Source: Anaerolineales bacterium
GTDB lineage: Bacteria; Chloroflexota; Anaerolineae; Anaerolineales; E44-bin32
Assembly (NCBI GenBank): GCA_004376465.1
Contig: SOJU01000005.1
Coordinates: forward strand, 1-42,271
Direction of reading: 5' to 3'
DNA length: 42,271 nucleotides
Within the stretch, counting starts at the first letter, position 1. Every line of letters starts with the position of its first letter. The translations under genes were made by a program, and so were the position numbers. The notes under the pieces were generated by a model. The model was not told the origin of the DNA. It saw nothing but the letters and a program-made list of their open reading frames with translations, and searched no databases. Shown here one piece after another: positions 1 to 42,271 of this stretch.

Positions 1-84
1 AGTGCTACGCGAAGCGCAGCGTGGAGCACACCCCCCGGATCAAACATCAAGCTCTTAGCTCAAACCAACTATGCAAATCCGAAT
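1..84 (-). repeat. Dispersed repeat module A, copy 1
   Basis: This segment is nearly identical, in reverse complement, to 17110-17192. It contains a short hairpin with a GAA loop made of the arms GCTaCGC and GCGCAGC. It begins at the window edge, so its full extent is unknown. No coding sense is apparent. Confidence 0.8.
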
Positions 85-519
85 GTGTGGAAATATCGGT
101 ATCTACGGACTCTCTTCCCCATTGAAACGCAATCCGGAGCGGATTGGGCAGAGCCCGGCTTTGGAACTCAGGCGTATAGGGATAGCATTTCTACCCATTC
201 GGAAGGGGGTGCGGGGGGGTATGAAAAACGGCATAAATCTCTCTCCGTCTACATCATTGAAGTCGTTAGCATCCACTTTTTAAATTTCCCCCAAATCCCC
301 TACAATCCACCGATGGGGGGACAATAGGGGGGAAGAAAAGCGCTTCATAACCTCTTCATTGGTCTATTTATTCGTTCGCTCGCACAAACCTCAAGCCGTA
401 GGATGCGGCTGCGACCGGAAGCAGAACTTCCACACTCCAATAACGGAAAGTAGCGTAGCCAAAACAGGGAAATTTACACCTGCGAAGTGAGTGTTGGATC
501 CTATTGCGAAGGGATGTGC
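85..519. other. Non-coding gap with repeat module B
   Basis: No credible gene is seen here. The overlapping 70- and 80-residue open frames have no recognisable domain and no good ribosome site. The stretch is rich in runs of G and C around 205-335. Positions 325-440 match 17313-17435 in direct orientation (repeat module B, listed separately). The minus-strand kinase gene ends at 520. Confidence 0.6.
325..440 (+). repeat. Dispersed repeat module B, copy 1
   Basis: This matches 17313-17435 in the same orientation, with small insertions and deletions. Shared blocks include GGGGGAAGAAAAG, CCTCAA.CCG and CCGGAAGCAGA.CTTCC. The last is a small hairpin (GGAAG/CTTCC). Module A beside it is inverted relative to the second locus. 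Confidence 0.75.
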
Positions 520-1800
520 CTAACTACTGCGAAAAACGCTCGCGGCTTTCTGAGCTTTTTCCTGACTGGCGGGGACCATGAAGCAGAACAGGCTTCCGGT
601 TCCTTCCTTGCTTTCGCACCATATCTGACCGTTGTGCATCTCGACCATCGCCTTTGCGATCGATAATCCCAATCCCATGCCGCCGTGTTTCCGGGTTAGA
701 TGAGATTCGACCTGATAAAAGCGATCAAAAACCCGTTCGACATCATCCTCAGGAATGCCGATTCCAGTATCGACAACAAAGACTTTAATCATCTCTTTGT
801 CGCCCTCTGCTTTTATCCCGATCTGCCCACCGGGATCGGTGTAGTTGAGTGCGTTATCTACCAGGTTGGAGAGTGCAACCTCGATTTTCTCCTTGTCACC
901 GTCCATGATTAGCGCTTCATCTTCAGGGATGTCGAAACCAATTTCGATCTGCTTCTCTTTAGCAGAATCGCGGAATTGATTAAACGTTTCTTCAACCAGC
1001 CGGCTGACCGAAAACGGTTTTCTGCGAACGCGAGATTGTCCCTGCTCATTGTGGGCGATGGCAGACATATCTTCGATGATCGCCTTAAGTCGCATCGCGC
1101 TGCGGATGATGACCTCCATCTGCTCCTGGTGGTCAGGGGGGATGAATTCTTGTAAGAATGTCGCATGTCCGAGGATCAACCCCAGTGGAGTGCGGAGTTC
1201 ATGAGAGGCGATGGCGATGAAATCGGACTTCATACGATCAAGCCGCTTCAATTCCTCGTTCGTTTCCTGGATGCTGGCGAGCAAGCGCACGTTCTCAATT
1301 GCAATTGCGGCTTGAGCAGCAAGTGTCTCTAGTACCTCCAGGTCGTCTTCGGTATAATCAGCCTTATCTAATTTGTTTACCGCCTCCAGCACACCGATCG
1401 TTTCGGTTTTCACGGAGAGCGGTACACCGAGAATGGACTGGGTCTCATAATTGAGTATCTCATCTACGCGGCGGTAAACTCGAGGATCGCTGTGTGCGTC
1501 CTGGATAACCATTGGCTTCGAGTTGGTGAAGATCCAGCCAGCAACGCTCGAATCTAGCGGTATACTAATTTCACGCAAATCATCGCGGTGCATGCCGGGA
1601 GAGGCTTCGAAACGTAATACTCCGGCGCCTGAATCGTAAAGGAGAATGGATGCGACCTCACTCTGAGTGAGTTCGCAGGCAACATCGATTATCATATCTA
1701 ATAATTGAATGAGATCGAGGGTCGCAGACATCGTGCGGCTGATCTCAAGCAAACGTTCAAGACGTTGCGATTTACTCATCTGACCCACAACTTCAGACAT
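520..1800 (-). CDS. GAF-domain sensor histidine kinase
   Basis: Cytoplasmic two-component sensor kinase of 426 residues with no membrane segment. Residues about 15-172 form a GAF domain, which usually binds a small ligand or senses redox or light state. A short coiled linker (173-192) leads to a HisKA dimerisation domain with the motif SHELRTPL; His200 is the expected phosphoacceptor. The HATPase_c domain is complete: N box NLVDNALNY (312-320), G1 DTGIGIP (344-350), F box FDRFYQV and G2 GGMGLGLS (373-380). The start is supported by AGGA seven bases upstream. An extended -10 (TGCTACAAT) lies at 1824-1832 on this strand. The gene is divergent from inositol-phosphate synthase. No response regulator is adjacent, so its partner is unknown. 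Kinase activity is well supported; the signal is not. Confidence 0.93.
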   Translation of the reverse strand: MSEVVGQMSKSQRLERLLEISRTMSATLDLIQLLDMIIDVACELTQSEVASILLYDSGAGVLRFEASPGMHRDDLREISIPLDSSVAGWIFTNSKPMVIQDAHSDPRVYRRVDEILNYETQSILGVPLSVKTETIGVLEAVNKLDKADYTEDDLEVLETLAAQAAIAIENVRLLASIQETNEELKRLDRMKSDFIAIASHELRTPLGLILGHATFLQEFIPPDHQEQMEVIIRSAMRLKAIIEDMSAIAHNEQGQSRVRRKPFSVSRLVEETFNQFRDSAKEKQIEIGFDIPEDEALIMDGDKEKIEVALSNLVDNALNYTDPGGQIGIKAEGDKEMIKVFVVDTGIGIPEDDVERVFDRFYQVESHLTRKHGGMGLGLSIAKAMVEMHNGQIWCESKEGTGSLFCFMVPASQEKAQKAASVFRSS

Positions 1801-1823
1801 AGATTATCCTTGAGCAAGGTACG

Positions 1824-1832
1824 ATTGTAGCA
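1824..1832 (-). promoter_or_regulatory. Candidate extended -10 element for the GAF kinase
   Basis: Reading leftward the sequence is TGCTACAAT, an extended -10 (TGnTAtAAT with one change). It is placed to give a leader of roughly 17 bases carrying the AGGA ribosome site. No convincing -35 hexamer is seen at the normal spacing, which extended -10 promoters tolerate. Confidence 0.4.
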
Positions 1833-1921
1833 TAGCAGGTGGAGTGGGAGAAACACAACAAGTCATTTCTCCCAGTGAGAGATTGATGGAGTGATCACGA
1901 GTTTCAATGGAGGCTTAAGAA

Positions 1922-3022
1922 ATGCCATCGAGTAAGAAAGTCAGAGTTGCGATCATCGGGGTTGGTAACTGCGCTTCATCCCTTGTTCAGGGTGTCGAGT
2001 ACTACAAAGACGCTAAATTGAACGACAACATACCAGGGTTGATGCATGTCGATCTCGGTGGCTACCACATTCGAGATATCGAGTTCACGGCGGCGTTTGA
2101 TGTTGTCGTCGGCAAAGTCGGCAAGGACTTGAGTGAGGCGATTTTCGCTCATCCGAATAACACCGTTAAGTTCTCGGATGTGCCGAAAACGGGCGTGACT
2201 GTTGAACGTGGAATGACGCACGATGGCATCGGAAAATATCTCTCCCAGGTTGTGGAGAAAGCCCCCGGCCCGACGGCCGACATCCTAAAAATATTGAAAG
2301 ATACGAAAACAGATGTCGTCGTGAGCTACCTGCCCGTAGGCTCAGAGATGGCGACGAAATGGTATGTCGAGCAGATTCTTGATGCCGGCTGCGCTTTCAT
2401 CAACTGCATCCCTGTGTTTATCGCCAGCTCGGATTATTGGGCATGTCGCTTCGAAGAACGCGGCCTTCCCATCATCGGTGATGATATCAAGAGTCAGGTC
2501 GGTGCCACGATTACGCATCGCGTTCTGACGTCCCTTTTTGTCGACCGCGGCGTAGTTCTGGATCATACATATCAGCTGAATTTTGGCGGGAATATGGATT
2601 TTTACAATATGCTCGAGCGTGATCGGCTCGTATCGAAGAAGATCTCGAAGACGGGAGCGGTAACGAGTCAGCTGCCTTATGAACTCCCTGCCGAGGATAT
2701 CCACGTAGGCCCAAGCGATTACGTGCCCTGGCTCACAGATCGGAAATGGTGCTACGTTCGAATGGAGGGCACTACCTTTGGCGATGTCCCGCTGAATCTA
2801 GAGCTCAAGCTGGAGGTTTGGGATTCGCCTAATTCGGCCGGTGTGGTAATCGACGCAGTCCGCTGCGCCAAGATCGCGCTTGATCGAGGTCTTGCTGGAC
2901 CAATCCTTGAGCCGTCTTCGTACTTCATGAAGACGCCCCCGGTTCAATATAGCGATGATGAAGCGCATAGAAAGACGGAAGCGTTCATCCGCGGTCCCAA
3001 GAAAAAGAAAGGCAAGAAGTAG
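1922..3022 (+). CDS. ino1: Myo-inositol-1-phosphate (inositol-3-phosphate) synthase
   Basis: Converts glucose 6-phosphate to inositol 3-phosphate using a bound NAD, the first step of inositol synthesis for phosphatidylinositol-type lipids or inositol-based solutes. At 366 residues it has the length of the actinobacterial and archaeal short form (about 367), not the eukaryotic form of over 500. The N-terminal Rossmann motif is GVGNCAS (13-19). The family signatures [11 protein letters not shown] (187-197, with a conserved lysine) and [11 protein letters not shown] (220-230) are intact. The C terminus is a run of lysines (PKKKKGKK), probably a flexible tail. The start has GGAGG at 1910-1914. 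It is a single-gene unit closed by a strong terminator at 3080-3114. Which inositol product this cell makes cannot be read from the window. Confidence 0.96.
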
Positions 3023-3079
3023 CGAACAACCATTAACACGAGTCCGGTGTGTGTTCTCCGCAAGGTGAATGCTCTCAAT

Positions 3080-3114
3080 GGGGTTGTCTGATAATGACTC
3101 AGGCAGCCCCTTTT
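3080..3114 (+). terminator. Intrinsic terminator after ino1
   Basis: An 11-base stem, GGGGTTGTCTG (3080-3090) with CAGGCAGCCCC (3100-3110), pairs fully if two G-U pairs are allowed. The 9-base loop is followed by TTTT. It lies 58 bases after the ino1 stop codon. Confidence 0.8.
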
Positions 3115-3398
3115 GCATGTCGATCGTGGGCTTACCCATGAAACCGGCTTCGCTAGGAGAGCTTATCGTTTGGGATAATGCATTCATATTCAGCTCTACA
3201 GTAACCCAACCATCGATTAGTGCTGCACCTTTGGGAATAATCTCGCTAAAGGGCCGGAAACCTTACGAGAAGGGAATCGTCGCAGGTAAAAAAAGTGTAT
3301 AGTAGGTTTGCTGGCGCCCTTTACCTCATATCGAACGGGAAACCGGCGAGTGAGATTGAATCGATAGAGATAATAAATAGATAAGAAAGAACTTTAAG
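3115..3398. other. Gap between ino1 terminator and alcohol dehydrogenase
   Basis: No gene is supported. A 77-residue open frame (3069-3302) overlaps the terminator and shows no domain. TATAGT at 3298-3303 could be a -10 for the dehydrogenase, but no good -35 accompanies it and the leader would be about 90 bases. Confidence 0.45.
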
Positions 3399-4394
3399 AT
3401 GCGTGCTATGCTGCTTAGCCGTGCCGCACCAATTGATGAGAACCCCTTGGTGTTGGTAGACCAAGCTAGACTCAATCCAGGTGAGGGGGAAGTGCTCCTT
3501 AAAGTGAGTGCCTGTGGACTCTGCCACACGGATTTGCACACTGTAGAGGGGGAGATCATCCCGCCAATCTTTCCAGTGATCCTCGGGCATCAAGTGGTTG
3601 GAACGGTGATCGCCGTCGGGCCGGGTGTTAATGACCAGTTGGTGGGCGATAGAGTAGGGGTCCCTTGGCTTTTCCGTGCGTGTGGAGAATGCGAGTACTG
3701 TAGGCAGGGCGAGGAGAATCTCTGCCCTCAGGCTTGTTTCACAGGCTTTCACGTCGACGGCGGGTATGCGGAGCAAATGATCGCAGATGCGCGATACCTT
3801 CTTCGAATCCCGGATGGGATCAAGGATGAGGACGCAGCTCCACTTCTATGCGCTGGGATTATCGGTTTCCGCTCGCTTCATAAAGCGGATCTTCAACCCG
3901 GGGAACGTTTGGGTCTGGTCGGCTTTGGAGCCAGTGCACACCTTGCAATTCAGGTTGCTCGCTATTGGGATTGTGAGGTCTACGTTTTCACGCGTAGTGA
4001 GGGTCACCGGCGGCTCGCAGAAGAGCTCGGAGCCGCCTGGGTAGGTGGGAGCAATGATCGCGCTCCAAAGCTCTTGGACCGCGCCATCATCTTTGCGCCG
4101 GTCGGTGCTCTCGTGCCGGTGATGCTTGATAAAATCCGTCCAGGGGGAACACTGGCGATTAATGCCATACACATGAGCCCGATCCCGGAGATGGAGTATG
4201 CCCTTATCTACGGTGAGCGGACTTTGCGCAGTGTGGCAAATGCGACCTATCAGGATGGGGTTGAATTCCTCGACCTGGCAGCGGAGATCCCGGTCCGAGT
4301 CTCAACGAAGCTCTATGAACTTGGAGAGGCGAATCAAGCGTTGTTAGATCTCAAACGGAGCCGGATTGACGGGGCAGGAGTTTTGAAAATATGA
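3399..4394 (+). CDS. Zinc-dependent alcohol dehydrogenase (MDR family)
   Basis: Medium-chain zinc alcohol dehydrogenase of 331 residues, expected to oxidise an alcohol or reduce an aldehyde with NAD(P). The catalytic-zinc segment CGLCHTDLH starts near residue 39. The second ligand region reads GHQVVG, with Gln where many family members have Glu. The structural-zinc loop CGECEYCRQGEENLC is complete with four cysteines. The Rossmann loop is GFGASAHLA near residue 175, replacing the usual GxGxxG, as in a bacterial subgroup of this family. The start is preceded by a purine-rich GAAAGAA stretch; a second ATG lies three codons in. The stop overlaps the next start (ATGA at 4391-4394), so the two are probably translated together. 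Substrate cannot be assigned. Confidence 0.92.
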   Translation: MRAMLLSRAAPIDENPLVLVDQARLNPGEGEVLLKVSACGLCHTDLHTVEGEIIPPIFPVILGHQVVGTVIAVGPGVNDQLVGDRVGVPWLFRACGECEYCRQGEENLCPQACFTGFHVDGGYAEQMIADARYLLRIPDGIKDEDAAPLLCAGIIGFRSLHKADLQPGERLGLVGFGASAHLAIQVARYWDCEVYVFTRSEGHRRLAEELGAAWVGGSNDRAPKLLDRAIIFAPVGALVPVMLDKIRPGGTLAINAIHMSPIPEMEYALIYGERTLRSVANATYQDGVEFLDLAAEIPVRVSTKLYELGEANQALLDLKRSRIDGAGVLKI

Positions 4395-5158
4395 TCCGTT
4401 TAGGGACTTCAGGTTTTTCGTATGATGATTGGATTGGATGCGTATACCCAGAAGATTTGCCAAAGCGATCCTGGCTGGAATTCTACGCACAGCAATTCGA
4501 TACGGTTGAACTGAATGTAAGCTATTACCGTATCCCGGCGTTGAAAACCGTCAAGGGCTGGGTGGAGCGTACACCAGACAGTTTCTCATTTTCGGTGAAA
4601 GCGCATCGCAGCATCACCCACGAGCGAGAAGATCCTGCTTACGAGGTGTTCGTCGAAGTCTTCCAGCCAATGACCGAGGCTGGAAAATTAGCCTGCGTTC
4701 TGGCTCAGTTTCCTCATTCTTTTCACCCCTCAACGGAGAATCGGGCTTACCTGGAGCAAATGCGTGAGTGCTTTCAGGATCTGCCGGTGGTTGTCGAATT
4801 CCGCGATCACGCCTGGGTATCGGATGAGACCTTCGAGCGTTTGGAGAAGCAGAATTTAGGGTTCTGCTGCGTCGATGAACCGCGGTTGAAAGGATTGATG
4901 CCACCTGTGGTGCGGGCCACGAGTGAGGTTGCTTATGTTCGGTTCCATGGTCGGAACGCTGGTAAATGGTGGAAGCACGATCATGCCTGGGAGCGCTATG
5001 ATTACACCTATTCTGAGGGGGAGTTAAAGGAATGGATTCCTCGAATTCGGGAACTCGATTCCGCCGCTCCACTCACGCTGGTCTACGCTAATAATCACTA
5101 TCGCGGGCAGAGTGTTGACACCTTGCGAAAACTGGATAAGCTCCTTGTTGGCGTGTGA
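4391..5158 (+). CDS. DUF72 family protein (YecE-like)
   Basis: A 255-residue DUF72 protein. Typical features are the opening IRLGTSGFSYDDW, the segment FDTVELNVSYYRIP, FSFSVKAHRSITH, the QFPHSF block, VVEFRDHAW, and the late YVRFHGRN and VYANNHYRGQS motifs. Members are thought to adopt a TIM-barrel-like fold, but no reaction is firmly established. Conserved Asp, His, Arg and Asn residues suggest an enzyme or ligand-binding role. It overlaps the upstream dehydrogenase by four bases, so a shared metabolic function is plausible but unproven. No signal peptide or membrane segment is seen. The assignment to the family is secure; the function is unknown. Confidence 0.92.
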   Translation: MIRLGTSGFSYDDWIGCVYPEDLPKRSWLEFYAQQFDTVELNVSYYRIPALKTVKGWVERTPDSFSFSVKAHRSITHEREDPAYEVFVEVFQPMTEAGKLACVLAQFPHSFHPSTENRAYLEQMRECFQDLPVVVEFRDHAWVSDETFERLEKQNLGFCCVDEPRLKGLMPPVVRATSEVAYVRFHGRNAGKWWKHDHAWERYDYTYSEGELKEWIPRIRELDSAAPLTLVYANNHYRGQSVDTLRKLDKLLVGV

Positions 5159-5197
5159 AACGCCACTCATCTCGGGTGTATATTCGGGCTGGGGAAT

Positions 5198-5226
5198 TTA
5201 GTGGTGGAAGTCCAGGATGGTATAAT
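5198..5226 (+). promoter_or_regulatory. Promoter candidate for yebC-ruvC-ruvA
   Basis: A perfect extended -10, TGGTATAAT, ends at 5226. At 17-base spacing the -35 position holds TTAGTG (5198-5203), which is weak, but the extended -10 can compensate. A transcript starting near 5233 would have a leader of about 57 bases with GGGAG before the yebC ATG. Confidence 0.6.
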
Positions 5227-5289
5227 GATTTATCGCCTTCACCGGCATATAAAATCCATTTCATTGAGCGATTGAGGGAGCAGAAAGCG

Positions 5290-6045
5290 ATGTCTGGACA
5301 CTCAAAATGGTCAACGATTAAGCGCAAGAAAGCTGTAACTGATGCCAGGCGAGGGGCGATTTTTACACGTTTGGCACGCGAGATCACAATTGCAGCTCGC
5401 GAAGGTGGTGGAGATCCAGAAACCAACTTCACGCTGCGATTAGCGATCGATCGCGCAAAAAACGACAACATGCCCAAGGAAAATATCGAACGGGCTATTA
5501 AGCGTGGCACTGGTGAAGATAAGGATGGCGTCAATTACGAACAAATCATGTATGAAGGTTATGCAGCTCATGGCGTCGCCCTGATGATTGAAGTTGTGAC
5601 CGATAATCGAAATCGGACGGTTGCAGATCTTCGGCATGAGCTCACCAAATCCGGTGGGAACCTGGCCGACGCAGGAGCCGTATCCTGGCAATTTCGGCGC
5701 GCTGCATATTTCTACATCCCGATAGAGGATGCCGATCCGGATACGGTCTTCGAATTGGCGGTTGACGCGGGCGCAGATGACGTGGTCATCGGCGAGGAAG
5801 AGATTGAGATTTTCGCCCCTGTGGAGGTGTTCAAGAAGATTAATGACCAGTTTGATGAGGCCGGGATTAAACCCTCTGAAGCTTCGCTGCGAATGATGCC
5901 TAACACCTTATTAGGAATCGATGGAGAGCAAACCGTAAAAGTAATGCGTGTTATCGAGGCGATAGAAGATCTCGATGACGTGCAGAATGTCTATTCAAAC
6001 CTTGACGTAACCGAAGAAGCAGTCTCGATACTAGAGACCGCCTGA
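5290..6045 (+). CDS. yebC: YebC/PmpR (TACO1) family protein
   Basis: A 251-residue member of the YebC family, the usual length. The conserved opening GHSKWSTIKRKKAV places the start at 5290; the longer open frame back to 5155 has no family similarity and would cross the promoter. GAGGGAG at 5274-5280 is the ribosome site. Further family motifs are AREITIAAREGGGDP, NMPKENIERAIKRGTG and YEGYAAHGVA. These proteins were long described as transcription regulators; more recent work places bacterial and mitochondrial members on ribosomes, easing translation of proline stretches. It sits directly before ruvC, a very common arrangement. The family call is certain; the molecular role here follows from homologues. 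Confidence 0.96.
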   Translation: MSGHSKWSTIKRKKAVTDARRGAIFTRLAREITIAAREGGGDPETNFTLRLAIDRAKNDNMPKENIERAIKRGTGEDKDGVNYEQIMYEGYAAHGVALMIEVVTDNRNRTVADLRHELTKSGGNLADAGAVSWQFRRAAYFYIPIEDADPDTVFELAVDAGADDVVIGEEEIEIFAPVEVFKKINDQFDEAGIKPSEASLRMMPNTLLGIDGEQTVKVMRVIEAIEDLDDVQNVYSNLDVTEEAVSILETA

Positions 6046-6067
6046 CGCTGCAGGCGACAGATACGAA

Positions 6068-6568
6068 ATGCTTGTCATTGGGATTGATCCGGGGACTGCG
6101 CGAACTGGCTACGGCTTAATTCGGCAATCCGCGGCGGGAACATTGGCTCTGGTGGACTTTGGCATAATCCAAACATCGCCAAATCAACCGATGAGCGAGC
6201 GATTGCTGAAAATCCATCGCGATTTACAGGACTTACTGTCTCAGCATCGACCTGAAGAAGCCGCCGTGGAACGCCTTTTTTTCCAGAAGAACGTAAAAAC
6301 AGCGCTCAGTGTTGGGCAGGCGCGTGGAGTTGCGATACTGGCTTTGGCTGAACTGGGTCTAAACATCAAAGAGTATTCCCCTCAAGATATCAAACTAGCG
6401 GTCACAGGCTACGGGGCGGCAGAGAAAGGTCAGGTTCAGCGGATGGTCCAGAATTTATTAGAGATGGATGATCTCCCCCGGCCTGATGATGCTGCAGACG
6501 CCCTGGCGGTTGCTATTTGCCATTGTCAAGTCTCTAATCTCGAGCGGCGAATAGAAGGTGCGGAATGA
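6068..6568 (+). CDS. ruvC: Crossover junction endodeoxyribonuclease RuvC
   Basis: Resolves Holliday junctions with RuvAB during recombinational repair. The 166-residue protein has the full RNase H-like acidic set: Asp7 in GIDPGT, Glu68 in VERLFF, and Asp141 and Asp144 in PDDAADALAVAICH. The loop FFQKNVKTA after Glu68 matches the family. The start is 22 bases after yebC with only a poor ribosome site, suggesting coupled translation. Its stop overlaps the ruvA start in ATGA. Confidence 0.97.
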   Translation: MLVIGIDPGTARTGYGLIRQSAAGTLALVDFGIIQTSPNQPMSERLLKIHRDLQDLLSQHRPEEAAVERLFFQKNVKTALSVGQARGVAILALAELGLNIKEYSPQDIKLAVTGYGAAEKGQVQRMVQNLLEMDDLPRPDDAADALAVAICHCQVSNLERRIEGAE

Positions 6569-7143
6569 TCAGGTCCATTCGGGGAATTGTTTTACATATT
6601 GGGGAGGGCGAACTGACTCTGGAAGTGGGGGGAATCGGCTTGCGTATAGCCATTACAGGGAGCGTCCACGCAGCGGGACCAGAAGTTGGCAAGCCCTTCT
6701 TCTTGCATACCTACCTCAGCGTTCGGGAAGATGAACTCAGTCTGTATGGTTTTCAATCGGCTGAGGAGCGGGGGCTCTTTGAAGTCCTGCTTGGAGTCTC
6801 GGGGATCGGCCCTAAGTTGGCTATATCCGTGTTGTCGAATCTCTCTCCAGATGTCCTTCGCAGCGCGGTCGCGAATAATCAGCCCGAGATCTTGACAAGG
6901 GTACCCGGAATAGGCAAAAAGACGGGGGAAAAGATCATCTTCCATCTTAAAGACATCCTGTCCGCTCCGGCTGTTGATATTCGCATCCCCAGTGATGTCG
7001 ATACTGAAGTACTCGGGGTGCTGACTGGTCTGGGATATAGCCTTGTCGAATCTCAAACGGCAGTTCAATCCATTCCCGAGGATGCCAAGGATGACCTTGA
7101 GGAACGCGTCCGCTTGGCGCTTCAGTACTTCTCTTCTCCTTAA
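6565..7143 (+). CDS. ruvA: Holliday junction DNA helicase subunit RuvA
   Basis: Binds the four-way junction and loads the RuvB motor. At 192 residues it is of normal length. Domain I (about 1-62) is the OB fold starting MIRSIRG. Domain II carries two helix-hairpin-helix motifs, GVSGIGPKLA and RVPGIGKKTGEKI. Domain III (about 145-192) contains the LTGLGYSLVE helix that contacts RuvB. It overlaps ruvC by four bases. ruvB is not downstream; a 426-base gap and atpA follow, so ruvB must lie elsewhere. Confidence 0.97.
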   Translation: MIRSIRGIVLHIGEGELTLEVGGIGLRIAITGSVHAAGPEVGKPFFLHTYLSVREDELSLYGFQSAEERGLFEVLLGVSGIGPKLAISVLSNLSPDVLRSAVANNQPEILTRVPGIGKKTGEKIIFHLKDILSAPAVDIRIPSDVDTEVLGVLTGLGYSLVESQTAVQSIPEDAKDDLEERVRLALQYFSSP

Positions 7144-7569
7144 CCCAACAAACCGGCTTCTTGAACAGCCTCGTGAACGATCCATGTACAGCGAATGCTC
7201 TTTCTACCTTGATACCAGGGTTTCTCGCAACTAAGAAATCGGAGGGTGATGGGTTTTTCCATTTGAAAAATATTTAGGTGATTGAGCAGGCCAGAGGCCA
7301 TTGTTCAAGCCATTTAACTCCACTCGGAAAATGCTGTAAACGAGCCGATTTCATGTCTCAAATTGTGGATTGCTGGACAAAACAAAGGCCTTCAGGTATT
7401 ATTCCCCGCGTTGCTTATTTTCCTTGGCAGATCGGAAAAAACTGAACAAATGATGTGTTCCAGTGAAATAAATTCGCGTGTATTAATCAACGCAGATTGA
7501 CCAGGGAAGGTGGGCGCGGATGGTTAGAAAGACAAAATCCACGAATTCAGACCCCTCAAGGGAGGTCCT
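7144..7569. other. Gap between ruvA and atpA
   Basis: No gene or gene remnant is seen, and nothing resembles the delta or b subunits that usually precede atpA. The region is AT-richer than its surroundings. A weak promoter candidate for atpA is TTCCAG/TATTAA around 7459-7487 with 17-base spacing. No strong terminator for ruvA is visible; the GGCCagaGGCC hairpin near 7290 is short and lacks a T run. Confidence 0.4.
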
Positions 7570-9231
7570 ATGCCGGATCTCGTAAAAACTATATCCAGCG
7601 AGTTGCAACGCCAAATCGATGCCTTCACTCCAGAAGTTGAGCTAAAGGATGTCGGAGCAGTCCTAGAAGCTGGCGATGGTATCGCCCGCGTATCTGGCTT
7701 ATCCGACGTACGTGCTCAGGAGCTCATCCAATTTGCGAATGGGGTTATGGGTATCGCATTCAACCTGGAGCGTAATGCGGTTGGTGTGCTCATCATGGGG
7801 GATTACTCCGAGATTTATGAAGGCATGCTCGTCTATACAACCGGGCGCATCGCATCCGTACCCGTGGGCGAGGGCTTGATTGGTCGGGTTGTAAACGCGT
7901 TAGGTGAACCCATTGACGGGAAAGGAAGCATCCAGTATGACGGCTACCGCCCAGTGGAACGAATCGCACCGGGCGTTATCGAGCGCAAAGATGTAGATAC
8001 ACCTGTCCAAACCGGGATTAAGGCGATCGATTCGATGATCCCTGTTGGCCGTGGGCAGCGGGAGTTGATCATCGGCGACCGCCAGACAGGAAAAACAGCG
8101 CTCGTAATCGACACGATTATCAACCAGAAGGGTAAGGATCTCATCTGTATATATGTCGCCATTGGCCAAAAACGTGCGGCCGTGGCACGGACGGTAGCAT
8201 TGTTGGAGAGCTTCGGAGCCATGGACCATACTATCGTCGTTGTTGCAGCGGCGGACGATCCCGCGGCTCTGCAATACCTCGCCCCATATGCAGGTTGTGC
8301 GATCGGTGAAGAGTTTGCCATGCAGGGGCTTGATGCGCTGGTCGTGTATGACGATCTCAGTAAACACGCCTGGGCCTATCGCCAGGTTTCTCTGCTGCTC
8401 AGACGCCCACCTGGGCGTGAGGCCTATCCTGGGGATGTCTTCTACTTGCACAGCCGGCTTCTCGAGCGAGCGGTACGCCTCGCTGATGATTTCGTCATCG
8501 TTCCCAAGGAGTTTGAAGGCGCAGCATCTGAAGAAGATGCTGTCGATGGCAAGGTATACGGTGGGCCGCTTGCGGAACATGAAGTTAACGAAGCGCTCAA
8601 GGCGATGGACGATTCCACGAAATATCGTGCGACCATCGTCGCTGGAAGCGGGGGTTCTCTAACTGCGCTGCCAATCATCGAGACGCTGCTGGGTGACGTT
8701 TCAGCATACGTTCCAACCAATGTTATTTCAATTACAGATGGGCAGATATATTTGGAAAGCGACCTCTTCAATGCTGGCATCAGACCAGCGATCAACGCGG
8801 GGCTTTCCGTTTCACGCGTAGGCGGCGATGCGCAGACGAAGGCGATGAAACAGGTTGCCGGGCGTTTGCGCCTAGATATGGCAGCTTATCGTGAAGTAGC
8901 TGCCTTTGCACAGTTTGGTTCAGATCTCGATTCTGCGACTCAAGCTCAGCTCAGCCGCGGGCAACGCCTGCAGGAGATATTAAAGCAGTCGCAGTATAAG
9001 CCGATGGAACTGGAAGAACAGATTGTCGTCTTATTTGCCGCCACGAATGGCTACGCTGACGATGTGCAAGTCGATCAGATTAGCGCTTGGGAGACGGCAT
9101 TATTGCGTAATATTGAAACTTCCCATTCAGAAATTCTAAAAGATATCGCCAAGGCCAAAATCATCACTGACAAGACAGATGAAAAGCTGCACCAGGCGAT
9201 TGAAACTTTCAACCGCAGCTGGTTGGATTAG
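7570..9231 (+). CDS. atpA: F1-type ATP synthase subunit alpha
   Basis: Non-catalytic nucleotide-binding subunit of the F1 head. It has the P loop GDRQTGKTA (169-177), [11 protein letters not shown] and the signature [20 protein letters not shown] lies just before the ATG. At 553 residues it is about 50 longer than typical (about 500-515). The extra length is an insertion at about 309-358, between [12 protein letters not shown] and SGGSLTALP, where most alphas have only a short loop (E. coli has about ten residues). The insert is charged and contains no cysteine. After [11 protein letters not shown] the usual Gln-Ala is Leu-Leu. It begins a cluster of alpha, gamma, beta and epsilon. Confidence 0.97.
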
Positions 9232-9254
9232 ATTGACTTCGCGGGAGTTCTGAA

Positions 9255-11596
<2,342 letters not shown>

Positions 11597-11617
11597 CAGG
11601 AAAAGAAACGTCTCTAA

Positions 11618-12073
11618 ATGTCGATTCGATGCGAGATTGTCACTCAGGACCGTTCCCTCTACGAAGGTGAAGCGGATATTGTCATCGCTCCCGGTTCGGA
11701 GGGTGAGCTTGGTATTCTTCCAAACCACGCTCCGCTTCTCACGACGCTTGAATTTGGCGTCCTAATTGTTCGCCATAAAGGTCAGGAAGAAGCCTTTGCC
11801 ATCGCCGGCGGGATTCTCGAGGTTCGACCGGATGTGATCACAGTTCTCGCTGATGTTGGCGAACGTGTTGATGAGATCGATCTGAGCCGTGCAGAGGCAG
11901 CCAGAGAGCGTGCACAAAAGTATTTGCAAGAAGGACCTCCACCCGACACCGATGAGTATCTCCGCATCCAGGCATCCCTGCGCCGCTCCCGCGTGCGAAT
12001 TGATGCCGTGAAACGATTTAAGAAGCGCCCCCAGCCTCCCCGGGCGGAGTCGCGTGATGATGAAGGAACCTAA
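11618..12073 (+). CDS. atpC: F1-type ATP synthase subunit epsilon
   Basis: Small regulatory subunit of the rotor stalk, 151 residues. The N-terminal beta sandwich is clear (VTQDRSLYEGEAD, GSEGELGILPNHAPLLT, IAGGILEV). The C-terminal helical hairpin begins at about residue 90 (DLSRAEAARERAQ). The last 25 residues are basic then acidic and likely disordered, making it somewhat longer than the usual 130-140. It ends three bases before the mreB start. Confidence 0.95.
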   Translation: MSIRCEIVTQDRSLYEGEADIVIAPGSEGELGILPNHAPLLTTLEFGVLIVRHKGQEEAFAIAGGILEVRPDVITVLADVGERVDEIDLSRAEAARERAQKYLQEGPPPDTDEYLRIQASLRRSRVRIDAVKRFKKRPQPPRAESRDDEGT

Positions 12074-12076
12074 TCC

Positions 12077-13084
12077 ATGGCCATATTTGGTAAGGATTTA
12101 GGGATCGATCTCGGCACAGTCAATACCTTAATTTGTGAGAACGACGAGATCATTCTCCACGAGCCGACGGTTGTGGCGATCGACATTGATGAATTGAAGA
12201 TCGTCGATGTCGGCCATTCGGCGCGCGAGATGGATGGTCGCGTCCCGGAAAGCATCGAAGTTTCACGCCCTCTGCGGGACGGAGTTATTGCCGATTTTGA
12301 AGTGACTCACCGCATGTTGGGATATTTCATTGAACGGGTTTCTGGTCCCGCGCGGCTCTTCAAACCGCGTGTGATGATCACGGTTCCCTTAGGGGTTACG
12401 AGCGTTGAGATGCGCGCCGTCCATGAGGCTACTCTTCAGGCTGGAAGCCGTGATGTTCACCTCATACAAGAGCCGCTCGCAGCTGCGATCGGTGTTGGAT
12501 TGCCGATTACGACGCCCTCGGGGAACATGGTCGTCGATCTGGGCGGAGGGGTGACTCAAGCAATTATGATCGCCATGAGCGGCATTGTGGCTCAAGGCGC
12601 AACCAGGCTAGGGGGGTTAAAACTCGATGAAGCGATCAGCACCTACGTCCGCAAGAAATATGGCTTGATTATCGGCCCGAGGACTGCGGAAGAGGCGAAA
12701 ATCCGGATCGGAGCTGCGCTTCCTCAGGATGAGGACCGCACAATCGAGATTCAGGGTCAGGATCAAGTCACGGGACTGCCCCGTCCTGTTACGATCTCAA
12801 CGAGTGAAATCGTTGAGGCACTACAGGAAACGCTCCAGTTAATGGTGATGTCGATTCGAGATGTTCTTGAGAAAACCCCACCGGAGCTTGCTTCCGATAT
12901 CATCGATCGCGGAATGGTGATTTGTGGTGGGGGTTCACTTCTACGAGGCATTGATAAGTGGCTCACACGCGAAACGGGTGTCCCCGCATATCGGGCGGAA
13001 GAACCTGTGGCATGCATTGCCCGAGGAGCCTACAGAGGGTTAGGAATGCTGGATCGTCTGAGGCGGACTCTCCCAAAAGTGTGA
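12077..13084 (+). CDS. mreB: MreB/Mbl-like rod-shape actin homologue
   Basis: Bacterial actin that guides wall synthesis in rod-shaped cells. The 335-residue protein has the phosphate-1 motif GIDLGTVNT (9-17; DLGTANT is usual), the phosphate-2 motif VVDLGGGVT (152-160), the conserved QEPLAAAIGVGLPI segment, and the adenosine motif CGGGSLLRGID near 285. The start lies three bases after atpC, so it is probably cotranscribed with the ATP synthase genes, and a terminator follows. No mreC or mreD is next to it. It could be a filament-forming paralogue rather than the main shape determinant; the window cannot tell. Confidence 0.94.
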   Translation: MAIFGKDLGIDLGTVNTLICENDEIILHEPTVVAIDIDELKIVDVGHSAREMDGRVPESIEVSRPLRDGVIADFEVTHRMLGYFIERVSGPARLFKPRVMITVPLGVTSVEMRAVHEATLQAGSRDVHLIQEPLAAAIGVGLPITTPSGNMVVDLGGGVTQAIMIAMSGIVAQGATRLGGLKLDEAISTYVRKKYGLIIGPRTAEEAKIRIGAALPQDEDRTIEIQGQDQVTGLPRPVTISTSEIVEALQETLQLMVMSIRDVLEKTPPELASDIIDRGMVICGGGSLLRGIDKWLTRETGVPAYRAEEPVACIARGAYRGLGMLDRLRRTLPKV

Positions 13085-13118
13085 GAATCGCAAGTACACC
13101 AAGCCACTTTTTATTTAG

Positions 13119-13141
13119 AGCGCCCGGATACGGCGCTTTTT
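13119..13141 (+). terminator. Intrinsic terminator after mreB
   Basis: A perfect six-base stem AGCGCC/GGCGCT encloses a seven-base loop and is followed by five T residues. It closes the atpAGDC-mreB unit. Reading the other way the hairpin lacks a T run, so it is less likely to stop rex transcription from the minus strand. Confidence 0.85.
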
Positions 13142-13176
13142 CATTTTAAACGCCGACAGGATACTTTTTCTCGTAC

Positions 13177-13800
13177 TTATTCAGGCAGGTAATACGTCAT
13201 ATGCTGCAGGTGAAGGACTGGGTCAATATACTGCACCCTAACGTTGTCGGGCACGAAGAGTGATGTCGGCGCATAGCACATTATGGCCTCGATGCCAGCT
13301 TTGACCAGCTTCTCCGATACTTCCTGGGCTTCGGAAGCGGGAACGGCGAGCATCGCGACTTTAATTTTCTGGGTTCGAATCTCTTCGGTCAAATTCCCGG
13401 TGCCTCGGATGAGAAATTGACCCACTGGCTGGCCGGCCTTTGCCGGATCATTATCGTATATGGCGGTGATTCGAAAGCCTCGATCGACGAATCCTCTATA
13501 ATTTGCGACAGCAGTACCAAGATCTCCAGCACCAACGAGGACGATATCCCACACGCGGTCAACTTTCAAAATACGCTTAAGCTGTTCCATGAGAAAGTTG
13601 ATGTTGTAGCCGGTACCTTGCTTGCCGAATTCGCCAAATTGTGAGAGATCTTTGCGTATCTGTGCTGAGGAGATGCCAAGCCGTCCCCCCAGTTCTTGGG
13701 AGGATGTGATCTCCTTCCCATCCCTAGCCATCTGAGACAAGGCTCTCAGGTAGAGTGGAAGACGACCAACGACGATGTCAGGAACCTTGTTTGCAGGCAT
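13177..13800 (-). CDS. rex: Redox-sensing transcriptional repressor Rex
   Basis: Senses the NADH/NAD ratio and represses respiratory and fermentative genes when NADH is low. The 207-residue protein has an N-terminal winged helix (about 10-65) with the recognition segment SSAQIRKDLSQFGEFGKQGTGY and a Rossmann domain with GAGDLGTA (90-97). The C-terminal helix HLQHMTYYL is the domain-swapping element of the dimer. GGAG sits eight bases before the ATG. It converges on the atp-mreB unit and is divergent from obg. A Rex operator (TTGTGAA-type palindrome) was looked for by eye beside rex and before atpA and not found. Confidence 0.96.
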   Translation of the reverse strand: MPANKVPDIVVGRLPLYLRALSQMARDGKEITSSQELGGRLGISSAQIRKDLSQFGEFGKQGTGYNINFLMEQLKRILKVDRVWDIVLVGAGDLGTAVANYRGFVDRGFRITAIYDNDPAKAGQPVGQFLIRGTGNLTEEIRTQKIKVAMLAVPASEAQEVSEKLVKAGIEAIMCYAPTSLFVPDNVRVQYIDPVLHLQHMTYYLPE

Positions 13801-14109
13801 TCTTTACTCCAAGTAGTGTTTGTAGAAATGTCTGCCAAATCTAACATACCTAATGGGGTTATGCAAACAATTCCTACCTTTTACATCAACCATCACTGTT
13901 AATGATTCGGCGTCGGATCGATCAATAGCAACTTAGACAAACTACTTCTTAACTTCCAACCTACTCGCCAGAGGGAAAGATCAAGGTGTTGCCATAGAGA
14001 AAATGGATCTAATCCGCGGAATCCATCATCGCTGATCCTCGGTGCAGATTAGGTGCAGATGATGTAGATAGTTGACGGGTATAATGGCAATGAAAGTGGA
14101 GAAATATTT
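13801..14109. other. Divergent rex-obg intergenic region
   Basis: Contains no gene. On the minus strand TTGTTT (13865-13870) and TATGTT (13843-13848) with 16-base spacing could drive rex, with modest consensus match. On the plus strand TATAAT (14080-14085) lies 24 bases before the obg start without a -35 at normal spacing. The nine-base word GGTGCAGAT is repeated at 14041 and 14052, just upstream of that -10. Confidence 0.4.
14080..14085 (+). promoter_or_regulatory. Candidate -10 box for obg-nadD
   Basis: A consensus TATAAT is placed to give a short leader carrying GGAG (14098-14101) before the GTG start. The tandem GGTGCAGAT words lie over the place where a -35 would be, so an activator site is conceivable. 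TTGACG at 14072-14077 is too close to be the -35. Confidence 0.4.
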
Positions 14110-15390
14110 GTGCAGAAGCATGGTGATTTTCTAGACGAAGTGAGAATCCAGGTCTCCTCAGGCAAGGGAGGCGATGGCGCTGTTCACTTCCGGAAGGAGA
14201 AATATGTCCCCCGCGGAGGTCCTGATGGAGGCGACGGCGGGAAGGGCGGGGATGTGGTTTTTATTGTTGATCCAAAGCGGACAACTTTATCCGCTTTCCG
14301 AGGTAAGCGGCACTTTCGCGCTCAAGAGGGCAAGCCTGGGGGAGGAAACAATAGGACTGGAAGGAGCGGCAAGGATGTCCAGATTCTTGTCCCGCCAGGC
14401 ACGATTGTTCGCGATGACAAGACGGATGCGCTTCTAGGAGATCTTGTGGAACCAGGTCAGGAGCTCATTATCTATCGTGGCGGTCGCGGGGGGCGCGGAA
14501 ATGCACGCTTCGCAACGTCACGCAATCAGACTCCTCGAGTGGGGGAGAAGGGCGCTCCGGGGGAAAAACACTGGATTTACCTGGAATTAAGATTAATTGC
14601 CGATGTTGGCATTATCGGTGTGCCGAACGCTGGGAAGTCAACTTTATTGGCAGCTGTAACGAATGCTAAGCCCAAGATCGCTGAATACCCGTTTACGACG
14701 CTTTCTCCAAATCTAGGTGTCGCCAAGCTCGATGTCGACGCTGTGCTTGTCCTTGCTGATATCCCCGGGCTTATCGAAGGAGCTCATCAAGGTGTTGGTC
14801 TGGGATTTCAATTTCTACGTCACATCCAGCGAACGAAGGTATTAATCCATCTTATCGATGGTTTATCTCCAGACCCGTTAGCTGATTTCTCTCAAATTAA
14901 CACAGAGTTAGCCTATTTTGACCCAATGCTGGGGGAGAAACCTCAAATTGTGGCGATTACTAAGACTGATCTCCCAGAAGTCAGGGCGCGGATTGATGAA
15001 TTGAAGAGCAGGTTTGAATCTGCGGGGTACCAGGTTTTTACGATATCTGCTCTCGCACGGGATGGCCTGAGGGAACTTCTTTTTGCTGCCATCAAGGAAT
15101 TGCAAACAATTCCTGCTCCAGAGATTATCGAAGGAGAGCTGCCTGTTTACCGGCCAGAACTTGAGGCTAGAGATTTTAAAATCACACGCGAAGCGGATGG
15201 CGGCTGGCGAGTCTCAGGGGAGGCGGTTGAGCGCGCAGCAGCAATGACGTATTGGGAATATGATGAGGCAATCCGCAGGTTCCAACAGCTTCTTGTGCGA
15301 CTTGGTGTTGAAGCTGCGCTGCAAGAAGCTGGCGTCAAATCTGGAGATACCGTCCGCATTGGGGAAAACGAGCTTGAATGGGTGATTTAA
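14110..15390 (+). CDS. obg: Obg/CgtA GTPase
   Basis: Ribosome-associated GTPase needed for late 50S assembly and stress control. The 426-residue protein has the glycine-rich Obg fold (about 6-160; many GG repeats such as GGPDGGDGGKGGDV), the G domain with GVPNAGKST (170-178), DIPG (217-220), TKTD (284-287, usually NKxD) and SAL (313-315), and the C-terminal OCT domain (about 350-426) found in a subset of bacteria. It starts with GTG, supported by GGAG eight bases upstream. Its end overlaps nadD by 13 bases, so the two are coupled. Confidence 0.96.
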   Translation: MQKHGDFLDEVRIQVSSGKGGDGAVHFRKEKYVPRGGPDGGDGGKGGDVVFIVDPKRTTLSAFRGKRHFRAQEGKPGGGNNRTGRSGKDVQILVPPGTIVRDDKTDALLGDLVEPGQELIIYRGGRGGRGNARFATSRNQTPRVGEKGAPGEKHWIYLELRLIADVGIIGVPNAGKSTLLAAVTNAKPKIAEYPFTTLSPNLGVAKLDVDAVLVLADIPGLIEGAHQGVGLGFQFLRHIQRTKVLIHLIDGLSPDPLADFSQINTELAYFDPMLGEKPQIVAITKTDLPEVRARIDELKSRFESAGYQVFTISALARDGLRELLFAAIKELQTIPAPEIIEGELPVYRPELEARDFKITREADGGWRVSGEAVERAAAMTYWEYDEAIRRFQQLLVRLGVEAALQEAGVKSGDTVRIGENELEWVI

Positions 15391-15980
15391 TCGGTGTGCT
15401 CGGAGGGACGTTTGACCCTCCCCATCTCGCTCATCTGCTTCTGGCGGATGAAGCTCGTTACGTTCTTGGCCTAAATAAAATCCTCTGGGTTGTAACCGCG
15501 CAGCCACCTCATAAAGAAGATCAGTCCATCTCATCGGTCGACCACCGCGTGGCGATGGTCAAGTTAGTGACCGATGCTGAACCTGCATTTGAATTCTCAC
15601 CTGCGGACCTCGAACGACCACCTCCTCACTATGCACATGGGACGATGGAGTGGTTGAGGATGCGTCATACCGACGCGAAATTCGCATATTTGATGGGGGA
15701 GGATTCACTGCGTGATCTCCCTGACTGGAATTTGCCACAGCGTTTTGTAGATTCCTGTGATTGCATCGGTGTCATGAAGCGCCTCGCGGTGGAATACGAA
15801 GTGGCTCAATTGGAAGAGGAGCTCCCGGGGTTGGGGGACAAGCTGGTTTTTCTGGGTGTTCCACCGATCATGATCTCTGGCAGGGAAATCCGCCGCCGTG
15901 TTCACGACGGACGTCCCTATCGATATTTTATCCCCCCTGCTGTCTCAGATTACCTTCTCGAGCACGGTCTTTATTCTTGA
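15378..15980 (+). CDS. nadD: Nicotinate-nucleotide adenylyltransferase NadD
   Basis: Transfers AMP from ATP to nicotinate mononucleotide in NAD synthesis. The 200-residue protein has the nucleotidyltransferase motif GGTFDPPHLAH (9-19) and the second motif ISGREIRRRV near the C terminus (ISxTxIR type, with Gly-Arg in place of Ser-Thr). The segments ILWVVTAQPPHK and YLMGEDSLRDLPDW match the family. The start lies inside the obg reading frame end, a common arrangement for obg-nadD pairs. No rsfS follows. Confidence 0.95.
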   Translation: MGDLIGVLGGTFDPPHLAHLLLADEARYVLGLNKILWVVTAQPPHKEDQSISSVDHRVAMVKLVTDAEPAFEFSPADLERPPPHYAHGTMEWLRMRHTDAKFAYLMGEDSLRDLPDWNLPQRFVDSCDCIGVMKRLAVEYEVAQLEEELPGLGDKLVFLGVPPIMISGREIRRRVHDGRPYRYFIPPAVSDYLLEHGLYS

Positions 15981-16201
15981 GTCTGAGCCGTGATTGACCA
16001 GTCTTCGCCACAAGAGCTTGGGTTAATCTAATCAGAAGCATGCGCTAGTTGCTGCTAGGCTGTGTAAGCAATCCTCCCCCTGAATGGAAAGAAGTGGGTC
16101 TGAGAGCTTGGTAATACAGCGTAGTTCTTGAAATCGAGATATGATGTATTGGCTAATGAGTTCTTCAGAAAACTACAGCGATGGGTCAAGAGAGGAAACC
16201 A

Positions 16202-16831
16202 ATGAGAGAGAAAGATATCCCACGATGGCTGCTTCCTGCCCTGGTATTTATCTTCCTAGCGGCCATTGTTGCCTTCCTATTCGCAAGAGGATTGGGCAAG
16301 AGCGTGCCGCTCGACGAACGTTCATCCTCTATTGGAGTTGTTCAATCTGGTGAGATCAACCCGGATAGACGGGAACCGACAACACCAAGGGATCCGTGTT
16401 CACTACTTATGCTTGAGGAGATCGAGGATGAACTGGGTATTCAATTAGGCGAATCATCTTTCGAGGTGACAGATGATCCTATAGGCGAGATGATCTGCAC
16501 TTTCCATGGAGCGGATGACGGTAATCTCCCTGTTGTCCGCCTCGTTGTCGTCTTTAATGAGGGAATGAAACCATTTCTACGACAAAATGGATATTCCGTG
16601 GGTCACCTATACGCAGGGCGGAATGTCTCGGATAGGTATACAAAGCCGGTCGCGGATATTGGGGACGAGGCGTTTTGGGGGGGCAGTGGTGTGGAATTGT
16701 GGAACGGTCTTCATGTTCTTCTTTGGGATGTCTATTTACAGATTAATGTCAACAGCGGGGATGAAGGGAAAGATCTGGACGCGTCGCAGAAACTGGCGTT
16801 AATCGCACTGGAACGTCTATTCAATGAGTAG
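16202..16831 (+). CDS. Membrane-anchored extracytoplasmic protein of unknown function
   Basis: A 209-residue protein with a basic N terminus (MREKDIPR) and one membrane segment at about 8-28 (LLPALVFIFLAAIVAFLFA), followed by an exported domain. The start at 16202 is chosen because AGAGG lies six bases upstream; an ATG at 16181 lacks this. After a Pro-Thr-Arg linker the motif DPCSLLMLEEIEDELG resembles the opening of DUF3558-like extracytoplasmic domains (DPC-LL-EE-LG), usually found as two repeats of this fold in surface lipoproteins. A second cysteine occurs in EMICTFHG, so a disulfide with DPC is possible. No catalytic motif is seen. It is followed by a strong terminator. Confidence 0.75.
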   Translation: MREKDIPRWLLPALVFIFLAAIVAFLFARGLGKSVPLDERSSSIGVVQSGEINPDRREPTTPRDPCSLLMLEEIEDELGIQLGESSFEVTDDPIGEMICTFHGADDGNLPVVRLVVVFNEGMKPFLRQNGYSVGHLYAGRNVSDRYTKPVADIGDEAFWGGSGVELWNGLHVLLWDVYLQINVNSGDEGKDLDASQKLALIALERLFNE

Positions 16832-16933
16832 TTCTTGCCGTCTAGCAAAACAAATTCCTGGATACTGACATTTCGAAGAGCGGAATGAGCGACCTGCGTG
16901 CCCGCCCGCCGCTCTCCAGCAACCGACTCTCAT

Positions 16934-16970
16934 AACCTCCCGGAGATTCCAAGCCTGCGGGAGGTTTTTT
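16934..16970 (+). terminator. Intrinsic terminator
   Basis: A nine-base stem, AACCTCCCG (16934-16942) and CGGGAGGTT (16958-16966), with a 15-base loop and a T run. It lies 103 bases after the membrane-anchored protein gene. Confidence 0.8.
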
Positions 16971-16995
16971 ATCGGGGAACACATCGTTGGTGGTT

Positions 16996-17023
16996 GTAGA
17001 GACGCAGCATGCTGCGTCTCTAC
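16996..17023. repeat. Perfect 28-base palindrome
   Basis: The arms GTAGAGACGCAGCA and TGCTGCGTCTCTAC are exact reverse complements with no spacer. The same style of palindrome (GTAGAGACG...CGTCTCTAC) is a familiar dispersed intergenic repeat in some cyanobacteria and Chloroflexota; that is from memory. It is a single copy in this window. Confidence 0.85.
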
Positions 17024-17109
17024 GTGTAGGATATATTGTCGAGGCAAATTGCTCTCGACATGTACGCCTGCCGCCGGGAGTAGAGCTCTTTGAAACGAAA
17101 AACCAAACC

Positions 17110-17192
17110 TTCGGATTTGCATGGTTGGTTTGAGTTGAGAGCTTGATGTTAGATCCAGGGGGTGTGCTCCACGCTGCGCTTCGCGCAGCACT
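17110..17192 (+). repeat. Dispersed repeat module A, copy 2
   Basis: This matches 1-84 in reverse complement with a handful of changes. It contains a perfect hairpin, GCTGCGC with GCGCAGC around TTC (17173-17189). Confidence 0.8.
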
Positions 17193-17312
17193 CCGTAGGA
17201 GCCACGAGTGCTTCGCGAGGGGAGGGTCCCTCGACGAGCTCGGGATGATAAGTCCCCCACAGTCCCCTCGCGTGCATCCCCGAAGCAGAGCGGAGGGGGC
17301 TTTGGGGGATTT

Positions 17313-17435
17313 AGGGGGAAGAAAAGAGAGAGCGATTCATAAACTTCTTAATTTGTCTATCTAGTCGTGCATACGCTCTAACCTCAAACCGCAGGCTGCG
17401 GCGACAACCGGAAGCAGAGCTTCCGCACTCCACAC
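17313..17435 (+). repeat. Dispersed repeat module B, copy 2
   Basis: Direct match to 325-440, ending in the small hairpin GGAAGC-AGA-GCTTCC. In this locus modules A and B lie about 120 bases apart; in the other, about 240. Confidence 0.75.
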
Positions 17436-17489
17436 ATTCAAAAAAAAGATGAGACAACCCTGGTTAGATCAACTGGAGGATGTTGAGGA

Positions 17490-18347
17490 TCAGTCAAGAT
17501 ACGGTCCTGTTTCGATTGGCCTGTTTGGATCGCTCGACCACTCGGACCAGGAGCCTGCATATAATCTGACGCCTTGGATTCCTGCGTAGGCCATGGAGAG
17601 AACGTTATGGCATCCGGTTACGCCTGAACCACAATAGACGATGGTATCTGTTGATGAGAACCCGCCGATCAAGGTGTCAAATTCCGCTCTAAGGATGTCA
17701 GGGCTCCTAAAACACCCGTCTACTCCGAGATTCATCTGCCAGAACCTGTTTATCGCTCCAGGGATACGGCCGGCAATAGGGTCGAAGGGTTCTTCCTCAC
17801 CTCGATATCGCTCCGGCGCGCGCGAATCAAGGACGAGACTGGAGCCCTGTGATCTTCTTTCAAGAACTTCATCGGCTACGACTCTTAAATCCGGTTTTAA
17901 CCGTGGGACGAATTGTCTGGGGATTCGGGATTCACGATTGGCGTGGATCGGAAGTCCGAGTCGTTTCCATTCCGGAAAGCCTCCGTCTAACACCGCGGCT
18001 GCTTCATGCCCCAAGTATTTGAGCATCCACCATAAACGGGCTGCTATACCCCCGCCGCGCGAATCGTAAATAACAACCTGGGTGTCCTCATCAATACCCA
18101 ATTCAGAGAAGTATTTTGTGATGACCTCGATTCCAGGGAGAGGATGGCGGCCGTTCGTTCCGCTCCTTGGCGCGGAAAGATTATCGTCAAGGTGGACATA
18201 GGCAGCTCCAGGAATGTGTTCGATCAGATATTGTTCTTCCCCCCAGTGCGGTTGAACCAGATCAAAGCGGCTGTCGAAGATCGCCCAATTCGCTTCTTCT
18301 AAATGAGGTTCGAGCTGATTTGTGGTGATGACGGTCGTGTAGTCCAT
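17490..18347 (-). CDS. sseA: Tandem-rhodanese sulfurtransferase (SseA type)
   Basis: Moves sulfane sulfur from 3-mercaptopyruvate or thiosulfate to an acceptor such as thioredoxin or cyanide. The 285-residue protein has two rhodanese domains, about 8-135 (inactive, with VIYDSRGGGIAARLWW) and about 160-280 (active). The catalytic loop is CGSGVTG, close to the mercaptopyruvate sulfurtransferase form CGSGVTA and unlike the thiosulfate form CRKGVT. AGGAAA precedes the ATG. A promoter with a perfect TTGACA lies about 170 bases upstream (18520-18548). No signal peptide is visible, so it is cytoplasmic. Confidence 0.93.
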   Translation of the reverse strand: MDYTTVITTNQLEPHLEEANWAIFDSRFDLVQPHWGEEQYLIEHIPGAAYVHLDDNLSAPRSGTNGRHPLPGIEVITKYFSELGIDEDTQVVIYDSRGGGIAARLWWMLKYLGHEAAAVLDGGFPEWKRLGLPIHANRESRIPRQFVPRLKPDLRVVADEVLERRSQGSSLVLDSRAPERYRGEEEPFDPIAGRIPGAINRFWQMNLGVDGCFRSPDILRAEFDTLIGGFSSTDTIVYCGSGVTGCHNVLSMAYAGIQGVRLYAGSWSEWSSDPNRPIETGPYLD

Positions 18348-18665
18348 AATTGTTTCCTATACTGGCGCACAGCAGGTAATGCCGAATATTGCATCCCTCT
18401 CCTGGCAAAGGTGTCGCCAAAATTTGGGGAGATCCGTCACCCCACGACTTGGCGATAGGCCAGACACCAATTTGGTTGTCTGAGGTGGGTGGGATTAAGA
18501 ATCTACGGGTTTTCAAGCGAGGTATCATTCGCGTGTGTGAGATGTCAATCATCAGCGGGCCATCGTGCTGTATCGAAAGAGGTAGCGCCCATCTGGATGA
18601 ATGGCAAGGAGTGAGTCACCTTCTCTGACAAGTTATATTGGTTATGAGATGACGCGTTCAACTCG
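18348..18665. other. Gap upstream of sseA
   Basis: No gene is supported; a 79-residue plus-strand frame has no domain or ribosome site. The main signal is the minus-strand promoter candidate at 18520-18548, which implies an sseA leader of about 165 bases. Confidence 0.45.
18520..18548 (-). promoter_or_regulatory. Promoter candidate for sseA
   Basis: Reading leftward there is a perfect -35 TTGACA (18543-18548), a 17-base spacer and a weak -10 ATACCT (18520-18525). The -10 is poor, so the confidence is moderate. Confidence 0.4.
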
Positions 18666-18875
18666 TTAGTCCTGCTTACTGTCCTCGCTACTTCCTTCGC
18701 TTCTTGTTGCTGCCTTCCTTAATTGCTCGATTGAAATGCGGTTGGCATGGCGGCAGCCTGGACAGTGGACGACGTAATGATTTCCTTCGCTTTCCTCGAG
18801 AGCTTCAAGAGCGAAGGCGATTTCCTCTTTCTTGATGTGGAAATTTCTACCGCAACGATAACATCTGGTCTGCAT
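18666..18875 (-). CDS. Small zinc-ribbon protein
   Basis: A 69-residue soluble protein. Two CxxC knuckles, Cys5/Cys8 (CYRC) and Cys38/Cys41 (CPGC), form a probable zinc ribbon. The middle (EEIAFALEALEESEGNHY) is helical. The C-terminal 20 residues are polar and probably disordered. AGGAG seven bases before the ATG supports translation. It lies 37 bases downstream of the EamA transporter gene on the same strand and may be cotranscribed. Such ribbons often bind nucleic acid or a protein partner, but no function can be assigned. Confidence 0.8.
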   Translation of the reverse strand: MQTRCYRCGRNFHIKKEEIAFALEALEESEGNHYVVHCPGCRHANRISIEQLRKAATRSEGSSEDSKQD

Positions 18876-18912
18876 TTGATAACTCCTGAGATGTACTAAG
18901 CTTAATTAGCAA

Positions 18913-19875
18913 TCACTCGGTCGCTGCTCCGCCCGGGTTAGTTCGGATCAATGAAAACGCGACCCCGAATAAAACGATTGTGGCGCCAGCGATACGTAAG
19001 GGAGATGGCAGCTCGCTAAGCACAAGATAGGCTAAGACAGCCGCAGCAATGGGCTCGCCTAAAAGTGTGATCGAAACCTTAGTGGCGGGTAAGTACCGCA
19101 ATGCCCAATTATAAGTTGAATGGGCTAATAATTGTGGGAAGATCGCAAGCAGCAGGAACCAGAGGTATGTGATCGGTGGGTACCCAAAAAGGTTGTGCCC
19201 AGATGAAATCACGGCAATGATCAAGAAGATCGCAGCAGAGGTATACACAAGACCGATATACATGATGAGTGAAAAATCAGATCTAAGGCGACGCCCGATG
19301 ATGAGATAAGCTGCTCCGGCTGCGCCTCCCAAAAGAGCGAGTAGGTCGCCAAGCAAGACATCCGTTCCGCCACCCGATGTTGTGGTAACACATGAAAACC
19401 CCTCACCGAAAACACAGTAATCACTTAATGCGATCATCAATCCACCGCCGAACGCCAGTCCCAAACCGATTATAGTTCTACGCGAAGGTATCTCGCCGAG
19501 GAGAAGGGGAGAGAACGCAGCGACGAAAAGTGGGGTCGTCTGAACGAGGACCACTGAGCTGGTGACGTTGGTATATTCGAGTGAGGTGATCCAGGCGCCG
19601 AAGTGCAGTGCTAGAAATAACCCCGAGAGAAAGGCTAATTTATATTGTGCTCTTGAGGGTTCCCGCAGTTTTTCACGCTGACGGAAGAGGAAGGGGGCCA
19701 GGATCAAAGATGCGATCGATAATCGATATGCTGCTATTACCAAAGATGGAGCATCGTTTTGGGCGAAACGAATAAAGATAGATGAAGTGGAGGCAGCGAC
19801 GATCGCCAGTCCCAACGCAAGAATCGGAGATATGCGAGTTTTATCTTCAGGTGTGTATGTTCCGGGTTGCTTCAT
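18913..19875 (-). CDS. EamA/DMT family transporter
   Basis: Inner-membrane drug/metabolite-type transporter, 320 residues with about ten membrane spans arranged as two EamA repeats (about 15-145 and 175-310). The first span is ISPILALGLAIVAASTSSIFIRF. Motifs AAYRLSIASLILAPF and the late TKVSITLLGEPIAAAVLAYL are characteristic. The substrate is unknown; family members export amino acids, nucleosides or other metabolites. The open frame extends to 20043, but the extra residues are not hydrophobic and match nothing, so Met at 19875 is preferred; Met at 19884 is possible. Neither has a clear ribosome site. A plus-strand promoter-like sequence overlaps this 5' end. Confidence 0.85.
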   Translation of the reverse strand: MKQPGTYTPEDKTRISPILALGLAIVAASTSSIFIRFAQNDAPSLVIAAYRLSIASLILAPFLFRQREKLREPSRAQYKLAFLSGLFLALHFGAWITSLEYTNVTSSVVLVQTTPLFVAAFSPLLLGEIPSRRTIIGLGLAFGGGLMIALSDYCVFGEGFSCVTTTSGGGTDVLLGDLLALLGGAAGAAYLIIGRRLRSDFSLIMYIGLVYTSAAIFLIIAVISSGHNLFGYPPITYLWFLLLAIFPQLLAHSTYNWALRYLPATKVSITLLGEPIAAAVLAYLVLSELPSPLRIAGATIVLFGVAFSLIRTNPGGAATE

Positions 19876-19889
19876 AAACAACATTTCGC

Positions 19890-19919
19890 TTGACAAATTC
19901 TGATTCTGAAGACTACAAT
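19890..19919 (+). promoter_or_regulatory. Plus-strand promoter upstream of the ferredoxin gene
   Basis: A perfect -35 TTGACA (19890-19895), an 18-base spacer and TACAAT (19914-19919) make one of the better consensus promoters in the window. It points away from the EamA gene toward the ferredoxin, whose ATG is about 320 bases beyond the predicted start. It would also give a divergent start close to the EamA 5' end. Confidence 0.5.
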
Positions 19920-20245
19920 CCATTCGCGAATATAATTGAGATGCATTCGCTAATTTCCTTGGATAAGTATAGTGTTTAGAATGGAATGAAGGAAAAGGAA
20001 TTGGCTTTCGAACTACCAGCGATTGATTAACATTGCGAACCAAGAAAGCCGATTTTGGGACTTGACGTTTAGGAACATGCCTATTACCTTAGGTATCAGA
20101 ACGCAGACCAGATTATTTCGCCGTTTGATGGAAAGCCGTGAACTGGTAGGAAGGTACACGGTGCTTTAAAGGCTAATCTGTCTTGCAGTGGGCATAGGGG
20201 TAATGCCTGGTCCGTCTCTCAATTATCATACTGGAGGTATGAATA

Positions 20246-20659
20246 ATGACCCATATTATCACCAGCTTGTGCCTTCGCGATTCGGGCTGTGTAGAGGTAT
20301 GCCCTGTGGAGTGCATCGTTCCCGGGAAACCGGCCGAAAAATGGCCGTGGTACTACATTGACCCGGACACGTGCATCGACTGTGGTGCATGCATCCCCGA
20401 ATGCCCGCTCGAGGCGATCTTTACCGAAGACGAAGTGCCATCCGATTACGCCGCCAAGGGTGGTGAATACCTAAGTATGCCGGCAGGAACTGCTGGCTTC
20501 GATACAGTTTACGATGGAGAGAACCACCAAGGTGAGGCCGTACATCTAGAGCACACGAAGATTCTTGAGGCTGGAGAGGTCGTCGATCTTTCCCCTGACA
20601 TCCAGCCGAATTATGACTTCTTCACGGATGGTCCGGGGTATAGTGTGCTGGAAGGGTAG
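20246..20659 (+). CDS. Ferredoxin with two iron-sulfur cluster motifs
   Basis: Small electron carrier, 137 residues. The N-terminal half resembles Thermus-type seven- or eight-iron ferredoxins: a first motif with Cys9, Cys15, Cys19 and Cys23 (CVEVCPVEC) and a complete 4Fe-4S motif CIDCGACIPECP. The spacing between the first two cysteines is five residues, against seven in the Thermus protein, so whether the first site holds three or four irons is unclear. Unlike the short classic forms it has an acidic C-terminal extension of about 65 residues. GGAGGT eight bases before the ATG is a strong ribosome site, and an intrinsic terminator follows, so it is a single-gene unit. Confidence 0.92.
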   Translation: MTHIITSLCLRDSGCVEVCPVECIVPGKPAEKWPWYYIDPDTCIDCGACIPECPLEAIFTEDEVPSDYAAKGGEYLSMPAGTAGFDTVYDGENHQGEAVHLEHTKILEAGEVVDLSPDIQPNYDFFTDGPGYSVLEG

Positions 20660-20683
20660 CTCACACTATTTGAACGTAATATC

Positions 20684-20711
20684 GAGGGAGCCGTTTGGCT
20701 CCCTCTTTTTT
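20684..20711 (+). terminator. Intrinsic terminator after ferredoxin
   Basis: A perfect nine-base stem GAGGGAGCC/GGCTCCCTC with a four-base GTTT loop is followed by six T residues. Confidence 0.92.
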
Positions 20712-20939
20712 ATTAAAGCTGAGACTGTTCGGGTAAAAAGCTCACGAACGCGTGATCACGACAAAGAAGTTTAAGGGGTGCGAGCAGCTCTCGGAGGTTA
20801 ACGGATGGCGGTATACTGAGAACCTCTCGCTTGGTTTAAATGGAACTCCCCCAGGGGAGTCTCTGGAGGCGAGAATATTAGAATTAAACATCCATTGTGG
20901 TTCTCTCTTTCTCGTGTTGTCACTTAAGGTAACGAGTCG

Positions 20940-21365
20940 TTGAATATAATGTCGAGCAGGAAGCTATCCTTATCGAGCGAGCATCTCGAAGAGATGCAGC
21001 GGCACGTCGAAGACTGCTATCCGGAGGAGGGCTGTGGAATCTTAGGAGGGTTCGCTGATCGTGTGGCATGGGTGATTCCCATCATGAACATGCTCCACTC
21101 ATCAACGCGCTTCCAAATGGATCCCCGGGAGCAGATCGACGCTTTCTTAAAAATCGAAGATGCAGGCGGGAAACTTATCGGTATCTACCACTCGCACCCA
21201 AACGGACCGGAGTTTCCCTCGGAATCTGATGTTCGCGAGAGCGCGATTCCGGAAGCAGTTCATATAATCTGGCATCATCTTGATGAAGAATGGAACTATC
21301 AAGCCTATCGGATCGACCCAGTGGTGGGATTTGTTGCGGTCGGAATAAGTTTGCACAGACCGTAA
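20940..21365 (+). CDS. M67-family JAMM metalloprotease
   Basis: A JAB/MPN-fold zinc peptidase of 141 residues. The zinc site is complete: a glutamate in the YPEEGCGILGG segment, HSHP and SESD (pattern HxHP-x7-SxxD). Bacterial stand-alone members trim or release ubiquitin-like sulfur carriers such as ThiS or MoaD relatives, or remove C-terminal residues. No such carrier is adjacent, though a sulfurtransferase lies 2.6 kb away. The start is uncertain. TTG at 20940 has AAGGT nine bases upstream; ATG at 20949 lacks a ribosome site. The stop lies 53 bases before plsY. Confidence 0.88.
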   Translation: MNIMSSRKLSLSSEHLEEMQRHVEDCYPEEGCGILGGFADRVAWVIPIMNMLHSSTRFQMDPREQIDAFLKIEDAGGKLIGIYHSHPNGPEFPSESDVRESAIPEAVHIIWHHLDEEWNYQAYRIDPVVGFVAVGISLHRP

Positions 21366-21418
21366 CAACTTCTGGTTTTTGGTGTTTTCTAATGTGGCAA
21401 TCGCAATGAGGAGGAGCT

Positions 21419-22126
21419 ATGTGGGTTAGGAGTGTCACCGCGCTCATAGCAGCGTATTTACTGGGATCGATCCCTGTCGGATTATTGATGGTGAGGCTCG
21501 TTAGAGGACGGGATATCACAAAGTGGTATAGCGGCAGGACAGGGGGGACAAACGTAATGCGTGTCGCGGGCGTTTGGGCAGGATCCGGTACGGCGATAGC
21601 GGATGTCTTAAAGGCTGCTGGAGCGGTCTGGGTCGCACGTGCATTGACTGGCGGAGGAGAACCCTGGATCGAGGCAATCGCCGGAGCCCTTGCGATTCTG
21701 GGACATAACCATTCCATCTTCCTAATCCAGAGAGAAGACGGCAAGATTAGATTGCGGGGTGGAGCGGGTGGCGCGTGCTCCTTTGGCGCGGCGGTGGGAT
21801 TATGGCCACCGGCAGGGTTAATCATTCTTCCACTTGTGGGTGCGATCTTCTATGGAATCGGCTACGCTTCGGTGACAACGATGAGCGTATCAATCATGGC
21901 CGGGATCATCTTCGCCATCCGGGCAGCACTCGGCCTCGGACCCTGGGCGTATGTCGGCTATGCAATCTTGGCAGAATTATTGGTGATCTGGGCCTTGCGT
22001 CCGAATATCAAACGCCTGCTGAAAGGGGATGAACGACTTGTGGGGTGGCGTGCTCGCAAAAAAATTAAAGAAGAACACGAAAAATCAGGACAAGAGACGG
22101 ACTTGACCGAGTCCGAGGAATCTTAG
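21419..22126 (+). CDS. plsY: PlsY-like glycerol-3-phosphate acyltransferase
   Basis: Polytopic membrane enzyme that acylates glycerol 3-phosphate from acyl phosphate, the first step of phospholipid synthesis. The 235-residue protein has several membrane spans; the opening LLGSIPVGLLMVR is characteristic. Motif 2 reads SGRTGGTNVMRVAG, where the usual form is SGNxGATNxxRxLG. Motif 3 reads GHNHSIFL...RGGAGGA, where GHxxPVFLxFKGGKGVAT is usual, so the conserved Lys is absent. The C-terminal 40 residues are highly charged and cytoplasmic. AGGAGGAG just before the ATG is a strong ribosome site. The fold assignment is good; activity is less certain. Confidence 0.82.
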   Translation: MWVRSVTALIAAYLLGSIPVGLLMVRLVRGRDITKWYSGRTGGTNVMRVAGVWAGSGTAIADVLKAAGAVWVARALTGGGEPWIEAIAGALAILGHNHSIFLIQREDGKIRLRGGAGGACSFGAAVGLWPPAGLIILPLVGAIFYGIGYASVTTMSVSIMAGIIFAIRAALGLGPWAYVGYAILAELLVIWALRPNIKRLLKGDERLVGWRARKKIKEEHEKSGQETDLTESEES

Positions 22127-22187
22127 GGAAGTTTCGCTGCCAGCTTTGCTTGAGAAGACGATGCGAACATTCTTGGACGAACCGTTA

Positions 22188-23006
22188 TCACGAAAACACA
22201 AGGATCCCTGTTAAACCAACGAGCGCGACGGAGGTAAGCTCGATCAGTCGTGCTCTGCTCATCTCCCCAGCATGCAAAGTTTCCATCAATCCATTGCTTA
22301 TATAAACAAACAGACCAACAATCAAAGCGAATCGAAATGAGGGCAGAGGCCAGTAGTGCAATGCCCAAACAAGCTGTGCCGAGATTCCGCCAACGATCAG
22401 AGCGGAAACTACAGCCTGGCCGTCATCGGGTGTAGAGATCTGCAGTAGCCGCCAACTGATGACAGCGACAACAATCAACGAAAGCGGGACACGGTATACC
22501 GATCGTAAATCGACGGCATGCATTGTGAACAGAATGCCGACCATTAGAAGGTAGGCGAGGGTTCTCAAGACCAGCGCGGCAACGTCGTGCCGAGGGTCTG
22601 CTGGATCGTGGATTATAAACTCCGCCAGGAGCACCGCCATCAAGAGTGCCGCCCCAGCCACCAGACCGACCCAAAGTGCAAGCCCTTCTGGCAAGCGCGT
22701 CAGGATGATCCCCGCCGCAAGTGCTGTCAAGCCAGGGACAATCCAGTGCTCGAATGTCCGCTCGCCTGATTTTAAGGATGGGTGGGAACGGAGCAACCAG
22801 TCTGCCCCGGCAACAGTGAGCGCCGCAGAAAGCGTCAACATTATCAGGCGAGTATCCACCTTGAATTCGAAGATCAAGCCTGCGAAAGTGAGTTCTGCCG
22901 AGAAGATAGGCAGGACCACGATTCGTATTAAGGCATAGCTCAGGATCACCAGCGCCGTTAGCGTGCTAAGGCGGTCACGGTCGGGTTGGGGTAAGTCGCC
23001 ACGCAT
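22188..23006 (-). CDS. Polytopic membrane protein of unknown function
   Basis: A 272-residue protein with about eight hydrophobic segments (for example LSTLTALVILSYALIRIVVL, WIVPGLTALAAGIIL and LSLIVVAVISWRLL). Conserved-looking polar residues lie in the loops (HDPADPRHD, HAVDLRSVYR). I do not recognise the family; it may be restricted to Chloroflexota. The ATG has no ribosome site, but an extended -10 (TGCTAGAAT, hexamer at 23013-23018) ends seven bases upstream, so the mRNA is probably leaderless. It converges on plsY with a 61-base gap. Confidence 0.75.
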   Translation of the reverse strand: MRGDLPQPDRDRLSTLTALVILSYALIRIVVLPIFSAELTFAGLIFEFKVDTRLIMLTLSAALTVAGADWLLRSHPSLKSGERTFEHWIVPGLTALAAGIILTRLPEGLALWVGLVAGAALLMAVLLAEFIIHDPADPRHDVAALVLRTLAYLLMVGILFTMHAVDLRSVYRVPLSLIVVAVISWRLLQISTPDDGQAVVSALIVGGISAQLVWALHYWPLPSFRFALIVGLFVYISNGLMETLHAGEMSRARLIELTSVALVGLTGILVFS

Positions 23007-23012
23007 AGGAGC

Positions 23013-23018
23013 ATTCTA
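23013..23018 (-). promoter_or_regulatory. Leaderless-type -10 for the membrane protein
   Basis: On the minus strand TGC-TAGAAT forms an extended -10 ending six bases before the ATG. A transcript would start at or next to the start codon. Confidence 0.45.
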
Positions 23019-23118
23019 GCACTCGTTAAGCGAGGATGCCTAGTCTATTCGTTGTCTGAGGATCTGATGGAAGGAGTCTTTTCGGTTCCGATGCAGAAGC
23101 TGTAATTAGATTCGATTT

Positions 23119-23292
23119 AGGGATTTCTCGGTCTTCGTTTCACGGCTCACTCGAAATGACAAATCAAGGGTATGCCCGGAGCTGAACCTCCGGGCTCAAA
23201 GCCAAAATATGGAAAGCACACTCGTTGTTAGCCCGAAGGGGATCTGCTACGAGCCCGTCAATTTATTGACGGGCGGATTACTGTGAACATGG
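23119..23292 (-). repeat. Hairpin repeat family R1, copy 1
   Basis: The reverse complement matches 32341-32514, and part of it matches 32754-32863. It contains two strong hairpins: GCCCGGAG/CTCCGGGC, and GCCCGTCAAT with ATTGACGGGC around two bases. Confidence 0.85.
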
Positions 23293-23380
23293 CTAGTATC
23301 TGGGAAAAAAAGGAATCGTCACATGCTGCATCATTGGGATTTCTCCATCGCCGCTTCGCGGCTCGTTCGAAATAATGGGT

Positions 23381-23490
23381 TCCTCGCCAATGTCATTCTG
23401 AGCGACCGCAGTAAGCGAAGAATCTCGTTCCAGGCCAGGAGAACCCGCCAGTATGAAGAACGAGATGCTTCGCTTCGCTCAGCATGACAT
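23381..23490 (-). repeat. Dispersed repeat family R2, copy 1
   Basis: The reverse complement matches 32203-32312 and 33091-33184. The ends read CCTCGCCAATGTCATTCTGAG and CTCAGCATGACAT, giving loosely inverted termini around a variable centre. Confidence 0.75.
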
Positions 23491-23657
23491 ATACTTGTTT
23501 CTCTCGAGCATGTGCAAGCGAAGCGACGTAGGGGTTCATTCTCCCTCTTCGAAGAGAGGAGATTGCTACGCCTTCGGATCGAAATGACACGGCCGGGAAC
23601 GGTTACTCCTTGTCATTATCAGGAGAGAATGACCGCGGCAATCGTCCAAGGAATATG

Positions 23658-23663
23658 TATAAT
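23658..23663 (+). promoter_or_regulatory. Leaderless-type -10 for the prepilin peptidase gene
   Basis: A consensus TATAAT ends eight bases before the ATG at 23672, and there is no ribosome site between them. The transcript would begin at about the start codon. The -35 is not recognisable. Confidence 0.5.
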
Positions 23664-23671
23664 CAGTCACT

Positions 23672-24463
23672 ATGATTATTGCGATTGCTATCCTCGGTTG
23701 GGCCTTCGGGGCCGCCATCAACTGGCTTGCAGATAGCCTCCCGTTTTTTCGCAAACCGGCGATGCCACGCTGCCCTGCTTGCACAGCCCCTTTCTCACCG
23801 ATCTCCTGGTTCGCCGTTCCTGCGATCATCGCCCGAGTTTGGCGTTGTGAGTATTGCAGCACAAGACGCCAGACGCGAACTTTGCTCGTTGAGATACTGG
23901 CCATCGCCGGATCTATTAGCATTTACTTCTGGAGCAATTCCCCAACGAGTTTCTGGTCGGCCTTTCTTGTAAGTGCGGTTTTCTTGCTCATCATTGTCAT
24001 CGACATGGAGCACAAACTCATCCTCCATGTTGTTACTTTTCCGGCTGCTGTCTTATTTATAGTGCTCGGTCTATTAAATCCGCAGATGAGTCTGGGCAGG
24101 GTGCTCCTGGGCGGGGCGGTTGGGTTCGGTCTGTTCTTCCTGCTCTACTTGCTCGGAGGGATATTCGCTCGCAATGTTTCTGGGGGGCAAGACAACGCCG
24201 ACGATGAAGTCGCTCTTGGTTTTGGTGATGTGACTCTGGCCACGATCATTGGGTTGGCGGTTGGTTTCCCAGGGGTGATCGAAGCGTTGCTGCGCGGCAT
24301 CCTCGCGGCCGGCTTATTCAGCATCGCCTATTTAATATTCATGAAGATGCGCCGCCGCTACAGCGCGTTTACACCGATTCCTTATGGTCCTTTTCTCATC
24401 CTGGGCGCCTGGTGGGTTTATTTCTGGGGATGGGCGTGGTTGGAGAGAATCCTCAATATGTAG
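23672..24463 (+). CDS. Type IV prepilin peptidase (A24 family)
   Basis: Membrane aspartyl protease that cleaves the leader of pilins and pseudopilins. The 263-residue protein has the full PilD-like layout, not the short TadV form: an N-terminal segment GWAFGAAINWLADSLP, a cytoplasmic zinc loop with CPAC (34-37) and CEYC (59-62), and about seven membrane spans. The catalytic aspartates are Asp111 (VIDMEHKLI) and Asp186 (GFGDVTLA). The end motif IPYGPFLILGA is conserved. It probably processes the three TadE-like proteins encoded just downstream, each of which carries a GxxxxEF site. The second, methyltransferase, activity of PilD enzymes may also be present. Confidence 0.93.
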   Translation: MIIAIAILGWAFGAAINWLADSLPFFRKPAMPRCPACTAPFSPISWFAVPAIIARVWRCEYCSTRRQTRTLLVEILAIAGSISIYFWSNSPTSFWSAFLVSAVFLLIIVIDMEHKLILHVVTFPAAVLFIVLGLLNPQMSLGRVLLGGAVGFGLFFLLYLLGGIFARNVSGGQDNADDEVALGFGDVTLATIIGLAVGFPGVIEALLRGILAAGLFSIAYLIFMKMRRRYSAFTPIPYGPFLILGAWWVYFWGWAWLERILNM

Positions 24464-24633
24464 ATGAAAACTCGGATTGAGCTCGAGTTTGTTTCTATAT
24501 TGTTACAAAAACGTCTCAATGACCTGACAGTATGCTCCCTTGGTCCCGCGGTACTAGCCCTCGAGTAAAACACAGCGCGTATAATGATGACTGTCACATG
24601 GATGTCATTGCTGATGGCACAGGATTAATGGAA

Positions 24634-25257
24634 ATGGAAAAAACACGAGACTTTCCTAGGTTGCGCTCTAATACAACACGCAAGAAATCGCGTGGGCAAA
24701 GCATCGTCGAGTTTATGGTTCTGCTGCCGTTGTTGGTCATGATGCTCTCGGGCTTGATCGAGTTTGGTTTCATGCTTAACTTCTATCTGGACCTGATCGA
24801 TGGAGCCAGGGAGATCGCAAGGTTTGGCGCGAATGTGGACCCACTTTCGGGTAAGAGCGCAGGTTCATGCAATTCGGATTGGTTCTACGAACTGCTGCCA
24901 TGCATGGCGGATCAGATATTCTCTGAACAGGTCGTCTTACAATACGGCCCCCCCGAAACGGATGATCTAATCCTCTCAGCCATCGCGGCTTCAGGCGGTG
25001 TGGTGACTCAACGCTTCCCGGATGCGGATGGTTGGAGTCGCGCGGGCAACCACATTTCGAAATTCACCAACGCGGATATCAACGGAATGCTCAACGCCGC
25101 CGCACCGGCCACCGGGATGGTCTTAGTCGAAGTTTATTACGATTACCACATGGTTCTGGGTCTTCCCTGGATCACGATGTTCGTGCCGGACACGATCACA
25201 CTTCATGCTTACAGCATAATGCCAAATGCCTATGTCGAACCAACACCAACCCCGTAA
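24634..25257 (+). CDS. TadE-like pseudopilin
   Basis: A 207-residue TadE-family protein. Its N terminus is basic (RLRSNTTRKKSRG) and followed by the cleavage-like motif G-QSIVEF and one membrane helix (VLLPLLVMMLSGLIEFGFML). The rest is extracytoplasmic with a cysteine pair (SCNSDW, LPCMADQ). The C terminus ends EPTPTP, a short version of the Pro-Thr tails on neighbouring proteins. The start is uncertain: Met at 24634 has AGGA nine bases upstream; Met at 24598 could be a leaderless start from TATAAT at 24580-24585. The last 32 bases overlap the next gene. In Tad systems such proteins are minor components of the pilus assembly site. Confidence 0.82.
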   Translation: MEKTRDFPRLRSNTTRKKSRGQSIVEFMVLLPLLVMMLSGLIEFGFMLNFYLDLIDGAREIARFGANVDPLSGKSAGSCNSDWFYELLPCMADQIFSEQVVLQYGPPETDDLILSAIAASGGVVTQRFPDADGWSRAGNHISKFTNADINGMLNAAAPATGMVLVEVYYDYHMVLGLPWITMFVPDTITLHAYSIMPNAYVEPTPTP

Positions 25258-26803
25258 CGCTTCATCTAAACTCCAGCGTGGGCAGGCGCTGTTGCTCATC
25301 GCCTTGGCCTTCATCGGTCTGGCAGCATTTATCGGTCTGACCGTTGATGCTGGGATCCTATTCATCCAGATCGGCCACCTGCGCCGCGCGGTTGACTCGG
25401 CATCACTCGCCGCAGCTAACCAATTCCGTGAGGGGCGCACGTTGGCCGAGATCGAGGCTGCAGCCGATGAATTCATCGCTTTAAACAGCCTCAACCCAGC
25501 CAATGCCGTGATTTTCATTTGCGATATCTCCGACCCGACGGCGGGAAATTCTAATATCTACCACGACGTTGATATCTGCCCTCCGGATATTGATGGAAAT
25601 GGTGTACATGACGATTCACCGCCGCGCAAGTTCGTACGCGTGGAAGCCACAATGCCGGTGGAATTCGCTTTCCTGCCGATTATTGGCTGGGGCTCTATTG
25701 ACATTCGGGCGGAGGCTATCTCCGAAACGGCTTCTGTCGATCTCGTCTTGGTCATCGATACCTCTCAATCCATGGCCTGGGATGCTGTCTGCGGTGATGG
25801 TATAGACGATGATGCCTACTGGGAGATTCAAGCTACAGGTGCTGCGGATGGCGTTGATGACTGCGACGATGGCGGGACGGTTCCGACAGCAGGCGCAGTC
25901 CCGGATGATTACGGTAGTGACCCCAACAACTGCAACGACCCCGATGTCGCCGCCGGTGTTCAGGGTGAGTGCTATCCTTTCGAGGATGTGCGGGCAGCCG
26001 CGCTTGCACTCGTCGATCGAATGTATTTCCCTTACGACCGCATGGCGGTCATAAGCTTCAATGTACATGCAACCGCCCAGCTGCATTTTAGCGATTCCCC
26101 ATCTTCGATCAAATCCTCCATCGGCAGCCTTTTGGTGTACAAGCTGCCCAGTTGTGATGGATGGACTAATTTCAAGGATCCGACTGGCTGCACGAACACG
26201 AATATCGCCGACGGTTTACTATTTGGTGGGAACGAGTTCGGCCTCTCGCTGCGCCAGGAGGCTGTTCCGATTCTCGTCTTGCTCAGCGATGGCGCCGCAA
26301 ACGCGGCGACGGATAACGACGGGGATTTCGTTTGCCCTGCCGGACCGGGTGGTAACCCGACCTGGGTCGAACCCTTCTGCCGTGATGACGATTTCGAGAT
26401 TGGTCCAGGGGCCTACGGTGCGCCAGATACAGAGGACATGGCAGTGGCCCGCGGTTATTTCGTCGGCTGCCCGGATGCAAACGCATATGACCCGATGCTG
26501 ACTTCCTGCACTGCATCAGGGCAGGGAGCGGTCGTGTTCACGATCGGTCTCGGTGAAGAGTTGATCAACAACACCGACTGTCATGCGGCCTCCTATCCCG
26601 GAGGGTGTCAACCAAACCAGGGTGAAGAATTATTGCGTTTTATCGCCGCAATCGGAGATGACGGCGATCCAGCTTCAGATCCGTGCTCAAGCGAGCCAAC
26701 CGGTCAATCCTGCGGGAATTACTATTACTCTCCGACCGGCACAGGGCTCATTAAGGTATTCGAGGCGATCGCATCACGTATCTTCACGCGCATCGTCCAT
26801 TAA
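25226..26803 (+). CDS. TadG-like protein with von Willebrand A domain
   Basis: A 525-residue exported protein. Residues about 17-65 are the Tad/TadG N-terminal module (GQALLLIALAFIGLAAFIGLTVDAG...), with one membrane span. It lacks the +5 Glu, so it is probably not cleaved like the TadE proteins. The von Willebrand A domain (about 172-520) has an intact metal site, DTSQS (178-182), and SDG (354-356). Large Asp- and Cys-rich insertions follow the metal site (190-250), with more at 365-430. DIDGNGVHDD (121-130) and DNDGDF (363-368) look like calcium-binding loops. Seventeen or so cysteines suggest several disulfides. Such domains bind ligands or surfaces, and TadG-type proteins sit near the pilus. 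It overlaps the preceding gene by 32 bases with no ribosome site of its own. Confidence 0.87.
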   Translation: MPMSNQHQPRNASSKLQRGQALLLIALAFIGLAAFIGLTVDAGILFIQIGHLRRAVDSASLAAANQFREGRTLAEIEAAADEFIALNSLNPANAVIFICDISDPTAGNSNIYHDVDICPPDIDGNGVHDDSPPRKFVRVEATMPVEFAFLPIIGWGSIDIRAEAISETASVDLVLVIDTSQSMAWDAVCGDGIDDDAYWEIQATGAADGVDDCDDGGTVPTAGAVPDDYGSDPNNCNDPDVAAGVQGECYPFEDVRAAALALVDRMYFPYDRMAVISFNVHATAQLHFSDSPSSIKSSIGSLLVYKLPSCDGWTNFKDPTGCTNTNIADGLLFGGNEFGLSLRQEAVPILVLLSDGAANAATDNDGDFVCPAGPGGNPTWVEPFCRDDDFEIGPGAYGAPDTEDMAVARGYFVGCPDANAYDPMLTSCTASGQGAVVFTIGLGEELINNTDCHAASYPGGCQPNQGEELLRFIAAIGDDGDPASDPCSSEPTGQSCGNYYYSPTGTGLIKVFEAIASRIFTRIVH

Positions 26804-26821
26804 TAACGAGGGAGAATATCG

Positions 26822-29095
26822 ATGTACGTTTTGCCAGCCAGCCAATCTCCCGGTGATCTACAACGTAAGCGGCGTTTTCGCGGGCAGACTCTCGTCGAGT
26901 TTGCGCTTGTGCTGCCGGTTATGTTGATGGTCCTGTTCGTAATCATCGAAATGGCGCGCCTGTTGCATGCATGGCTCGCGGTTGAAAACGGGGCCCGTTT
27001 TGGGATACGCTATGCGGTGACGGGTGAATACGATCAAGCCTTCTGCGTCGATGGACCCGATGCAGGCACCGAAGCCTGCGGCGGAGCGGATCGGCTCAGC
27101 GAGGAGGATGCTGCCCGCTTGCCCTCCATAGAAGATGCTACGCGTGCGGGAGCCGTCGCCATTATGCGCAATGAGACAGTCCCAGTAGCATCGCCGGGTT
27201 ACTTTAAGATCACGCTTTGCTCCAGCAAGCGAACCGGGGCTGGAGCTCTTTTCTTGTATCACGATTCGAACACACCTATCCATCAGCCGGCGTGGTGTGA
27301 GCAACGTCCCTCCACTGGTATCTCCGTTAGTGACGCAGGCGGACCGGGCGATCGTGTTTCCGTAACCGTGGACTTCGAACACCCGCTAATCGTGCCGCTC
27401 ATCAGTTCGGCATTACCCAACATCCACCTTACCTCTAAACGAGAAGGCATCGTTGAGCAATTCCGTGTCGCCCGCGTCGTCGGCCTGCCGGCGACGATCT
27501 CTGTGCCGACTTTCACGCCGACAAACACCGCGACTGCCACTTCAACACCTACTTCTACACAGACGCCTACTCCTTCGACTACACCGTGTAAGGTACCTCC
27601 CGTCGTCCAAATTATCTTACCCACCAATGGATCGACCTATAACGTTAAAGTGCCCGGCCAGGCAGTAGCATACGATCCGGATAACGCTGATCCTGCAGCC
27701 TGCGCGGGCGTTGGCGTAGATGGTGAGGGGATCGTGCAGGTCGATTTCGCCATCGATTTTTGGGATGCATCTTTGCCTGTGCCTGCTTGGACGAGGGTCT
27801 TCTCGTCAACAGCGACCGCACAAGCCTACTGTACTTTTAGTGGGAATGCACCTTGCAGTGAGCACCCGACGACCACGGCGCAATGGCCCGGTGGAATTCT
27901 AATGGGTTCGGGCCTGCACCGCATGCAGGCGATAGCGACCGATGACGAAGGTGAAGTAAGTCCCGTCGATGAGGTTCAGTTCTTGCTCAATGTTCCGCAT
28001 ACGCCCACACCAACCGCTACCCCAACGACCGATTGCAATGCTATCAGTGTGAATCAATACTACACTTCTGGCGAAGGGCTTTACATGTTGGTGCAAAACA
28101 ACAATCCACAGACGATCAATCTTACCAATTCCCATACCAATTGGAATGAGATGAGCGTCGGTCACAACGTCGACCGGCTGCAGTACAACTGGGTGCAATA
28201 TTATCCAGGCGATGATTTCAGTTCACCGACAACTCGGGGACCTGCTGTTCCGAGCTCTTTCTCTCATCCACCAGGTGCCTCGGTCTACTGGGCAGCGCGT
28301 TTCAATAACACACCGGGTGGTGAACTTATAGGTGATTACGACACAACATTAACCTTCGATTCAGTATGCCTGGTATCCTCATCGATAACCATTCCTATGC
28401 CTACGAATACCCCTACAGCAACCAACACGCCGACTCCGACGCTGACTCCAACCATTACCAACACACCTCCTCCGACTAGTACGCCTACCATCACACCCAC
28501 GCCCTCCTGCTCAGGCGTCTCTTTTGGCTCCACGACGTTCCTGACAGGCGCCCGCATCCAATTGGGAATCAACAACACAACCTATCCAGGGTTGCAGATC
28601 ACGGGTGTCACAATACTTTGGGGTCCCTTGGAATCCGCATCGAACCTATATGGATGGAATGAGTACTTCAATTGGGCTCAGTGGAATGGGTCGTATGTCA
28701 ACTTGGGCGATGATCCAACTTCGACAACCTCGATTGGCTTTACCAGCGCTGCGAATCCGAGTAACAATCTCACCATTGATTGGGGGGGAATCTTCGCCGG
28801 CTCGTTCATGAACGCACCGCTTAACTTGGGTCCGGGGAATTTCGGTTTCTCGATCCAGTTCAGCGATCCGGCCTGCAATATTTCAAGAGGAGCCTCACCG
28901 GTAACATTCCCAACCCCGACGAACACACCGCTGCCAACGAACACGCCCACGGCAACGAATACGCCAACGGAGATGCCAACTCCGACGATCACACCGTCGC
29001 CGACAGCGACAACCCCGCCGCCGCCGACGACTCCGACTCATACACCAACACCAGTAACTCCGTCTCCAACCGCGACCGATCCAGGTTTTGGATAA
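26822..29095 (+). CDS. Giant TadE-like protein with Pro-Thr linked domains (paralogue 1)
   Basis: A 757-residue surface protein. Residues 1-20 are a basic leader; G21-QTLVEF is a prepilin-type cleavage motif followed by one membrane helix (about 22-45). A pseudopilin body extends to about 225. Then come four Pro-Thr linkers alternating with domains: linker 230-255; an Ig-like domain 256-392 resembling bacterial Big repeats (ITLP-type start, DDEGEVS end); linker 393-404; domain X 405-516; linker 524-562; domain Y 563-685; tail 697-757 ending in DPGFG. X and Y each begin and end with a cysteine. The gene starts after GAGGGAG and ends at a strong terminator. Its paralogue lies 4.3 kb away (33381-35612) with X and Y in reversed order. 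The role (adhesin, tip or wall-spanning fibre) is inferred. Confidence 0.88.
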   Translation: MYVLPASQSPGDLQRKRRFRGQTLVEFALVLPVMLMVLFVIIEMARLLHAWLAVENGARFGIRYAVTGEYDQAFCVDGPDAGTEACGGADRLSEEDAARLPSIEDATRAGAVAIMRNETVPVASPGYFKITLCSSKRTGAGALFLYHDSNTPIHQPAWCEQRPSTGISVSDAGGPGDRVSVTVDFEHPLIVPLISSALPNIHLTSKREGIVEQFRVARVVGLPATISVPTFTPTNTATATSTPTSTQTPTPSTTPCKVPPVVQIILPTNGSTYNVKVPGQAVAYDPDNADPAACAGVGVDGEGIVQVDFAIDFWDASLPVPAWTRVFSSTATAQAYCTFSGNAPCSEHPTTTAQWPGGILMGSGLHRMQAIATDDEGEVSPVDEVQFLLNVPHTPTPTATPTTDCNAISVNQYYTSGEGLYMLVQNNNPQTINLTNSHTNWNEMSVGHNVDRLQYNWVQYYPGDDFSSPTTRGPAVPSSFSHPPGASVYWAARFNNTPGGELIGDYDTTLTFDSVCLVSSSITIPMPTNTPTATNTPTPTLTPTITNTPPPTSTPTITPTPSCSGVSFGSTTFLTGARIQLGINNTTYPGLQITGVTILWGPLESASNLYGWNEYFNWAQWNGSYVNLGDDPTSTTSIGFTSAANPSNNLTIDWGGIFAGSFMNAPLNLGPGNFGFSIQFSDPACNISRGASPVTFPTPTNTPLPTNTPTATNTPTEMPTPTITPSPTATTPPPPTTPTHTPTPVTPSPTATDPGFG

Positions 29096-29110
29096 ATCAG
29101 CGAACAGGCA

Positions 29111-29141
29111 AACGACCCCGCGAGAGCGGGGTCGTTGTTTT
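29111..29141 (+). terminator. Intrinsic terminator after paralogue 1
   Basis: A perfect 11-base stem, AACGACCCCGC (29111-29121) and GCGGGGTCGTT (29126-29136), closed by a GAGA tetraloop and followed by GTTTT. Confidence 0.92.
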
Positions 29142-29149
29142 AACCCTTC

Positions 29150-29178
29150 TTGCTCCGGTTAATCAACTGGCATACAAT
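29150..29178 (+). promoter_or_regulatory. Promoter candidate, leaderless type, for the membrane kinase
   Basis: TTGCTC (29150-29155), a 17-base spacer and TACAAT (29173-29178) lie just after the terminator. The ATG is at 29187 with no ribosome site, so the transcript should start at or within two bases of the start codon. Confidence 0.5.
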
Positions 29179-29186
29179 CCCATCTG

Positions 29187-31355
29187 ATGGTCGAAAATAA
29201 CCGCCTACCTGAACTCTACAGCCGGCATTGGCCGGTACTTCTGGTGATTATTACCGCTTTTTACAGCCTCTGGATTACGCTAGCTCCGGAGACGATGGAA
29301 GGCAGCTTATTCCCCACGGTTCTGGTCTTCGGCGTCCGTCTGATTGTTGCCTGGGCCGCAGTTAAAGCGCTTCCAGAGATTCGAATGGGACCCGAACAGC
29401 GATCCTGGCGTCTCCTTGCCGTCGCGCTGCTAATCTGGGCGGCCGCGGATGCGCTTGCTGTCCTACTATGGATTTTACACGGCCAACCCTTACTCCCACC
29501 GTCATTTCGTGAGCTATTAGTCCTGGCGGGTTATCTGGCTGCACTTACGGCGTTCATTACCTACCCAACGGAGCAACCGGGACGCTTCGGACGGATGCGG
29601 GAGACGCTTGATCTCTCCATCCTGATCATCTCCGTCTTGACGATCTCCTGGCTCATCTTTCTGGGGCCCACATTCCGTGCTCAGACGCTCTCTCCCGGTG
29701 ATGCTTTTTGGCTGAGCGTTCTTCCCACTTTAGACCTGATATTGCTCGTTCTTGTATTGCGCTTAAATCTACTTCGCAAGAATCAACAGGAGCGCTGGGT
29801 GTTTCCACTCTTGGCGGTCGCTTTCATCGTTTTTTTTGTGAGCGATTTAGGAAATGGTCTGCTCCGCGGTGAGGCACGCGTTGGTATGCCGAGCTTTGTC
29901 GAGGCGGGTTGGATGGTGGGAACGGTGCTTATCGGCATTACCTATCAGATCCTGCAAGGTCGATATGCGTATCAGCGTCAAGAGGAACCTGGTCGTCGGG
30001 AGTGGCGGCTGCGGATAGAACTCCTTTTACCTATCGCTTTCACATATGCCGTCGTTGGCTATATCCTTTTTGATTGGTGGTACGCTGGATCTCTGGATTG
30101 GGTAAGTATCGGCGCGGCAGGGATCCTGATCCTGCTCATTTTCGCTCGCCAGGGCGTAATTACCGGTCAGCAGGAGATGGTGCAGTTCGCGGCGCTCATC
30201 AATGCGACCTCTGACCTGGCTTTCGTTTGCACACCCGAGGGTGAAATACAACTTTCTAATCCGGCGCTGCGAAAGGCGATAGGCGATGAAAAAGCTCAGA
30301 ATGTGAATTTGTTCTTCCACATCGAAGGCGATGAGCCGGCGTCATTTGACACGATCCTCGAGAGTGCACTCGATGGGGGTTGGAGCGGGGAGGTTGCGAT
30401 CGGTGGAGAGGATGGCTCCAGGCTTCCGGTGCACCTTTCACTCAACCCGATAGAGGCTGCCCGCGGCCAGAGTGCCTTGCTGGCGGGTACCGCTCACGAT
30501 CTGACGATGATCCGCGCGCGTGAGACCGACCTGCGAAATGCTATGGAGCAAATTGCCCTTGCCCGTAACGACCTTGCCAGATTGAATGCTGAACTGGAGG
30601 ATAAGGTTGAGGGGAGAACCCGAGAATTAGAGGACACAGTCGCAGATCTTGAGAGATTAAATGAGGAGTTGAAAACACTCGACAACCTTAAATCGGAATT
30701 CGTCGCCCTCGTATCCCATGAATTGAGGGCGCCGCTGACGAACATACGCGGTGGAATAGAGCTAGTCCTCAAGAGCCGTTCAAAACTAGGGAAGAAGTCG
30801 GGTCAATCTCTGCAGCTCGTTCAAGATGAGACAGAGCGCCTTTCTCTATTTGTTGAGACTATCCTGGATTTATCGGCATTAGAAGCCGGGAGATTTCATC
30901 TATCGCTCTCGCCGCTCTCGATTGCAGAAGTTCTCGAGAGGACGATTGCACGCTTTCCGGCTCGCACCGTCAAATCTCGAGTAAAAATGGAAATCGAGAA
31001 GAACATGGCCACGGTGATCGCGGATGCGCGCGCACTCGATAGCGTTTTCTTCCACTTGCTGGACAACGCTGCGAAATATGCACCATCTGGCGACATAATT
31101 ATTGAAGCTCATGAGGAACCGGAGAGGGTGGTTGTAGCCGTTGTCGATTCGGGCCCGGGAATCCCCGCAGACCAGCGTGAGCATATCTTCGAGATGTTCC
31201 ACCGATTGGATACGAGTGATGCGCGCGAGGTCTATGGTCACGGATTGGGTTTGCCCATGGTGTCACGATTGCTGGAGGCCATGGGAGGAGGAATTCGAGT
31301 GGATGAAAAAGCGATGACGGGAACTCGTCTTGAATTCTGGCTGCCGAAAGAGTAA
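29187..31355 (+). CDS. Multi-span membrane histidine kinase with PAS domain
   Basis: Two-component sensor kinase, 722 residues. Residues about 12-322 contain roughly ten hydrophobic segments forming an integral membrane sensor with short loops. A PAS domain (about 330-445) and a coiled coil (about 450-500, RNDLARLNAELEDKVEGRTREL) follow. The HisKA domain has SHELRAPL with His511, and the HATPase domain has HLLDNAAKY (623-631), DSGPGIP (654-660) and GHGLGLP (684-690), all intact. The adjacent OmpR-type regulator is the likely partner. The pair sits between two giant pseudopilin genes, suggesting it senses envelope or surface state and controls them. The membrane sensor type is not one I can name. 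Confidence 0.92.
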   Translation: MVENNRLPELYSRHWPVLLVIITAFYSLWITLAPETMEGSLFPTVLVFGVRLIVAWAAVKALPEIRMGPEQRSWRLLAVALLIWAAADALAVLLWILHGQPLLPPSFRELLVLAGYLAALTAFITYPTEQPGRFGRMRETLDLSILIISVLTISWLIFLGPTFRAQTLSPGDAFWLSVLPTLDLILLVLVLRLNLLRKNQQERWVFPLLAVAFIVFFVSDLGNGLLRGEARVGMPSFVEAGWMVGTVLIGITYQILQGRYAYQRQEEPGRREWRLRIELLLPIAFTYAVVGYILFDWWYAGSLDWVSIGAAGILILLIFARQGVITGQQEMVQFAALINATSDLAFVCTPEGEIQLSNPALRKAIGDEKAQNVNLFFHIEGDEPASFDTILESALDGGWSGEVAIGGEDGSRLPVHLSLNPIEAARGQSALLAGTAHDLTMIRARETDLRNAMEQIALARNDLARLNAELEDKVEGRTRELEDTVADLERLNEELKTLDNLKSEFVALVSHELRAPLTNIRGGIELVLKSRSKLGKKSGQSLQLVQDETERLSLFVETILDLSALEAGRFHLSLSPLSIAEVLERTIARFPARTVKSRVKMEIEKNMATVIADARALDSVFFHLLDNAAKYAPSGDIIIEAHEEPERVVVAVVDSGPGIPADQREHIFEMFHRLDTSDAREVYGHGLGLPMVSRLLEAMGGGIRVDEKAMTGTRLEFWLPKE

Positions 31356-31406
31356 GCGTTCCCTGTTTAATTTCATCTATTAAGGTAAATTGAGAGTGCC
31401 TCGAAT

Positions 31407-31435
31407 TTTTCAATCTATGAAACCAACAATATAAT
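31407..31435 (+). promoter_or_regulatory. Promoter candidate for the response regulator
   Basis: TTTTCA (31407-31412), a 17-base spacer and a perfect TATAAT (31430-31435). The ATG lies 45 bases beyond the -10, with AGGG seven bases before it. Confidence 0.5.
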
Positions 31436-31479
31436 AGGGAAGCCATTGTTGGCGAAAGGATTATAGAACAGGGTTTACC

Positions 31480-32157
31480 ATGACGAATAAAGTGCTTGTC
31501 GTCGATGATGATAAAACTCTGCTGCGCTTCATCTCTGAATACTTGGAGAAAGAGGGTTTTCAGGTAGCGATCGCAGATCGTGGGCAGAAGGCGCTGCGCC
31601 AATTTTACAAGCAGCGTCCAGAGATTGTGCTTCTGGATGTCATGATGCCCGGGATGGACGGCTGGGAGGTTTGTGCCCGACTCAAGGAATTGGCCGATGT
31701 GCCAGTAATTCTACTCACCGCCAAGACCGCGGAAGCTGATAAGCTGCGCGGCTTTCGTCTAGGCGTTGACGACTACATCACCAAGCCCTTCAGCATGGCC
31801 GAGCTCGTTGCCCGCATTCAGGCTGTGCTAGCTCGAACACAGTCGGACAGCGATGATGATGTTCTCTTCGCTGGAGTGATTGCTGTGGATATGTTAAAAC
31901 GCGAGGCGCGCATAGAGGATCGTGTGCTCGACCTCACACCAACAGAATTTCGACTTCTCGCCGCGCTCGCTCGCCGTTCCGGAGAAGCTGTATCGCAGGA
32001 TGATCTGATCGCAGATGTTTGGGGCGAGATGCGAGTTAAGAGCGGCAGTGCGCTGCGACGTTATATCTGGCTTTTGCGCCGTAAGATTGAACCTGACCCG
32101 GAGAACCCTACACGGCTGGTCACCGTCCGGGGCTACGGCTACCGCCTGGAGACGTAA
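31480..32157 (+). CDS. OmpR/PhoB-family response regulator
   Basis: DNA-binding response regulator of 225 residues. The receiver domain (1-120) has the acidic pair Asp10/Asp11, phosphoacceptor Asp53 (LLDVMMPG), Thr80 and Lys102 (YITKPF). The C-terminal winged-helix domain (about 130-225) has the family marks LTPTEFRLLAALARR, LIADVWG, LRRYIWLLRRKIEPDP and VRGYGYRL. The neighbouring kinase ends 124 bases upstream. Although it may have its own promoter, readthrough is also possible. Target genes are not identifiable, but both flanking giant pseudopilin genes are obvious candidates. Confidence 0.94.
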   Translation: MTNKVLVVDDDKTLLRFISEYLEKEGFQVAIADRGQKALRQFYKQRPEIVLLDVMMPGMDGWEVCARLKELADVPVILLTAKTAEADKLRGFRLGVDDYITKPFSMAELVARIQAVLARTQSDSDDDVLFAGVIAVDMLKREARIEDRVLDLTPTEFRLLAALARRSGEAVSQDDLIADVWGEMRVKSGSALRRYIWLLRRKIEPDPENPTRLVTVRGYGYRLET

Positions 32158-32202
32158 GCCCTCGGTGTTTGCTTCTCTTCTCGAACGACAGGTTGTGGGA
32201 AC

Positions 32203-32312
32203 ATGTCATGCTGAACGAAGTGAAGCATCTCGTTCTTCGATATTACGGGTACTTTCTGCCAGGAACGGTAGTCTTCGCTTCCTGAGGTCGCTCAGAATGA
32301 CATTGGCGAGGA
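32203..32312 (+). repeat. Dispersed repeat family R2, copy 2
   Basis: Begins TGTCATGCTGAACGAAG and ends GAATGACATTGGCGAGG. It matches 33091-33184 directly and 23381-23490 in reverse complement; the middle (GGGTACTTTCTGCCAGGAACG) is shared with copy 3. Confidence 0.8.
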
Positions 32313-32340
32313 TTCTGTCATTTTATTGCACGGATACTAT

Positions 32341-32514
32341 CCATGTTTACCGTAATCCGCCCGTCAATAAATTGACGGGCTCATAGCAGAACCCCTTTGG
32401 GCTAACAACGAGGGAGCTCTCCACCTTTTTGCTTTGAGCCCGGAGGTTCAGCTCCGGGCGTACCCTTGATTTGTCGTTTCGAGTGAGCCTGGGAACGGCG
32501 ATCGAGAAATCCCT
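32341..32514 (+). repeat. Hairpin repeat family R1, copy 2
   Basis: Full-length match to 23119-23292 in reverse complement, with both hairpins conserved (GCCCGTCAAT/ATTGACGGGC and GCCCGGAG/CTCCGGGC). Confidence 0.85.
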
Positions 32515-32565
32515 GAAATGCAGCTCATGAGAATTCCATCTCTGACCTCGAATGTAGCCCCTTAA

Positions 32566-32697
32566 TGTCATTGCGAGCGAAGCGAAGCAATCTCCTCGAA
32601 ACTTGATGGGAGATTGAGATCCTTAGACTTCGCCCCCGACAAAACCGGGGACTTCGCTCAGGACAGGCATTGCCCTAGCGGTCTCCTCGCAATGACA
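32566..32697. mobile_element. MITE-like repeat R3 with 12-base inverted ends
   Basis: Starts TGTCATTGCGAG (32566-32577) and ends CTCGCAATGACA (32686-32697), exact reverse complements, spanning 132 bases with no coding capacity. The left half (32557-32620) recurs at 32924-32987. The motif CATTGCGAGCGAAGCGAAGCA is, from memory, a common dispersed repeat in many uncultured bacterial genomes. Confidence 0.55.
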
Positions 32698-32753
32698 ATA
32701 TCGGAATACCCGACCAAAAAAGACCGGCCTCAACGCTCATACCCTCAGGTCTG

Positions 32754-32863
32754 ACAACGAGGGTCTCTCCACTCTTTTGCTTTGAGCCCGGAGGTTCAGC
32801 TCCGGGCGTACCCGCGATTTGTCATTTCGAGTGAGCTGTGAAACAGCGATTGAGAAATCCCTA
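32754..32863 (+). repeat. Hairpin repeat family R1, partial copy
   Basis: Matches 32405-32514 directly: ACAACGAGGG, the GAGCCCGGAGGTTCAGCTCC hairpin and GATTGAGAAATCCCT are shared. The GCCCGTCAAT hairpin half is missing. Confidence 0.8.
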
Positions 32864-32923
32864 TGATGTTGCTTTAAAGGACTCATCCCTTGAAACAGAC
32901 ACTCTCCCTGAGCGACGACCTCC

Positions 32924-32987
32924 GCCCCTTAATGTCATTGCGAGCGAAGCGAAGCAATCTCCTCGTTACTTGATGGGAGATTGAGAA
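32924..32987 (+). repeat. Repeat family R3, partial copy
   Basis: Matches 32557-32620 with few changes (GCCCCTTAATGTCATTGCGA at the start, GATGGGAGATTGAGA at the end). No matching right end is seen nearby. Confidence 0.75.
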
Positions 32988-33015
32988 CCCGCGACTTCGC
33001 TCTCCGCTCTCTTTG

Positions 33016-33080
33016 GTCGGGGGCTTCGCCCCTCAAACAGCGTGGGACTTCGCCCCACAAACAGCGTGGGACTTCGCAGG
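33016..33080 (+). repeat. Short tandem repeat of hairpin units
   Basis: Two and a half units of about 24-26 bases, each with a G-rich arm, a TTC loop and a C-rich arm followed by AAACAGC (for example GGGGC-TTC-GCCCC). Confidence 0.75.
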
Positions 33081-33090
33081 CTAAACTCCA

Positions 33091-33184
33091 CGAAGCATCT
33101 CGTTCTTTGATCTTACGGGTACTTCCTGCCAGGAACGAGATCCTTCGCTTCCTACGGGCGCTCAGAATGACATTGGCGAGGAAT
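33091..33184 (+). repeat. Dispersed repeat family R2, copy 3
   Basis: Direct match to 32217-32312, including GAAGCATCTCGTTCTT and CTCAGAATGACATTGGCGAG. Confidence 0.8.
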
Positions 33185-33380
33185 CTCTGATCCTATCATC
33201 TCGAGAGCGAGCCGTCTCAGGGATTATTTCCTTATGCAGACTCCCAAATATATCGCTACCGAAGCCGTAAGTTGGTTGTAAGGACGAATTACGAATCCCG
33301 CGTGTAAACTTGGAGCAGGTGACGAACGACGATTATTGTGGGGTTGTTTGATTCACTCGGATGTGTGGAGCTATAAGATC

Positions 33381-35612
33381 ATGAGAGAAACCGAACGCTC
33401 AAAATCCAAAGGGCAGGCACTTGTCGAGTTTGCGCTTGTCTTGCCGATTATGCTCCTGCTTCTCTTCGCCATCATCGAAATTGCCCGATTGCTGCATGCC
33501 TGGGTCTCGATCGAGAATGGCGCTCGCTTTGGTGTTCGCTACGCTGTCACGGGTGAATATGACCAGGCTTATTGTGCCGGGTATCCCGGTGGGATCTGCG
33601 ATTCAAAAGCGGAGGAGGATGGCGCTCGCATCCCTTCGATTAAAGATAATGCCTTATCTGGATCAGCGGGTATTTTGCGGGACCTCGCTGCGCCTCCCGG
33701 GGCACCGGGTTATTTGAAGATTACAGTCTGTTCGAATAAAAAGGATATTGTCTATTTCCCGTCGGATTCAGGTGCCAGTATATCAGCAGATTGTCAGCTG
33801 ACTGAAGATGCGGGCGGTCCGGGCAATAGGGTCTCGGTTACGCTGGATTTCGATCACCCGATCATAAGCCCAATCATAAGCTCTTGGATGCCAAAACTTC
33901 GGCTTACGGCTAAGCGCGAAGGTATCGTTGAACAGTACCGTGTCGCCCGTGTCGTTGGTCTGCCGGCGACGATTTCGGTACCGACGTTCACACCAACGAA
34001 CACCGCGACTCCTACGTCAACGTCAACCCCAACGACGACGCCTCCGCCAACGCACACACCGACGCCGACGGAGACACCCTGCAAGGTACCGCCGTTGATC
34101 ACATTATTGAGTCCTTTGCCAGGTGTTATGATTGACGGTCCGGGCTCAAAGATCCCCTCTTATGCACAAGCCTATGATCCAGATAATTCCGATACAGCTA
34201 CCTGCGCCGGCGTTGGCCCCGATGGCGACGGGATTATGCAGGTGGAATTTCAGTTCTTCTGGTGGGACGGCTCGGGTTGGGCTTGGCGTTACACCTCGGT
34301 GGATTACACAACGGATTATTGTGGATTTGGCGGTAACGCTCCTTGCAATGGTCACCCTGTGGTAAGCGCTAAATGGCCCAATGGGCAACCGATAGAGTCG
34401 GGTCAGCATAAACTCTCGGCGAGGGCGCTAGATGATGAGGGGGTTTGGAGCAATTGGGCTGAAGTGATGTTCGAAATCGGCGTCCCACCGACACCGACTC
34501 CAACTGTGACGCCGACGCCTTCTTGCGAGGGTGTGAGCTTCGGACAGTTTCGCTTCTTCAGCAGCGCCCGCGTCGCCCAATGGATCAACAACACCAGCTA
34601 TCCAGGGCTTGAGGTTGTCGGTGTGACGGTCAATTGGAATCCGGTCGAGCAGGCTTCAAATCAATATGGTTGGAATGAATACCTCGATTGGATGTATTGG
34701 TATACCTCAAAAGTCAATAATGGGAATGACTACTCGTCTTCAACATCGGCAAATACAAGCTTGCCGAAACCTGTCCGAACCGGGGAAAATGCGACGTACA
34801 TCTATATGAACTTCAACGGTGGCTTTGAGGGGTATCTCTCCTCGGCACCGTTGAATCTCAATTCAAGCCACTTTGGCTTCTCGGTCCAGTTCAGCGACCC
34901 GGCCTGCAATCTATCCAGCGGGGCCGCGCCGATCACCTTCCCAACCATCACGCCGACGCCCTCTCCTACGCCGACGGGTACGGCGACGCTTACACCGACG
35001 ATCACCCCCACATCGACGATTACGCTCACGCCGACGATCACAAATACGCCGACTAACACCCCGACGGTAACAAATACGCCAACGATCACGCCTACACCGA
35101 CACCGAACTGCCACCTGATCCAGCAGATCGGCACCGAATTGAAGAACAACTTCTTCGGCATCCGCCTGATCAATCACAACCCACAGACGGCGTATCTGAC
35201 GAGTTCGACTCTGCTATGGAACACAACTTATGCGCCGCCGATGAGCTTCAACAACTTCAAGTTCCAGGGTACCAACTACGGCAGTTCTTCGTTCGGCTCT
35301 CCAGTCTCGGCGGCGGCGCCTTCAATCTCTCTCTCAAACGGTGCGGATCGTTGGTGGGAGGCGTACTTCAACCTGAATGGGCAGCCTTTCAATGGAATGT
35401 ACAAGGGTACATTAACCTTCCTGTTCCCAGGGTGGGGCACTTGCCAGATCGAAGGCAGTTACTGGGCGGCACCTCCGCCAACGCCAACGCAGACGCCTGT
35501 CTGGACGGCTACTCCAATACACACACCAACCTTTACGCCGCCGCCATCTACAAACACGCCGACGGTTACGCCTACGCCGACAGTTACAGACACACCGCCA
35601 CCCTTCGGCTAA
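33381..35612 (+). CDS. Giant TadE-like protein with Pro-Thr linked domains (paralogue 2)
   Basis: A 743-residue surface protein paralogous to 26822-29095. A basic leader (MRETERSKSK) precedes G11-QALVEF, a prepilin-type cleavage motif, and one membrane helix (about 12-35). The pseudopilin body and first linker are closely similar to paralogue 1, including the shared LPATISVPTFTPTNTAT. Layout: linker 201-233, Ig-like domain 234-368, linker 370-381, domain Y 382-509, long linker 521-576, domain X 577-688, tail 697-743 ending PPPFG. Thus Y precedes X, the reverse of paralogue 1. Met at 33381 is preferred, with GGAG ten bases upstream; the open frame to 33336 lacks a site. A terminator follows at 35637. 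Confidence 0.88.
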   Translation: MRETERSKSKGQALVEFALVLPIMLLLLFAIIEIARLLHAWVSIENGARFGVRYAVTGEYDQAYCAGYPGGICDSKAEEDGARIPSIKDNALSGSAGILRDLAAPPGAPGYLKITVCSNKKDIVYFPSDSGASISADCQLTEDAGGPGNRVSVTLDFDHPIISPIISSWMPKLRLTAKREGIVEQYRVARVVGLPATISVPTFTPTNTATPTSTSTPTTTPPPTHTPTPTETPCKVPPLITLLSPLPGVMIDGPGSKIPSYAQAYDPDNSDTATCAGVGPDGDGIMQVEFQFFWWDGSGWAWRYTSVDYTTDYCGFGGNAPCNGHPVVSAKWPNGQPIESGQHKLSARALDDEGVWSNWAEVMFEIGVPPTPTPTVTPTPSCEGVSFGQFRFFSSARVAQWINNTSYPGLEVVGVTVNWNPVEQASNQYGWNEYLDWMYWYTSKVNNGNDYSSSTSANTSLPKPVRTGENATYIYMNFNGGFEGYLSSAPLNLNSSHFGFSVQFSDPACNLSSGAAPITFPTITPTPSPTPTGTATLTPTITPTSTITLTPTITNTPTNTPTVTNTPTITPTPTPNCHLIQQIGTELKNNFFGIRLINHNPQTAYLTSSTLLWNTTYAPPMSFNNFKFQGTNYGSSSFGSPVSAAAPSISLSNGADRWWEAYFNLNGQPFNGMYKGTLTFLFPGWGTCQIEGSYWAAPPPTPTQTPVWTATPIHTPTFTPPPSTNTPTVTPTPTVTDTPPPFG

Positions 35613-35636
35613 ATACTAGAAATCCAGTGAGTATAC

Positions 35637-35662
35637 AAAACCCCGCAGCGATGCGGGGTTTT
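35637..35662 (+). terminator. Intrinsic terminator after paralogue 2
   Basis: A perfect 11-base stem AAAACCCCGCA/TGCGGGGTTTT with a GCGA tetraloop. The symmetrical A and T ends would allow it to act in both directions. Confidence 0.9.
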
Positions 35663-36016
35663 GATTTCGTATAACCATACTTGCTTTGCACTTCAACATG
35701 ACATAAAATCCTCGTAGTACACAATGTATGAAATCAGTCCGGTAGATGGTTATCGGAGCAGGGGGCAACCTCGTTTTTTCCAGGATGGAGGTTGGCTTGG
35801 TTTGCATTTAAGCGGGCACGCGATTTAAAACAGGAACTTCGAAAGAAACAAGAGCTTTTGCATGATATTTCCTTCTTGAAGGACTGCTGTTTAGATGTAG
35901 GTCGGTTGCAAGGTTTTTAATCGGCTAATTCAGGTAAGATGTGGGTGAAAAGCTAGGTTTGTGTAACATGTGGAATTAGACTTTCCGTTTAGAGAGGTCC
36001 ACATGGAGGATATGCC
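35663..36016. other. Gap before the diguanylate cyclase gene
   Basis: No gene is supported. The sequence is AT-rich and has no recognised repeat. I see no convincing promoter, although the region must carry the start of the downstream signalling cluster. GGAGG at 36005-36009 is the ribosome site of the next gene. Confidence 0.4.
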
Positions 36017-36964
36017 TTGACAGAAGATAAAAAGAAAGGCAGCATGCAGGTTGGGACGATATTAATAGCTGAGGATGATCCGGATTATCGGCAGCTTCTC
36101 TCTCGCCGCGCCTCCCGCATGGGTCTCGATGTACACCAGGCGGCGGATGGCCAACAGGCCATGGATGCCGTAAAGGAACATGAATTCGACGCGCTTGTAC
36201 TCGATTTGTACATGCCTGAACATACCGGCCTGGAAGTGATCGATGCAGCCCGTAAGGTCGATCCGGATGTTCAAGCGCTCATTCTCACGGGGAGTGCGTC
36301 CGTCGAGACCGCCGTAGAGGCGCTGCGGGCAGGTGTGTACGACTACCTTACCAAACCTCTGGAGTCGATGACCAGTTTTGAACTCGCCTTATCTCGTGCG
36401 CTTGAGCGCAGGTATCTGGTCAAGGAAAACAAGCGCCTCTTCGAGGAAATCCAGCGTCTGGCGGTGACCGATGCACTCACCGGTTTATACAATCGCCATA
36501 AACTGCAGGATAGTTTGGAAACGGAAGTAGAACGGGCGAAACGATACAGCCGGCCGCTGTCCATCATCATGATCGATATGGATAAGCTCAAGGCCCTCAA
36601 TGACACCTACGGCCACGCAGCCGGGGATGTAGCGCTGAAGCTTGTAGCGAAATCCATTCAACGTTCGATTCGAAAAGTTGACCTGGGTACGCGATTTGGA
36701 GGTGATGAGTTTATTGTTCTCCTCCCTGAGGCAGACCGCGATGAAGCGGCTGCGGTTGCGAAACGCATTCGTGAGGCTATATCGGCTGTAGAGTTTGAGT
36801 CAGGGAAGCTCTCTGTAAGCATGGGAGTCGTACAGTGGCACTCAGGATTTGAAACATCGAAAGACTTCGTTCATGCAGTCGATGAGGCGATGTATCTCGC
36901 CAAGCGGTCTGAGGGTGAGAGGCTCCATGTTCTCGCCGCTGAGGCCAATGGTCCCGTGGAGTGA
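36017..36964 (+). CDS. Receiver-GGDEF response regulator (diguanylate cyclase)
   Basis: Makes cyclic di-GMP when its receiver is phosphorylated, as in PleD or WspR types. The 315-residue protein has a receiver (about 11-130) with Asp63 (VLDLYMP), Thr91 and Lys113, and a GGDEF domain (about 145-310) with an intact active site FGGDEF (227-232). The product-inhibition site RKVD (219-222) lies five residues before it. The start is TTG at 36017, chosen for GGAGG seven bases upstream; ATG at 36044 is the alternative. It leads a same-strand run of signalling genes whose kinase (37161) could phosphorylate it. Cyclic di-GMP commonly controls pili and adhesion, fitting the upstream cluster. Confidence 0.94.
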   Translation: MTEDKKKGSMQVGTILIAEDDPDYRQLLSRRASRMGLDVHQAADGQQAMDAVKEHEFDALVLDLYMPEHTGLEVIDAARKVDPDVQALILTGSASVETAVEALRAGVYDYLTKPLESMTSFELALSRALERRYLVKENKRLFEEIQRLAVTDALTGLYNRHKLQDSLETEVERAKRYSRPLSIIMIDMDKLKALNDTYGHAAGDVALKLVAKSIQRSIRKVDLGTRFGGDEFIVLLPEADRDEAAAVAKRIREAISAVEFESGKLSVSMGVVQWHSGFETSKDFVHAVDEAMYLAKRSEGERLHVLAAEANGPVE

Positions 36965-37109
36965 GTGCTATGTCCTCTATTGATCGTGATTATAGTTTAG
37001 AGAGCCCATTCCCCGGGAGCGAGAAACCTTTCTGTCGCGAAGGCTTCACTTTGAGCATTCCACCATTGAAGCGCCAAATTGAGACTCAGTACAGCAGTCA
37101 GAACGAAAG

Positions 37110-37160
37110 TCTGATCGTTTGAGCGCTTCGGAAAAGTCGGATCTGATCGTTTGAGCGCTT
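37110..37160 (+). repeat. 19-base direct repeat upstream of the membrane kinase
   Basis: The word TCTGATCGTTTGAGCGCTT occurs exactly at 37110-37128 and 37142-37160, with a 32-base period (13 bases between copies). The second copy ends at the ATG. AAGTC also precedes both copies at slightly different distances. Confidence 0.9.
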
Positions 37161-39164
37161 ATGAATATAAAAGCTTGGTTTAGAGCAAAAGCCCCAAAGG
37201 ACGCCCTCAAGCAGATGAACAATCTCTTTGAGAGCGTTATTGCCCGCATCCCCATCTTCTCGAGCCTGCGCACTAAGCTTATCGTTCCCTATGCCACGCT
37301 AACCCTCGTCGTTGCCATGATCGGCGTGTTTATTATCACTCGCCTTGTTTCAGGCTCTTTTGAAGAGCGTTTTGAAAATCAATTGGTTGAAGCAAGCCGA
37401 GTGACGGCTGACGGTGTTGTTCGCATGGAGAAAAAGCACCTGGAGGATCTACGCCTACTCACTTTTATGGAAGGCGTTTCGGGTGCGATTGATTCTCGGG
37501 ACCGCGAGAGTCTCCAAGCGACATTTGAGGGGATTGCAGTTAATAACAATATTGAGCTGATCGCCGCTATTAATGATCAGGGGAAGGGAATTATCACCTT
37601 AACCTATGATCCAGAGGCTGGCGGCACAGAATTCTTTACAGGGGATGATTATTCACTCTTCGGATGGGTTCAAAGCGTTCTTTCCGGTCAGGTTGATGAG
37701 GTTGGGGATAAGTTAGCGGGTCTCATGGATACTCAGATGGGGAAGTTCATTTTCACCATTGCACCGGTAAGGGATGCTGATGAAAAAATCGTCGGTGCCC
37801 TTTTGATTGGGTCAAAAATTGATACCCTACTGGATGAGTTAAAACTGCAGGCTCTTGCCGATATTCTTATCCTGAATCCGGAAGGTTCGCTCGTTACGAC
37901 TACGCTGGCTGAACCGGAAGGTGGTTATGGCATTCTCGAGATTGATGGGGAGTCGCTCAGAGATGCAGGTTTGACATCCTTAAATCGAGAGATGGAACTT
38001 TACGGGCGGGATTATGAAGTCCTCTACACCCCTTTGATGATCCGCGACGCAGAAGCTGGTTTCATCGGAGTGGTGACCTCCAGCGAATATATCGCCACCG
38101 CTCTGACAACCAACCGCAATACCTTCAGCTTAATCTTCACACTCGGCACTGGAGCGGTAATCCTGCTCGGCTATCTGCTCGCGCAGCACGTCGCTCGTCC
38201 GATCCTCCAACTGCGCTCCATGTCACAAGCTGTCGCAGGGGGGGATTTAAATCGAAGCAGTGGTTTAGAGCGGACGGATGAGATCGGCGAATTGGCGAAT
38301 GCCTTCGACATCATGACTCTGCGTTTGCGGGAGCGTACCGAGGAAGCTGCACGCCTATATAAAGAAGCCATTCAAAGGGCGAAGGAGTTGGAGGAGATGA
38401 ACGCCCGACTGCAGGCAACACAGGCGCAGTTGATCCAGTCTGAGAAGCTCGCTTCCGTCGGGCAGTTGACAGCGGGCATTGTCCATGACGTCAAGAATCC
38501 GCTGGCGGTTATTAAAGGCTTAGCCGAAGAGTTGTCCGAAGAAGGTGACCTGGATGAGTTTACTGTAGATGGTCTTGAGACCATCCGAGACAGCGCATCC
38601 AAAGCGAACACGATCGTCACCGATTTGCTCAAGTTCGCCCGGCAATCTACGCCTGAAATGCAGACTCGTGATATGAGGGCTACGCTTGAGTCGGTTTTCC
38701 GCCTGACCGAATATCTCGTACGCAAAGGCAATGTCACCCTCGTACCAGACCTGCCTCTGACCTCGGTCATGGCGACTTATGACCCGCAGCAAATCGAACA
38801 GGTGCTGATTAACCTGGTGACGAATGCTGTGCAAGCGATGCCTGATGGGGGCACGCTCGACGTATCGTTGAAAGAACATGAGGATAACCTCGCCATAACA
38901 ATGCGCGATAGCGGGGTGGGGATTCCTGAAGAGAACGTCGTTAGAATTTTCGATCCCTTCTTTACCACGAAACCCGAGGGAGAGGGAACGGGATTGGGTC
39001 TCTCCGTGAGCTACGGAATCGTTTCGCGCCACAGAGGGCGCATTGAAGTAGAGAGTGAGGTTGGCATCGGAACTACCTTCACCGTTACCCTGCCGTTACA
39101 GGCTGACAGTTTAAATGAACAACCCATGGAAGTTGAGAAAAATGTCGCGAGTTCTGGTCGTTGA
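37161..39164 (+). CDS. Membrane histidine kinase with extracytoplasmic sensor and HAMP
   Basis: Two-component kinase, 667 residues. Membrane spans at about 42-64 and 324-345 enclose a 260-residue extracytoplasmic sensor of Cache-like design (paired segments such as [12 protein letters not shown] and [10 protein letters not shown]). A HAMP domain (about 342-395) and coiled coil lead to a phosphoacceptor region [16 protein letters not shown] (His442), of the NtrB-like HDxxNPL type. The ATPase part has [10 protein letters not shown] (551-560), DSGVGIP (583-589), FDPFFTTK and GTGLGLS (609-615), all intact. The ATG has no clear ribosome site and abuts the 19-base repeat. Its end overlaps the next gene by 23 bases. 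It is the only intact kinase in the stack and probably drives the neighbouring receivers. Confidence 0.93.
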
Positions 39165-40578
39165 TGACGAGGAAGCCTATCGCACCCTGATGGCTGGTCA
39201 TCTGGAGCGAAAAGGCTTCGAAGTCGAAAAAGCGAGTGATGGGAAGCAGGCTCTTGCGCGTCTGCAGGAAAACTCCTTCGAAGTCCTCGTGACCGATTTG
39301 ATGATGCCAAAAGTGTCAGGGCTGGATCTGCTGCGCCAGGCGAAAAAATTGGATCCCTGGCTTGAGGTTATTGTCATTACCGCCTCAGGCCAGGTTGAAA
39401 ACGCCGTCTCGGCGATGCGGGAAGACGGCGCCTTCGATTACCTGCTTAAGCCGCTGGAGACGATTGGAGAGCTATCGTTAGCGGTAGGTCGAGCTGCACA
39501 GCATCGGAATCTTCTGTTCGATCGTGATCGCCTGAACGATCAACTGACGGCTGAGGCCTCACGCCTGCAAGCGTTGATGACTCATAGCGGTGATGCTATT
39601 ATCTCCGTCGATAAAACCGGCACGATCTCTGTTGCCAACCCATCCGCAGCGCACTTATTTGGGAGATCAGATCTAATCGGCTCGAACGCTCATGAGATCT
39701 TGCCGATGGCGTTGGTGGATTTGCTGGATGGATGGCAGACGATAGGCGATTCAGAGCCGACGGTTGCCGAGTTAAATTGGCCAGATGAAGCGCTGCAGCT
39801 TGTAAGCCTGGCTTCGATCGCTGAAGGAGGCGATGGCGGACGGGGTTGGGTCATGATCTGCCGGGACATTACGCATCTGAAGAACCTCGATGAGTTAAAG
39901 ATGCGGATGTTAACAGAAGCAGCTGGGAAAATCCGTCTGCCTTTAGCTCAAGCTGTTTCACGATTAGCCGAGTTGGGAGATACGTCGGAAATCTCTGATG
40001 AAGACCGATCGGCAACGATCTATCAGCTCGCCAAGCTTCTAGGTAATATTCAAAGTTGGATGGATGAATTAATCTCCTTGGTCCGTGTGGAAGCGGGGAT
40101 TGGGTACCAGACGGGCGAGGTTGCGCTTGCGGATGTTGCGAACAAAGATCTCCAAACACGTTTTGACGAGTTGAATAAAGAGCGCGATATACACTTGCTT
40201 CTCGAGATCGAGGATGATCTTCCTGAAATCCGTGTGGAGAAAAGTGTCTTCGAGAGGATTCTTCAGGGCCTCATTAACCGTGCAGCCGCTCGAAGTTCTC
40301 GCGGCGGGACCGTAAGAGTTTCTGGGAAGAGGCATCAAGATCTTGTCTGGATTGAAGTAACGGATGATGGTTGGCAGAAGCGGAAGCCAGGCACCGTGGA
40401 AGAAAATGAATTCGAGCAGGAGGAATACCTGCAAGAGCTCGAGGGTTTTGGGTTGGAGATGGTCAAAGCAATTGTTAATCGAATGGGAGGCCAGGTCTGG
40501 GTTAGGGGGCAGGGCGCTGTAGGGAGCACAATCGCGATCTCCTTGCCCATTGCCGAGGGGGAACGGGAGCTGGCCTGA
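39142..40578 (+). CDS. Receiver-PAS protein with degenerate histidine kinase module
   Basis: A 478-residue cytoplasmic protein. The receiver (1-120) is intact, with Asp9/Asp10 region VVDDEE, Asp52 (TDLMMP) and Lys103. A PAS domain follows (about 140-245). The rest aligns with HisKA and HATPase domains but key residues are gone. The H box reads AGKIRLPL (261-268) instead of SHELRTPL, so the phosphoacceptor His is replaced by Gly. The N box reads QGLINRAA, with both Asn positions changed; G1 reads DDGWQ and G2 EGFGLEM. It probably cannot autophosphorylate and may act as a scaffold or phosphate-dependent partner. Met at 39142 is chosen since the receiver starts there; the frame extends to 39115. 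Confidence 0.88.
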   Translation: MSRVLVVDDEEAYRTLMAGHLERKGFEVEKASDGKQALARLQENSFEVLVTDLMMPKVSGLDLLRQAKKLDPWLEVIVITASGQVENAVSAMREDGAFDYLLKPLETIGELSLAVGRAAQHRNLLFDRDRLNDQLTAEASRLQALMTHSGDAIISVDKTGTISVANPSAAHLFGRSDLIGSNAHEILPMALVDLLDGWQTIGDSEPTVAELNWPDEALQLVSLASIAEGGDGGRGWVMICRDITHLKNLDELKMRMLTEAAGKIRLPLAQAVSRLAELGDTSEISDEDRSATIYQLAKLLGNIQSWMDELISLVRVEAGIGYQTGEVALADVANKDLQTRFDELNKERDIHLLLEIEDDLPEIRVEKSVFERILQGLINRAAARSSRGGTVRVSGKRHQDLVWIEVTDDGWQKRKPGTVEENEFEQEEYLQELEGFGLEMVKAIVNRMGGQVWVRGQGAVGSTIAISLPIAEGERELA

Positions 40579-40647
40579 CGACTTGGTGAATATCTTGCAA
40601 CATTTGTGGGATTAGGATGAAGCTGAAGAGAAGGAAAGAAGTGAAGA

Positions 40648-41718
40648 ATGGCTAACCCAGTTGTTTTAGTCGCTGATGACGATGTGGCGATGCTGCAATT
40701 AATGGTCCGCAGGCTCGAGAAACAGGGTCTTGAGATTCATCAAGCTTCAGATGGGCGTGAAGCGCTCGAAAAACTTGAGAATATTAGCTTTGACCTGGTT
40801 GTGAGCGATATCTACATGCCCGGGGTTACCGGGTTGGAGTTGCTGCAGCAGGCGAAAGAGGCCGATCCGCAAACTCAGGTGATCATCGTCACTGCCGGGG
40901 CGACGCTTGAAAACGCGGTGGAGGCATTGAACAACGGCGCTTTCGCATACCTCGTGAAACCCTTTGATCATTACAGCGTCTTCGATAATGTCGTCGCCCG
41001 CTCACTGCAATTCCGGCAGGCGCTTCTGGATAATGAGCGTCTGGCGAAGATCCAGCAGCGGCGGGGTGACATGCTAGAAGAAGAAGTCACCGACAGAGTT
41101 CAACAGCTTCAGCGAAGGCGGCGGGAATTGCTCGATTTACTCGCAAGTTTGCCGGATGGGGTGCTGGTTGTGGAGCCAGGTGGGCGGGTGGTGACAAGCA
41201 ACCCATCCGCTGATATCTGGCTGGCGAAGGACCGTTCCGATCCAGATCACCCAATCCATAAATACCTTGAGTCCCTGCATGAGGAATGGGCTGCTTCCGA
41301 GTGGGAAATTGATCTGGGTGGCACTTCTCTCGAACTCATCATGCGGCCTTTACCGAAAACCACAACTGCGGAGCGAAAAGTTGTGGTCATTAAAGAAATG
41401 GGGAAGCAAGAAGAAAAACCCATTCTCGATCTCCCATGGAAGGAAATCGAGGGCAGCCTGGAATGGCTTATGAGTCAGCCTGTGGATGAGGCTGTCTCTA
41501 CTAGGATAAAGGCGCTGCGGGACCTCTTCAGAGATCTCAAGATAAAAGTCGGCGGACCTGGGGTCCGTATCAGTGGATTTGCGCCGCAATGGAGCGAATT
41601 GACTATTTCAAAAAGCTCGGGTACGAAGGATACTGGGAAGGAAAACAAGGCGGTAGAACCCGCTGAAGCCGTGGTTGAAGAAGACCTGAAGAGTGAAGAT
41701 GCGGCGAGGGGGGAATAG
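40648..41718 (+). CDS. Receiver-PAS-like protein with disordered tail
   Basis: A 356-residue protein. The receiver (1-125) is complete, with Asp11/Asp12, phosphoacceptor Asp54 (VSDIYMPG), Thr82 and Lys104. A coiled coil (about 128-165, rich in Arg and Gln) precedes a PAS-like domain (about 167-250: LLASLPDGVLVVEPGGRVVTSNPSA). A region at 265-320 may be a shortened dimerisation domain (LEWLMSQPVDEAVSTRIKALRDLF). The last 35 residues are acidic and probably disordered. No output enzyme or DNA-binding domain is seen. The ATG follows a purine-rich GAAGGAAAGAAGTGAAGA stretch. Its layout parallels the preceding gene, as if derived from it by loss of the ATPase part. Confidence 0.85.
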   Translation: MANPVVLVADDDVAMLQLMVRRLEKQGLEIHQASDGREALEKLENISFDLVVSDIYMPGVTGLELLQQAKEADPQTQVIIVTAGATLENAVEALNNGAFAYLVKPFDHYSVFDNVVARSLQFRQALLDNERLAKIQQRRGDMLEEEVTDRVQQLQRRRRELLDLLASLPDGVLVVEPGGRVVTSNPSADIWLAKDRSDPDHPIHKYLESLHEEWAASEWEIDLGGTSLELIMRPLPKTTTAERKVVVIKEMGKQEEKPILDLPWKEIEGSLEWLMSQPVDEAVSTRIKALRDLFRDLKIKVGGPGVRISGFAPQWSELTISKSSGTKDTGKENKAVEPAEAVVEEDLKSEDAARGE

Positions 41719-41735
41719 CCGCTCAGGAAGGAACG

Positions 41736-42266
41736 ATGATCGACGATATCGATCGTAGAACGCTCATGGGAGCTGATAAAGAGGATGAAGGCGACCGCCG
41801 GCAGCCTCTCTTCTGGCTGCTGTGGGCGTTATTAATCTTCTTTGTACTCTTCGGGTGCGGGCAGACCGCTATGTGGTTCGACTCCGGTGGTCTTGAAAAT
41901 GTTGAGATCCGTTCAGGGCTGACGGTCGATTACGGGATCTGGACGCCGGTCGCCTTTGGCGGCATCAATCCGCTCATCATCGCCGAAGCCGCGGGTGACA
42001 ATGGCGGAGTGGTGTTTCTCGCTTCGAACCCATCGGATTCCTGCTTCCTGCTGGGGTGTACGTCAAGCCCACCAACACCAACGGCTACGCCAACGAGTAC
42101 CCCCACGATAACTTCCACACCGACGAGCACGCCAACGCCGACAAATACGCCGACGGCAACGAACACTTGGATTCCAACCTTTACGCCGACGACTACAGAC
42201 ACAGCCGCAATTACAGGTACGCCGACGAAGACGCCAACACAGACGCCGAGAGTGTATCCGGTGTAA
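41736..42266 (+). CDS. Small membrane-anchored protein with Pro-Thr tail
   Basis: A 176-residue protein, complete in the window. The N terminus is charged and cytoplasmic (about 1-23), followed by a hydrophobic segment LFWLLWALLIFFVLFGC (about 25-41). The Cys in LFGCGQ could be a lipobox (though Phe at -2 is atypical) or part of a membrane anchor. A short exported domain of about 70 residues has a cysteine pair (SCFLLGC). The last 65 residues are a Pro-Thr linker (TPTATPTSTPTITSTP type) with no domain after it, ending RVYPV. AGGAAGG lies before the ATG, 17 bases after the receiver gene. It links the signalling stack with the Pro-Thr surface proteins. Confidence 0.82.
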   Translation: MIDDIDRRTLMGADKEDEGDRRQPLFWLLWALLIFFVLFGCGQTAMWFDSGGLENVEIRSGLTVDYGIWTPVAFGGINPLIIAEAAGDNGGVVFLASNPSDSCFLLGCTSSPPTPTATPTSTPTITSTPTSTPTPTNTPTATNTWIPTFTPTTTDTAAITGTPTKTPTQTPRVYPV

Positions 42267-42271
42267 AGTGC

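Follow-up and report, generated by a model that had tools for sequence, protein, structure and literature searches.

What might be the function of two very long proteins that begin like the small subunits of a pilus? The minor pilins of Tad pili were assumed to be small, and the surface biology of Chloroflexota is poorly known. The question arises from two genes in a 42,271-nucleotide stretch of an Anaerolineales bacterium (contig SOJU01000005.1, here called the window), in which an earlier, sequence-only reading had described two giant pseudopilins with the same parts in a different order. Here, we argue that the two giants are probably modular minor pilins that serve as exchangeable adhesive caps at the tip of a Tad (type IVc) pilus. 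Both open reading frames lie where the sequence-only reading had placed them, and the two proteins with their parts are as follows.

26822..29095, + strand: giant TadE pilin 1, 757 aa (TadE body, Ig-like domain, X1 of lineage M2, Y1, disordered tail)
26882..27010, + strand: TadE prepilin motif and hydrophobic helix of pilin 1 (G-QTLVE-F, Glu at +5; PF07811 match)
27587..27997, + strand: Ig/FnIII-like domain of pilin 1, residues 256-392 (VIA structural alignment)
28034..28369, + strand: module X1, residues 405-516 of pilin 1, lineage M2
28508..28876, + strand: module Y1, residues 563-685 of pilin 1
33381..35612, + strand: giant TadE pilin 2, 743 aa (TadE body, Ig-like domain, Y2, X2 of lineage M3, disordered tail)
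34074..34493, + strand: Ig/FnIII-like domain of pilin 2, residues 232-371 (profile match and alignment)
34524..34907, + strand: module Y2, residues 382-509 of pilin 2
35109..35444, + strand: module X2, residues 577-688 of pilin 2, lineage M3

The TadE-like start of both giants is borne out by scans of Pfam and NCBIfam, in which TadE was the pilin family found: PF07811 matches the N-terminus of pilin 1 with E 4.2e-13 and that of pilin 2 with E 3.4e-14, and the scores (49.6 and 53.1 bits) are both above the Pfam cut-off of 22.9. The prepilin motif, R/K-GQxLVEF, has invariant G, Q, E and F in 16 sequences, and is followed in pilin 1 by a hydrophobic helix that spans residues 22-67 in an AF2 model. 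The body, the first Pro-Thr linker and the Ig-like domain are common to both giants, as had been claimed, and the two proteins align with 47% identity over 485 BLASTP columns. The body, the modules and the linkers alike are under purifying selection (dN/dS about 0.1; 0.115 for pilin 2 against its relative in L048). A tandem-repeat scan returned short imperfect arrays only, all of them in the linkers, and scans for promoters and terminators gave predicted counts no higher than chance.

Behind the Ig-like domain, the sequence-only reading had recognized two kinds of Cys-bounded domain, X and Y. The Cys boundaries (405/516 and 563/685 in pilin 1; 382/509 and 577/688 in pilin 2), the NPQT motif at 428 and 600, the YPGL motif at 588 and 407, and the Pro-Thr linkers between the parts are all present, and the Cys at either end of the module is almost invariant across the family. 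Y1 and Y2 are 54% identical (shuffle z 49), and X1 and X2 resemble each other above chance (shuffle z 10). A profile made only from X modules, taken from genomes that have no Y, detects Y in register, though weakly, with E 7e-5 to 1e-2 for most copies and only E 0.34 for one, while iterated searches seeded with X or with Y converge on 54 modules in 29 ORFs either way. Judged by these sequence comparisons, X and Y are homologous and belong to a single module family, within which they have diverged. The proposal that they are unrelated domains was also considered, and the detection of Y in register by the X-only profile rules it out. No standard known domain emerged: none of 46 modules rose above a curated Pfam cut-off (best E 0.047, single members), and neither X nor Y has a sequence match in Pfam, NCBIfam or PDB.

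When modelled alone by AF2, X2 is predicted to be a nine-strand beta sandwich (mean pLDDT 96.5). The AF2 model of full-length pilin 1, which is of middling confidence (mean pLDDT 66.8), contains in order the helix, a small beta domain, the Ig-like domain (261-389), X1 (408-524) and Y1 (566-689), with disordered linkers between the folded parts, such that Ig, X1 and Y1 are extra folded domains behind the pilin body. The succession of strands agrees among X1, X2 and Y1, those of Y being read from this middling full-length model, and the picture of Cys-closed beta domains carried on Pro-Thr linkers behind a TadE anchor is supported. A Foldseek comparison of X2 with the PDB gave nothing at E <= 0.001, and since the top structural alignments are to generic Ig-like sandwiches, the module fold does not point to a ligand. 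The Ig-like domain of pilin 1, on the other hand, aligns with the bacterial Ig domain B1 of CelAly (9kvu; VIA Z 10.7, 1.9 A, 92 residues; sequence match E 6e-4) and with the FnIII-like domain of CbhA (3pdd; VIA Z 10.0, about 2 A). While it is like these spacers in fold, they belong to polysaccharide-degrading enzymes, and the Ig-like domain of the giants differs in having four extra cysteines and a long insert.

Did X and Y exchange places between the two giants? An X-like module precedes Y in one giant and follows it in the other, and modules of the family do get replaced, duplicated and lost; module 3 of L054, which groups with module 1, is an example of replacement or duplication. Free shuffling, in which X and Y would truly have exchanged places between the paralogues by recombination, is nevertheless highly improbable. 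Other genera have a three-module pilin, and in a tree built from 52 modules its module 2 is the partner of X1 (support 99/97) and its module 3 that of X2 (support 93/78, not starred); both groupings were named post hoc with the tree already seen. The grouping of X1 with X2, in turn, was fixed before the tree from the earlier claim; forcing the two into one clade loses 55 log units, and the AU test rejects that clade (p about 1e-60). The pairwise comparisons run the same way, with X1 matching module 2 of a relative at 44% (109 bits, gapless) and X2 matching module 3 at 58% (133 bits), as against 30 bits for X1 with X2 and 35 bits for X1 with module 3. Tree and scores therefore place X1 and X2 in different, though homologous, module lineages (M2 and M3), both of them common to other genera, and the two Y modules in a single lineage.

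With this assignment, the claim that the two giants share a common part X falls. Pilin 1 becomes M2-Y and pilin 2 becomes Y-M3, next to M1-M2-M3 in other genera and Y-M3 in genome G021. M2 precedes Y, Y precedes M3 and M2 precedes M3. These orders do not conflict and all fit the line M1-M2-Y-M3; therefore gains and losses suffice, and neither permutation nor inversion is required. What survives of the modular shuffling envisaged earlier is the set of beta domains on a pilin anchor, but not the change of places: as far as the module sequences can tell, exchange of modules in the family is real and an X/Y swap of this particular pair is not. The swap was discarded on both the module phylogeny and the pairwise bit scores.

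The exchange of payloads is visible among the relatives. The pilin body occurs at 22 loci of named MAGs, all labelled as Chloroflexota/Anaerolineae (one as Candidatus Aquidulcis), and its profile matches 47 of 301 genomes of the phylum, with many of the weaker matches spanning the helix only. Some relatives consist of TadE plus a linker only, some carry one module, and others up to three; a five-module ORF in L056/L082 sits in a frame other than that of its TadE ORF. The Ig-like domain is restricted to the genus of the window and one gene of G021 and is absent from most relatives, gene 1 of G021 being TadE-Y-M3 without Ig and gene 2 TadE-Ig-M3-like. In a search across the class, the module family itself was found in at least 16 of 298 genomes, a lower bound because few candidates were scored per genome, and it also occurs on non-TadE Pro-Thr proteins, including ones with a single membrane span and some with VWA. 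In two genomes of another family, PA14 replaces the modules in the same gene position: one long TadE protein (L140:7403-10543) has two PA14 stretches and the other (L141:8447-11410) has one, with overlapping GLEYA matches. These two proteins are likely to be sugar-binding pilus tips.

Several further variants were noted among the relatives. In L112 (G176), the module family and a VWA-like region are combined in one TadE protein more than 1,000 residues long, the VWA assigned by eye. At L063:7672-9140 (= L080) and L056:6426-9411 (= L082), separate but overlapping ORFs in different frames encode the TadE body and the modules; the frame changes in or near the first Pro-Thr linker, and this would reflect either an assembly error or phase variation. 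In both giants of the window, the last Pro-Thr stretch is followed by a short conserved tail at the C-terminus (29060-29095 and 35577-35612). Tails of the types CLDC, CGMDC, PPLDG, PPSFEG, GPGD and CLTPPDLGGCG occur (also in L052, L053, L054, L051, L057, L140 and L141), and the giant pilins of one genome mostly have a uniform type, even with differing payloads.

That tail types recur across one genome's pilins even with differing payloads, and that the modules have no recognized binding fold, speaks for a reading in which the modules are inert spacers that only lengthen the stalk, and binding falls to the Ig-like domain, to the VWA protein or to the tail at the C-terminus. We consider this quite unlikely. 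The Ig-like domain is missing from most relatives, PA14 sugar-binding domains take the modules' place elsewhere, and module number and lineage vary on a conserved body, as expected of a functional payload.

The reading of the giants as tip pilins draws on their neighbours as well as on their own sequences. The genes that surround them, each syntenic in relatives, are as follows.

23672..24463, + strand: prepilin peptidase A24, TadV/CpaA-like (Peptidase_A24 E 4.3e-13)
24532..25257, + strand: small TadE-type minor prepilin (Pfam TadE E 4.5e-10)
25226..26803, + strand: TadG-like protein with VWA (VWA_2 3.7e-5, Tad_C 5.3e-5, Tad 0.0018)
29187..31355, + strand: PAS histidine kinase (Pfam)
31480..32157, + strand: OmpR-type response regulator (Pfam)
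36017..36964, + strand: response regulator with GGDEF, a diguanylate cyclase (GGDEF E 1.3e-42)
37161..39164, + strand: dCache histidine kinase (Pfam)

Across the family a common order recurs: A24 peptidase, small TadE, TadG/VWA, giant TadE, PAS kinase, OmpR regulator, second giant TadE, GGDEF protein and dCache kinase. The small TadE and TadG/VWA genes stand directly upstream of the first giant and are thus co-encoded minor pilins, and the triplet of small TadE, TadG/VWA and long TadE reaches other families of the order and class. No Tad assembly operon was found within the window. The same genome (G000) encodes three CpaF/TadB/TadC-type clusters on other contigs (C77, C234 and C239), with differing ATPase types; among them are genes for CpaF ATPase, T2SSF proteins, a TadZ-like ATPase and RcpC/SAF. 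Flp-like pilin matches in the genome are weak (E 2.6e-6, under the Pfam cut-off). In the single-contig relative G003, about 140 kb separate the Tad cluster from the giant pilins.

Considering that the locus has no assembly genes, that the giants flank a histidine kinase/response regulator pair with more sensors downstream, and that the same modules occur on non-TadE, single-span Pro-Thr proteins, the main rival explanation is that the giants are pilin-derived but act outside any pilus, as membrane-anchored stalks or sensors of the adjacent kinases, with their modules in a multilayered envelope. It is difficult to reconcile this with the strong conservation of the prepilin motif, with the prepilin peptidase, small TadE and TadG/VWA genes that adjoin in conserved order, or with the Tad machinery of the genome, and we regard it as unlikely.

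Precedents for pilins with added domains come from other phyla. In Myxococcus xanthus, the Kil tips, which are experimentally needed for pilus formation, contain TadE/F/G-like pilins with C-terminal modular domains; these tip pilins carry variable domains and act as primers of pilus formation (PMC12075869). Like KilL/KilM/KilN, the locus described here has several co-encoded TadE/TadG-like minor pilins, at least one of them with a large C-terminal modular domain, and in both systems a genome has several paralogous tips and the payload differs between species. The locus departs from the Kil tips in its two giant TadE genes, its Pro-Thr stalks, its series of Cys-closed modules and the two-component genes that lie among the pilin genes; the likeness is one of gene set and architecture. 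The type IV pilin PilB of Streptococcus sanguinis is modular and an adhesin, and a survey of modular type IV pilins counted more than 1,200 proteins in 264 architectures, some with many repeats (PMC8179133). The giants resemble PilB/PilC in having a module grafted onto a pilin; in PilB/PilC the module binds a ligand and the pilin has a class III signal peptide. They differ from the IPR012902 pilins of that survey in being TadE-type with modules outside Pfam. Within Chloroflexota, Tad pili themselves have been reported (PMC7332563, PMC13319060).

The tip-pilin reading is favoured because both giants combine the TadE match with the Glu+5 motif, because the A24 peptidase, small TadE and TadG/VWA genes adjoin upstream in an order common to many relatives, and because the triplet recurs in other families while the genome encodes the three Tad-type clusters. 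Further reasons are that the modules are predicted to fold as beta sandwiches between disordered linkers, that PA14 occupies the payload position in the two genomes of another family, that dN/dS is about 0.1 throughout, and, by analogy, that the Kil tips, the PilB adhesin and Chloroflexota Tad pili set precedents. Set against it are the position of the Tad clusters off the contig, the distance in G003, the foreign phyla of the Kil and PilB precedents, and the Foldseek result for X2, in which no PDB match assigns the modules a ligand.

How would such a tip work? We infer processing, tip position, adhesion and regulation along the following lines. The peptidase from the gene just upstream would cut after the Gly of the prepilin motif, and the helix of the giant would insert together with those of the small TadE and TadG/VWA proteins, which would give the pilus a tip (priming) complex. 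Carried on Pro-Thr stalks, the Ig-like spacer and at least one Cys-stabilized beta-sandwich module would stand clear of the cell, and the modules would there bind a surface or polymer. The payload varies in module number, lineage and domain type, with PA14 in other families, on a constant triplet of TadE, TadG and long TadE. Because histidine kinases, response regulators and a diguanylate cyclase interleave with the pilin genes, contact or environment may set which tip is made, in a manner coupled to c-di-GMP. A bolder version, which we hold to be doubtful, treats the locus as a self-contained regulated tip cassette: two alternative giant tips with exchangeable payloads would bracket their own sensor pair, and the conserved tail (CxDC, CGLDC, PPLDG etc.) would be read by a dedicated partner.

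To the sequence-only reading, a fibre of this kind looked undescribed. For the family itself this stands, in that no paper on giant TadE proteins or their module family was found in the open-access literature searched; for the general principle it does not, as long TadE proteins occur widely across Chloroflexota, and both modular pilins (PMC8179133) and modular Tad tips (PMC12075869) have been described. As for the word fibre, no observation places the giants in the shaft of a pilus in preference to its tip. New here are the non-Pfam module family, the several paralogues in one regulated locus, and the exchange of payloads across families. Variable domains on Tad tips were first shown in 2025 in Myxococcus (PMC12075869), and the giant TadE family would extend such tips to Chloroflexota. 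Proteins with 1 to 5 modules would provide a natural series for how the reach and binding of a tip scale, and the regulatory neighbourhood could connect pilus contact to c-di-GMP.

One more gene stands after the sensor genes, at the end of the contig (41736-42266), where a single-span Pro-Thr protein begins. The same order is found in L048, L049 and L051, and in these relatives cadherin/VCBS-like repeats extend the protein by more than 1,000 residues.
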